Shown piece by piece: positions 1 through 64,000 of a DNA stretch of 64,000 nt. Each line of letters opens with the position of its first letter. Within the stretch, counting starts at the first letter, position 1. Origin of the DNA: Candolleomyces eurysporus (taxonomy: Eukaryota; Basidiomycota; Agaricomycetes; Agaricales; Psathyrellaceae); the NCBI GenBank assembly GCA_027579435.1, contig JANBPK010000936.1:1-64000 (forward strand). Reading direction: 5' to 3'. The notes under the pieces are model-generated. The model had not been told where the DNA came from. It ran no database searches and saw only the letters and a list, made by a program, of their open reading frames with translations. The translations under genes and the position numbers were made by a program.

Positions 1-2035
1 TATATAGAAAGTAAGTCTGCTTCATTATGAACCTGAACTGGGCATTCAACTCGACTGTTGGATAGGCTGTGAGTCTGCTTAACAAACCTGAATTTCTGGC
101 CATTCAGCTCTTCTGTTGTATAGGCTGTAAGTTTGCTTAATGAACCTGAATTTCTGGCCATTCAGCTCATCTTTTGTATAGGCTGTAAGTCTGCTTCCTC
201 ATGAACCTAGATTTGTGGCCATTCAGCTCATCTGTTGGATAGTATGTAGGTCTGCTTCCTCATGACCCTGAATTTCTGGCCTGTCAGCTCACCTGTTGGA
301 TAGTTAGTAAGTCTGCTCCTTCATGAATTTGAATCTCTCCCCATTCAGCTCATTTGTTGTATAGGAAGTGAGTCTGCTTCCTCATGAACCTGGATTTCTG
401 GTCATTCAGCTTATCTGTTGTATAGGAAGTAAGTCTGCTTCCTCATGGGCCCAAATTTCAAACCATTCAGCTCCTCTGTTGTATAGAAAGTATGTCAGCT
501 TTCTGATGAACCTGAATTTCTGGCCGCTCAGCTCATTTTTTGTACAGTATGTAAGTCTGCTCCTTCATGAACATGAATCTCTGGCCATTCAGCTCATCTG
601 TTGCACAGGAAGTAAGTCTGCTTTCTCATCAGCTTGAATCTTTGGCCATCAAGCTCATCTGTTGTACAGGAAGTAAGTGTTCTTTCTCATGAGCCTGGAC
701 TTCTGCCCTGTCAGCTTATCTGTTGTATAGCTTGTAAGTCTGCTTCCTCAATGAGCCTGACTTTCTGGCCATTCAGCTCATCTGTTATATAGGGAGTATG
801 TCTGCTTTGTCATGAACATAAATCTCTGGTCATTAAGCTAATTTCTTGTGCAGTATGTAGGCTTACTTCCTCATGAACCTGAATCTCTGGATGGTTACAT
901 CATCTGTTCTATAGTTTGTAAGTCTGCCCCCTCATGAAACTGAATTTTTGGCTATTGAGCTCATCTGTTGTATAGCTTGTAAGTTCACCACCTCATGAGC
1001 CCAAATTTCTGGCCATTTACCTCATCTGTTGTATAGTTAGTAAGTCTGCTTCCCCATGAATCTGAATTTCTGGCAAGTCAGCTCATCTATTGTATAGGAA
1101 GTAAGTCTACTTTATGAACCTGGTTTTCTGGCCATTCAGCTAATGTGTTGTATAGGGAGTAAGCCTGCTTCCCAATGAACCTGTATCTCCGGCCATTCAG
1201 CTCATTTGTTGTATAGGGAGTAAGTCTACTTAATCATAAACCTGGATTTCTGGCCATTCAGCCTATCTGTTGTATAGAAAGTAAGTCTGCTTCCTCATGG
1301 ATCTGAATTTATGGCCATTTAGCTCATCTGTTGTATAGTTTGTATGTTTGCTTCCTCATAAGTCTGAATTTCTGGCCATTCAGCTCATCTGCTGCATTGT
1401 ACAGGAAGTAAGTCTGCATCCTTATAAACATGAATTTCTGTCCAGCCATTTCATCTGTTGTATAGAAAGTAAGTCTGCTCCCTCATAAACATGAATTTCT
1501 GGCCATTCAGCTCATCTGTTGTATAGGAAGTAAGTCTGTCTTTCCATAAACCTGAATTCCAAGTTATTCAGCTCATCTGTTGCATAGTATGTAAGTCTGC
1601 TTCTGCAAGAATCTGAATTTCTAGCCCTCCAGCTCATTTGCTTTACAGTTTGTGAGTTTTCTCCTCCATGAATCAGAATTTCTGGCCATTCCAATCATTG
1701 TTGGTGTAGAGAGTAAGTCTGCCTTTCCATGAACCTAAATCTCTGGCCATTCAGCTCAACTTTTGTATAGTATGTAAGTCTGCTCCCTCAGGAACCTGAA
1801 TTTTTGGTCATTTAGTTCATCTATTGTATAGCAAGTAAGTTCACTCCTTCACAAACCTGAATTTCTGGCATCCAGCCCACCTGGTGTATAGGAAGTAAGT
1901 CTGCTTCCTCACAAACACGCTGAATTTCTGGCCATTTAGCTCATCTGTTCTATAGTTTGTAAGTCTGCTTCCTCATCGATCTGCATCCCTGCTCATTCAG
2001 CTCGTCTGCTGTATAGCAAGTACATCTGCTTCCTC
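1..2035. repeat. 61-bp minisatellite array
   Basis: About 33 head-to-tail, imperfect copies of a roughly 61-bp unit fill the left edge. Each unit reads approximately GTAAGTCTGCTTCCTC, then ATGAACCTGAATTTC, then TGGCCATTCAGCTC, then ATCTGTTGTATAG. The first three spacings are 57-59 bp and the next ones settle at 61 bp. Copies differ by substitutions and small indels, so no long ORF survives and the short ORFs here are chance. The array starts at base 1, so its true length is unknown. No telomere-like motif is visible. Confidence 0.95.
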
Positions 2036-3363
2036 ATGAACCCGCACCTCTGGTCAGCTCATCTTTTTCTTAGGACCGTTCCAGGAAGTCTGTGGCACAA
2101 CAACAATCTCGGGCCAAGTCACCCATCCCAGACCCACACCCTGGCAAGTCAAGAAGTGTGTAGCACTTTACCTGCCTTTTGCTCTGTTCACTCATGCCCT
2201 GGCACAGTTGAAGAAGTAAAGGAATGATGAGCGCACTGAGGATTCCCATCACTCAGTCTGTCAGACTCTGCCATGTGTGTCCCCTTTCTCTCACTCAAAG
2301 ATTCACAGTTCCTCTCACTGTGCAACTCTGACTCGTTCATCACATCAGATCTCAAACTCGACCAGTTCACACTCCTCCTTGTTCCAAGCTGGGATGTCAA
2401 TACCTGTGCATTCTGCCACTCAGCAATTGAACCCGGTGTTTGCATCTATATTTCATGTCTATCTTCTCTTTCCACCTCTCAGTTAATTTTTNCCTGCGTC
2501 CGTTTNGATTTGGATATATTTTCTATTTTCGATATCACGTTCCATCTTCGAAGTTGTCTGTTATCGGACCCTTCGATTTCTCTACTCATGTATTGGCCCA
2601 TGCTCAATCAGCACCGCACCGTTCTGGAAACGCGACAAACGGCCAGTGAAGTCGCGTCTGTGCACAAGCAGTGTCACTTGTGGCTAAGTTGCCGTCCTTG
2701 GAACGGTTTCAGATGCGCCTCTTTTCAATTCTGATCGTTCAAGTGTGTATTGGCCCCAATATCGCAATTGGAAGTGTCGACGACTTTTTGAACTTGTCTG
2801 GAAGCGAGCTAGAGGAGCATAACGATTCCTGACTCAATCGAAGCATACTGATTGATTATACCGATCCTAGAGAAGACAAAGCCCCCCCAAAAAAAGCAAA
2901 ACGGGAAGAGAAAAACAAGCGTTTGATGCCGACATGGACAGAGCAAGCAAGCACGTACGCCCGGAAGAGCGTGCATGGTAAAGACAAATTGAAATCCGAT
3001 GAAGAACGGTCATGAAAAAGAGCTCCAGCATCTAATCGCCCGTGGACCCCCTCACCAGCTGTGCAACTTTCTCCGTCTCGCAACTCTACCTCCACCTGCA
3101 CCGCCATCTCTACCTCTGCTGTTATGGTATTTGGGTGGTTGGAGGCACTGCTGGTTCGACCACACAGACTGAGGTCATTGAAGCTGAATCGCAACGATGG
3201 GAATATAGGCCGCTGCCGGTTATACGCCTTGCAGATGGTATACTCGCATCTGTAGTTGTCGTTATTGTGGATAATACACCTGCTGCTGTTGTCGCAGTGG
3301 CGCATGTGTAACACCGTCGTCTCAAGGTTAGAGTGCGATAGGTGCATTCCAAATTTTATTCAT
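2036..3363. other. Intergenic, no supported gene
   Basis: Unique sequence follows the minisatellite. It contains two N characters (2492 and 2506). The ORFs here (for example 2273-2734 on plus and 2856-3347 on minus) have no recognisable domain and no convincing splice structure. I see nothing I can name. Confidence 0.5.
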
Positions 3364-4500
3364 TCAGCTTCTATATAATGCAGTGCATGTCGTGATACAA
3401 ATACAACTCTCACCTTGCGAAGAAGTCAGCAATACACACATAGAGGCCATGAACGAGATAGATAGATAGATAGGCAGTACAGTGTATTTAGCTTCCCGAT
3501 ATGCTAGGTTAGATAGAGCGATGGGTGAATGAATGCCTCGTACGACGATCAACGTCCGAAAAATGAGATGAGCTTGATGACGATGCGATGCGATGCATGG
3601 TGGTGGTGGCACAAAGTGCGGATCGTAGAAGGGAGCAGCGGACTTGCTTGCGTTCTTCTTGAGCGTGCAGGTCTTCTTTGAGCCAGAGGACGATCCCGAG
3701 TTGCCGTTGCCGTTGCCTGACAACAAGGTCGAGGTGGACGAAGGGGTCGAGTCTCTGGCGGGGGCAGCGGTACCAGACAACCGGGAGACAGCAGGGCCAG
3801 GGAACTGGTAGTTGAGCCTTTTATCAAAGACGTTGCGGACGAGGATGCCGGCGTCGTTGTCACTGTAGGCACCAGGGAATGAAACCAGTTCACCTTTGGA
3901 GGGAACGCCAGCACCGGAGCCACCGATGCGAATCTGGGTGCAGGCTGCGTATAATTCGATCGGATGTTCTCAGGTAGCTTGGCACTCGCATTGCTGACTC
4001 GCATTGCAGCGATTAATGAGTTTCTTTTTATCATAGAGAGAAAGGAAGATGCGTACCGGGTTCGCCTTCTTTCCAACTTGATGAATCTCGAATCGTCCGG
4101 CTTTGGTAGAGTCGACTTCGCTGCATGGGGCGTCTCCACAGCTTGCGGGGTGGATGCGTATAGGACCGGCGTAAAACCACTGTAAAACAATGAATCAGTC
4201 GGTCAAGAGCAGGCGGTCGTGGAGGGCAAGAGGGAACTTACGAAGCTGACGTCGGCAGTTCCCCAGTCAAAGGCAGGGGTATCCCCAGGAGCGACAAAGG
4301 AGCCGGCACGACAGTTAAGATCGGGATTCCTAGCACCGTTGATAGTCAATCTTGGTACGGACTTGACAGATAATAGTGTCGCGGTTGTTTCATGAACCGC
4401 TTGGCTGGTTGCCGGTGAAAGGCTGGCCGTTGATTGCCACCGAGTGCATGAAAGTGTGTGTCGAGACATAAGAGGCAAGCAAGAGAGGGAGGAAAAGCAT
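3364..4500 (-). pseudogene. Decayed AA9 (GH61) lytic polysaccharide monooxygenase
   Basis: On the minus strand an ATG at 4500 opens a signal peptide (MLFLPLLLASYVST) followed by HTFMHSVAINGQPFTGN, which matches the mature N-terminus of AA9 enzymes, where the first His binds copper. Later AA9-like blocks are INGARNPDLNC, VAPGDTPAFDWG, then after a 62-bp intron (4180-4241) WFYAGPIRIHPASCG, and in the last exon CTQIRIGGSGAG, FPGAYSDNDAGILV and YQFPGPAV. The gene looks dead. A TGA lies at 4390-4392 where the family has Trp (GS-stop-NNRDTI), a frameshift separates the QVRTKID block from INGARNPD, and the segment that should carry the second copper His (family pattern RHE.IALH) is missing between AKLPENIRS and CTQIRIGG. 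The C-terminal tail also reads on into unrelated sequence. AA9 enzymes cleave cellulose oxidatively outside the cell. Unusual introns could explain one break but hardly all three. Confidence 0.68.
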
Positions 4501-5863
4501 TCAGGCGTACAACTTTGTTGGAGTCGCAGTCGCTGGGGTCTTCTGTTGTCTGGTTGCGTGGGTGTCGTGGAAGTGAGGCCAGGATCCAAGAGTAGGTCCG
4601 GTAGATCCGGAACACTCGGTCCGGGATAATTGCCTCCAAATGGGGCGCCGGTTCCGAGCCTATGCCTGCTGCCTCTGAACGTCTCGACTTTGGGGTGTGG
4701 GCCGCTGCCATGCGGCACGGTCGACCGAGTCTTTACGTTTTTTTTTTCCCTTTTCCTCATACAAGTAGATGCATCCGATTCCATATTCTAGATCAACTAC
4801 ACAGCATCATCACCAGGCTCGTTCATTACATGGTCCATGTCAGGCTCAGGGGCAAATGGATCACCATCATCTACAGACCAAGTACCGTAAACCTCCGGTA
4901 TTCATGCGCCTGTCTTCTGCAATGTCCTGGTGTAATGCCCACACCATCCTTCATAATGATCGATAGAAAGCTCATAGAACGTCAGCACCGCTCCGGTGGG
5001 AGTGGTGATGGCAGTGGGAACACTCTGAATTCACGGCATCCAGTCATTTGCGTGAGATGAGGATACTGTGCTCGACGTTCAGTTGATCTATAGACCTGGC
5101 TAAGATTGACTGGAGAATGTCAACGAGAGGCTGAACAATTAGTGCAAAGCAAGACAAAGACTAGTCATAACATTGGAATGTAGCTGTAAGGAGTACAGAA
5201 AAAATTAAAATGCTTGCTCTCAACCACAAGAAAGCGGCACCTGTTCCTCCCTAACATTGATTGCAAACTCTTATCCTCAGGAAAGTATTATGGAACGGGA
5301 ATTATCATGGATATGTTCAACCAATAACCGCGGCCAAGACCAAGGTAGTTTGAAACATTGGCATAGTCAAAGTCATCATAATGAGGACAAAAGAATGCAT
5401 GAATGCTAAAGGTGGTGAAAAGTAAAGGTAAGAACAGAACAGGCAAAGTTGCCGGGAAGATAACATGTCGATCGAGAGGGACAGCGCTGACGCCAAATCA
5501 ACAGATTAATGACGTCACAACTATATATAATTTGCTAAAAATATAGGCATTGCACAGGATCGAACGCAGGGCCGTCAAGGGATTCAGAGGTGAACGAGAT
5601 TGGTCCAGACTCCTTCCAAAAGGATATGGGTTGATGGGGCTCACAGCCACCGCCCACCAAACGTCGGTGTAAAGAAACGAGCTTTCCTTACGTAAAGACT
5701 CGTAACTTCCCCTCGCCGCACTCGTCACGGTCACTCATCTCCAGCCCAACGCACCAGAAATTGGCTGTATCTCGGAAGATTTGGAAGCAGGAAATTGACG
5801 TGTATGGATTTGTCTTGCGAAAATAACGCGAATATAGCTCTGACCCCATGTTTCTTCTAGGAT
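4501..5863. other. Intergenic, no supported gene
   Basis: AT-rich intergenic sequence lies between the AA9 relic and the unknown gene at 5864. Short ORFs are present on both strands, but none has a domain, a signal peptide or a plausible exon chain. Confidence 0.5.
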
Positions 5864-6952
5864 ATGGGCTCATGGGCTAGGGTGGGCTGCAACGTGTCCA
5901 ACCGGCTGCCCTGGTTGTGTTCGAGCATGCGACAGTCATCGAACTCGGCTGTGTCATCTTCCATAGCCCGGGTACCACGAAGGGGAAGGCCTACGATACG
6001 CCCGGTCACAAGCCTTGACCCTCATTGCCTTAATATAGGCGACTTACTCGATCTCTCAGGCCACCAACGCTCATGCATTTTCTTCTCCCCATCTACCAAC
6101 TCTACCACTGTTGAAGGGTCAAGCTCCGCTCCAAAAAATGTCCTTGTGTCATATAAAGATATCGACTCCCCATTTCCCCCGGGAACTCGTGGCCTCTTCT
6201 ACTTCCATCGACAGCTGCATGCCCACGTCGCGGCAGGGGAACTGCGTTTTCGCACATTTGACATCGACAACATCTCGACTCAAGCCGTGCTACAGAAACG
6301 GTTTGACAATGGGATCGATTTGGCCGACGCCGTCAACCCGTTTCTACCGTGGCGGCTATCTCTCCTATCATTAGCGTCTACCAGTCGTCCGGTTGTGTAC
6401 AACCTGCTAATGGAGCAAAACTTGGTAACACCATCCATGGACCAAAAATTGCAAGAGCTCCTTGTTCAGCTTCGGCGAGGCTTGGAGCCACGGACGACCA
6501 ACCACCGCCTGCGCTCACACGTGGTGGAAAAGGTAACTGACCCGTTCATTCTGGATTTCCGGAATGTGAGGCACAACTACCTTTTCCTCCATGAAGAGGC
6601 CATCCTCCGTTGTCAGTGGAAATACGGTTTCGTATCGTACTCAGGGAAGCGGACCTTTGCACGTCGTTGTTGTGATGCTTACTTATTCTCATCGCGTACA
6701 GGAAAGGCATGGGTTCGATTAGAGGTCGCCAGAGACGTCAATGGTAGCCCAGGAACAAATGTCGTGATGAGGGTACTGCAATTCGCTGAACCTCCCAATC
6801 ATACCGATAAAGTCTTTCAGTTGGAAGGTGGACTGGCCAAACAGTACAGTCGGCGTCTTGATCGTGAACGGGTTTGGACTGCGCCGTTTCCATCGCGCTT
6901 CATCTCCCCTTCTTCAATGAAGATACTGGAGACAACATATCTGAATACATAG
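5864..6952 (+). CDS. Hypothetical protein, single exon, 362 aa
   Basis: This is one uninterrupted ORF of 362 codons, long for this intron-rich region, so it is probably a real intronless gene. The N-terminal 40 residues are Ser/Arg-rich without a clear signal peptide. The middle contains mixed alpha/beta sequence such as GTRGLFYFHRQLHAHVAAGE. The C-terminal half is rich in Arg and aromatic residues (KYGFVSYSGKRTFARRCCDA). No transmembrane segment, zinc motif or catalytic motif is recognisable. Position 5864 is the first ATG in frame after an upstream stop, and an internal start cannot be excluded. I do not recognise the family. Confidence 0.6.
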   Translation: MGSWARVGCNVSNRLPWLCSSMRQSSNSAVSSSIARVPRRGRPTIRPVTSLDPHCLNIGDLLDLSGHQRSCIFFSPSTNSTTVEGSSSAPKNVLVSYKDIDSPFPPGTRGLFYFHRQLHAHVAAGELRFRTFDIDNISTQAVLQKRFDNGIDLADAVNPFLPWRLSLLSLASTSRPVVYNLLMEQNLVTPSMDQKLQELLVQLRRGLEPRTTNHRLRSHVVEKVTDPFILDFRNVRHNYLFLHEEAILRCQWKYGFVSYSGKRTFARRCCDAYLFSSRTGKAWVRLEVARDVNGSPGTNVVMRVLQFAEPPNHTDKVFQLEGGLAKQYSRRLDRERVWTAPFPSRFISPSSMKILETTYLNT

Positions 6953-7248
6953 ATTGTTCTCCTGCGCATAAAATTTCTTTTTGATTCGACCTTCTGCAAA
7001 GTGGACTCTCGGCAGAAGCAAGTCTAACGTTCTAACATTCAATCAATTCACAAACTATCTCCAAATAACACTCGTGAGTCGCAATCGTAATGCATGTGCC
7101 TAAACTATAGATACAAGTAGAATTTGAAGCCTCAGGTCGTTCTGAGAGTCTGGATTCTACTTGACAGGTGACTCAGTGAACGTCCGAAATTAGTCGCTTG
7201 CGTGCTTTGGAATCAAATAGGCAATGCAGTCTCAACTAGGCGTCATCA

Positions 7249-9852
7249 ATGTCTTCCTCAACCCTCACCACCTCGGTTCCCGAGATAACGGGCATCTCAT
7301 TCAACTACACCAATGAACCTAGTGCCAAAGTCTTGCTTATGAAGGCATATTGCCTGGACCCTCCCCAAGATGATGGATGTCGCTACGGTCCCTGTCCAAA
7401 CCCGGATGTCACTGGAATCGGTCAGCAAATATCAAGTGCGTTGACCATTTTTCTTTGGATAGCGCGGTTCTAACTTGTTGCGTGTGATACTGCTACAGTA
7501 TACCTCACTACGGGAACGTTCAGTAAGTGGCATACAGGACTTTGAAAGCGTCTTTCTCTCAGAGAAATGCATCTCAGCTTTCGCTCTTGTGTACTTCCCA
7601 CAACTCGTACGGCCGATGCTCTATGCCCATCTTGCCGTCATGTACTCCCTGATGATCGCGGCTCTGATCTCTATAACTCATGGGCAGCTGACTCAAAACG
7701 ACGGCGTCTTCGTTTTGGTGGCAGTCGGATCTCCGTGCACGATCTACCTCTGGTTTTCGACACTCCGTTCCCTTATCGGCCACCACGATTTCCCCATCCT
7801 GGAAAGTCAAGATCGTCGGAACCGCCGTGAAGTCCAGCTACTCAAGCTCCTGTGCTTGTTGAGCATAGCTTTCGAAGCCGTTCTCATTTGCCTCGTTTTC
7901 GTTCCTTCTCCTCGCATCCACTTCAGCCAGCCGTCATGCAACAGGGAGTTCGGAAAGAAGCTCGTTCTCAATCTCGCTTGGGCGTTTCAATACGTGCGTG
8001 AAGGACTTTTGAGCATTGGATGGATTATGGCTAGTGTTTGGTTCTATCGACGGTGGTATAACCGCCATAGACAGAACGTCAACCGGGCAGGCACGGTACT
8101 GTGGTCCCAGTGAGCAGAGCTTTGTGTTTCTCTCAATTGTTGCCTTTCTCACCCTTCAATAATGAAAAGGTCGGCCTCACTTCATCGGAACGATGCGTTG
8201 GGAAACAGGAACATGAACTTTGATCTGGATCTTGTTGCTTGGACGGAAGACCTGCTGCAAGCCCGCTACCCAACCCTCATGACCCCACCTGCCACCAAAC
8301 TTGTCGTCGTAGCACTCCAAGTCTCTGGATTTGCTTCCCTGATAAGTCAGTTGACCGATAGTATCATTGCGGGCCTCCTTCTCGTGGGGATATGGCACTC
8401 GTATTTCCGCCAGGAGCGAGGGAATACATTTCCTCCACCCACGAAGTCATGGATTCCATGCATTATGTATGTTTAAACACCCCCTACAGGTCAAACATGT
8501 TCTCATCTTCATCATTCTTAGGATGAGTATTGCAATTGTTGGGCTGTTGCTGCCGATAAGTACCCAATTTGCGGCTGCCCGCGCCTCGCTGTTTGCACTG
8601 CCCCTTGTAGTTAGCCTATGGCTCACGGAGCTCAACAGTTTGCGAGGTAATGATTCATCAGCACCAGTCATCAGCAAAAGGACATACTTGCAAAAGGGAG
8701 TGTACGTCCGTTCTTCCACTCCATCTCTATGCTAGATCTCCAGCTAAACTCAAGGCTAGGGCTTCAGTCTTGATCATGAGCTTTGTGCCTCTCTCCGCCT
8801 TCACGTTTATGGATGTTCCGAGGATGTATGATGCCATGATTCTCTTCATTCTTTACTCAACACGCTTCCCTCGCATCTGGAGACTCCTTACAGCACCGGA
8901 TCAATCAACATCTGCTGAGACAAAATCATCCTGGGATGCTATGCACATCCTACTGTAAGTGATATCTCGTTCCTAACCTTTTTCACAGTTTGAGACTTGT
9001 TTCGTTTTCTCATCAGGCCTGCGGGAGCAGCTGCAATCCTTGTGGCGTGGAACCCTGTTATGATTGATACGTTGCGCTATTACGTGTTAAGCCCAATTAA
9101 GACAGAAGAAAGCTTCATACTCATATTCACACTCGAAACCTGGAGCATTTCTCCGTGGATCGTCGCTTGGTTGGGAACGACGACTTGGCTTCATAACGTG
9201 GATGGACATCAGCGAACCGATCAGATAATGTACGTTCATCTACCAAATTGATCATAGTAACGGTCAACTCACCTCAGACCGATTGGTGGTCGCAGAGGGG
9301 CTATATTCTATAGAGCACACATCTTCAAGTTTGGTTTCTTTGTCTTCTCTCCAAATGCACTTTGGATCCAAGCGTGTATCCTGTCAAATCCGACGAACTC
9401 TACTTCGATGACGTTTGGACAGGTAAGCAGAGTCACAGCGTCCGAGTTGCGATTTGAGTATGCTTCTGTTAGCTCATCCATGTCCAATGCTATAGGTATT
9501 TGCCTCCATCGTCTCGCTCGTTACGGTCTTATCTCTTGTGGACGAACTGCGACGCATCAAGAAGTCGGATTGTGTTGCGTTCCTCAAGTCGGAGCCACTT
9601 TCTTGCTCTATGGAAGCTAGCCCAAACTCAACGTTACCAACCTTGGTCGACTACACCGGCAATTTGTCAATTGCGCAACGGCTTTCTGCGGCCAACGTCG
9701 GTGGCCATGGGAATGATGCGATTCATCTATTCCCACTAGTTCGTGGAGGGAGCTCAGGAAATCAAAATAATACCCAGCAGCCTCTCAGTGATCAGCTAGT
9801 ACAGACTCGGAGTTGTACGTTACACAAGCCGAGTAGATCGTCGACGATTTAG
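7249..9852 (+). CDS. Large multi-pass membrane protein, family unknown
   Basis: A multi-exon gene. The first exon gives a Cys-rich luminal-type N-terminus (YCLDPPQDDGCRYGPCPNPD, then VTGIGQQIS). Later exons encode about ten hydrophobic segments, including LYAHLAVMYSLMIAALISI, GVFVLVAVGSPCTIYLWF, LLKLLCLLSIAFEAVLICLV, ATKLVVVALQVSGFASLIS, MSIAIVGLLLPIS, MSFVPLSAFTFM and PAGAAAILVAWNPVMI. Introns I can place include 8110-8169, 8467-8521, about 8647-8742 and those near 8956-9016, 9230-9280 and 9420-9494. The tail after VDELRRIKKSDC is polar. A stop codon at 8111 suggests two genes, but it overlaps a GTGAGC donor; splicing at 8109/8170 keeps the frame (WSQ-SASLHR), so I prefer one gene. Two adjacent genes (7249-8113 and 8162-9852) is the alternative. 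A role in transport or signalling is possible but not shown. Confidence 0.6.
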
Positions 9853-10582
9853 TAGTTCACTGTATTCTCTAACTCTTTCACAAGACAAACCAAATGGTCG
9901 TTATGAGCCACGTATTCAAGTAGCTGATGCCTCAATAAATCACGGCCAAACAACCATGAGGAAGATCCTGACGCAAGCTGAGCAATGGATCGCCACTCGC
10001 GTGAGGTACCCATCCATTTCCTATCAATATCTTCGATGTAGGCCATCATGATAGAGTTCGGAGATTCGAAAGTCTGTTAACCCGCAATCAGCTAGTAAGC
10101 ATCAGCCCGCTTCAATTACCGTTGATCAAACAGGGTTCAACAGGTTCAATGAATGAAGTAGGCGTCCAATTGCCATGTTTTGAGCGGCTACGTTTCTTAG
10201 CATCGTAAGTATCCGGTGTTTGGGTGTTCCCATTTTCCTTTCTTTACATTTGCTAGATGAATCGTATCCGGGAGGTTGTCATACCTTTGTCGGCCGGGAT
10301 GTTCGTGGCCGAGGCTCGCATCACATGAGGTTTTAGAAGATTAGAAAATTAATTCCTCTTGTCCCCTTCTTTGCTCCTTGTTTTGACCGTACGCAACGAA
10401 GGCCCAAGCTCTGTCTAGTCACCTACCGGTCTGAGCAGTGAAGGTGGTCCCACACGGCGACCTTAAACCATTATTAGAGGTGGACAAAGGATCAAAGTCG
10501 CACGGCCACCCGTCGGAGTATTCAAAAGGGCTGCCACTGGTCTTCCTCATTACAACTGCCACCTCGACAACATCGACCAGCT
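9853..10582. other. Intergenic, no supported gene
   Basis: Between the membrane protein and the F-box relic I see no ORF with a recognisable domain. Probable promoter and UTR sequence. Confidence 0.5.
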
Positions 10583-11940
10583 ATGGCATCAACTCCCTCC
10601 GCATTCACTCGGTTCTTCCACGAGAATTACTACTATCAGAGCGATCAAGAACACCGTCAAATCTCTAATATCATCCCAGAGCACCAACCCCTAATTTCTC
10701 GCCTCGACCTCAAGCTCCGCAACATCGGTGCAATAGAGTCCCAAAGTTGCCCTATAGATGGTCTCCTCGATCGGAAGGTGGAGCATGAAGAAGCCTTGGA
10801 AAAGCACGAGAGTCTCCTCGCTCCTGCCCAAAAGTTACCGGACGATGTGCTTAGCGAGATATCGTCCTTGCTGGCCCTTCGTCGAAGCCAAGCGAAGTCG
10901 ATGCCTCGATCGAAGCTTAACCCCTCACTTTTCATTTCTGCGAGTGTGTAGTAAATGGTTCAAGGTCGCCAGTAGCATCTCATCCCTGTGGAACACAATT
11001 GTCATTCGCTGTCCGAAAGACCCCCCCCCCCCCGCTACGAGCTGGCAATTCTGGCGCTGACCCAGTGGGAGTTGCTCGCGGATGACTCCAGGCTTTCTGT
11101 CAATTTCACAAAGCAGCTACCTCTTACTGTCTACCTCTATGAGATGATAGCGCAGCCCCATGGTCGCTATATGACCTACGCAGCGCTGTCCTATCGAATC
11201 CTTGGGCCACTCCGTAAAGCTCGCAACAGATGGGTGTCGTTATCAGCCGGGCACCATTCACTCGTGTGCTACCACATGTTGCAATCCTTCAAGGAGAGCT
11301 CTGAGCGTCCGCCCATCCTCCCTTTGGAAATCAAACTGCCATGGAGCGATCGGTGGACTGAAGATTGCGGTAATCGACATGTCGTCTATGCCACTATTTC
11401 GAATGATCCAGGGAATTCTCCCATTTTGGACCAACCTTACGGTTCTACACAACGTCTTCACCACCCCTTTGGAGCCTTAACACGTGCTGGCTACTTGCCG
11501 AAAGCTGGAGGTTGGTGGATCCGTCTGTCCGCGGCTGCGAGAGCCAGAAGACGATGAGTTCTACAATTTCGATACTGACGCTGTCACTGAAAAGGCTCAA
11601 GATATTGAAACTGGGTTGAAGGAGGCGATGTTCAACAATCTCATCCCTGGGATGCTCAACGACCTCACGTCCGAAATCAAGTTCACTCGTGGTATATCCA
11701 AGCTCGAGCTTTTAAATCGGCGCTGCAAACATCACCGCTGGAGCCACTGTCTCGACTGTTCGACCCTCATCAGCTTGAAGCGCTTGGGCTTTCGTGTGCG
11801 AATCGGAGCGGTGATATCAAAAAATTCGGAGACACGACGGTGTGGCCACGTTTGCTTCACTTGCGTGTCAAGTTGAGGGTTCGGGATTGCTTGCCGCTGT
11901 TCCAGGCCATATAGGTTTGACCTCGTAAGGCTCGTACTCA
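10583..11940 (+). pseudogene. F-box-like protein relic with several frameshifts
   Basis: The sequence has the layout of basidiomycete F-box proteins. A basic N-terminus and heptad-like region are followed by LAPAQKLPDDVLSEI (the F-box core), then VCSKWFKVASSISSLWNTI, a pattern that normally follows directly. Here the two parts are in different frames. The frame breaks again at a run of 13 C residues (11021-11033), after which LALTQWELLADDSRLSV and later LPLFRMIQGILPFWTNLTVL continue in yet other frames. At least three shifts are needed to read through. F-box proteins recruit substrates to SCF ubiquitin ligases. Indel sequencing errors could explain the poly-C break but probably not all of them. 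Confidence 0.55.
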
Positions 11941-12099
11941 CCTTGGGTCTCGAGATCTTCGTTTTTTGTGAAGTGGATGCAAGGAGAGGCCTTGTCGATT
12001 CCGACTCAGAGGTTCTACTTGTTCATCCCCATCTGCCGTGTATAAAGCGCTACAGTACTTGATTACAATTGGGGTGAGTGATTTATCACTAAGGTCCTT

Positions 12100-12730
12100 C
12101 TACATGCTAACATAACCCAGCGTCAACATAAGCCTCTCAAACAGAAACTGGCAATCGGGACCAAACACGCGGTACGGGATTTCTAAATCCTTCAGAACCT
12201 TCCTAAAAACGTCCATGCAGGCTTCTTGATTCTCAAGAGACCGTACCCCATCATCGATAAGCCATGCCTGGACTGGAGAGAGCAGAATGAATACCGAGTG
12301 ATGATCTCGATACCTTTCAAGGGCAGCCTTGAAAGCAAGGCGCCCAACCAACGCTTCTTTGCGCTGCCTCGCTTCTTCGGCATTTGAAGAGGTCAAGATG
12401 GCGTATGCGATAGGATCGATGGCTGATCTATCGCACAGGACCAGGTTGGCCGCTTCCAATGCCTTCTCTTCTTCGTTTGAATGAGCCTCCATAATGTCTA
12501 GCTGCATTTGCAGGTTCCCAACGGTGTCCCTAGAATATCCTTTCTCGCGCATGACACGCCGGGCCACCTCCTTCACGTAGGCGGCACTCTCGAGACCCAG
12601 CCTTTTGGCTAGGGCATCACAGAGTGTCGTCTTTCCCGTGGACTGGCACGACTGTCAGAATTCTGATACTCATCGCTGAACTGCTCGCGTTACTCACAGA
12701 TGGTCCGATGATGTAGATAGCTTTCTTCAT
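12100..12730 (-). CDS. P-loop nucleoside kinase/ATPase, AAA_28-like
   Basis: Two exons joined by a 46-bp intron (12652-12697) give a 194-residue protein. It starts MKKAIYIIGPSSCQSTGKTT, a strand followed by a Walker A loop of the STGKTT type that straddles the splice junction. Further on VLCDRSAIDPIAYA resembles the Walker B/DRS segment of AAA_28 (NadR/Ttd14-like) proteins, and FILLSPVQAWLIDDGVRS with RVFGPD sits where that family has its C-terminal strands. An in-frame upstream extension exists (to 12826), but the start at 12730 places Met directly before the first strand. The gene is divergent from the RdRP-helicase gene, with only about 170 bp between the starts and a TATTTAAA at about 12793-12800. 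The substrate is unknown. Confidence 0.72.
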
Positions 12731-12899
12731 GCTGCCAATAGGATGGAAGCAAAGACAAAGCTGCGGAGTTTCGTAAGCGTCCATGCTCTCCCTATTTAAA
12801 CTCGCCACTTGAAGGGGCGGTCTCACGGTCCCGTTCTTCCTCTTCCCGTCCTTGTCGATTGACCCTGTTGCAGGATCCGTGCAACAGTGCCCATCGAAT
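12731..12899. promoter_or_regulatory. Short shared (divergent) promoter region
   Basis: Only 169 bp separate the ATG of the minus-strand AAA_28-like gene from the ATG of the RdRP-helicase gene. It contains a TATTTAAA-like element (about 12793-12800). Co-regulation of the pair is an inference from spacing only. Confidence 0.4.
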
Positions 12900-15800
12900 A
12901 TGAGGGTTCAGGCTCTGGTACTTCGAGAAAGTCCCCAAATCGACGACAATGATTGGCATTTCACCGTTCCGCCCCAGTACCTGTCCGTTGAGTTACGACG
13001 GGCGAGGATGCTCAACGTGAGGCTCTCTGATAAAGGGATCGTCCTCGATACGGACAAAATCTCCTCAAATCGCATTCTACACTCGGATGACCCCACCAAA
13101 TTCATCCTTTTGGGAATCAAACGGTCGTTTCGATTCCCCGATCATCCGCCAAAAGTGACTGTGGAGTACCTTATTCGCATGTTCAAAGCAGGTCTCTTCC
13201 TCAACGATGTCCAATACCGTTTCTACCACCACAGCAACAGTCAATTGGTGCGTTTTCAATCTATTCCTGAGCCCGATTGCTTACATCCCACTTCCAGCGC
13301 GAACGCTCGTGTTTCCTGAGGGAGGCGAAAACGGACGAAGAGCTGGACACAAGAATATACGCAATGGGGGACTTTGGCCGCATCATGAACGCTTCTAAAC
13401 GTAAGTCCCATCTTCTTTGGTCACGGATGGGCGATTTACCCCAGCTCAGGCGCCAAGAGGATCGGTCTCCTCTTTTCGTCCGCCGAGGTCGACTTTCAGC
13501 TTGATCCCAAGTTCGTGGCAGATATCCCGGATATCGAATTAGGGGACGAAGTGTTCTCGGATGGTTGCGGGCTTATGAGCAAGCAGCTCGCGAAGATGGT
13601 CGCGAAGAAGAAGGGGCTTGTTTTTCGTGGTACGAGGTATACCCCAACCGTCATTCAGATTCGGTACGCCCAGTGGCTTATATTATTTTTCCCTCCCTTA
13701 CTCACCTCACTTTCTCTTTGATTCTAGTTATCTGGGATATAAAGGCGTTCTGATGATCCACCCCAAGATGGACGCAGAAAGTCGCGCAAGAGATAAGGAG
13801 ACGGAAAACCTTCATCTCGCAGAGTTCCGAAAGAGTATGAAGAAGTTCAAAGCTACGGGCGACTATAGCTTCTCCGTTGTGGGTTACTCGAAGCCCTACT
13901 CGTTCGGTCGCCTCAACAACGACATCGTCGTCCTCATATCCAGCCTCGGCATTACAGACGAAAAGTTCCTCGAGAAACAAGCGGCGTACTTTGAATGGAT
14001 CAAAAGGGCATCCACCAACGTCAACGCTGCCATCGACTTCCTCTCCTCCACCGACAAATATCCGCTCGCAGAGAAGGTCTTCCTCGATGGGTTGACGCCG
14101 GACCATCTACGAGAAGTACGCAAGTTGCAGATGGATGAGTTGACGAGACACCATGATAAGGAGACGGGGAAGTTTAAAACGCGGATGCTTATTCACAAAT
14201 CGAGGAGGTTGTATGGGGTTTGCGATCCACATCAGGTGCTGAAGGAGGGTCAGGTTCACATACGTGTTACGATTGGGAGGAAAGGCCCCTCTACCCCGAT
14301 TCATGGCGACGTTTTGGTTGTTCGCAATCCTTGTCTCCATCCTGGTACGTCGTCTTTCTTCACGGTTCGTTCCTCGGACTATTCAATCTGATCAATCGTT
14401 GTTCGGATTAAGGCGATTGTTTGAAGCTTAGGGCTGTTGCTCACGAGGCTCTCAACGACCTTGTGGACTGCATTGTTTTTGCTACTGTTGCAAAACCCGG
14501 TCATAAGCCTGCTCCGTCAATGAGTAGTGGCGGTGATCTCGATGGTGAGTAGCTCCGTCTTCGTTTCATTCAAGCTGGTCAATCTCATTACGAACTCCGC
14601 ACCAAGGGGACGAGNTTTTTTGTTTGCTGGGACAAGGATCTTGTACCAACTCAAACTCTCGAGGTACTAAACCATTCCCTGCTCTTATGAGCGCGTATCT
14701 GATGCTTTTGTTACAGGCGTACGACTATCCGCCGAATCGGGAGAAGAAGAGCAAGGCAATCACCCGAATGGATCTGGCCACGTACTTCGCCTCGTTCAAC
14801 ACGTGCGTCGTCTAGCATTTATACCGACTGTCTTTCTTGTTAATCTCCTTTGTTTTCTTAGATCTGGGGTCGCTCGTGTATCTGCTCTTCACAACAAATG
14901 GGCAATCGCTAGCCCGGAAGGTGCTATGTGCGCTGAATGCCAGGAATTGAACGCTTTACATTCACAGTCCGTCGACGGCGCTAACATCAAGATCCCCGAC
15001 CGTCTGAAGACTCCTCCTGAGCTTCCGGAAGGCCAACGTTTCATCATCGATCTCCTCAAAGAGCACCAAGAAACGTTCGAAGCGGAGTTCCTTGAAGAAC
15101 GTGCTAACGTGGCAGCCTTACAGGATGTCGAGGTTGAAGACCCCAAAACAGTCCTCGAACGACTCCTCAAGAGCAAGAAAAATGCGCTCTCAGAGTACGA
15201 GATCTTTGATTTGGCTTTTAGGCTCTCGATAAAGTTCAAGTTTGACTTGATACCTTACCTTCCCGAGATTGACGTCTCAGCTTTGAGTGCGTGGGAGAAG
15301 CATCTTATGGTTTCGACATTGAAACTCTCTCGCATTGATTTTCCGCATATCTGGAATTCTTTGTTCCAGTCGGATATCTTGTCGTCGACGGACTTGACTG
15401 TCCACGGCCTCGATTCGTCATTCTCGTTGCAGAAGTTATATTCGTCCACGGTTCAGAGTCAGGCGACCTTCTTCGAGTACTTGCGGAGGGCTACTCAGAG
15501 CTATACGCGCAAGCTATTATTGATTCGAGTATGTCGCTCACTTTATTTGCCTATCAATGGTCTGACGCTCCTCATTGTTATAACAGACAGACGATCGATT
15601 TGCCGTTGGGATATTCATGCGAGGCGACATACCTTGGGACGAGGAGCCAGAAGTCAACAATAACGTCGTCGTCGTAACTTTCCTGTCCCAGTCTTCGATA
15701 ACTATGCCGACCAATACTCCTTGTCCGAAAGGCTACCGTCTTCATTGCAGTTTCTCGAGAATGCAGTTGTACGACAAGCAACAGAGCGATACCTTTATCT

Positions 15801-18800
15801 TCATCCAGCGTTCACCTCTGGGCCTGCAGTCCGAGGTTGTAGCGAGTATCGCGCTGCAGAAGATATCTGGAAATGTTCAAAGGGTGAGTATCAACGCTAT
15901 TACGGGAACGCACCGATCCTTTCTGACTGCTCTGTGTATGTAGCAAATCGGTCGGTTGAACCGACAATCTCTTGCAAAGATTGAATTACATGTAGTCTCG
16001 AATCACGATCGCGTTGCTCACCAACTGTTTGATATGTGGTTTGATCAGTGAGTACCCATTTTTAATGGCCCTCGTATTCAGTACAGTGCTCATCCCCGAC
16101 TCAGCGTCCCAACGGAAGAATATCTCAGACGCTTCCCTCGAAAAGCGACGCCCTATCGATTCAACGATATTCGCGATGTTGACTGGGAGCCTCCGTTCGA
16201 ACACGAGGATGACCTATCTGAAGCTGAGGTCGGACGACAACGTGAAGAATGGAGGTTGAGAGTCAAGCGACTGAATCTCGTTCAGGAAGTAATGTACCCT
16301 TACCCGGAAGATATGAACGCATCCCCTGGCCGAACGAGGAGACAACATACAGAAGGCTCAGTTCGTCGCGTTCTCGTGAACGCTACGATCGACGATCTGG
16401 ACTTCATCCTCGAGTTTTCCGCCTTTTATCATGCCGACGACGAACTTGTTCTCATCTTTCATCACGCGCTGCACGGAGAGACGCTTCCAAGTGCGGATTT
16501 CATCTCCAAATGGATCACTCGGTGCCCTTCACTCGTTTTCGTCCTCTTGAAGGCGTACCTTCCTACAGACGATCTCCTTCTTCACCCCGACATCGCAGAG
16601 CTCGGTCTCATCCATGAAATTACCCATGCTATTGTTCGCTCCGCCAACGAAACCCGCATCGCTGCACTCGTCGCGCTGGAAAAAATTGCTGCATCCCTGG
16701 CTACGCTTCGGCTTCAAGACTATATCGACCTTCTTATGGAGGTCGCACTATCAGTTCGCTGGAAAGACCTTGTTCAAGAAGTGCTTCTGGTCCTCAACGA
16801 AAGCCGACTCAACCATCTCCCTCAACCCCTCTCACCTACCAATGTGTATGCTCACAAACATGCCTTGAATGTTGTGTTTGATAGCGCGGAAGAAGCTGCG
16901 GATGAGTGTCCGTGCACCGACGACGGAAGGCCTAGATTAAAACAACGGACTCCGCCCACGCAGGTCAAGTCCTTGGTGTTTGCTTCGGCGGAAGGTGGTT
17001 GGACGGAGTCGATGTTTGCGGTGAAAGCCCATATACGTGTTGATGCAAAGCATGGGATTAGGTTGCACTCACATGTCCGGCTGAAGGCGACGTCGAAACC
17101 TGAGAATCAGTTCGTTAATACGCCGGTTCTAGACGGGTTGGTGGTTGTGGCGAATAGGGGGGAGTATAGGATCAAGCTAATGCAGCCTGCGCCGCCCGAG
17201 CTGGAGGCAATGGACTGGTTGATTTATTCAGCTGGGAGTATAGGTGCGAGTTCCTTTGTCTACAACGCGATTTGGGCGCGACGTCTAACTTGGTTACTTC
17301 GCATGCTGCAGCTACGTCCCAAGCTATGCTTGATGCTCTGAAAACGTTGGTCGTTGAGAAAGGTTCCTGTTGCCGTTTCTATGATATTATTACGGGCGAT
17401 GAAGCCAGCGGCTATTGGTCCGATGGTTCTGATGAAACAGCCCCTTCTCCGAGTCGGCGGAAAGGAAAACAGCGAGGGATATCATCGCCTGCTGAGAGCA
17501 TTGACGACACTGCTGAAGCTCATGAGCTGCGATCACCGCTTAGTGAGACTCTGGAGGCTGCGGGACCTAGCCGTTATCAGCTTCGAAATCGCGATGAGGA
17601 GGTTGATGATGACGCCGGAGAGAGTTCTACCTCGAACTCGGATGGAGGCAAAGCACCTTTGGATATTGTTGTACCATCCGATGTCTCTTTGAACGATAGT
17701 CAGATGCAGGCAATCAGATCTTGGAATGCTCGACTTTCGTTGATATGGGGTCCACCAGGTACGTCGCATAGGACTTTCCGACTAGCTGAGAAACCATTGA
17801 CACTTTGGGTACTATAGGAACTGGAAAAACCACTGTTGTCGTCCAAGTTCTACGCAGCATCCTTCTGACGTATGGATCTAAAAAGCACCCCAAGATATTG
17901 ATGACAGCATCAACGCACAACGGTGAGTCTTTCAATAGACACTATTCTTCAAACCCTCTGAACGCCATCTCTGTAGCTGTCGACAATGTTCTTGAACGAT
18001 TTATTCGCATCAATGCTAAAGAAAAGCTATTATCCAATGACCAAATACTTCGAGTTGCTACCGACCAATTGAAAGTCAATGAAGACCTCCACCCCTATAC
18101 CTTGAACGATCGTGTCGGCGGGGACGTGAATGAGAACAAGAGATTGCTGAAGCAGGCGGAAGACAGAGTGAAGAAGGCTACGCTCGTGTTTTCTACCTGT
18201 GCAGGTGCGCAGTGTCCATAGAACGTCCAATGTTATTCCGATGCTAATCCTAGTATAACCTCGATATGTAGGATCTGGACTTGGAATTTTGAGGAAATTC
18301 AAATTCGATATCGCGATTATCGACGAAGCGTCTCAAATTACCGAGCCTTGCGCGCTCATTCCGTTTGTGAAAGGAGTAAAAAGAGGAATCATGGTTGGAG
18401 ATCAGTGAGTCCTTTCTATCGACCCTGGTTGGTCCCCACAACCCGTCGTTGACTGGTCCGCATGTAGCGTCCAACTTCGGCCCTTGGTGCGCAAACTAGG
18501 AATGGCGCTTGAAGGAGACGTCTCTCTTCTCGAACGCCTTTATACTCAAGACAATCAAAACGTGGACGGACTCACCAAAACGATGCTGAACGAGCAATAT
18601 CGTTCACCGAGAAACCTCAATGCCTTTCCTTCCAGCGAGTTCTATCAAGGTCTTCTCAAGACGGCGGAGAGCAATGAGAACAAATTACAGGTCCTGGAAG
18701 GCCTAGCATTCCCATGGCCTCGTCAGAACCGGACGATCGAGCCGGCGGTATTCATCCAATGCCAAGACGAGGAGGATCTTGGAGGGCGATCGAAGAGTAA

Positions 18801-19227
18801 CGAAGGACAGATCCGAGTTATACTGAAAGTACTCGAACTGCTGAAACCCAAGGCTCTAGACGTTTCGCCCCCGGAGGACACACCCAGTATCACCATCCTT
18901 TCGCCGTACCGTGGTCAAATTTTAAAACTGAAGAACAGGGTCCCTTCTTCTATCCCAGTATCCACCGTGGATTCATTTCAAGGACGTGAAAGCGACATAA
19001 TCATATTTTCGACCGTTCGAAGCAACGCGGATGGGGAGATTGGGTTTCTGGAGGATCATCGAAGGTTGAATGTGATGTGGACGCGGGCGAGGATTGCCTT
19101 GATCATCGTTGGAAACGAGGCTACATTATGTCAGGGTAGTGAGCTGTGGAAAAAGGCGCTGAAGGCGTGCAAGAGAGTTCCCGATCCTGCGATCTTTGAT
19201 CCGCCGGCGCCTTCTGAGGAGGAATAG
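12900..19227 (+). CDS. RNA-dependent RNA polymerase fused to SF1 (Upf1/Hrr1-like) helicase
   Basis: Sixteen exons with 15 introns of 49-68 bp (the first 13248-13297, the last 18405-18467) give about 1811 residues once the N at 14615 is ignored. Phases fit at every junction. Residues about 30-830 match the eukaryotic RdRP (QDE-1/Rdp1/SAD-1) family: RGTRYTPTVIQIRYLGYKGV, GYSKPYSFGRLNNDIV, GDVLVVRNPCLHPGD and the catalytic loop SGGDLDGDEFFVCWD (DLDGD at about 469-473). VGIFMRGDIPWDEEPEVNNN and VVSNHDRVAHQLFDMWFD follow. A region of about 350 residues then leads to an acidic Ser-rich linker (about 1290-1370). The helicase occupies about 1375-1795, with motif I GPPGTGKTT, Ia STHNAVDNVLERF, II DEASQ, III GDHVQLRP, IV NEQYRSP, V VDSFQGRESDIIIFSTVRSN and VI RRLNVMWTRAR. 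RdRPs of this family make dsRNA for RNA silencing. The N-terminus before the catalytic core is short compared with QDE-1. Expected site of action is nuclear or perinuclear, by family analogy. Confidence 0.9.
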
Positions 19228-20093
19228 GTGCATTCGGTTCACATTAACGCTGGTGCTACAGTCTGCGATTCATTGTAATGTAATTAAATTCTTTTTGACA
19301 ATGTCTTGAAAGCGCATAGTTATGCAAGCTCACGTATTGACGGCGGTATCTTGACTCTGTTGTGGTGGAGTGCTTGCTGATCGAGATCACTCGGGCATGC
19401 TTTCGAACGTCTGAGATAGGCGTGACCATTCAATTTCGAGTTCACTAAGAGCTGCTTGACGCAGGTCGGTCATTCGTGTCACGTCGGACAGTGCCTTTAT
19501 CGACTTTGCCCTCTGTGGTCACCTCGTTGCGGTGCGAGCCTTGCAGTGGCATGAACAATCCGGTGCGTCAAAGATCTGGCTCTTTCATCATACCGAAAGG
19601 GCTCAAGCAATTCGGTCAACAAGCCATAGATTTCAGGCTAAACTGCACCCAGAACCGATAGGCTCGACAGATCGGTACAGCTGCGATTCAAGACTCAGGG
19701 GTGGTGAGGGGAGGAACGTCACTCTAAACGGACCTCCTGAAGGTCTTCCCAAGAGGCGACGATTACTCGTGGAAGACCGGAGCCAATAAAAATTGTTGGG
19801 CTTGTGTCGTTCTCATGACGCTGAATTTATGGTTCGAGTCGCATACGTCATACCGTATACTGCTATGCGCTGAGTAGCCATTCGGATCGAGCTTCATGGG
19901 ATATTCAGGAAGAGATCTCGAGTTTGGCTGCCTTTCTTTGTCCACATCCAGTTCGCTCCTTGAATTCAGCAGTCAGACGATACACGTTTCTCATTGCAAC
20001 CTATATTACACGATTCAGGTATTGACAACATACGCATTGGATCCATAGCAGAGATATTAAAAGGGAAAATGTAGTCAAAGTTCCGAATCCTAG
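19228..20093. other. Intergenic between convergent genes
   Basis: This is the 3' flank of the RdRP-helicase gene and of the convergent DUF6534-type gene. Only short unconvincing ORFs are present. Confidence 0.5.
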
Positions 20094-22024
20094 TTAGACG
20101 CTCTTATCAGAATGGCTATATTTCTAATGCTCCGGAATGTTAGCAAAAATTCTTGAAGTGTAGAGTCAGGCATGCACTCACGTCGGTTTCAATCTTCGTG
20201 ATGCTGTCTGCCTTACGGGTCTCTGGCTCGATATCGCTGCGAAGGGATTCCTCCGACGTCAAGCTGTGTGAGTTCGTGAGCTCGTCTCGACGAAGGGGAA
20301 GGGGAGCACGTACACGCTGACAACGGAGACGATGTAGACTACAAAGGCCAAGTTTAAAATTGGACAGAGAGAAAGAAGGGAGCGAAAGACGTACGTTGAC
20401 CCGTCATCAAAGCCGGAACGATGCTGTGGTAGTGCAGTCAGGGATCCACTCAACAATGAACATGCGTATGAGAGGAGTCATACAAATAGTAGGTACCGGA
20501 ATTGAAGTAATACTGCAATATGGTGTCAACATCAGGCTTGAAGTCACCCATTTAGACGAAAGGAATGTACCAGAAAAACGCTAAGCACAGCACAGATGCT
20601 AGAGGGAGAATTTATGCCCGTGTTAGCGGTGCAAGAACCAGACAAGACAGGCACCAAACATTGTTTACCTGGTAGCAGCAGCACGGTTAATAGCATAGAT
20701 GACTAATCGACCCACAGTGCCTCTGACTCTGAGGGAGATCTCGTTAATATAGCGTTCACGGACAAAGTTGGATCAGACTTACTTTGACGACACCGAGCCG
20801 TAGACATGATACAAGTAGCAAAGCGTGACGGTGACCACGATATCAGCCGCAGCTGTGGCCGCGCCTTGCATGGCGGTAGCTCTCTACCAGAGCAGTGAGT
20901 GTTGGGATCAAACATAGCATAGGGGAACACACAATGAGGAGAGGCTTATGAGTACCAAGGTCGGCAAAAGTCTCGCTAGTGGCCCTGACAGAAAGATCAG
21001 CTGGAGTGGTTCAAATTGATGAGTCAAAACAACTTACTCGAGATGAACAAGGACTGAAGGATAACAATGAGAATGTTTGATGAACAAGTTTCAAATTTGC
21101 GACGAGGGGCAACACTTACTACATCCATTGACTGAATTGATCGTATGTAAGTAAACACCATCAGAACACTGATTGGAGAGACGCACTAAGCTGCAGCAGA
21201 GCCAGAGACACCTATGTAAGAGACTGGTCAATACATAGTCTTGGTGGGGAGATTGAGGTTAGACGACACACCAGTGGAATGAGAGCAAAGCGTGCACTAC
21301 GACCGACGCCCTTCGTTACTAGTATGCAGCCAAATGAGGAGGAACTTCAATTCGCAGAAGCGATGAAAGAACACGCACGTGTCCAGATCCGAGCAGTGAA
21401 GAACCTAGACTGCGCTTTCAATAACAATTGAATGGATGGTAGATGAACGGACCGACATTTGGGCAATGAACGTTATCAAGTAAACGCAGATAAATTTCCC
21501 TGGAACAGTGCTATACGAGCGTCAACAGATGAAGGGGAGTCGGAAATCCGAAATACGCACAACTCGATGACGCGACTATCCTGTACACCTTCAGACCTGC
21601 TGATGGTGTCTCGATACGACTGGTGATTCACAAAGATCGTTTGAAGTGTGGCAAGAGTTCTGCGTTTACGATGAGCTCCGGTTGCAGTAACAGCAGATGG
21701 AAGGATTCGGTCGTACATCATCATGCCGATTATGACCCTAACGTAAAGAGGGTCTCTCCGAGCGCAACGCCGAAAATATTGCAAGGTCGTGAGCTATTTG
21801 GATTCGTGGTGAAGGTCGTCGAGCCTTAAGACGTTGCTGCGAGGGATCAGTCGAGGAGTATGGTGTACACTCACGAATGCAATGCCAAAGAAGCTAGAAA
21901 ACGACACAATGAGTAAAACCTCTGATAAGAAATGAAGAGCGGCATACAAGCAATTAATCATTGCCGCGATGAGCTGGGATCCAGTCTTGTTCGCAAACGT
22001 TGAAGGTTGTTTTGTATCGCCCAT
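20094..22024 (-). CDS. DUF6534-type seven-TM membrane protein
   Basis: An intron-dense minus-strand gene. The first exons splice to GSQLIAAMINCFFFGIAF-LTTLQYFRRCARRDPLYVRVI, the usual start of the basidiomycete DUF6534 family (GPLLIG...NCxLFGIxxxQxxxY). Downstream segments include LATLQTIFVNHQSYRD, AATAAADIVVTVTLCYLYHV, VRGTVGRLVIYAINRAAATS (the family's typical R...V..L..Y..N...), ICAVLSVFL and VYIVSVVSV. The C-terminal tail is LTSEESLRSDIEPETRKADS and the last short exon ends KYSHSDKSV at 20094. Individual exon limits in the middle (20.7-21.5 kb) are uncertain because the exons are very short. The family is expanded in agaricomycetes and its function is not known to me. A second member is at 35741-37658. 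Confidence 0.65.
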
Positions 22025-24509
22025 CTTGACGTGCGAGAGAGCGGGCGGGAGCTTAGTCTGATTCGACGGTAAGTAGAAGAGACGGGGTGCTATCCTCTAA
22101 TGAATTCAAAACTCCATTACAGACGTCCTTATAATGCTCCAGCCTTGATATAGGCAAATCATCCAAGTCCTGCTGGTACCCTAACTCGTGACCATGCAGA
22201 TGCCGTAGTGTGTGCACAATCGAAGGCACTCATTTACGAGAGGGTGACAATACGCCGCTCCATCAGGAACGAAGCTACCCTCAAAAGAGAGCAGGTTGAA
22301 GCGAGCTTCCTGGAAATAGGAGGCATCAGGACTGAAGGTTAATGGGTCCCTCCAGATTTAAGTGGCTGGAATCCACACCAATAGCATACTGACTGAAACG
22401 CACAGTAGGTTCCATTGCTCGAAAGCGCTTCCCGTCGCAGATGGTGGTCTATCTGTGTGCGGCTTGGTGAGCCTCGTCTTATCAAGATGGATGATCGGCA
22501 AAAGGGACGCCCCTTTTGAGTGGTGAAGTAAATCGACCCATTCTATGTCGGCAAGAATGCGGCAAAGGGTTCGTTTGTAAGACTAGTTCAGTCGCAAGAG
22601 TTCAATTGTGTGGCGATCAATCCCACTGAGAACTGTGATCTCGGAGGACAAAGACGCTACAATCCACAGTCCTAGTTATTGTTCAGCCGAGAAAAAGGAG
22701 CTTTCGAGAGGATCGGAGAATGTCAGATGACCAAACTGATGCAAGCGACGTGAAGGACGAGGACGTGAATGGAGAGGGTTGGGGACCATTTCACCATTTC
22801 AGAAGTCTGCATATGCAGGGTCCAATGTCATTGGTGATTCTTGGTCAGCCCGGCCACGGCGATACAGTGAACCCATAAGTATGTCGGGCTATGGGAGGAC
22901 GAAAGCGAGGACAGAGTCGCAGCGTGAGCGGTTAGGGAGCCCTCCCTTTTCCAACTGGACGTGTTATGATAAATTGAGGCTCTTAGACACGTAGAAGAAG
23001 AAAGTGAGATAGAGCGAGGGAGTAGAGAACGGAACAGTGAGCCACAACGGGTGATACCTGAAACATGGCTCGAGCGTGGGTACCGGAACATAAGCCATTG
23101 ATCGCATTCGTCGGCAGCTGGCTGCTCCTCCAGCTGTCGAGGAAACGATGGACCAGATTCCGCTTCATTTTGCTTTTAATAACTTTTTTTTTAGATTTGG
23201 AGCGTCCTCCTAATTCCAACCGCCACTTCGCTCATCCTCAGTCTTTTAGAAAGTCTCGATACATTCAGCTCCCTTTGCGCATTTGGTTAGATACGCCACC
23301 AAAGACCAAAACCGGGACACGGAATCTGGTCCATCGTTTCCCCAACAGCTGTAGTTCGCTGGTCCACCGCTTTTCATGAATTCCTTCGGACGTCTCGACA
23401 CTACCCAAGGTCCGCTCAGAGGAATCAAGCACTCTCAACAACCAATTCTGTTATTTAGGTAATGACTGTACCTACAATACACCGAAAGAGCAATGTTCCC
23501 TTGGGCTGGGAACCCCGAGAAACTCCCAAACCTCATAGAGCCCCAGGATACCTATCTCGTAGCGTTGTCAGAGGCCAGGCCAAGCCAAACGGTCCTACCG
23601 TTCCTCGCCGCTTGCGTTATCGTTGACGCGGTTAGAATGCCTAGACAGGAGTCCGAGGGGATACATAAATGATGAATCGCCCTGATCAACGCAGCCACAA
23701 CTTTGCTTAGCTTCAACCCGATCCTTGCAATTTCACCAAAACACCTGAATGTCAGTGGTGCTTCGCCTCTTTACTTTTAGAGAGACGGGATGAGCTTGGC
23801 ACTGCGTTCAAGTAGTCTTGAATAGGTGGGAAATCCAATTCGCTGCCGACGCTCCCGATTGGTTGCGAGAAGCAGCCTGACCTATTGATATCGTACTCCA
23901 GGGCTCCAGCCTTCTGAGCAAGAGGAGGGAGAAGGATTGCCAGGAGGCAACATTCGATTCTCTGGACACTTTCGATTATTCTGTCCCTTTAATCCACTGT
24001 ACGCATGTCGAGTCAAGTAGGTACTAAATAAACAGGTCGGAACGGATCGCCTTGAACCTGTAGCGGGACTTCGGATGTGACAGTCCGAGACCATTGTTCG
24101 ATGGTCCAGCCAGACGGGAGGAGTTAGATCACGCTTCTATACTATGACTCTCGGGTTAGCATTGGCAACCGCCTCTTTACGTGCGCCTCTCCGTCTCTTG
24201 GAGTACATCACCGCTTCCTGTGTATGTCCCCTTCTCCAGAGTAGGTAGGCAGGCGGTAGGGAATGAAGTCATAATAAGGAGTGGCTGGGAAGAGAAGCTT
24301 CCGTCGCTGCGGCTCCAGAGCGTCCGTCTCAAGGCCTCGGCGCTGAAAGATGGTTGATACTAGGCTTTCCTATGGTTCTTTGATTGTTGGGACGAGTCCC
24401 CGACTCTTCGACGCTTTTTCCTGTCCTGCCCCTCTGTTCTCGTTAACCGCTGTCTTACATGTAGCTAACGAAGGATCACCCTGTGAATTAGCAGGTACGA
24501 TAGTTACTA
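22025..24509. other. Intergenic with a 32-bp inverted repeat
   Basis: No ORF here is convincing on either strand. The only structure noticed is an inverted repeat at 23131-23162 and 23320-23351, described separately. Confidence 0.5.
23131..23351. repeat. Inverted repeat, 32-bp arms, 157-bp loop
   Basis: The arm 23131-23162 contains GGAAACGATGGACCAGATTC. Its reverse complement lies at 23320-23351. Twenty-two bases pair perfectly and the outer ten add eight more matches, giving 30 of 32. The arms flank 157 bp. It could be a small MITE-like relic or a transcribed hairpin. No flanking target-site duplication was obvious by eye. Confidence 0.7.
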
Positions 24510-26153
24510 CTACAGGCTTGTGTACGGGGATTTGACATGGATGCGAACGCGGTGATGGACCTGGGAGTATTCCTGGTCCCACAGAGCTACATGAACTTTG
24601 TCCGAATACAACTTTGTTTTATCGACGAAAACATCAACCATGAAAGGGGAAGAGTCTCTTCGTCCCACATCATCGACAGAAGAACATCGAGATCTTACCA
24701 TTTCCCAAAAGCATCGTTTCTCAGAGTTAGACAATGCTGAAATCCAAATTCCGAGCGTTCGAAGGTTCGGAAGCACCGGCGCATCGTCCATCGCCAGCAT
24801 TTGTAGAACCTTCTTGTCGTTTTGAAGCTTCAACTTCAGACACGTCAGGTTGGCCAGCTCCCCAATGCAAATCTTCAACCAGTCTAAGTCTCGTATGTAC
24901 GGACAGGATACGTTGAGATGTCTAAGGGACAACCTGAGCTGCCGGAATACAGGACCCCAGGATGCCAGCGTATCATCACTGAGGGGTCCCTGCGCCCTAA
25001 GATCCAACACTTCCAGGCGATGAGTGTGGATATTCTCCAGCAAGGCTGACAGCGAGACGGAGTCTCCAAGAAGTAAAGTGAGCTCTCTGAGTTTGGAGAG
25101 TGAAAACTCTGTATGAGGGTTGACTGTGGAGATAACGTCCACCGGGATCCCGTCAGTGTCACCCGGAAGACTCCCAATGTTGAAGCGACCTCGCTCGAGA
25201 TTAGGACAGCATCTCACGAAATACTTCCAGTGAAGGATGGAAATCGCTCGTGCGCTGTCACCCAAATCGAACTGAGTGATCCTTTCCCACAGCGCAGGGA
25301 AGAGAAATGGATTTCCTGAACGAAGCGAGTAGGTCAGGTTGGTGAGATGGGGAAGGCTTCTGAAGTCGTTGATAGGAGCATCGTAAAACTCGCATTTATT
25401 GAGGTCGAGTTCAACACGCTTCAGACCGACAAGATTGGGAATGCCCAGGTAAGCGAACGCGTTGGTCGAGTTCGTGTTTAAACGCAGATGCTCGATCCGT
25501 GTGCCGTGGGATTGGAGGAGCAATCGATGATTTTCACAAGCGTTGTGGGAAGGATTGGAATGAGATTGGAAAGGCCTGGGATCGTTGATAGAGATGGAGA
25601 TGGAAAGAGGGAGGGGAGTGGAACGTTGAAGCCACAGCTTGAGGAGGGATGATTGACCGCTGGAGGCTTCTGGGCCCTTAGATCGTCCAGGGATATGACC
25701 AGGGGTAGAAGCCGGGGAGGGCCCGGTCGCCCATTTCATATTGTAGCGGAATCGAGTCCACAACTGGGGCTGTTGGAGGGCAATCTGACGCCAATCCGCG
25801 CACACCTGAGCGATTCGCATTGGGCTTGAGGAATTCATATCCAGCCAGTCACCGGATTCACCGGATACTGCTTCGAAGAAGATCGACTCCATTATTTCTC
25901 CGGGTAAGAGCTGAATGGGAGATATTGAGGCCGTTATCGAGGCGATCTCCTCCTCGGCATGCACGAGACTGCACCGCACTTGTGCAAGTCTGACCAGCAG
26001 ATTCATGATGTCCTCATGCAGCCGTATGTTCTCGCTCTTGAGGTGCTCCTGCCTGTCTTGATAGAATCTGTGCAGTTGGGTGAGGCGCAAATGTGTGTCT
26101 TCCGCCTTGGCAAGCGAGTCAATCGGATTCTGTGTCATGGGAGGACTGAGCAC
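24510..26153 (-). CDS. F-box protein with LRR-like C-terminus
   Basis: A single-exon ORF of 547 residues. Residues about 15-75 are heptad-rich (LRLTQLHRFYQDRQEHLKSE), a typical coiled-coil lead of basidiomycete F-box proteins. The F-box follows with SISPIQLLPGEIMESIFFEA and, after an insert, IAQVCADWRQIALQQPQLW. The remainder has irregular leucine-rich repeats (HLRLNTNSTNAFAYLGIPNL; LVGLKRVELDLNKCEF; LRELTLLLGDS; RLEVLDLRAQG; LTCLKLKLQN). Such proteins bring substrates to SCF ubiquitin ligases; the target is unknown. A second Met five codons in is an alternative start. Unlike the relic at 10.6 kb, this frame is intact. Confidence 0.85.
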   Translation of the reverse strand: MLSPPMTQNPIDSLAKAEDTHLRLTQLHRFYQDRQEHLKSENIRLHEDIMNLLVRLAQVRCSLVHAEEEIASITASISPIQLLPGEIMESIFFEAVSGESGDWLDMNSSSPMRIAQVCADWRQIALQQPQLWTRFRYNMKWATGPSPASTPGHIPGRSKGPEASSGQSSLLKLWLQRSTPLPLSISISINDPRPFQSHSNPSHNACENHRLLLQSHGTRIEHLRLNTNSTNAFAYLGIPNLVGLKRVELDLNKCEFYDAPINDFRSLPHLTNLTYSLRSGNPFLFPALWERITQFDLGDSARAISILHWKYFVRCCPNLERGRFNIGSLPGDTDGIPVDVISTVNPHTEFSLSKLRELTLLLGDSVSLSALLENIHTHRLEVLDLRAQGPLSDDTLASWGPVFRQLRLSLRHLNVSCPYIRDLDWLKICIGELANLTCLKLKLQNDKKVLQMLAMDDAPVLPNLRTLGIWISALSNSEKRCFWEMVRSRCSSVDDVGRRDSSPFMVDVFVDKTKLYSDKVHVALWDQEYSQVHHRVRIHVKSPYTSL

Positions 26154-26902
26154 GCTTCACAGGCAAGGTAAATTGAGCAAAGAGACTCACTACTCCATCC
26201 GCCTCTTGCAGAGGATCGTGAACCCGCCGCTTCACCAGGTTTCCGTTCATGGAGCATGCGACGATGTGGCTGTCAGGGTGCTCGGAGTCCCGGAATACCT
26301 CTTATACCGCGAGATTAGCTACATCAATGGAACGGAAGAAACAGGGTAATCACCATATCCTGCGTTTCTTGTCAGACCTCGAAGCGCGACGCACAAGAAC
26401 CGAATTCCTTACGAATCAGGGTGATTGGGTTCATCGGGTGATATGGCTTGAGGCTCGTTGCGCTGTGTAAGGGCTGTTGTATGGGGGGCAAGAGGTAGGG
26501 ATTCTGAGTGGATTCAACCGCTAGTTGACGTGGTAAAAGTAAGGGTTCTAAGAAGACTATTGTCACCCTACTAACCCCGTCATTGACATGGCATGGGCGT
26601 CGGCGACTGGCAATACATTGATGACGGCCTATGACTCAATATGTCAGGCGAAGTGATCCAGAGTCGAACACGGCAGCGGTGAGGTCCGGGCCGACGCCAC
26701 AAATCCGCCATCGTCACCTGCCTTCAAACTGGCAAAATGCGGAGCGTTCCATCAACGAAATAAGGGAAATGCAAGTATTCGACAAATTATTCGACTGATT
26801 TTCAATTATTTACATAGAATACGCAAAGGGAAAACTACTGATCTTTGACAACGCCACAGATTTGGAGCGCAAGCTGGCTCGGACGAAACAAGACTTCCGA
26901 AC
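26154..26902. other. Intergenic, no supported gene
   Basis: This lies between the F-box gene start and the laccase 3' end. Short ORFs only; nothing recognised. Confidence 0.5.
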
Positions 26903-29071
26903 TTAGCGAGTGCCAGGAGGAAGAGCATTATAGGCGGGACAGAGGTCATCCCAGGCAGCTGGAGGCGACGATGTTACAGAGGTAATCAAGGAAATGGCTC
27001 GAAAGACTTACGAGGAGGGTTTTGGGTCGCAGTCGTTGGGATGTCTTCAGCGAAGACGACGGATAGGCCCCTGTTTCATCCTATTTCAGGGAAAGAGAAC
27101 CTAGGTAAGAGGGATGGAGCTTACAAGACTAGATGCCAGTCGATGTGGCTGGGAAAAATTCGACAATTAGACTCTGGGACCATGAGGTGCGAGGTTGAAG
27201 GCTTACCAGTGGAGGATCCAAGGGCCAGCATTGTCGGTAACGAATCGGATGGTAACATTGTCACCTGCCTGGCCGATGCTGACAACGTCACGTTCCACAG
27301 GGTTAACGAAGTTGTAGGTGGAGCTTCCTGCGCTACGAACGACGCTGAAAGTATGCTAGAGAATCCGTGTTAGATCTGGTCCGAATATCAGAACAGACAG
27401 AAGAGATCAAGCGTACACCGTGCAAGTGCATAGGGTGCTGAAAGTTGGAAGGACGTCAGATCTAAACAGAGATAACATGAAAGGTATACGCACAGGACTA
27501 CCGACGGAACCACCCGGGATAGACAGCTCAATGACCTTATTTGCAGGAAGCTCGTAGATGCTTCCAGCGGGGAGAAGAGAAGCAGCAGAGCTAGCACCGC
27601 TCAAAATCTGGAGGAGAACGGGGACAGTAGGCTCATGGAAGGTAACACCATTGACCTGGAACGCAAGGCTTGCGAAGTCGAACAAGATGTCCAGGTTGAT
27701 GTTGACATCTGCGGCACCAGGAGTTGGGATACCAGGCGCCGCGGGGTTCGTGAGAGGGTGAAGGTTAGTTTCGAGGAGTGGGTTACTGTTGGGAGAATTT
27801 GTGGAAACGGGGTCTGCGTTGGGGGCGCCTACATAGCGCAGAATGGCCGAATTAAGACCTCCAGCAAAGCCAGTGGTTCCGATGTTGGGGTTAGCGCGAA
27901 TCCAGTAGTTGGCGACGGGCTGGTTTGCATTCAGGACGAATGAATACCGTTGACCGGCGAAGATCTGGATGCTATCAACAGTAAGTGGAGTGACATTCAC
28001 ACCGTCAGCCTCGATGATAGTCTAGCAAGCAGTGATTGGTCAAGATCGCATAAATCTCATAGACAATAAAATGAACATACCATCGTGTGCCCGTCAATCG
28101 AAAACACGTAGTTGGGATCACATGAAATCGAAACCAATCGAAATCGGTATCGGCGGTATCGGCGCACGACGATGACAGCAAGAGGAGCGGTAGGACCACC
28201 AGCATAGCGGCCCTTACCGTTGATGAGAGTTGCATCAGGGGTGGGGACGAGGCCAGCTGAAGGAGCGGGAACATGGTACCAGTCGGCGAGCGTAATAATC
28301 GTCGCCTCTGTAACGGAGTGAGATAGCATCGACAGAAATATGAACAAAGGAGAGTACGTACCGTTGTCGATGTCATAAAGGGATCGGTGGGGGTCAGACC
28401 GGTCGTATACGACCATGGCTCCACGAAGACCATCACAATACTGGGATACTACGGTCGAGTTGTCTTCAAAAAGTCGGCGTAGGAAAAACGATGAAGAGCT
28501 CACAATGATGAGAATGGTACCAGAAGGTACCAGCTTGCCCCTTGGCCCTGAAACGATAAAGGAACGAGTCTCCAGGGGCGATGGGGCATTGGGTCACCCC
28601 GGCCGGCCCATCAGCCCAAGCAGTCCCGTGCTGAAGGAAGCCGTGCCAGTGCTTCAAAAGGTATCAGAAAGAGGAATCGACAAAAGCGNAAAAAAAGACC
28701 TACAATGCTGGTAGTGCGGAGCATGGTAGAATCGGTCAAGGCATCGATGACATTCAAATTGTAGAAGCTACCCTGTTCAACGCGTCTAGTCAGAAAAGTT
28801 GCCGAGCTGAAATAAACAATTATGCACCTTAATGCCGACAATGACAGGGCCGGGGAAGGTTAGAGAACTGGCGCTTGCACCTGCAAGGACGGCACTACGA
28901 ATATCGGTGAATCAAAGGGTCAACGGTAAGAATGCCAACAGTATGAACGAACGAGCGACTGAAGCCATCGGGGCTGATGACCTGGTTGGCAATGTGAAGG
29001 TTGGAGTTAGGGCCTATGGCACCCAACGCGACAGCCACGAGGTAAGTAAGAAAGGAGGCGAGGAGAAGCAT
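26903..29071 (-). CDS. Laccase (multicopper oxidase)
   Basis: A multi-exon minus-strand gene of about 520 residues. It starts at 29071 with a signal peptide ([20 protein letters not shown]) and continues [16 protein letters not shown]. All four copper-binding signatures are present: [43 protein letters not shown] (split by an intron after HLHG); and [19 protein letters not shown] (split within HCH). The end is [18 protein letters not shown] at 26903. The site after the type-1 Cys carries Leu at the axial position. Other typical blocks are [31 protein letters not shown] and [13 protein letters not shown]. Laccases oxidise phenols and reduce oxygen to water outside the cell, in lignin or pigment chemistry. 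The N at 28689 falls in an intron. All copper ligands look intact, so the enzyme is probably functional. Confidence 0.93.
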
Positions 29072-29450
29072 AGGAAACGAGAGAGTGGCCGTTGAGTTTG
29101 GAGCTTCTGGAAAGATATCGATTTATAGTCCAGTCCTTGGTGGTACCCAAATCGAGATTCCGTATTGTGGCACATCCGTGCGAGCGAAAGGATGATGAGG
29201 ACGGGGTAAGGCGTAGGTCTTGACTCAGGAACGCTGAAGCAAAAACAAGGTGTCCCACTGCGTAGATGAGCAAGTCCAGGAAAGGAACAGCCCGTACCAG
29301 GAACGGCTGATCGAGCACCCAAATTGACAGGATGTCATTGTCCTGGTCTACCTTGGTCCGCCTAAGCGAAAGTCTTGGGCAAAGGCGAATCTGGAGATGN
29401 AAAAAAAGGTCACGCGTTTGGTAGTGAAATCGGGAAAGAGTCAGATCAGA

Positions 29451-29456
29451 TATATA
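29451..29456 (+). promoter_or_regulatory. TATA box of secreted-protein gene
   Basis: TATATA lies 61 bp upstream of the ATG at 29512. The roughly 440 bp between this gene and the laccase start must hold both promoters. Confidence 0.5.
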
Positions 29457-29511
29457 CTTCGAAGGGAGGGTGCAATCCCCCAGAACCTTGAGCCCATTCT
29501 TCCCCAACATC

Positions 29512-29866
29512 ATGCAACTCAAGTTAACCCTCGCTGTCATCGCTGGTGTCCTGGCATCTTATGCAGTTAGTTTTCATTGTAGGCTCAAGATTCGTTGACC
29601 TCGCTAACCTCTTACATAGCCTCCGGCACTCGCAGCTGAGGGCGACGTCCTCACTGCGACGCGAGTGTTCCACACTGTAATCAGAGAGTCTCCGTTCCTC
29701 GTTGATCGAACGACGACAGTCGTCTGGACGTGAGTTCATCCTCAACGTTTCGCTAATCTCGTCAATCTCACTCACCCTTCCCAGTCAAGGGGCGTCCGTC
29801 ACCGAGGAGGCTCAGCCCACTGCTATTCCGGACACTGTTGGACCGGCCGATGGCATTTCCGTTTAA
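29512..29866 (+). CDS. Small secreted protein, 81 aa
   Basis: Three exons (29512-29565, 29620-29729, 29785-29866) encode 81 residues with consistent phases and canonical GT-AG introns of 54-55 bp. The first 24 residues (MQLKLTLAVIAGVLASYA then PPALA) form a signal peptide. The mature part starts near AEGDVLTATRVFHTVIRESP, contains VDRTTTVVWTQ and ends AIPDTVGPADGISV. It has no cysteine. A TATA box precedes it and the laccase gene is transcribed away from the other side of the same 440-bp region. No known domain; a secreted or cell-wall-associated role is inferred from the signal peptide only. Confidence 0.7.
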
Positions 29867-32800
29867 CTTCCATTTCGTTTGATCTGTATTGTGTTATATT
29901 AGTCGCGACCTTTGAATCAACCTAAGAATTTGCGTGAATCGAGAAATCGGTCCTGTGCTTGATGTATGCGGTGAGAGCATATGGGACACACCTATGGCAG
30001 AACAACATGAAAGGAGATCTTCGGCCCAGGGATGGCGAAGTATCTCACCGAGGGCGGAAAGATTCGTCAGGTGCAGAGGCGGCCTCCGAGATTCGAAAAT
30101 TGGCTCTTCTAAAGNCCCCCGCTCTGGATGAAGATCGTTCGAGTACAGCTGGGCTCTGATACCGGAATCATCATTGCTAACTCATTGTTGTGAGCTAGGC
30201 CCTCACGAGCTTAAGGGGACGGTCACGGAGACGACGAGTTGGAGCTAGAGCAGCCGGCAGTGCATGAGAACTCCCAAAGCTGTTGTCTTGACTATGCCGC
30301 GCAATGGCTCTTAGCGATCTTTATCTGGCCATATTGAGCTCGCTTAGGTATGTGCATCATTCATGCAAAGGACGGAATCTGAGCGTACCTAGTAAACAAC
30401 TGCTGCGGTTCGCAACTGTCGTCTTTTAGAGCTTTCCTTCCGGTTGACGTCTTTGCTATTCTGACTGGGATTTCTGAAGATCCAGACATAAGGATTCCCT
30501 CGAGACAGCGTCACCGCAGGGATTCTACCAGATATTCGAATCTTGGAAGCACTAGGAAGAAACCAAGCGATGATTCTTAATGTGTGACGTAGGCTTATTT
30601 GCCTCTGCTTATTGCGGACGCTGAAAGCTTGAATTGGGGCCGATTCGCCCGAGTTCGACGGACATCTCCATTCCTTGCTGCTTGGCGGGCAAGTGATACC
30701 ACGGTCGGACGATGTAGGGAAATTATCTTTCTATGGTGGAACATATACCAGCCTAGAATCTCATCTTGGCGCTGGAGAACGTAAGATCTGACAGTTCACA
30801 TCTTCCCGGTTGCGTTCGCAATAATTGAAAGGGTGGCATTGAGGGGTATCTGATCTTATCTGATAAAGTCGCTGATAATCTCATTCAGACTATCAATCCT
30901 CTCAGATCTCAGGAACGGGGAAGCAGACCTTCGAGATTTGCAAGTGTCACGGGGAAAGTAGAATACTAAGAACTGGATCATTTTGAGACCACTCAAATGT
31001 TGCGAGGAGGGCACCGCTCTTTCAACTATCATCTTCACTGAAGGAAGTCCTCACGTTCATTCACCGTTCAGGGTTGTTGCACCATCATGAACGGGTCCGA
31101 GAGTCGCACCCGACGGTGAGCGGCGCAACGAGATGATCATCAATTTCGGAGGATTCACCCGTTCTGATCTGCACAACAATTGGCTCAAGTGGACTTTGAG
31201 TGGGACTATATACGGAGGAGAAAGGCGAGCGACCAGCCTGGCCCTGCGCCCTTGCCCTTGCGTTCCTTGGCTTCCTACGCGGAGAACAGTCACTTGATTA
31301 AACGGTGCGCGGAGGCATCTCGTCACTCATCGCTGATTCGGGAATCGGCATCCCCTCCGTCTCTCACAGACTGTCAACGTCCCTACGCCGAAATCATTTG
31401 TGTCTCAACTTCCGATGAGCGCAGCGGTCGCATTGCCCGAACATGGTATGCATCCGAAGTTCGGTGGTCTTGGACTCTTGGGTTCGGTGTTGTCCTCTTT
31501 GTTCAGGAACTCGACAATGACCAAAAGTGAGTAGATGGGCTCTGTTAACATGACCCATTGTTTGTTCCTGAAAGTCTTTGATGACGCGCAGTTCGCACAT
31601 TGTCTTTCTAGATCCGAGGCGAGCAAGCAGTCGGCGGGGTTTCCCTGGGTTCTTTGCTCTAAACCATTTTCTAGACTCGGTATCGGGCGAGAGCCCGATA
31701 TACTGGCTCAAACGCATAGACATCGATGATACTTGGCATAACCGAATAGTATAAGAGATCGGAGACTAATCATCCAGACACTTCACAATGTTAAGTGAGA
31801 ACTCAAGTGAGATGTTCTCCAAGTACAGCTGAGGCATTGTCATGGCTTTGAAGCGAGATGTAGTATTTCTTTTGAGTAAGGCTCAAAGGCATGGACCCAG
31901 TCTACATTGATCTAGCTCCCAGAGAATCGTATCGTATTTTTTCTTGCGGCAGCTTGGTGACACCATACCTTCGCTTGCTATTTACCGAGCTTCAACGTCC
32001 CAAAGGAGGTCCATGAAACGAGCTACTCACTTCCAGAAGGATCTCTGATAGCAAAGGCTAGATGAGGTAAAGTTCGAGACGCTGAGAAGTGTGTCGAGAT
32101 TTCGAAGTCTCTCCGGCTTATAGGTAGCCAAAACTTGCAAGCTNAAAAATTCGATCCGGCCAGGGGAGCACGGGTCATTCTCAGGTTGAGTCCACTCGGT
32201 GATAGAAGTCGAGCGATTCAAGCAAGGGGTCAGGAGCAGCGGCCTGCCGCTGTACACCACGCCCCGTACAAGGAGAGACTTTGAGCGCTACCCTGTGTCA
32301 GCACCGGCATACACGGCTGAACTATGGAGACGACAGCGGGGTGCCGCTTGGACGCAAATTTTGACATGTTTCAGTGAAACTGACATCGTGGCAGACAAGC
32401 GGGAAAGACTGATGATAGAGACCTTTACAGGTGACAGAAGGGGTGGTAGTTATTCGATGACTTTGGTATGCGGGCATCAACTCGGAGCTCCTGTATTCGT
32501 CTTTCGATGTCATCGACAGTAGCTTGATGACACTTAGAAGTCTTCTGATCTTCAGGACAGGAGGAGTAAGTCCGTACCCAATTAACAGAAAAATGGGGAG
32601 AACCGTAGGCTGCAGAGGGTTAAGGAGGAATCGCAGAAAGGTTGGGCCGAGGCGCGAGACGAGACGCGTGACGTCATATATATAGAGGTTAGATAAGATA
32701 AGATAAGAAATCGGTTCCAGCAGAGAAATCGGTGCTGGACTCCCAACTGGCCACGAACTATCTCTGACACTATTCACGACAACAACTACCTCGCAAAAGA

Positions 32801-33771
32801 TAGTGCGTCTCACCGACGGCAATAAAGGGTGAGCGCACCGCGACGGGTCCCTTAAATGGGCTACCATCGCTGATTTTTGTAGGGTCAGCAAAAAGTCCAT
32901 AACTCTTCTCGTCTCTGCTGCCTGGAAAGCAGATAGTTACTTTCGAGACTGAATTTCTCGTGGAAAGAGAGACCACGCCGTTGAATCGTATACACTCAAG
33001 GTTTGTCTACCGGAGCGACTGGAGCCTCAGTAGTTATCGGATTGTCCCCAGTCATCCTTGAANCCCCCCCGACGCGCAGGGAACAGAGCCCAACCCATTT
33101 CTCGTTGAATATGCCTTCTCATGTATAGTAGTGGTTGTCGAGATCTACGTTACCGACCCATTCGCTGTTTCGCAGCCGCTTGCTGTCACTATGCCGTCTA
33201 TGAGAGTCGCAAGAGCCAGGAGACACCACAGATACCGCGACACAGTGTCATTTTACCTATCCTGAAGAAGGGTCCCAGTCCGCACACTCGAATGAGTAAA
33301 TGAGATGAATTTGCTTGGATGAGATTGAGATGACTAAATGAATGACAGAGAGATACAGAGATAAGTAGAGATAAATATCTAGACTGTACAGCGATTCAGA
33401 TGACGATGAGCATAGGAAAGGAAATGAGTTCCGACGATGAGAGACAGTGTGTTTATCCAGAGAGGATAGCAGATGCAAAGNTGAGAGAGAGAGAAAGGAA
33501 AAACGAATGAGGGATGTATGACGATACAGCCGGGGTACGGAAACACCAAAAACACCACGAAGCCCAAAATTGTGGAGGCCGGAATGAGAAAATATCGAAA
33601 ATGCAAGACGACGGATGAAGAGACGAAGGTGGGGTCGAATTGCATGGTTGGATGAGGATGGGGGTCTGCCAAAGGCTAGACTCGACCTAGAAAGACGATT
33701 ATTGTCAACATCGGTATTCCGAAAGGGTCAACGATAGAAAAACTGCCTACCTCGAGTCACGATCGGACACT
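29867..33771. other. Long gene-poor stretch
   Basis: About 3.9 kb has only short ORFs on either strand, none with a domain, signal peptide or coherent exon chain. It holds five N characters (30115, 32144, 33063 and 33481, plus 29400 just upstream). I see no RNA gene or transposon signature here. Confidence 0.5.
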
Positions 33772-33995
33772 TTAGATGCAAGAGTTCAACATCTGGCATG
33801 TCTGTGCCTCTGCTTCGGCTTCTGGAGCAGCTACTGGTGCAGGTGCAGGTGCGGGGATAGGCGATGCAGCGACGAGGAAGCTTGAGCCTGCAAAAACGGA
33901 CTGAGTCAGCGCCAGGCCACAGAATTAGTAAAGGGAGATTACCCACCAGCGAAGGCAGCGACGATAGCGGTGAAGACAACACGGGTGAACTGCAT
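33772..33995 (-). CDS. Tiny secreted peptide, 54 aa
   Basis: Two exons (33995-33947 and 33887-33772) with a 59-bp GT-AG intron. The peptide starts with the secretion signal MQFTRVVFTAIVAAFAG-SSFLVAA, followed by SPIPAPAPAPVAAPEAEAEA, a Pro-Ala then Glu-Ala spacer. It ends QTCQMLNSCI, so the C-terminus holds two cysteines six residues apart. A TATATATA box lies at 34136-34143, about 140 bp upstream. The Glu-Ala dipeptides before the terminal segment resemble dipeptidyl-aminopeptidase (STE13-type) trimming sites of fungal secreted peptides. A processed extracellular peptide is an inference; the family is not recognised. Confidence 0.6.
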
Positions 33996-34851
33996 TGTTA
34001 TAGGAGTATGTATCCGGTTTTTTCGGGATAGAGAGTGAGTGTGTGCGTGTGTCTACGCGTTGGTGAGATAGGCGACCGCGGAAGGTAAGGTAGCAAGAAG
34101 CTTTGAGTGAGGAGTTTGAACCGACATCCCAGTGCTATATATACCCTCTCTCGCATCGTATCCCTGAACTCCACTGAGCCCTGATGATTTGAATTGATTG
34201 ACAAGCCTCAGAAGTTCTGGCGTACGGCAGAGCTTGCGCGGCAGGCCACCATGACCGGACAGGACAAGGCATTACCCAATTTAGGACGTTCGTATGTTCG
34301 ACACTTGCTCCACTCCGACTTACTTATCTGTAGTAGCAAATATATTATGTGTACGTACTCGAGTTGGGTGGGTAGCAACGGGTGGCACAAACGAGCTTGA
34401 CAGGTTCGCGTGCAGTAGGTTCCTCTGAGAAATTGAATACCGTACTCCGGAGACGCCGCACCGTCACACCCTTGTTGAAACTAAGTAGCTAATTGGCGAG
34501 TTGAGAACGGGCTTTGTGAGTACGTACATACCTCTAGTCTCCCACAACTATCATTCAGCACTCTGCGGCCGGCTAGACAGATTGCAGTCGAGTGTTTGTC
34601 CCACTCCTGGGCCAACATGGTGGCGCGAAAGAGTACCTGACGAAGCAGTGCAGGAATAAATTGCGGAACTTTTTACAAATACACTTGATCTTGAGTTGGA
34701 CGACACTGAGCGATGGCGTCGTGTCATGAGGTGGCGGGTAGAGCATAAGGGGAGCAGGAGGAATAGGTAAGATTGAGCTGGAAGCCAAGGGGATGGATGT
34801 ATTCGACGGGCGGTCTGTATTGAGGGGCTGGGAGAGTATACCACTATCCAT
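33996..34851. other. Intergenic, promoter and 3' flank
   Basis: This contains the promoter of the small peptide gene and the 3' flank of HAP3. ORFs at 34551-34889 overlap the HAP3 last exon in wrong frames. Confidence 0.5.
34136..34143 (-). promoter_or_regulatory. TATA box of the 54-aa peptide gene
   Basis: TATATATA lies upstream of the minus-strand ATG at 33995, with about 140 bp for core promoter and 5' UTR. Confidence 0.45.
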
Positions 34852-35474
34852 TTACTTGAACGGCGGAAAATCAGCCTGTTCACCGGCACTCAAAGGTGGG
34901 TTATCCTCGGAGCCCTGATCACGCTGCGCAGCTTGCGAAGTTGCGGAGGCTCCACTCTACGAACGTACCCAACGAGTCAGCTCGAACTCGAGGCATCTCT
35001 GACAACAACCATTGGCGACGTACCTGTCGAAGCTTTGCTAGATGAATCTTCAACGTCTCTGCATAGTTATCAAACCCCAACGTAATCATAGCCTGCAAGA
35101 TGTCCTCTCCACCTATCGTCTTCCTCTTCTCCAACTGGCACTTTTCGGCGGCTTCGGAGGTGATGAAGGAGATGAATTCAGAGACACACTCTTGGACGGT
35201 CTCTTTAGCGTCTTTGGCGATTTTGGCGCTGGGAGGGACGGAGGATTTCATGATTCGGGCGACATTTGCAATCTGAGTGTCGTGTCGAATGATGATGGAT
35301 GGCTGATGCGATGACAGAGGTGAAAGGACGTACAGGGAGGAAGCGGTCCTGCTCTCTATAGTCTCCGACTTCCCTGTCGGTGATGGGGACGGGTTCGGGA
35401 GCCTCTTGTGCTTGCACGATGGGATCCCCCGTGGCCGGGTCCGTCGAAGGCATGATAGGTTGAAGCTCGGCCAT
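34852..35474 (-). CDS. HAP3: CCAAT-binding factor subunit HAP3/NF-YB
   Basis: Three exons give about 164 residues: [10 protein letters not shown]...REQDRFLP, then [20 protein letters not shown]...[13 protein letters not shown], then [20 protein letters not shown] ending DFPPFK. The middle exon is the NF-YB histone fold, with the near-invariant blocks [44 protein letters not shown] and [11 protein letters not shown]3 pairs with HAP5 (NF-YC) and, with HAP2, binds CCAAT boxes in the nucleus, regulating respiratory and metabolic genes. The start at 35474 is the Met just before the conserved core. An upstream ATG (35593) would not splice in frame with the donor I see, so the region upstream is probably 5' UTR with an intron. 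Confidence 0.93.
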
Positions 35475-35740
35475 TTCGTGTTCCTCGAGGCGACGACGGT
35501 CTAGACAGGTGAGACAGCGAGTGGGACGACGGAGATGAGAGAAAACACGTACGAAATGTTCAAGTCCTTCTGAAAGAGGAGGTCGTCTTTCATGGTTGCT
35601 CGATGCGCGTTACCGCGTTCAATTTCCCACCCGTGATCAATGAACGCGTCTGCGCACGGGCCAGGTCCGCGGTCGTTGGTTCGACTCTCGCCGTCGCCGT
35701 GTTTATCACTGACATCATCGCCATTACACGCCCGATTTGT

Positions 35741-37658
35741 ATGTCTCACACATTCTCTGCTACCTCTCAACAGCGACCTCGGTAGGCCATGGCTCGTAGT
35801 AGGTTCGGTGCTAGTAATCCCCTTCTGTAGTGAGTTCTTCCACCGCTATTTCTTTCAACCATGCCAAATCATACTTGCGATTCCTAGTTACGGTCCGCTT
35901 GTAAGTTGACGCCGTTGGACCGACTGACGAGTTGCTCATACCCAACTACAGCTCATCGGCTGTTTTGTCTCACACCTGCTATTCGGAGCTTACCTTGTCC
36001 AACTCGGTACGCCACCATCTGTGCCCAGTTCCCAAGTCATCCCGGCTGACGACACAAACTTACCAGGTCATTACGTGCAAAACCCGGTAGAGGGTGAACG
36101 CTGGGGCATCTACGCGATTGGTACGTTTGTCCAAAGAGAGTCTCAAAGATATATATAACTCTGACCCCCTCGGAACCCTTGCAGTGGCAGCTGTAGCAGT
36201 TCTCGAGCTGGCCGCTATGATCCTCTTGTCGATTTACACTGCGAGAGCCCTATTCGACCCCCTCGGACCCAAGCACAATATCATGTACTCGAGATGGAGT
36301 CTGGTCTCCCCAGCCTTGTACGGCGCAGGTGAGCCGTCACTTGAACATGCTTCTTCGACGACACCGTTTAGATCGTCCTGGGATGACAGTTGCTCTCATT
36401 GTACATATGTTCTTTGCGTGGTACGGCTTGAGTATCGTTTCACACTCCTGGTCCCTGACGGCCTCCTTCTAGGAAGATTCGAACTCTCGGACGGAATCGA
36501 TGGGCCAGGATCGTGATTCCATCCATTATATGCGTGGTGACGGTGACGCAGTTTGTCGGCGCCCTTGGGATAACCATTCGCGTGAGTTATCTGGATCCAA
36601 TAACTTCAGCCCCTTGGAGTTAACACGAACACTAAACTACCTTCTGGTCTTCTATTTATGTTTCGTGGACGCTTCAAACGACGAAAGTTCGCTCAAGCAA
36701 TCGGGGTAGATACTGAACCAAAAGTCTTGGAGGTCTTTGTCGCTATTCAACGTTGCGCTACTCTCGCCTGCGATACCCTCATCACGGTTAGCATGGTCGT
36801 TATTGTGCGTTTCTTCGTTTTCTACCTTCTATCGAGGGAACAAACACTAACCCAATCTCACTTTATATTCAGCTGATGCAATATAAGAGCAAAACCCAAC
36901 TCCCGGCAACGCAGAGTCTTCTCAACAAATTGACTATAAACGCTGTGGAGAATGGAGCTGTGACGATGGTCTTTACTGCGTTGAGTTTGGCGTTTTACCT
37001 CGGGCAGCCGGATACGTTTGTGCATTCTGGATTGTGAGTTGAAACTTTAGCGTCTGGTTCTTGTTCTCCCCATTCGTTCGTTTCTTCCGTCCTTCTTATT
37101 CCACTCTGCTCTCTCCCGAGCTTTCCTTTCGATCGAGCCTATGGAGATGAACTGACTGACGGACCTCGTTATTTTCGTACCCTCCAACTCGTCGAGAAGT
37201 CAAGAAGCGGTTGGAAGACTGTACGTAAATGCTTTACTTTGCAATCATCGTCCCTCACCCTTTCCTTCGGCACTAGATACGCAAACGTTCTAATGGCAAG
37301 TCTCAATGGCCGAACCCTTCATAAATGGGAACGTCGAGTTGTAAGCAACCACGAATCGGACTATCTGAGCTCTCACGAGGCAACTGCGGCAATTCCGCTT
37401 TACGATACGACGGAGATGGACTCCACCCACGCTCGCCCGCCGAGTTGGCCAAGGAGGGCTTGGAGGATTGCGATGAAAGAGTTTACGGTAAATCGGGAGA
37501 CGTATCATCAGCTCGGCAGGATGAAAAAGCGCACTGCTGTGGGTATTGAAGATGCAGATGAACGACGTACCACTACTGGTCGAGCGAGTGGTCCTTCGAC
37601 CAAGCCCGACTTACACGATGATGTGCCTAAAATTAATTCAGCATCTAGCCATATGTAG
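35741..37658 (+). CDS. DUF6534-type seven-TM membrane protein
   Basis: A multi-exon gene. The proposed first exon (from 35741) is MSHTFSATSQQRPR. Splicing 35781/35888 gives RYGPL, and the next exon LIGCFVSHLLFGAYLVQL, the typical DUF6534 N-terminus. Further segments are ERWGIYAI-VAAVAVLELAAMILLS, LYGAVALIVHMFFAW-KIRTLGRNRWARI, VIPSIICVVTVTQFVGALGI, LACDTLITVSMVVI, LLNKLTINAVENGAVTMVF and YANVLMASLNGR, the family's conserved end of the TM region. A long polar tail follows, ending PKINSASSHM. An in-frame start at 35640 also exists but would add an atypical Pro-rich leader. A diverged, broken copy of exons 2-4 is at 57.3-57.7 kb. The function of the family is unknown to me. Confidence 0.75.
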
Positions 37659-38526
37659 CACCACTAATCTGGTCGACCGATGAGAAGGCTGTTCAAAAAT
37701 AATACCAATTGATTGTTGAAACGTCTCCTTTAAACCCTGACAAACCACAGCTTTTTCTGGGGGCCGGTCGTCTTTTCCACCTTGCCGTGGCTAAAATCCC
37801 CTCTACGCACCCGCCTCCGCTCAATCACCTCGAGCTCCTGTCTCAACCAAGAACCGCCATCAGAGTATCAATGTCATATCATAAAGCACCACTGCCTCCT
37901 CCGCGCGCTCGAGGATGATCGATTCCTCAATTTGAATATGTATAGGCTGATCTGGACTGATGTTCAGATAGCCTTAGTCTTCTTACAGTTGCCGCTCCTT
38001 TTGCTCATCAACAATGTTACTGCGTTGATTGATTGATGTACATAATATGTCGCTCGGTGGCCCACGGCAAGGCTGACAAAGAGGCAAGATCTACCTGTTT
38101 CGTTGTTACAATTCGATTAGCCGACAAGGCAGATCGCTCAACGGCAGGAGCACTTCTATACCAGACTGAACTCGAAATAATCAGTAAAGCACGCTCCAAT
38201 GCTCGTTGTTTGAAGAGGAGAGGTTAACATGAAGCACCGCCGGCGAATTAAGAAGCATCTGGATGACTGGAACCGATATGTACTCGAGCGGGGTTATAGC
38301 GGAACGTAGTATGAGCGCTGTGTTGGAAGCTTCGGAAAATGTGATGCGAATCTATCGCGCTGTCACTCTGCACATTGCCAGGAGAGATGAAAACGCAAAG
38401 CCCATATGTCATACAGCCGTCTTGGTTTTGATGCAACGCAGTTCGGGATTGGACGAAGGCTGATGGTCTCCGTCATGCATCCGCCTTGAATGTTTCACGG
38501 TGTCTTAAGGGAATTTCGTATTGAGG
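37659..38526. other. Intergenic, no supported gene
   Basis: Only short ORFs lacking domains. The right end is the promoter of the secreted protein gene at 38652. Confidence 0.5.
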
Positions 38527-38534
38527 TATAAAAA
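38527..38534 (+). promoter_or_regulatory. TATA box of secreted-protein gene
   Basis: TATAAAAA lies 125 bp upstream of the ATG at 38652 and is followed by a pyrimidine-rich leader. Confidence 0.6.
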
Positions 38535-38651
38535 GGCGGGGGAGTCGAGCAGGAGTCCTCATCGTCACCAACAGCTCTCCTAGCCACTCAGCAAAAAGCA
38601 AGCCTTTCCTTTCAACTACCAACTTCTTTACTCCCTGCACATTCTATCACG

Positions 38652-39180
38652 ATGCGAGTATCCTTTGCCACACTCCTCCCCCTCGTCGCCACCTTGACCG
38701 CCTGGGTCGCCACTGCGCACGTCGTACGTCTCCTGCATTTCTAATGTTCAATCAATCAGCTGACCGATCTTTTTCTCTCTTCTCCCCTACCCGCTTACCT
38801 CCACCATCTCTTCGAATTTATCTAGCATGACGGCACGACCCCCCTCGAAGCCCGCGAGTGGGTAGACGAGCTCAACGCACGCGACCTCGACTTTGTCTCC
38901 GAAGTCCTCGAGCGCCGCGAAGTCCTCTCCGAATTCTCCACACGCGATTTGGTGGATGAACTCCGAGACCGATTGGAGAGGCGTGGAAACATTATTTCCA
39001 AGCCCTCGTTCAAGTGCCCGTACTGCGGAACCAAGTACTCTACGGCTCAGGCGGTGCGTTGTTCTCTGCGTGATACTATGTTGTCCGTTACTGATTGATT
39101 TGCACTTACAGGCGAAGGATTGTGCGACCAAGCCTCGCATTTTGGGCGGCTGCAAGGTTGGAAACGCTGTGAGGACGTAA
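38652..39180 (+). CDS. Small secreted four-cysteine protein, 122 aa
   Basis: Three exons (38652-38723, 38826-39053, 39112-39180) encode 122 residues. MRVSFATLLPLVATLTAWVATA is a clear signal peptide. The mature protein has an acidic, Arg-rich helical part (LEAREWVDELNARDLDFV; EVLERREVLSEFSTRDLVDE; RDRLERRGN) with RR dibasic sites. Its C-terminus is KCPYCGTKYSTAQA-AKDCATKPRILGGCK, a CxxC pair followed by two more cysteines, which looks like a small zinc-ribbon or disulfide knot. Secretion favours disulfides. A strong TATA box and CT-rich leader suggest high expression. The precise family is not recognised. Confidence 0.78.
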
Positions 39181-40794
39181 AGAATCCTCAATCAAGTATT
39201 CGGTTACTGGATTGGCTCGGCGGTTAGTCGAGCTAGATGGTTATAAATTATCCTTAGTTTGCTCGTCCGTACATACACTGCAGTACGGCTTGTGCTTATA
39301 ATCTTAATCTTGATTACGAGGTTCATATGAGGATGAAGCTCGTAGCTGTTAGCTCGGCCGTCGAGGATACTCATCGTCCGAAGAGGCGGTCGCTTCGCCG
39401 ACCCAGCGAGGTTGCTTTGAGCAGAAGACAAATACGGATTCGTCCCGGTTTTGACTTTGTAGGTATGAGCTGCGTACCTCAATGTCTGCTGTACTTCATC
39501 TGCTATAAGTAAGGTGTTACCTCACGCCTCAATCATGTTCCAGCCTTTCGAACAGCCCAATCACCCGATCAAAAACTTTCAATACATTGTAGCGTGTCAT
39601 TGAAAATATGCGTATACTGATCGTAGGGTTCCCAGGTTTACATGAGTGAGCATGCAAATCAACCCGTTGTCTACCTACTTTACGCCGCAATGCGACTAGA
39701 TCCTGTCGGCCTTCGGCGTTGAAGACGCCATACGTCTGTTTGAATCCAGTTTACCTCCGTCCGATCTCTTCTTCGACGCTGGAGGCTTAGCAACCAATTC
39801 CAACTCCACAGCTCTAGTCGTCACCGATTTGAGGGCGTTTCTCTAACGCTGTCTTTCCCTTCTATCTTGTCTCTTATTCTTTGGGAGTCAACGACTCTTG
39901 CACCATTCGACGGTCATCAGAGCCCAAACGAGCCCTCACCACGTCAGAATCGGTTCGGTGCTCGTCCACTCTTCCAAACTGGGTTATTGGCAGGAGTCGA
40001 AACTCATTTTCGACTCCCTTGCCGGTGTTGCACTCTTGAAGATGTGGGACATCGTGGATTCGCAGGAGTTGCTGACCCCTCAAAAGCAAGGATTTAGGTC
40101 CTGGTAGTTGAAACCGTCCACTTCTGAAATGGAATTGCATACGATATATTGCAGATCGTGGACCAGCAGGAATTACTAACTCCTCTGTATGGCACGATCC
40201 TGGAGTCAGTGACTTTGTGGTTCTCTCATTTTCCCTAATTAATCTTCGCTCACACAGCATGTTACCTCACCATTGAGGAGGCAATGTCTCACCCCCTTCA
40301 TCAAGTCACTCCATGAACATGCCACCTTCACGTCTTTTGAACGAGTACTGAAAATAAGAAATATTTAATCTAATTTATACGAGAAGAGTTACAGTTACAG
40401 ACCAGCCCGGAGCAGCCATCCTTGCCCTTGCCCTCAGCACTCCCATCATGCTCGAAAGTGCTAACCCTCCTGGAACGGTACCTTGTCCATGAGGGGAGAA
40501 AGTGCACTTGCCTTGAGGAAGTGGAACACAAGGCAGGCCGTTCTTGAACTGAGGCTGGATCAAACAAAGGAGTCCAGGACCCCGAAGCGCTGGAGGACCC
40601 ATACACAGAGTCGTCGATTCCTCCCATTCTCAATCCCTTTGGAATGTGCATGTGAACTATAGACGAGGCGGCTGTTCGCCGATCCTAGTACGTGCATCAC
40701 CCAGGTTGAGGCTAATTATCAACGATTTTGACCTAACGTTTCGAACTCCGATCCAGGTCCACGATTGCTACGTTGCAAAATGCAAACCTGATCC
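39181..40794. other. Intergenic, no supported gene
   Basis: 1.6 kb with short ORFs only. Two related stretches of about 37 bp lie at 40044-40080 and 40150-40186 (ATCGTGGA...CAGGA.TT.CT.AC.CCTC), a small imperfect direct repeat. Nothing else recognised. Confidence 0.45.
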
Positions 40795-41946
40795 ATGACC
40801 GACCTCGCAGAACCGGTAGCAAGACTGCTCAGTCAGGTGCCTCACCATGAGTCCAAATACCTCATACCTATGGACGATACGGTGGTAGTCTCGTTGTTCG
40901 CCTCCGCTGTCAACCCCGATTCACCGGAAGCACACATACCGCAAACACTGGGAACAACATTCGAATCTCCAGAGGGTGCATTAATCCAGCTGTATGAAGC
41001 CTTTGAAGCTGAAAAGTCCAATTTTGACTTGACGTCCCCCAAATCATTCATAAATACGGCCGTTGCCATTCGCCATACGTTAGTGCGTAACCGCGTCGAG
41101 CCTCACTTCAGGCGACTTTCTCCTGGCAGCTTGGCTGCTCTGAAGTGGTGAGCACCGTTGCATTTAGAAATAAACTAAACTTTTTTACATGCCACTGGCA
41201 GGGCCATATCTTCCTATGCTCTTATTATCAACCCACTATCGTCTATACGCCTCCGGCGGCTCCGTATGGGCCCTGAGCAGACTTGGGGATTTGGTCTGTT
41301 TGCTCGGCGCCACATTCCGAAAGGTTCTACGATCTGGGAGGCCATTGGCATCTGTCCTGGAGATAACTCGTCCAGCCACTCCGAACTTTCATGCATTATC
41401 ATCGCAGAGGGTCAGAACCAACCTACAGGAACAGAGCGAGTTTTGTGTGGGCCACTCCGCATGGTGAACCACCGCTGTCACACCTTCAATGCCGAGGTAC
41501 AGTGACTTAGTTTCTCCGCCCGCCACCACAGTCTAATTAAAATTAAGTTTGTTTTCATTGACAACACATCCGCATTTGTGGTCGAGGCAGTTAACGACAT
41601 CGAAGCGGGCTCTGAGATCACCGTGAACTACGGTCCTTTGTGGTTCGACGGTGATTGCCCTTGTCAGGACTGCGAACTGTCCGTGAATAGGCTCTCAACA
41701 CAGCCCATTCCATCGGCAGCCCTACCGTCCTCTGCTCTCCTTTCCTCGATCCAATCACGCAGTAACACTCTCCTCAAGCGTAAATTAAAACGTAAATTAG
41801 AACGTTATCGAAAACTCGCTCGGGAAGACGAAAGTAGGATGATACAAAAGAGGGCTAAGAAGGGGGAAAGACAACGTAGAAAGAGGAGGGAGAACAGGCG
41901 CATGAAAGCCCTACAACAGGAGAGCAACACTGGGGTGGCTGGCTAG
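40795..41946 (+). CDS. SET-domain protein with basic C-terminal tail
   Basis: Three exons (40795-41147, 41202-41496, 41548-41946) encode 348 residues. After an N-terminal helical region of about 125 residues the SET core is visible: GFGLFARRHIPKGSTIWEAI near 155, GPLRMVNHRCHTFNAE near 205 (equivalent of the R.xNHSC...N motif), and AVNDIEAGSEITVNYGPLWF near 230 (GEELTxxY motif). A CPCQDC pair follows at the post-SET position. SET proteins transfer methyl groups from SAM to lysines of histones or other proteins. The last 70 residues are extremely Lys/Arg-rich (LLKRKLKRKLERYRKL; KKGERQRRKRRENRR), probably nuclear and nucleic-acid binding. The target is not predictable. Confidence 0.82.
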
Positions 41947-42423
41947 GAATAACTATTGACCAAGCTCAAAACCTTCCTATTTGTAATACCACACTCTACT
42001 GACCTCAATGACCTTGATACAACCATTTGCTTTGCTTAAACACTCCCTTATCTTCTCTATGCACTATGACTACTGTTGCACTATATATAGTGGACTCTAG
42101 CAAATGTAGCTTAGGCGGGGGGCAGATGTGCACGAAAATGGTATCTATTTGTTATTTAAAGAGTACTACAGATAAATCATAACATATTTACTTGCGGAGG
42201 CGAGCTCGAGCATTTGGCTTCGCACGTACATTGGCGGCAGCACTGTCACTGCCATCATCAATGGCATCGAGGGTAGCCTCAGTCTCATCGGTGGTTAGGC
42301 TACTTGGAATCGGAAGTCGTTCAATCATATAATGAAATATCAGAAAACATGATTACCACGTCTACTATGAATCCACGGATGTTAGAAAGTAAGAAGAAAA
42401 AAAACATCCGTCACTTGTATCAT
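41947..42423. other. 3' flank with possible coding remnant
   Basis: Mostly AT-rich flank of the SET gene. On the minus strand 42193-42320 reads PIPSSLTTDETEATLDAIDD, then GSDSAAANVRAKPNARARLR and a stop. This could be a last exon of the neighbouring helicase relic, but the link is not proven. Confidence 0.35.
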
Positions 42424-43025
42424 TGTACACCATGAATCAAATGCCTTCCTCTTCTACGTCCCCCTCTCGCCTAGCCATTCGCTTCAGCAAAACATCTCCA
42501 TTCTGCACCTGTGGAACAGCAGCCAACTCTTTCTTTACTACAGTAGCGTGTTGAGCAACATCAAAGGGGGAGTTGCTTGGGCTGGTCACGTCGAGGGTGG
42601 CAAGGTTAGCGTTGGGAAACGCGTTGGTCCCATTGGCTGGAACGATCGATGTCTTTCACATCCGATCTGAGGCTTTCGTGCCACATCTGCTCCTCAGAAG
42701 CCTTCTTTCAGGCTCGGTAGGCGCTAATCGTTGGCCAACGCATGGAGTGAATGATTCCCTCCGGTAAGCGGCCCTCATAGCGCAGTGCAGTGATCACATC
42801 CAAGTAGCTCAACTCACGATATTCCTGCCGTAGGGCCTCGTCCAATTCTATTTCGGCCTTCACCAGTTTATCGTTGAAATTTCTCGTAATGAGTGTACCG
42901 GCCAAGGTTGTTCCCCGGGAAAGGCGGGTATATACAACAACGTTTGTCTCTCGAGTTTTCCCTTGCAGAATAATCCGACATCGCAAAATTCGGCAGAATT
43001 GGGATACGAGTTCATAATTATGCAT
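42424..43025 (-). pseudogene. PIF1-like helicase C-terminal fragment (mobile-element relic)
   Basis: The minus strand reads QGKTRETNVVVYTRLSRGTT, LAGTLITRNFNDKLVKAE, LRQEYRELSYLDVITALRYE, GRLPEGI and MRWPTISAYRA. This matches the end of agaricomycete PIF1-type helicases, where helicase motif VI (Y..LSRG.S..GT), LRQEFRELELLD and LRYEG.LP recur. After a frame change further C-terminal-like sequence follows (IVPANGTNAFPNANLA; VLLKRMARREGDVEEEG) up to 42424. Motifs I-V are missing and the upstream sequence does not extend the frame, so it is a truncated copy. Such helicases are often carried by or linked to Helitron-like and other mobile elements. Confidence 0.5.
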
Positions 43026-43305
43026 TCAGTTATAATATTAAACGATTCAGTATTGCTGATTGTAACACCCGTGCAACGTCTGAATGATGGGCAGTGCCAA
43101 GTTCAACTCTTTGATTCATTCCGTGTATATGTCACGCCTGATGCGGTCGTGGATCAAAGGCGATCATGGGTGGGGACGGCTAGCTTTTGTTTCCGTCGTG
43201 ATCAGTCTTCATAGGGGTGACGGAAGTTTGAATAGGGCTTCACTGAGGGATAATATTATTGTCGTTCATCCAAACAAATCCTTCTCCTTCAACTATCTAA
43301 ACCTT

Positions 43306-44600
43306 CTAGGTATCCACTCCTTCTCTGGTCTGTTCCTCAAGCATTCTAGATGTAGTAGGGTCTGCTGAATTGCTCTCTTGACCATGGTCCACCTCAGCAA
43401 CGTCCCTGTTTCTACCAAACTGATGGTAGAGAACCGACTGGGGGAAAGAGCTCTCGGCTGTTTGGTGAGCGAAGTTGATGGGATTAGTGATGACACCGTC
43501 TTCCACTGTTGGGAATTTCACCCAAGAGCGACCCGTTGTAACTCGGAATATGATCATCTGGGGTGAAAGAGCCTGCCAGGAGGTAAGTGCTCTAGTAGAG
43601 GACCAGAGTCGTCCGGATGTAGATTATACTCACAGTGAAAGACCNAAAAAAGGCCGTCGCATACCCCTAACAGGACCATAGCTCCATAGCTCTTCTGTTG
43701 AGCTCCCGAGAAAGCGACGATTACTGAAACGAGCCCAAAACATGCAAGAGGTAGCGCCGACTCAATCAATATAGCTGCGACTCCAGTATAAAGCTGCATG
43801 CTCCTCTCTGGGAGCGCTTTATGCAGCCTCCTGCGTGCGCGAAAGAGGTGAGATGCAATGAGGACCGTTACAATGATGTTCGTCAGCACAACCAACGCTG
43901 GCCAAACCACCATGTAGGGACCGGCATCCTTAAATGAAAGCTGGAGCGTAATGACCATTGACGTCACAAAAATAGCTGTTGCTCATTATTGTGAATATAT
44001 GAGATGATCGCAGTTGCCTAGACCACCACGTACCGAATGACGAGACATACGTCGCGGCAGGTAGGACCACTACCCACCGATAACCGGCGCAAACAACGTA
44101 GCAGCGGTAAATCTATCACAAGACATGATGGATGAAGCTTTCAAAATACTTGTAATGAGATACAGTCGACTTACCAGCAATCCATCTCCTAGGAGCACCA
44201 CAAGCTCTGAAGTAACGTTCGTTACGAGTTGAGACCAGCTGAGCCTTTCGTGGGTCGACAGTCTTGGAATGTCCAGGCCAGATGCCGCTGTAAGGAGGAC
44301 TTGGAAAAACCGGGCAACTTCAAACGATCCGATAATGGTTGAAAGCACTGTGATCAAAAAGCTGATAGTGATATATCTTCTTCTTCCGCTCCTCAAGGGT
44401 CCTGGAGTTTCCAAGAACACTGAGAGCCCGTATAAAGCCATGAAGATCTGAATGCCTGAGGATGTGAACGTCAAAGTAAAGCAGGAGAAATAGCCGTTTG
44501 ACATACCCACTCCAACCATGGTCAAGATGAAGTTTGCATATATAGTACGACCATAGATCATTCCATATTTTTCCGCCTCGAGGCTGTTGCGTTCTGGCAT
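43306..44600 (-). CDS. Seven-TM membrane protein, basidiomycete family
   Basis: A multi-exon minus-strand gene. It starts at MPERNSLEAEKYGMIYGRT, then TIYANFILTMVGVGIQIFMA, LYGLSVFLETPGPLRSGRRR, YITISFLITVLSTIIGSFEV, WSQLVTNVTSELVVLLGDGL-LIYRCYVV, WVVVLPAATYVSSF, WPALVVLTNIIVTVLIASHL, LYTGVAAILIESALPLACFG, MVLLGVCDGLFWSFT-ALSPQM and IIFRVTTGRSWVKF, then a polar tail ending REGVDT. The blocks FMALYGLSVFLETP and GDGLL.YRCYV are hallmarks of a large basidiomycete membrane family with about seven TM helices and no function known to me. The N at 43645 falls inside the exon. Ignoring it gives the expected GLFWSFT and a clean donor; keeping it breaks the frame. Confidence 0.72.
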
Positions 44601-45807
44601 GATTGGCAAGGAAAAAGTGACGAAACGGATCTGGAGACCAGTCTTTAAATACCTGGTGGAGTACAATTCTGCACATCAATCTTTGCAAAAAGTTCCATCT
44701 ATTACGCACACCTGTGCTAGGGACTGATATACCAACTGCATTGCCCGTCATCAGCACTGCGATAGGCGCCTGTACCGCTCCTTATCTGAGGCACTTTTTT
44801 GATCTAGCCCTCTCCGACTGTGCTTTCTTCACCTGGGCTATCGCTCCTGGCAAGCTCAGATTCTCTGTAAGATGCGAGCAGATGCCCCCCATAGTACTTT
44901 GAAGTCAAACAACTGCGGTGCAGATGATGAGCCCGGATACGCAAGCAGATACCTATACGGTCTTTTGGAACGACCACGGCCTTTCTCAAGACCCGATACG
45001 AATGAACTATGGCAGCCTGAGCAAGTCGGGTCAATTACCTTTGAGCGCCTATGTTTTTGTAGTTGCATCGGAAACCCCAGTACAAACCTATGAGCCTGGA
45101 CTTTGTTTCCGGGAACGAGTACGTGATGGGCATCACTAAATCAATGAAGGGATGACAAGCATAGTTGTAAACTTGTACGTGACGTATCATTTACCAGCAA
45201 ATACCGGCGATTATGAGGTTCCGTCAGCGGTGAAAATGGAATTATATGTGCTGGTATTCAATATTTCAATTGTCAGCCGACAGCTTTGTGGTGATGGCCC
45301 GCAAGCCCTCGATACCCACTATGAATGATCGTAGACTGGTTTTGAGATCTGTGTAGACAGGTGTGTAGACAGCCAGCAGTGCCTTCAACTTTGGTTCCGT
45401 TTCACGTACACACTGCCCCCGATGCGCTCATGGATAAAGGGTTAATTGTGATGATCGTGGACAGAATACATTGGTTCTGAGAATGGTATAGGTCGTCAGT
45501 AGTGCCTTCAACTTTAGTTCCTTTTTAAATGAATGGCCCATCTGGGCATACGTGGACATCGGACTCGGGTTGTATTGCTCAGTCACAGTCTTGGGTATCC
45601 CAGCTCGGCAGAAGGAGGTACGATATCACGGCATTCTATCTGAGGAACTTTTGANTTTAGCTCTCTTCGACCGCGCTTTCTTCAACTGTGATGATACTCT
45701 TGATAATTTCAGATTCTCTCTCTCAAATATGAGCAGGCGCCATCTTTTTGCTGATGTTGCACAGTTTGTGGTCATCTGCGGGGACGCGTTAAGCTAGGCG
45801 AATGACA
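44601..45807. other. Relic-rich intergenic with a diverged internal duplication
   Basis: No gene is supported. Two related segments lie at about 44785-44890 and 45637-45745: both run ATCTGAGG.ACTTTT, then TTTAGC/CTAGCCCTCT..GAC, GCTTTCTTCA, TCAGATTCTCT and .ATG.GAGCAG. A second pair, GTGCCTTCAACTTTGGTTCC near 45383 and GTGCCTTCAACTTTAGTTCC near 45502, lies between them. This suggests an old duplicated element. Confidence 0.45.
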
Positions 45808-45938
45808 TACTTTGTTGTCCTGCTCAGCGAAGGTGTGGCAAAGGAATAAACGGTGACGAAACAACGCAGCACTTAGATTGTAGATTTTGGGAAAATTGAA
45901 TACAAATACACTTCATTTTGAATTTCATGACACTGAAA

Positions 45939-46852
45939 TGACCATCCGAATTCTAGTGGGCGCAGCTCCGGATACCCCCCAACTCCGTCTCTCAACAAGG
46001 GCTCGAGGAGCGCCATGACCTCCCCTGCCAGCTTCGCATCCCGCGCCTCCAGCTTCTCTAGATCTCTCATCGCAGAGCTCCTCTCCTCTGGGGTCAATGG
46101 CCTCTCCCTCGCTTTGACAAGCGCCTCGGCAACCTTTCTCTGCAACCTGCTCCCTTCAGCTTTCTCATCTGAGAAAGCGACCATGTTTCCCCTCCTCACG
46201 ACCGAAACATGGTCGACGAAGTTTACCTCGTCGATCCACTCCGCCATGATCATGAGCCCGTGGTGGGAATCGTCATGGATCTTCACTGGCGTGAGGCGGA
46301 TAGGCAGATTCCTGCTCCCAGCCTCGGGCAGCCTCTCGTGAAAGCGGTGTAAGATACCCAACCTGCTCAGCGCCACGGCCACCGCCATCACGATGACCTC
46401 GATGCGGTACCCCGCTTCGCCGAACATGCGGGCCAACTCCCGAAAGTCATCCAGGTGTCGGCACGCGCTCTCGAGGAGCACGTCTAGCTTCAGGGAGATT
46501 GCCTCAGCGGTGGCCATGGCGAGCCACTTCCATGCATCAGGGCCCGTGGCGGGCGATGCGTGTGCAGAACTGTCATCGGAAGCTAGCAGGGAGGGGTAGG
46601 CTGGATGGAGGGCTTTATAGACATCAGCGATGAAGTGCGCAGGCGGGTGGGTGCGCGTCATGGCGGAGAGGATGGGGAGCGCAGTACGGGTTTCGCCCAC
46701 GCCAGTTTGGCCAATGATGAGGACGGCAAGAGACCGGCCTCAGCTGGGATGTATTGTCAAGGTCGGGGGCAGGTCGGCGGGGAGGATTTCGGTGGTGAAG
46801 ATGCGGAAGGACTCCAACTCTGGGAGGATATGGTGAGAGAGATCTGGCACAT
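45939..46852 (-). pseudogene. Zeta-toxin-like P-loop kinase, inactivated copy
   Basis: This is a close relative of the intact ORF at 54721-55641. Compared with that copy it has four lesions: a 7-bp deletion directly after the former start codon (near 46850) that shifts the frame; a CGA-to-TGA nonsense change in the segment before the P-loop; a Glu codon in place of the Walker A lysine (the loop reads GQTGVGET instead of GQTGAGKT); and loss of the original stop, so the remaining frame runs on to 45873. The rest of the frame (about 275 codons) is still open and well conserved, so inactivation is recent. Activity is very unlikely because the phosphate-binding lysine is lost. Confidence 0.75.
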
Positions 46853-47535
46853 TTTGGGGCTATGGGCTTATGGGTATGCTCTTCCTAGTACACGCTGAGC
46901 AGCGTCGGCGGGATAACCTCCAAATGTCAACGAGAAAGGTGAATCAGTTCGCGCCTCGTACGTGGAGAGTTCCATCTCTAGACGCTTGTGAACCGTGGTA
47001 AGATCAGATCTAATCGACGCCTTTATCTAATCTTATGTCGTGTGAAGATGGCACTACCCGGGCATCTCTCTCACTTGCTCTTGCACCTTCACTCGACATT
47101 CAGGTGTAATTTGTTCTTTCGGGTGGGACTACAACCACAATAATGGCTACCCTGGCTAGAGCTCGACCAGCGATGACCTCGACGTGTAGGTTGGAAAGGC
47201 CAAGGCCAAGGGGACGAGCGCATTTTGGTAGCTATTCTATCCCGTGCGTACTTTGATGAAATCTATGAGGCTATCAATGACTCGACTCGTCTACCGCTGT
47301 AAAACGGTCTCCTAGACTACCACAGCTCGTATTATTTGATGACGATGGCTACGACTCCTCAACCGCAACCTCAAAATCCCATCCTCCCTCTAACTCAAAC
47401 ATGTTCTTCGACATCTCTCAAGGGATTCCGTGTTTGAGACTGGACGGACTACAAGGTCCTATCTCTGATCCTACCTCAGGTTCATCATCGGACTCGTGAA
47501 TCCAGCACGTCTCTTTGGCCTAGACCTGCTCAATG
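46853..47535. other. Non-coding part of duplication copy 1
   Basis: This is the upstream flank of the inactivated zeta-like gene, shared with 55642-56340. It contains short coding-like remnants on the plus strand (for example LFDDDGYDSS) that recur in the second and third copies. Confidence 0.5.
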
Positions 47536-48819
47536 TCACTGGGAGTACGACCACTTCTTGCTCTCGCAAGACGCTGCTCCATGGCCTCCCTTTCCACAGC
47601 TCCTGCATGTATGGCGGTATTTGCANCCCCCCCTGAACTGTTCGGACATCCATTGTCGGAATTGAACCTTTGGCAGAGATCATTGGATTTGGGTCGACGA
47701 TTGAGATGTTTGGTGTCGGGACTGGCTGCCCGATGACAGTGGAATTGGTCGTAATCGGTAAGTAGGATCCTGGTACCACCGCTGACCCCGTTCCTGATAG
47801 ATTGTTCGAAACGAATGACTCGCCAGTGCGCCTCCGTTTGGCGGGCTGAAAGCTCTCTTTGGATGAACTCGCAGTAGTCAGCGGACTCCTGTTGTCGATG
47901 GGGGAACAGGAAGCTTGCCGCCTTGGCCATAATGTTCCATGCGATTGTCCAGTCGCCATAGGTGAGGACCTTCCTGGACGGTTCTGAGTGTCCAAAGCTG
48001 ATCTCGTGGTCGCCAAGGCGTCCCCGATTTTCCCTAACAGCGCCGACGTGGTGGACAGAACTGAAGACGGCATCGAGGTTGACAGCCTTCCCCCTAAGGA
48101 GGTTGTCCCATTCAGAGGAAGGGAACCCGGTGGGCGCCGAAGTCGAGAATGTAAACCGTTGTTTGACTTTTTGAATATCTTCTGCTATTTTCGTAGGAGT
48201 TTGGAGGATTTGACGCATGATGGATTGACATTTCGTCGACCTTCCTCTTCCTTCCCGAACCAAGGCATGTCAGATTCGCGCAGCCGTTTTCGTGGTCGAT
48301 CGCCATCCCCGCTGTCTCCTTCTGCGGTACTCTCGCTCCCATCGCTTTCCGAAACGACAGATCACGTCCGTTTGCCCTTGCCGGGCTTGGTGAACGCATC
48401 CGGTCGGCGAGTGTTGGACGGCAACGGGGACTCGGAACCCTTGGAGGGTGATTCAAAGCCCGACGAGTCGTTTTCTCTGATGCTATTCTCTCAAGAAGAG
48501 CGGGTACGGGAGGACCTGGGTCCATGTCCTTGTCGCAGCTGGCTGTGCTCGATCCGCTCCAGTTGATTGATGCAGCTCTGGAGAGCTCGTTCCTTGGCGT
48601 CATCGTCTTGGTCACCGAAGTTAAGAGCAGCCGTGATTCGAAACAGGGTTTTCCCTTGAGCAACCTCTCCTCGAGCAGTGAACACTTAAAGTGCTGCGGA
48701 AATTGTGGGAAGAGGCCCTCCAGGTTGGACTGACCCAATTGGGACCGATTGGGCTCGTTTGTTTGGATCCGGCGTAATAAGCTGGGTTTGGTTTGAATTC
48801 GGTCGAGTAACTCCATCAC
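47536..48819 (-). pseudogene. Gag-like ORF of a DIRS-type retroelement, frameshifted
   Basis: The minus strand starts MMELLDRIQTKPSLLRRIQ, with LLDRI/LLERI motifs repeated (VPALLERIASE), and continues RKRKVDE. After a frameshift near 48.2 kb it reads TPTKIAEDIQKVKQRFTF, PSSEWDNLLRGKAVNLDAVF, YGDWTIAWNIMAKAASFLFP, HWRVIRFEQSIRN and LLTDYDQFH, ending LCQRFNSDNGCPNSSGGCKY, RHTCRSCGKGGHGAASC. This is the architecture of the gag-like protein of agaricomycete tyrosine-recombinase (DIRS/Ngaro-type) retroelements, with a C-terminal Cys/His knuckle. The knuckle is in frame only if the N at 47626 is ignored. No reverse transcriptase or recombinase ORF is adjacent, so it is an isolated relic. Confidence 0.62.
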
Positions 48820-49452
48820 GATCCTTGAAACTCATGTGTGGCAATGAGATAATGATTTAAAAGTAGCTTAAAAAGAGTCTCGTCGCGACAGAACAGAAGA
48901 AAGCCGAGGTTGAACAGAAGAAAGCCGAGGTTAGACCTCAGAGTGAGTGGTGCAAGCGTGCACGTGGGATCTTTGCGTTCGTCGCGGGGCCTCGACGCAA
49001 CAAACAGGGTGCTGGGCGTCAGTTGACTCTTCTCTTCACATCGCAATGGGGAATGTCTAGCCCAATCTGTGAGACTGACCTTATCGATGATGCTTACCCA
49101 CTTTCATTCCGTAATGACGGCTTCTTCCGTAACCTAAAACACAGTGGTCGACCCATGAAATATGTCCTCTGCTTGTGCTTATTAACGCACAAACATTGGA
49201 TTATCGACATAGCAGGTCAAAAATTACAAGAATACTTTTTCTTTCTGGTCTGAGCCGCTTGCTGTACCTTCAGAGGTACATATGTACCATCCAATATGCA
49301 ATGAGGTCCTGGAAGACTGAAGTTGATGGGGAGCCCACTTATGACGTGACTCGAATCAAGATATCCTTAACGGGAACGACGTTTCTACAGGTCTTCCGGA
49401 TCCACCGCAATCTCTCTGTCACCAATTCACGGTATCCCCTCTCATCTCGACT
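48820..49452. other. Intergenic with a 21-bp tandem duplication
   Basis: GAACAGAAGAAAGCCGAGGT is repeated head to tail at 48891-48911 and 48912-48932. Otherwise this is the promoter side of the gene at 49453, with no other supported gene. Confidence 0.5.
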
Positions 49453-51090
49453 ATGTCTGATTCAGAGTANCCCCCCTGTTCCTCACTCCCGCACAAAAGG
49501 CAAAAAGCGCAAGAGGTCTGGTAGTGGCCAGTCCCTCCAGATGGAAATCATGAAGAGCGCGCACGACTTTAGGATGAACGATCTCAATGTTCGTCACACG
49601 GAAGGCGACTACCACGACCACAGCGTCAAGAACACCCACAACGACCTCTCCAGCCACGTACGGAATGAGTACGACCAGAGCAACAGCATGGCACCCATTT
49701 TCAACGGCAAATTCGACGGTCTGGTGAATAACTACGGTCATGGGATCGTAATCTCCAAGCTGCGCAAAGGCGAGAACAGCGATTTCGATGCTCCCAGAGA
49801 TTCCCAACAAGAGAAACAACAACAGTCATCTCGTTGTGAGTCCTTTGGGTAAAGTTTCATGAGCTTGTCCTCACCTCTAGTTTATATCAGCGAAACGGGT
49901 TAAAGACGGCAAATTCAACAGAGTATTTGACCAGTCCTTTAGCCATGCGCCGGTTTTCAACTCAAAAGGGAAGGGGACAGTAAACAACCATGATTATACT
50001 TTGTTTTTGAACGGGTTCGATGAACTTCCTGAGGATTTTCCACAGATAGTTGAGGCTCATCATAAGGGCGCGAGGAAACACGCTCGAGAGTACAGTAAGT
50101 GTTGATCCCTTCCTACGTCTTGTATTCTAGCTGTTAGCTAAAACAACGAATCAACTACGATGATAGAAGATCGGAACCCTTACCGGACTCCTCGTTCTGG
50201 GCACGGTGGCGCAGGGAACGGCCAATGTAAGTTGATTCTGTAGCAATTTTGGACGGCTTGGACATCAAATTCTGACCTCTGTATCAATGCAGTCTTTGGC
50301 TCGCCGATGTATACTGAACCTTCTCCGTACAATCAACCTTACAGCCTGCCAGCAAATTCGCGGCCTCATTCGTGGACTGGCTATCCCAGCGGGGCGTACC
50401 CAACGCCTCAATCTAATGTCGCTAGCCCAGGATATCACCCAAATTCCGGATACTTCGATCAGCAGCAGCCTCCTCCGCATGGCTATGGACACCAGCCCCA
50501 ACATGGGAGCCAGGACATGAGTGGAAGAAACAGTGGACGCTGTAGGGGCAATCGCAACAACGCCACTGACGAGGGGATTGCCCAGGCTGCAGAAAGCATG
50601 CAGGAGATGGGTATTCAGTCAGCAGAAGGTTCTTCTGAGGAGTCTGGAGATGAGGCAATGTTAAGTCCACAGAAGAGCAGGACCGCTATAGGAGTCAACG
50701 GAACGGAGGCTGACAATACGATGGAGATGTTCAAGGAGCTCCTCCGTACAGATCCTGCTTTCGCTCGAGACCTGATGCTGAAGAACGCGAAATTTGGTGC
50801 AGTTCCCCTTCATTACTCTCTTTTTCCTGATCTGAACTCGCTCAAATTTGTAGCTAAGACGCGCAATTCAGCTTCGAAAGAGCCGGTCAGCGAGTCTAAC
50901 CCCTCAGAGAATAGAAGTTCTGCAATTCGGGCAACCGGGAGTGCGGCGTGGCCTCGAGTTGACAACAGTTATAGTGATGTATGCTTCCCTTTCTTGCTAT
51001 TTCGCAGGTTCTGACTCCTTTCTCCAGGAAATCTTGGAGTTCAACGACGAACCTGTCGCTCCTGCGAAGAAGCGAGCCAAGAGGAACTAG
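49453..51090 (+). CDS. Hypothetical, probably nuclear, low-complexity protein
   Basis: A multi-exon gene. It starts MSDSEYPPVPHSRTKGKKRK, which is in frame only if the N at 49470 is ignored. The first exon ends QQEKQQQSSR. The next is SKRVKDGKFNRVFDQSFSHA, then NRNPYRTPRSGHGGAGNGQ, then a long Pro/Gln/Tyr-rich exon (SPMYTEPSPYNQPYSLPANS; GYFDQQQPPPHGYGHQPQHG), and a last exon EILEFNDEPVAPAKKRAKRN. The N-terminal part has an internal repeat: APIFNGKFDGLVNNYGHG and APVFNSKGKGTVNNHDYT. Basic clusters at both ends (KGKKRKR and KKRAKRN) look like nuclear localisation signals. A conserved helix FKELLRTDPAFARDLMLKNA lies near the C-terminus. Function unknown. Confidence 0.68.
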
Positions 51091-53305
51091 AACTGTTGTT
51101 TACTCTATTATCGATGCATTATGGACGATCTACAAGCGCATTTAGGCTTTAGACGACCATCGTTGATGACTTCCACTAGCTATGGCTCATCACTATATCT
51201 ACCTACATACTACCGTATATTCGTTTTGAATCCGCACCCACATCGTATCCTACTCTTCCACCCTAGAATTATACTGGATACCACCTAGATTATACCATGA
51301 TCATTTGTGGATTTAACAGGTAACTATACCTGGAAATGCGGTGGCAATGTCAAGCGTATGAACCTGGAAGTACATTGGGAACTCCAGTGATTTTAACGTG
51401 GAAATCAACTGGTAGTCCCCGAGCACATTTACCTGGAAAGGACAGGGAAATCCAATCTCAGGTTCTGGGGAATTTTCCTGTAGCAAACCCAGACTTATTA
51501 CCTGGTCCGATATCTCTGGATAATCGTGGGCTTTCCAGAAAAAAAGCCTGGTATATCCAGAGAATTTACGTGGGAAGTCCAGGTACGTCGACCAAGGAAA
51601 ATCCCTGGGACGGAGGTTCACAGTGCTGTGGAATATGTGAAAGCATGAGGGTGGATGTCTCTCATCCCGTTATCTGCGGACTCAATGGCAGGAATCCAAT
51701 CGCTGTGAAAGCGGGCTAAGCGGTTTCAGTAAACTCATCATTTAAATCGGGTATACAGAGGTGTGTGGGATTGGTACGAGTACTAAGTTGATTTCCAACA
51801 AGGCCAAACATATTTGTGCACCGACGTACCGACATAAAGTTGTCTCGATTCTGCATGAAAAAGATCAGTGTCATGAGTTACCAAATAATATCGAGAGAAG
51901 CGTCCCATACTCTCCATTAAAATCGTGCATTAGCCCAATCGATAATACTTGGATTCACATTCCAAGTCCGTCCTCAAGTCGCTTGCTCTTGTCATATCCA
52001 CTCGCTGTTAGCGCTCAAGACCCATTCATTGGGAGATTTGGAATCTACCTTTTGTTTTTACAACATAAGATTTACATCTATCTTATCTCAGAAGCCACCC
52101 CGATTCTGAAAGCCCGAAGTATCCATTGTGAGCTGTGTCTTCTAGGTCTGGCCATATCGAGCCTTTCTAAGAGGGAAGAGCATTTTGTCCTCTTCTTGGG
52201 GTATTCAAACGACCATATAGACTTTACGATGATTCTGATACAGCTCGCATTGAAGCTGGTCTCATAGGACGCCGTAATTGAACTATCTTTAGAGGCTCTG
52301 TTCAAGCATCATTGATGGTATTGTAGAGTCGGTCGCGCGCCATGAAGTTTGCCCCACGCAGCACCCCTGGCTTGAGAAGAACATGTTCATCCCCTAGTGG
52401 TGTCTCGCCAGCTCGACAATATCTGCGCCTTCCCTACTGTTGTACTACTGGAGATGCATTATTCTCGAGGCATGTCTCTAGGCGTCTCACACCCCACTCA
52501 AGTTCACGTCCAAGGGTTCGTTCCTCTGCCCATCCATCGCGTCCGTTAATGCTTGCATTGGTACGCTAAAGGATCTCAATGCGGAGCGCCAACGATTCGA
52601 CTTGCTGAGCCACAATCAATCGTAGCGGCGCCTCTGGCACCAGTCCCCGACTCTCTCGTAAGGTACCTTCACAAAGGTTCAACATTCAGTCGTTAAGGGC
52701 GATGGGGCACTTAGCGCTACTCAATATTCAGTCCGCTCGCTGACGCACGTCCATGGCGTGCTCGCACTCGCGGCCGGTACTCAAAGGTCTTGTTAGTCGA
52801 TTCGCGGTACAGTGAACCAAAAAGGGCATATCTATTAATCAGAAAAGAATTGTAATTGAAAAGAACAAAGAGCCATGGCAATGGAAAACAAATGCGCTGC
52901 CGCAATATTTGTCGTANTTTTTTTTGTATAGTGCAGCCTGCCGTTGGATGTGTAGGGCCTCTCTAACCTATACTCTGAATATGGTCCCATGTCGCCGCCG
53001 AATCATCGACGTTTTTCCATCCTGCGAGCTCAATCTCGCTGAAGGAAAGGTATGTATCGACAAATCCTGACTAGTCAGTATCGCTGATCTCTCATATAAC
53101 GGAAAGGAACCCCCTTCTTGATCAGTGACTGAAGTGCTGATTCTCTCCAGCCGTCCTGCTGGAGGGAGGAAACCAATGGTGAGTTCTTCCCCAATTACCA
53201 CCTATCTGTATTCTGACCGAAGTCTAGAGAAGGTCGACTGACCGACGAAGATTTTCTCTACGATTATTCTCAGATACAGAGCATAACGAACGTAACTCTC
53301 CCCCA
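51091..53305. other. Intergenic, repeat-like in part
   Basis: 51.32-51.61 kb contains recurring ACCTGGAA/TTCCAGG-type motifs (see findings). An ORF at 51761-52267 and short ORFs around 52.3-52.6 kb carry no recognisable domain. 52.98-53.22 kb has GT...AG-like signals (ACCAATG-GTGAGT) but I cannot build a protein from it. Confidence 0.4.
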
Positions 53306-53950
53306 TTGCGCCGTTCGAATTCGCGTCCACTCATCGCCGAAGAAGCCTTCAAAGCGATGGGCGATCTTGATCGCCTCGCGCTGCAACCAAACCAACCCCA
53401 GGAGAATTCTCCCTCTTCAGGTGCAGACTGCAATGCACCGACAACGCGCGGCTCCCATCCTGTCACCGGCGAAAAAGCCTTCAAGGCGATGGGTGAACAA
53501 GACTGCTTCCCGCTGGTACCCAAATCCGCCCCACAAAAATTCTCTCTTTGATCCCCTTCAAGTGTGGAACCAAAGCCACCCGTGCGCCGTTCACTTCCTT
53601 CGAAGGCTGAAGAGACCTTCAGAGCTATGGGTAATCAAGATGACCCATCTCCGGAATCCAATTCCCCCCCCCATCGTCTCCGAGTGGCTTACCGATGTTT
53701 TTCGATCCCTGGGGCAAAGCCACAAAGCCACTCTCAAGCCCATCATCGACCGTTGCTCGTGCGCGGGATCCTTGGACTTCGAAGGACAGGCTTGTTGGAT
53801 CAACTGTGGTTGCGTATCAAGCTGACCCATTTGCGACACTTCCCCCTCGACTTCTCAAAATGGCAAACCCGGCTACTTATCTATTCTCTAATGTACTACA
53901 ATTCTACTCTTGAAACTCCTCGGCCTCTGCTTCTAAGTCGAACTTCATAA
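53306..53950 (+). pseudogene. Repeat protein relic (EEAFKAMG repeats) with in-frame stop
   Basis: One reading frame shows three related units: RRSNSRPLIAEEAFKAMGDL (first), RGSHPVTGEKAFKAMGEQD (second) and RRSLPSKAEETFRAMGNQDD (third). The cores start at about 53345, 53477 and 53615, giving spacings of 132 and 138 bp (44 and 46 codons), so the DNA is a coding tandem duplication. A TGA at 53549-53551 interrupts the frame between units 2 and 3. The frame then drifts into unrelated sequence after about 53.68 kb. It may be a decayed gene or an exon with an unrecognised intron. No domain is known to me. Confidence 0.45.
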
Positions 53951-54589
53951 CATACAACTTGATTTTTTCTCAGTTAAACTTAGCTCTGTACATTTGTGTT
54001 ACATATGTGTTCACTAATACAGACATGTCTTCGTCACTTGCAAAAGCGTTCTCCAACATGGAGCGAGTTGCCGTCCAGCTGGAGACTGAGTACTGATTGC
54101 CTGTTGATCACCTTGTCCAAGCCTTGTCTGCCGGTGTTCGGAATGTTCTATGTTGGAATCACGCTCAGGGTCGGGTCTTGGATCGGAGAATCTGCCTCTT
54201 GCCGAGAACATGGCTGTGTCGTTCGGACTCCGTGATGGCAGTTAAGACCCAACACTAGATGTCTTTGATGAATCGGTCCAGCATGCAGAAGAGCGATTGG
54301 AAGACGAGTATGTTGGTGTGGCTTAGTCCCAAGCTGCATCGGGTCGACTGTTGGGTAGGTGGATCTTTAAGAAATATCTTCCGCTCGTGGTCCAGATTTC
54401 TCAGCCACAGGACGCACAGAAGGAGATCGGGACGTTGATGGAGATCACGACCAGTATGCCCATTTCAACGTTATAATCAAGTGCTATATTTTGGAGGCAC
54501 CGCTGGATGTATATCCCGTAACTACCCTTTAACATTCACTTCTCGGTCGTGCGCGGTCAACGGTCAGTTAGGCAAACTACATTCAGGTA
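53951..54589 (+). pseudogene. Unidentified coding remnant with stops
   Basis: 54026-54470 reads MSSSLAKAFSNMERVAVQLE then a stop then LPVDHLVQALSAGVRNVL, and in a second frame ENMAVSFGLRDGS, then DPTLDVFDESVQHAEERLED, and QAASGRLLGRWIFKKYLPLV. The amino-acid texture is protein-like but interrupted by at least two stops and a frameshift. I do not recognise the family. Confidence 0.35.
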
Positions 54590-56357
54590 TTTGTCGTACT
54601 GCCCAGCCTAGGTGAATGGCGAACGAATAAACGGTTGACGAAACAACGCAGGAAATGGATTGTAGATTTTGGGAAAATTGAATACGAATACACTCCATTT
54701 TAAATTCGACTCCACTAAAATCACCATCCGAATTCTAGTGGGCGCAGCTCCGGATACCCCTCAACTCCGTCTCTCGACAAGGGCTCAAGGAGCGCCATGA
54801 CCTCCCTTGCCAGCTTCGCATCCCGCTCCTCCAGCTTCTCTAGATCTCTCGCAGCAGAGCTCCTCTCCTCTGGGGTCAATGGCCTCTCCCTTTCTTTGAT
54901 AAGCGCTTCGGCAACCTTTCTCGGCAACCTGCTCCCTTCAGCTTTCTCATCCGAGAAAGCGACCATGTTTCCCCTCCTCACGACCGAAACACGGTCGACG
55001 AAGTTTACCTCATCGATCCACTCCGCCACGCTCATGAGCCCGTGGTAAGAATCGTCATGGATCTTCACTGGCGTGAGGCGGATAGGCAGATTCCTGCTCC
55101 CAGCCTCGGGCAGCCTCTCGTGAAAGCGGTGCAAGATACCCAACCTGCTCAGCGCCGCGGGCACCGCCATCACGATGACCTCGACGCGGTACCCCGCCTC
55201 GCCGAACATGCGGGCCAACTCCCGAAAGTCATCTGGGTGTCGGCACGCGCTCTCGAGGAGCACGTCCAACTTCCGGGAGATTGCCTCGGCGACGGCCATG
55301 GCGAGCCACTTCCGTGCATCAGGGCTCGTGGCGGGCGATGCGTGTGCAGAACTGTCATCGGAGGCTAGCAGGGAGAGGTAGGCTGGATGGTGGGCTTTAT
55401 AGACATCAGCGATGAAGTGCGCAGGCGGGTGGGTGCGCGTCATGGCGGAGAGGATGGGGAGTGCGGTACGGGTTTTGCCCGCGCCGGTTTGGCCGACGAT
55501 GAGGACGGCAAGGGGCCGGCCTCGGCTGGGATGTGGTGTCAAGGTCGGGGGCAGGTCGGCGGGGAGGATCTCGGTGGTGAAGATGCGGCGGGACTCCGAC
55601 TCTGGGAGGATATGGTGAGAGAGATCTGGTGGAGGCGGCATTTTGGGGCAATGGGCTTTTGGGTATGCTCTTCCTAGTACACGCTGAGCAGCGTTGGCGG
55701 GATAATCTCGAAAATGTAAACGAGAAAGGTGAATCAGTGCGCGCCTCGTAAGTGGAGAGTTCCATTTCTAGACGCTTGCGAACAGTGGTGAGATCAGATC
55801 TAATCTACTCCTTTATCTAATCTTATGTCGTGTGAAAATAGAACTATACCCGGGCATCTACCTCACTCGCTCTTGCACCTTGCACTCGACATTCGGGTGT
55901 AGTTCGTTCTTTTGGGTGGGACTATAGCCACAACAATGGCTACCTTGCTAGAGCTCGACAACCAACGACTTCGGCGTGTGGCCTGGAAAGGTCAAGTCAA
56001 GGGGACGAGCGCATTTTGAGTGCTCTTACATCCCGTGCGTACTTTCTTCGATGAAATTTATGACACGGTTCAATGACTCGACTCGTCTGCCGCTGTAAAA
56101 TGGTCTCCTAGACCACCACAGCTCATGCTATTCGACGACGATGGCTACGACTCCTCAGGCCTCAATTGCAACCTCAAATATCCCATCTTCCCTCTAACTC
56201 AAGCCTGTTCCTCGACGTCCTTCCAGGGATTCCGCGTTTGAGACTGGACGAACTGCAAGGTCCTATCTCTGATCCTACCTCAGGTTCATCATCGGATTCG
56301 TGAATCCACCACGTCTCTTAGTGCTAGACCTGCTTATTGTCACCGGGAGTACGAAGG
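54590..56357. repeat. Segmental duplication, copy 2 (1.77 kb)
   Basis: Aligns to 45808-47550 (copy 1). It includes the intact zeta-toxin-like gene on the minus strand and its upstream flank. Beyond 56357 it continues into sequence that copy 1 lacks but that a third, diverged copy at 59.2-59.9 kb retains. Confidence 0.85.
54721..55641 (-). CDS. Zeta-toxin-like P-loop kinase domain protein
   Basis: A single-exon ORF of 306 residues. After about 45 residues the Walker A loop GQTGAGKT is preceded by the strand LAVLIV. Next come HFIADVYKAHHPAYLSLLAS (position of the zeta family's substrate-binding D..[KR]..HP.Y), LDVLLESACRHPDDFRELAR (family pattern: v.ET t.r...), FGEAGYRVEVIVMAVPAALS (aGY.v.vv.vavp...S) and LGILHRFHERLPEAGSRNLP. 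HDDSYHGL and VSVVRRGNMV follow. This order matches the zeta-toxin family (PF06414 type), whose bacterial members phosphorylate UDP-N-acetylglucosamine. In fungi the role is unknown and the protein may act on another nucleotide-linked substrate. No signal peptide is present, so it is expected to be cytosolic. A decayed duplicate is at 45.9-46.9 kb. Confidence 0.68.
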   Translation of the reverse strand: MPPPPDLSHHILPESESRRIFTTEILPADLPPTLTPHPSRGRPLAVLIVGQTGAGKTRTALPILSAMTRTHPPAHFIADVYKAHHPAYLSLLASDDSSAHASPATSPDARKWLAMAVAEAISRKLDVLLESACRHPDDFRELARMFGEAGYRVEVIVMAVPAALSRLGILHRFHERLPEAGSRNLPIRLTPVKIHDDSYHGLMSVAEWIDEVNFVDRVSVVRRGNMVAFSDEKAEGSRLPRKVAEALIKERERPLTPEERSSAARDLEKLEERDAKLAREVMALLEPLSRDGVEGYPELRPLEFGW

Positions 56358-57240
56358 ATGAGCTTCGAGCGCCACGTCGCCGACCTGACAGCATCTGCCA
56401 TCTCCTTCGGTAAAAAAAGAGCGACGACGACCGATGCCACCCCATTGAATACCGCCTTGATAGAGGAACTCGTTGCCTGGGGCTCTGATCTCGGGCGGTG
56501 CAATTACAGCGTTCGTTGGTGTTGCTCGAGGCTTGGAAGATGGGGGGAGGCCCAGCAGCTGGCGGAGAAAGGTGAAGTGTTCAAATCGACAGTTTCGTCC
56601 AACATCGTCCTTAGCCCCTTCTCCGTCGACCAAATACCAAGACCCCTTCGATACCCCCTCCATCCTAAAGTCTAAATGCAAACGCTCTCGCCCGCACACT
56701 CACGACCGGACCAGGAATGAGACGTGACACAGACTCGAACGCGAGCATTCCATCCCAAACGACTGCGTATGCAGCTTCGAATAGGGCAAACGATCCGCAT
56801 GGGGAGTTTGTTCTGGCTCTCAATTTCACTCTCAGCCGAGCCGTCGCTTTCTTAGACTTGGTGACCGTCGCTCCAGATTCTCGCCACCCTCCATCTTCAT
56901 CCTCCGGCTCATCGCGAATCTGCCTATCGCTTTGGACAGAGTCATTGTTGCGATGAGTGCCACAGCCTTCAACGTCTGGCCACATCCGGTCCGCGGCAAT
57001 TGACTCTACCAGGTTTTGACCCTGATCGCCATATGATTTAGATTACTCTTTCAATGCCGTTTGGCCCGATTCAAATGTCTCTCTGGAAAACCCTTTCGAG
57101 TCACCATTGACATTTTTGGCCCCTCATCAATCGTGGGGCCGTGGCTCAGGCGACGACGACTCGGACTAGCTGCTTTAGGTCTTTCACCTACCCTCAAGCC
57201 GCATTTGCAGGGCTCTTAGTAGAAATAATTCACTGTCATA
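56358..57240 (+). pseudogene. Unidentified gene remnant, diverged copy at 59.2-59.9 kb
   Basis: The plus strand reads GEAQQLAEKGEVFKSTVSSN, then IVLSPFSVDQ, followed by DTPSILKSK in a shifted frame. The same order recurs at 59.54-59.76 kb as EEFQQLAERYEGFRSTVSFS, TVLNPFSIYQ and DTPSIKS. Conservation at the protein level with DNA divergence suggests a once-functional gene family now broken. Identity unknown. The sequence from about 56.9 to 57.24 kb is non-coding as far as I can see. Confidence 0.4.
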
Positions 57241-57289
57241 GTGAGTCTATCTGTGTGGTACACGCTTACAATCAATGTATGGGCCTATA

Positions 57290-57740
57290 TTGAGTTGGTC
57301 AACGGGCCACGACGTGAGACCGTGGACAGACCGAAGAATTGTTCATACAGTGGCTCGGACTTGCGTAGCCTATCGGCCTCGCACTCGAACCTTACCTCGT
57401 CCAAACCGGTACGCAATATTTCCAAACGTCGACGTTTCGGATAATGACTTGGGTGCGCCTGTCAATCAGGTCATTATATTCAAAACCCGGTAGAGTCGGA
57501 AACAACGGCGTATCTACCCAACGTACAATGGCCGAGAGACACGGTACCGCACAGTATGTATTGCCTTTAGCTTACTGTGGCTCTCTCGGATGTGACTCTT
57601 GTAGTGGCTATGGCGGTCATCGAGCTCGTCGCTATGATCCCTATGTCAACATACGCCGCGATGTACCCGAGACGGAGTCCTGCTTAGTACGGGCTGTATC
57701 CCAATTTACGCGCTCAACGCCGTTATTGGGGCTTGTGTCC
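57290..57740 (+). pseudogene. Broken copy of the DUF6534 gene at 35.7-37.7 kb
   Basis: Nucleotide similarity to 35960-36310 is visible by eye: CTTACCTCGTCCAAACCGGT against CTTACCTTGTCCAACTCGGT; CAGGTCATTATATTCAAAAC then CCGGTAGAG against CAGGTCATTACGTGCAAAAC then CCGGTAGAG; GTCATCGAGCTCGTCGCTAT then GATCC against GTTCTCGAGCTGGCCGCTAT then GATCC. The intron that separates the first two blocks in the intact gene is still recognisable here by its borders. Frames are broken and both gene ends are missing, so this is a relic. Confidence 0.6.
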
Positions 57741-57918
57741 AGACGAGCTTAGAGATCCGAGCACAGCCAACCCCTGTGACTCGGTCTTTTCGATGACGTC
57801 AGGGCACTCGGCACCGCGGCAGTGCCAACTCCGGCAGATGCCGGGTGATGTTTCCACGCGCAAGACCCGGTGCTTTGTTCCTCCCGTCGGCGTACACGAC
57901 GGTTTGTAAACGACCACC

Positions 57919-58806
57919 ATGCTCGCGTCTCCACCCCCGCCTTACGACTTCCCAAGTATTACCGTCAAGGAGAAGCAGCTCAGTGTCTACTCTCCCCCGA
58001 AAGACCTCTTTGACCGACAGCCCGCAGAGCTCGTCGATGTCGCCATTTCCAGATTGCAAGCGGCAGGTGTGGAGTTGATTGAGTGGAGGGCGTTGTTGTA
58101 CAGACGGATGTCAGTGCCCATCTTCGTCAAGGTCGGTGGTCTCTTCAATCTTCCTCTACTGGAATAACTAACAGTCCGGCTCATTATCAAGGATTTTTCC
58201 TATGTCGTGCCCGACGAGGACCTAGCTACCGCGTCGGACATCCTTAGCAGTATAGGGCTCCCCCTATCTCCTCCTTCAAAGCTGCTCACCAGAGTGGAGG
58301 GGGATATCCACACCAAAGCTACCTACCACCGACTCACCCGCTCATCTGCCCCTGCTTGGCTGCAATGTCTTGTTCTTTATCCCGCATCATTTGTCTCGCT
58401 CAACCCCGAAGAGCTCGATACGACCCCATCAATACACCTCTTACCTTCACCATCTACCACAAAGATCCTCGTCCCCAGACCGTCAGCCGTCTACGCCTGG
58501 CTCTTACGAACTATGCTCAAGTACCCCAGATCATGCGCCGTTCGAACAATCCTCGCCTCGGATTTGTCGGAACTTGTGGATTACCACCTTCTCCGTGTTG
58601 TGGAGGGCTACGTCAACCCAGATGAGAACCCAGAGCGATGGAAGGAGCTTAATATGAAGAGAAGAATTGCTGATGCCCTCGAGCTCATCAATCAATGGAC
58701 TCAGAATCACGAATGGCGAGAGGGAGAGGAGTGGTTTGGAGATGCCCTAGAGGCCATTGTTTCTGGGGACGGGAATATCGAGTACTTGCCTTCTTCCAAC
58801 TCATGA
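57919..58806 (+). CDS. Hypothetical protein, 275 aa
   Basis: Two exons (57919-58131 and 58192-58806) around a 60-bp intron with a GTCGGT donor. The start is in a good context (ACCACCATGC). The protein begins MLASPPPPYDFPSITVKEKQ and continues LVDVAISRLQAAGVELIEWR, FVKDFSYVVPDEDLATASDI, LSSIGLPLSPPSKLL, WLQCLVLYPASFVSL and RPSAVYAWLLRTMLKYPRSC. It ends in an acidic helical part, DALELINQWTQNHEWREGEE. Reading VPDEDL.TASDILSSIGLPL, it resembles agaricomycete hypothetical proteins with a nucleotidyltransferase-like fold, but I cannot confirm this. The frame is clean in a region otherwise full of relics, so it is probably functional. Confidence 0.7.
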
Positions 58807-59199
58807 CACTAATGTATTTATTTATGCTTTTATTCCATTGCAACCCTACCTTCCAGTAGATTTTCTCTCGACCCCGCCGTTGCATTTGTAGATGTCTGAA
58901 CATCTCCGTACGTAGTTTCGTTATGACTGTCGTTGTGGCCCTCCATGCTTCCGTCACCTTTGACAATTCCATCCCCGATCTCCTCCTGTCTATATCCTCC
59001 TTCATTTCCCCTTCGATCTGCTTTTCCGATGACATCCTGTGCGGCTATTAATACGCCTGTCGCCTCGGGCGCTCGCTACCAAAGGACTTGTCATGTCTTC
59101 GAGTAACGCTGGCATAGGGTTCGCCTACAATTACTACCACGTTACCCCGACTAGAGCTCAACTAGTGCCGGCTTCGAGGTAGGACAAGGGGAAGAGCGT
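58807..59199. other. Intergenic, no supported gene
   Basis: 3' flank of the gene at 57919. An ORF at 58688-59035 on minus overlaps the preceding gene and is a shadow. Confidence 0.5.
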
Positions 59200-59870
59200 A
59201 GTTCGGCCGATCTCATATCCCGTGCGTGTTTTGTTCGATGACGTCCATGATGTGGTTCAATAACTCGAGGTTTCTTAGGACTCATCTACCAAGGCTTTCA
59301 ACCAATTCGAATATGCCTACTCTACGTCCCGTCGGACGATACCTTCCTAGACCACCACGGCTCGTGTCCCTCTGCGATGACGGCTACGATTACCCAATCG
59401 CAACCTCAACGATCCCATCCTGCCTCCAACTCAAACCGTTCACCAATGTCTTGCGTGTGATCCCGTGCTTGAAACTAGACGAATTACAGGGTCTCCTTTC
59501 CGGCCCTACCTCAACTTCATCGGATCCGGAAATCCAGCGTGTCGAATTGTAGCAGGGAGGAATTCCAGCAGTTAGCGGAGCGATATGAAGGGTTCAGATC
59601 GACTGTTTCGTTCAGCACCGTCCTCAACCCATTCTCCATTTATCAAGGACGAACCCAACCAGCACGGCCTTGCCGAAGACAAGGACAACCTACATTTCTC
59701 GATACCCCCTCCATAAAAAGTCGAAATCCTAGAGCGTTCGGTTGCACAATGTTGACAGGACCTAGAAAGAGACGCGAAGCAGACCCAAACTCGAGTATTC
59801 TCGAATGACAGGCCAATACGCAGCCCCGAATAGGTGCACGGACCATATGGAGGAGTGTTTGCATTTCTCA
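59200..59870 (+). pseudogene. Third, diverged copy of the duplicated flank
   Basis: This matches 56025-56830 in order: CCCGTGCGT.TTTGTTCGATGA, the CTAGACCACCACGGCTC block, GATGACGGCTACGA, ACTAGACGAATTACAGGGTC, then QQLAER..GFRSTVS and DTPSIKS. The frame DDGYDYPIATSTIPSCLQLK through LKLDELQGLLSGPTSTSSD is open here but interrupted in the 56-kb copy. It lacks the zeta-like gene. Function unknown. Confidence 0.55.
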
Positions 59871-62646
59871 CCTCCCTACTCGACTGACAACGACGATCTA
59901 CACATTTGAAAGAGGCCGCGGGAAATGAGGTGATGGAGCGGATTGACACCAGGTGCTGAGCGAGCTCGACAGGAAATGGAATGACAGCGACGTTGACGTT
60001 GGGGTAGTCTAGGAAACCACTCTAGTTCGCGTAGGCCCAGATAGCTAGGTGAAGAGCACCTCGTATAGCGTCGAGGGCAAGGATCGAATGCTGATTCTGG
60101 CACAGATCATAGCCGCACTCTAATCTAATCTAATTTAATTTAATCTACTAATCCGCCAGAATCCCCTGGTCCAACATGTATTTAAATATTTACGGTTAGC
60201 TTATATAGGAATGAATGTACTACCATACCCCAAAGCTGAGGGTGTGTATCAATGACGCTCTGACTTTCTCTCTTTAGAGGTACGGGAGTAAGTAGCACTT
60301 ATACAGCCTCAGTGAAGCCAGATGTGCTCACAAATATAAAATATCAAAGTTATTCGTTTCGTTTCAAAAAGGGGAGCCTGTTGTGAATTCGCTCCAGTCA
60401 GGCCACCTGCACGGCTAGAGTCTTGAGAGGCAAGCATTTCATTTATCACTTATTCTGCTACGATCAATCTAGATCTATCAATTGCAAGCATAGCAAACCC
60501 GCCCTTGGATATGCCTTCACCGCTACAGGGCCCAGCATCCGTCTTGTCTGCCTTCCTTAAGGCCCGAGATATGTACCGCGTTGGAAGAGTCGGTTGACAA
60601 GGATTCGAAAATCGGAGAAAGCTGGTGAAAGGGAAGAGTACAGGATCCATCGCGCTACTGTAAATCCTCTGGCCGGCAAAGTGGTCCTCTAGGGTGTGGG
60701 CATTGCCATTGCGCACAGCAGGAGGTTTCTTACCATCGGGCGGTTGGCGAACCGCCCCTGGGCTCGCAAGACAACGATAAATGCCACTCTGCATGACGTA
60801 GACTGCTTGTTCATGCCTGCTTCCAGGGTGGTAGTTGTTTGCTGTTCGAAATTCGAACACCACTGTAACCGCTCTGCGCCAAATTCACCGTCCTTGTATC
60901 CGCACCCACACTGGAGTGAATTGACATTGGAATCAGAGTGGAGAAGTGAGCTAAGGAGTGGTGAGTGATCTGACGGCCAGAAGGCGAAGAAGCTAGCTTT
61001 ATATACCTACGGGAGTCTTACGGTGTGGGGTCTTCATAATGTAATTGACGGTACAGCAGTGTGACCACAACTGTCCACACTGTTGCTGCGAGCTCTGAGA
61101 ACAACACCCGTATCATAAAAAAAAATTGAGAGGATGCGGGAATTACCGCACCTGTAACCGGTAGTGTTTGCTGAGAGAGAACAAGAACGCCACAGAGTCG
61201 CTTGCTATTGTACGGTCCTTCATAAAGAAAAGCACACATAGAAACCCCCTGGGCGCCGTCTTACAAAAAGAAACTCAAGATTTTAAACGGAGAAATGATG
61301 TGGATTGGTATGCAGTCAGATCTAAAGAACCCAAATATCGAACTATACCCGCTAGAAGACAAGCAGCAAGACAAGACTAGAGTTGTGACACTATGAGATC
61401 TCGGGGCCACAGGCAGTCTCTCTCCGTCGTTCAGAGTCCGATCGTGCTAGGAGCGGGCGATAGACGTGATCATTCTTGTACGTGCAAAAAGATAAGTCAA
61501 GGCGCACACACGGCGTTTTCCCCTACAACTAACATGATACCATGTGGCACCTCTAACTCACGCTAGCGCCAGCGCTGCTCTAAAAGGATACATGGGACCC
61601 CCTTCCTTGTATTCCAATCTCACTGGCTGATAAGGCGTTAGGTTAAATGCCTATTGGTACCCCGACTAGCGTAATACACCGAGTGCATATGTCTACATAC
61701 ACTAATGAAACAACGACAAAATCGAAGCGTTTATGAAACAACACCGGGATCTAGGACTCATATCCCCTAACGACCCTCGACTTGTGCGAATTGACCTGCT
61801 CCTCCTTCTGAGTCGGCATCTGAGCCCCTCTTGGCCCTGGTTCCTCCGATTCCTCTCCCGATTTCATAGGTGCGAGCCGATTTCTCAAACAAGGATCCAT
61901 GGCGTTTCATAGCAGTAGAAGACAGTTATTGCTCAAGTTGTTGGTGGCAATTGTTTAGTAACTGTAAGCTGGCAGCTAACAATCTCATTCCGTGTGGCTC
62001 TTCAGACGGGTGGAATTATTAGAATAGCAAAGAAGTAGACCCACCTGCAATTTACCGCGCCGCATTGAGCTCTGAGCACCTCTCGAGCCGAAAATTGAAG
62101 AGTTGGCGTGGCTGTATTGCCATGTGGGTCCAAGTGACCTACAACCCTCATCAGCTTCGTCCACAGCAGTTTACATTTCAACCGCTTCNTTTTTTGTTCT
62201 CAGGGTCATGTTTGAGCCCTTGAGGCTGCATACGATAGACATGCTTTTGTCCTCCGAGCAGCAAACCACAACAGAGTCCGTGTGCTTCGCTTCCCGTAAG
62301 CTAGTGCTCTGTTTTTGCTCTGCTTCGAAGTGCAGCTGATACGATACCCAATTGGACAGCATTGAGTGCGTCACGTAGACCTGACTACGGATACCGTGGG
62401 CCCGGACCAATTGTCAGTCTAATCCAGCACAAATATTTGACGGATCTCCCGGCGTTCAGAGGTTGAGTATTTAAACCTATCAGATCCTTGCTAACTCTCC
62501 CCAGAAATTCATCCCATCTCCTCCAGTTGAGCTACAGCCCGCCTTCTCAGCCAGAACAGCGTTAGCAAGCTAACAATCCACTCCATCTATCTGTCTCAGA
62601 GCACCACTTTCCTCCAAGTATCCGACTCCCACCACTGCACGCAGCT
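59871..62646. other. Gene-poor stretch with a possible promoter
   Basis: No ORF is convincing. A TCTAA/TTTAA microsatellite-like stretch lies at about 60120-60150. On the minus strand a TATATAAA (60998-61005) is followed by a CT-rich leader and an ATG near 60935 that opens only about 38 codons. An ORF at 60450-60863 on minus has no domain. A small minus-strand gene is possible here but not supported well enough to call. N at 62189. Confidence 0.4.
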
Positions 62647-63388
62647 ATGGACCTGACCCTCGAGGAGCAACTCGCCCAGATGGGCATTTCACCGGAAGAT
62701 CTTCAGGCATTCGTTGCTGCTAAGCGCCAGAAGGTCGATTTCGCTCCTCCTGCTCCGCCCCCTCCCCAGCCTCAAGAAGGGCCCAGATGTGCGCCGGTCA
62801 AGGTTACCATTGAGAACACATACAAGGAACGCGAGTACCATGAACAACCTGCTACATTTGGCAAGGGCAAAATACACATTATGCGTACTAGTGAGTCAGG
62901 GTTCTCGCACGTCAGCTTTTCCTGTTCCGTTTGCTGATAAATTTCGAATTTCTCCTGTAACACAGAGGTTACTAGTACGCCCACAGGTTCGGGGACGGAT
63001 GTCGGGTTTGCTGCAGCTCCCGGTAATCTGGGTAAGTTCTATTCACTTCAGCCATCCAAACCACTGTCGATATACATAATATTTCGTCTGTAGACCGAAG
63101 TTTCTTTGCATTCATTCAGAGTCTCAATTCGAGGGATGAAGGAGGCAAGTCATCCATATCCTCAACCTTCCAGCTCCTGTCTCTTTCCCCTTTCCTTTCC
63201 CCCTTACTTTGTGATCTCTTGTCTTGGCCGTAAAGACTGACTATATTAAACCTTTAGAAATGTACGTCGCAGACTTCGAGAAGCGCATGGAGAAGAAGTT
63301 TTCTGCCGAGACGCGGGAATGTTCTGATCCCGAGTTCGTGGTCGAGCAACTTTCAGAGCACCACGCTTCGAGCCGGTCGGTAGACTAA
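62647..63388 (+). CDS. Hypothetical protein, 163 aa
   Basis: Four exons (62647-62890, 62966-63031, 63094-63144, 63258-63388) with phases that fit. The third intron (63145-63257) starts GCAAGT, a GC-AG intron; no GT alternative keeps the downstream frame. The protein begins MDLTLEEQLAQMGISPEDLQ then AFVAAKRQKV, a short helical acidic domain. A Pro-rich stretch (PPAPPPPQPQ), VKVTIENTYKEREYHEQPAT, a Gly/Thr linker and a C-terminal helix EMYVADFEKRMEKKFSAETR then PEFVVEQLSEHH follow. A TATTTAAA box at about 62466-62473 and a long CT-rich leader precede it. No known domain; the KRQKV cluster could be a nuclear signal. Confidence 0.7.
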
Positions 63389-64000
63389 ATACTTAAGCGA
63401 CGGGCACGTTCAACGATTCCATGATTCCATATGATGCATGGATCTATAATGCTCTGTATTTTATCTTATGCTCTACTATTGTATTGACAAATTGCATTTG
63501 CTGGTTCATTTTCAGGAGGACAGAGGACAGGTTGAAGACTCGGAGGGGTAGTTTGTTCGTGTCATAAAGCGAAGAATCTCTTTTTGATCGCTCGTTTAAA
63601 GAAACGTCACGGTGTTTTGCAATGTCCTCTGTGTAGCAAGATGTGCTCCCAAGCATCTAGGGTGGAAAACGACTCACAGAAGCGACAGCCAAATGTCAGG
63701 CCGTGGGCACTTGGTTTCCTCCATAGATGGCGCATGCTAAACAGCAGGCAACGATGATAGGTAAGCATTCAGTCACCACTACCGAGGTTTGAAGGGGACG
63801 TACATGATGGATCCGACTCTGAGGGCCCGTGAGCATGGTGATAAGATCAAATTTAATATTCAATTTGAGTATTTATCTGAAGATGTTACCATAGTAAACT
63901 CCGCTTGCACGGCATGGGCAATCGAGTATCCACTTCAGTGTTTAAAGGCTGGGGCTGTCGTCTTTTGGTTAGGGTTGACGAACCATCACGACAACGACTA
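63389..64000. other. 3' flank, no supported gene
   Basis: The sequence after the stop at 63388 shows no convincing ORF up to the window end. Confidence 0.5.

Follow-up and report, generated by a model that had tools for sequence, protein, structure and literature searches.

A gene joining an RNA-dependent RNA polymerase to a UPF1-like helicase in Candolleomyces eurysporus, its AAA_28 neighbour, and counterparts in other fungi and in animals

Introduction

In the fission yeast Schizosaccharomyces pombe, the helicase Hrr1 is given as the ZNFX-1 orthologue in the available portion of PMC9276528. A joined arrangement is described for Fusarium graminearum, where Fgrdrp5 (FGSG_09076) carries an RNA-dependent RNA polymerase (RdRP) followed by DEXDc and PF13087 AAA domains in one chain, sits on its own branch away from QDE-1, SAD-1 and RRP-3, and is assigned by its authors to the exonic siRNA pathway; after its deletion, ascospore discharge was 47.6% of wild type (PMC11237814, available text). 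In the amphioxus Branchiostoma lanceolatum, BL02069 combines RdRP with AAA_12, and the RdRPs of amphioxus are reported to have no part in RNAi there (PMC6396948, available text). RdRP copies average 38.9 per bdelloid according to the accessible part of PMC7943196, and the excerpts available of PMC4290597, PMC5974365 and PMC6572790 give RdRP counts without describing fusion architecture. Our search of the open-licence literature found the fusion in print nowhere beyond Fgrdrp5 and BL02069, and neither the AAA_28 link nor the TLDc-like module described below. Here we follow up a sequence-only reading of 64,000 nucleotides of the Candolleomyces eurysporus genome (hereafter the window), which had proposed that an RdRP and a superfamily 1 (SF1) helicase are encoded there by one gene.

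Results

The fusion gene and its homologues in mushrooms

The fusion gene lies at 12900-19227 on the forward strand, where an independent splice search joined 16 exons into one continuous frame of 1810 aa with 15 GT-AG introns, each 49-68 bp long. Exons 1-8 run 12900-13247, 13298-13400, 13450-13663, 13728-14344, 14413-14548, 14615-14663, 14717-14802 and 14862-15528, with the edges of intron 5 unsure, and exons 9-16 run 15587-15883, 15944-16047, 16105-17243, 17312-17758, 17818-17922, 17977-18204, 18272-18404 and 18468-19227. Pfam places RdRP at residues 92-561 of the predicted protein (324 bits), the best stretch of AAA_11 at 1380-1493 and AAA_12 at 1575-1775. Exon 12 is a single open stretch that alone covers the helicase 1B region through motif I stop-free, so the coding sequence is open where polymerase and helicase join. 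The original claims of a single 16-exon gene and of an unbroken frame between the domains are thus borne out by the splice search, Pfam and homologues that match near end to end; both enzymes also appear complete by Pfam and motifs, as had been proposed. As far as sequence comparison can establish it, we consider a real, single gene confirmed.

A whole-protein search scored 7988 candidates and matched 308 proteins, of which 120 are listed. The nearest matches listed come from Coprinellus aureogranulatus (70% identity, 98% of the query covered) and Ephemerocybe angulata (71%), which we take to be Psathyrellaceae mushrooms; the Coprinopsis cinerea homologue is 61% identical over 99% of the query, and the named species among the listed homologues presumably belong to many Agaricomycetes orders. 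More than half of the RdRP catalytic region and more than half of the helicase core are covered in 95 of the 120, while the helicase core is mostly missing in 24 and one has neither half. Of the 24 short models, 14 stop at residues 1251-1312 and nine at 1419-1559, within the helicase, and so look like split or cut annotations; the remaining one is a partial record. The halves appear as separate entries in Tephrocybe (P0102/P0127, H0H87_008442/008443, with adjoining numbers) and in Psilocybe cubensis (P0074/P0132), and these are probably split annotations as well.

The polymerase half

The RdRP core (residues about 92-566, window positions 13173-15006, forward strand) matches PF05183 at 324 bits against a curated cut-off of 23.8, and the predicted structure of homologue P0117 has an RDR2-like fold. 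The DLDGD catalytic loop that had been read from the sequence is only partly as described: its codons are present, but intron 5 splits the loop and a single N in the assembly at 14615, one codon past the final D, affects the frame, which continues as in relatives only if this N is not a real base. Our gene model retains an X at the N, for which reason intron 5 takes an odd splice pair (14549-14614); a consensus-like alternative pair would be 14545-14606. Among the 90 long homologues (1500-1900 aa) of the 120 matches listed, D[LF]DGD is present in 84, with GGDLDGDE at the loop in 34 and GGDLDGD followed by K, R or Q in most others. The window holds 15 single Ns, of which this is the one adjoining the catalytic loop.

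The middle region

Between polymerase and helicase, residues about 682-858 (15352-16000, forward strand) adopt a TLDc fold in one predicted model, that of homologue P0117, from whose residues 673-849 the position was transferred. Searching four pieces with Pfam gave no TLDc (PF07534) sequence match at E values up to 10, hhalign returned a probability of 0.2% for TLDc with a thin four-row profile while control stretches scored up to 3.2%, and the best 50 structural matches of the P0128 model, all rows filled by helicases, included no TLDc chain. Because the PF07534 and profile tests are negative and controls score as high, we restrict the name of this predicted module to "TLDc-like". The helical region that follows (residues about 881-1140, 16124-16903, forward strand), delimited from AlphaFold2 (AF2) models, is assigned to no family and has no match in animal fusions by profile comparison.

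The helicase half

Comparison of the AF2 model P0128 with UPF1 and IGHMBP2 indicates that residues about 1141-1300 (16904-17451, forward strand) comprise a UPF1-type stalk and 1B region and the start of a low-complexity linker, so that the stalk and 1B insert of UPF1-like SF1 helicases appear to be present. The SF1 core follows at residues about 1380-1795 (17689-19179, forward strand), with AAA_11 and AAA_12 above cut-off and the helicase motifs conserved among homologues; of the 90 long homologues among the matches listed, 70 have Walker A and 79 have DEA/S. Against solved structures, sequence comparison gives UPF1 162.9 bits vs 96.6 for ZNFX1, and fold comparison of the P0128 model gives Z scores of 31.5 for IGHMBP2, 30.0 for UPF1 and 20.8 for ZNFX1, whereas ZNFX1 aligns over more residues (568 vs 464 for IGHMBP2). 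By sequence and predicted structure the helicase thus resembles UPF1 more than ZNFX1/Hrr1, and the proposal that the gene places Rdp1 and Hrr1 in one chain is not supported in that form. A clade of ZNFX with the fusions is nevertheless not rejected in the helicase tree (AU p 0.359), and it had 93/84 in an earlier helicase tree, in which the ZNFX stem was very long and the rows labelled ascomycete included P0137, P0154 and P0155; both trees were built without Hrr1 or SAD-3 sequences. Separate ZNFX1-family helicase genes exist in the C. eurysporus genome, where four similar genes on contigs C353 and C1252 (L016, L020, L021) form a small expansion.

Exon 13 (17818-17922, forward strand), a symmetric exon of 105 nt, encodes motifs I and Ia and is exactly skipped (WGPP then AVDN) in 10 of the 90 long database models (P0029, P0078, P0080, P0082, P0085, P0089, P0090, P0093, P0107 and P0115), which make up 10 of the 20 long homologues without Walker A. 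Nine of them form one tree group, and the tenth comes from C. cinerea, where a second model of the gene (P0003) retains the exon. The skip may reflect alternative splicing, odd splice sites that were missed, or loss; we do not claim a clade-wide loss of ATPase activity, as P0085 and P0107 retain DEAS despite the skipped exon. In the fused-protein tree, fusions of Omphalotaceae are placed among those of Russulales (P0080, P0089, P0090, P0093 and P0115, with P0078, P0082, P0085 and P0107), hinting at transfer or hidden paralogy.

The AAA_28 neighbour

On the reverse strand at 12100-12730, a gene of two exons (12730-12698 and 12642-12100, intron 12697-12643) encodes a 191-aa P-loop protein (GPSSTGKT) that matches AAA_28 (PF13521) at 83 bits against a cut-off of 27; its score for NadR (TIGR01526), 45 bits, is below the curated NCBIfam cut-off of 341. 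The 169 bp between the divergent start codons (12731-12899) could serve as a shared promoter; a scan with bacterial consensus motifs found no promoter motifs there. PF13521, in a family search that scored 29 of 55 first-look candidates, and the neighbour protein used as its own query each matched one place in the genome, this locus beside the fusion gene.

The same family appears in long RdRP proteins elsewhere. PF13521 is present in 17 of 17 animal-type fusions (at residues 3-188 in the three scanned), with a P-loop in the N-terminal region of 16 of the 17, as opposed to none of five fungal fusions and none of seven RdRPs fused to SF2 helicases; an AAA_28-like P-loop was likewise found in the first 200 residues of none of 12 fungal fusions checked. 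When the mushroom AAA_28 protein was aligned by hhalign with the animal N-terminal profile, residues 1-168 matched 1-170 (99.0%, E 8.5e-18). Fusion of parts in one lineage and adjacency of the same parts in another is a classic pattern, and it is the one seen here.

Fusions in ascomycetes and animals

A helicase-only search (1044 matches, 120 listed) returned proteins of Trichoderma, Dactylella, Fusarium and Apiospora, ranked below mushroom pieces or interspersed with them, and five long ascomycete-like pieces (P0140, P0141, P0142, P0172 and P0154) align from fusion residue about 502-654 through the helicase. The ascomycete Wetmoreana (P0240) aligns over residues 4-1791 at 32% identity, and together these sequences put the ascomycete fusion in line with the mushroom one: RdRP, middle region, helicase. 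Searching proteins of at least 1845 aa with the RdRP core matched 29 of 102 candidates, of which 22 have AAA_11/AAA_12 (17 of these also AAA_28) and seven have SF2 helicase domains. The 22 SF1 fusions comprise three mushroom records, the ascomycetes Wetmoreana and Epichloe, the glass sponge Oopsacas minuta, the bdelloid rotifer Adineta steineri and 15 others, which bear AAA_28 and whose grouping suggests that they too are animal. The seven with SF2 domains (P0257, P0259 and P0261-P0265) come from Irineochytrium, Dendronephthya, Macrostomum and other sources. The prediction that other basidiomycetes would have the same partnership therefore holds, and extends to ascomycetes and animals. Whether the architecture was already catalogued had been left as a question; it is, as domain combinations in databases and, in print, as Fgrdrp5 and BL02069 in the available text of PMC11237814 and PMC6396948.

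Fungal and animal-type fusions have the same domain order by BLAST and profile comparison. When profiles of 23 fungal and 17 animal-type sequences were compared, the RdRP core matched, followed by residues 567-717 (97.4%) and 718-880 (95.9%), and the helicase matched as well, as opposed to the helical region (0.2%) and 1B (6.9%). In the same test four single animal-type sequences gave 71-89% for residues 567-717 and 44-74% for 718-880, and neither stretch was detected in any of the seven SF2-fused RdRPs.

Separate trees of the two domains had been proposed in the sequence-only reading as a check on co-inheritance. The RdRP tree (28 rows, including five of the genome's eight stitched unfused RdRPs and seven of the 17 animal-type fusions) supports the fungal fusions as a group at 98/98, the animal fusions at 92/88 and a group uniting the two at 100/100, although the 100/100 group also includes the SF2-fused chytrid P0257 on a very long branch; the test does not reject a single clade that unites every SF1 fusion (p 0.528). 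In the helicase tree (31 rows, with seven stitched paralogues included and DNA2-like and other helicases omitted), fungal and animal fusions come together, but only at 18/78. Single-sequence scans of viral contigs with the AAA_28 protein, P0242, P0003 and P0154 found no relatives.

Other matches in the same genome

RdRP matches occur on at least eight contigs and at least 40 AAA_12 matches occur on others, with both only on the contig of the fusion gene, of which a DNA search found no second copy in the genome. Argonaute and RNase III matches are also present. Two near-identical unfused RdRP genes stand in tandem about 4.2 kb apart at 20500-29500 on contig C1140 (L033). Within the window, two reverse-strand ORFs at 45873-46700 and 54721-55641 encode the kinase-like Zeta_toxin (PF06414) domain (122 and 163 bits).

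Discussion

Sequence comparison gives us the anatomy of this chain, its presence in both fungi and animals and, in this one genome, its gene neighbourhood, and we propose from these how it might work. An RDR2-type RdRP would be followed in one chain by a TLDc-like module, then a helical region, then a UPF1-like SF1B helicase. While the polymerase would turn single-stranded RNA into dsRNA, the tethered helicase, as expected from its family, would hydrolyse ATP and move 5'->3', clearing the template of proteins and structure and delivering the template 3' end to the polymerase. UPF1-like helicases move 5'->3', and such movement on the template leads to its 3' end, the RdRP start site, so template clearing and delivery is the simplest role; alternatively, the helicase might unwind the product and so release the template. 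The AAA_28 protein would be the third enzyme of the unit, probably phosphorylating RNA ends or nucleotides, which are likely substrates because AAA_28/NadR-like P-loops are kinase-like. In animals the three parts are one chain, and in fungi we infer physical contact between two proteins, whose genes may share a promoter in the 169 bp between them. That a polymerase-helicase chain and an AAA_28 partner act as one RNA-copying unit is the explanation we lean towards, if only slightly.

Since the sole AAA_28 match found in the genome adjoins the fusion, and since the three parts are one protein in some animals, an old RNA-copying machine is suggested. We speculate, at a little short of even confidence, that AAA_28, RdRP with its TLDc-like module, and UPF1-like helicase formed one machine already in the ancestor shared by fungi and animals, a machine that animals keep as a chain of ~2000 residues and mushrooms as a head-to-head gene pair, perhaps for a task beyond classical RNAi. 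Such a task would account for the presence of RdRP genes in animals whose RNAi makes no use of them.

Several other readings have to be set against these. Two genes run together by our splice reading might be suspected from the 24 listed models without most of the helicase core, and from Tephrocybe and Psilocybe cubensis, where the database entries give a short RdRP and, apart from it, a helicase, on equally long contigs. But the halves are joined in 95 of the 120, exon 12 crosses the junction without a stop, and 23 of the short models stop inside the helicase, the remaining one being a partial record; on exon 12 and these end points we rejected two separate genes, which we now consider very improbable. 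It would also be natural to see here the fission-yeast complex RDRC fused, with Rdp1 joined to Hrr1: the two enzyme types are the same, ZNFX1 aligns over the longer stretch of the P0128 model, and a ZNFX and fusion clade is not rejected, having stood at 93/84 in the earlier tree with its very long ZNFX stem. The likeness to UPF1 in bits and fold Z nevertheless makes this origin quite unlikely. Chance could have placed the AAA_28 gene where it is, given that the pair is seen in one genome and that the link was spotted after the animal architecture was known. However, for the only match found in the genome to be the immediate, head-to-head neighbour has a probability of about 1-2 in 10,000 if a typical 10,000-20,000 genes are assumed, and we hold coincidence to be if anything slightly less probable than a fused RDRC.

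Two further alternatives deserve somewhat more weight, though we think both unlikely. Fungal and animal fusions might have separate origins, or have passed between kingdoms, as could be read from the 18/78 of the helicase tree, a helical region that cannot be aligned between them, an N-terminal AAA_28 limited to animal-type fusions, and one SF2-fused chytrid protein inside the RdRP group; yet region 567-880 is common to both, the RdRP group has 100/100 and the all-SF1-fusion clade is not rejected there (p 0.528), and the fungal and animal fusions each group apart (98/98 and 92/88), so we regard a separate origin as improbable. A little less doubtful is that the chain has its role outside RNAi, such as the decay or surveillance of aberrant mRNA by a UPF1-like logic. 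Its helicase is UPF1-like, and amphioxus, with its RdRP-AAA_12 gene, does not use RdRPs for RNAi, going by the text available of PMC6396948. On the other side, Fgrdrp5 is reported in the Fusarium exonic siRNA pathway (PMC11237814, as available), and the Argonaute and RNase III matches in this genome would suit a link to RNAi.

If the AAA_28, RdRP and UPF1-like parts do form one RNA-copying machine, as we favour, dsRNA synthesis would gain a new candidate enzyme, and there would be a reason why some animals retain RdRPs without using them for RNAi; mushrooms, with their two genes, would suit testing of the widespread and unexplained animal RdRP.

The fusion is not a first sighting. It is in databases across mushroom-forming fungi, and RdRP with AAA_12 is described in Fgrdrp5 and BL02069 (available text of PMC11237814 and PMC6396948). 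To the earlier reading we add the AAA_28 neighbour and the TLDc-like module. Among known systems, the S. pombe RDRC (Rdp1, Hrr1, Cid12) likewise has an RdRP working with an SF1 helicase, but its subunits are separate and its Hrr1 is a ZNFX-1 orthologue (PMC9276528, in the portion available), whereas the helicase of the mushroom fusion appears UPF1-like. UPF1 and IGHMBP2 resemble the helicase half but have no attached polymerase. Plant RDR2 matches only the RDR2-like part, model residues 8-583, leaving the helicase and the TLDc-like module unmatched, and the TLDc proteins (OXR, NCOA7, mEAK7, Skywalker, Rtc5) share a predicted fold with residues about 682-858 without detectable sequence similarity. 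SF2-fused RdRPs also tie an RdRP to a helicase, but one of another superfamily (PF00270 and/or PF00271), and region 567-880 was not detected in seven of seven. BL02069 is an RdRP with AAA_12 in an animal, compared by description only from a legend that names AAA_12 alone (PMC6396948, available part). Fgrdrp5, also compared by description only, likewise has an RdRP followed by helicase-type domains in one chain, in an ascomycete, and the available text of its paper mentions neither a kinase neighbour nor a TLDc-like module (PMC11237814).
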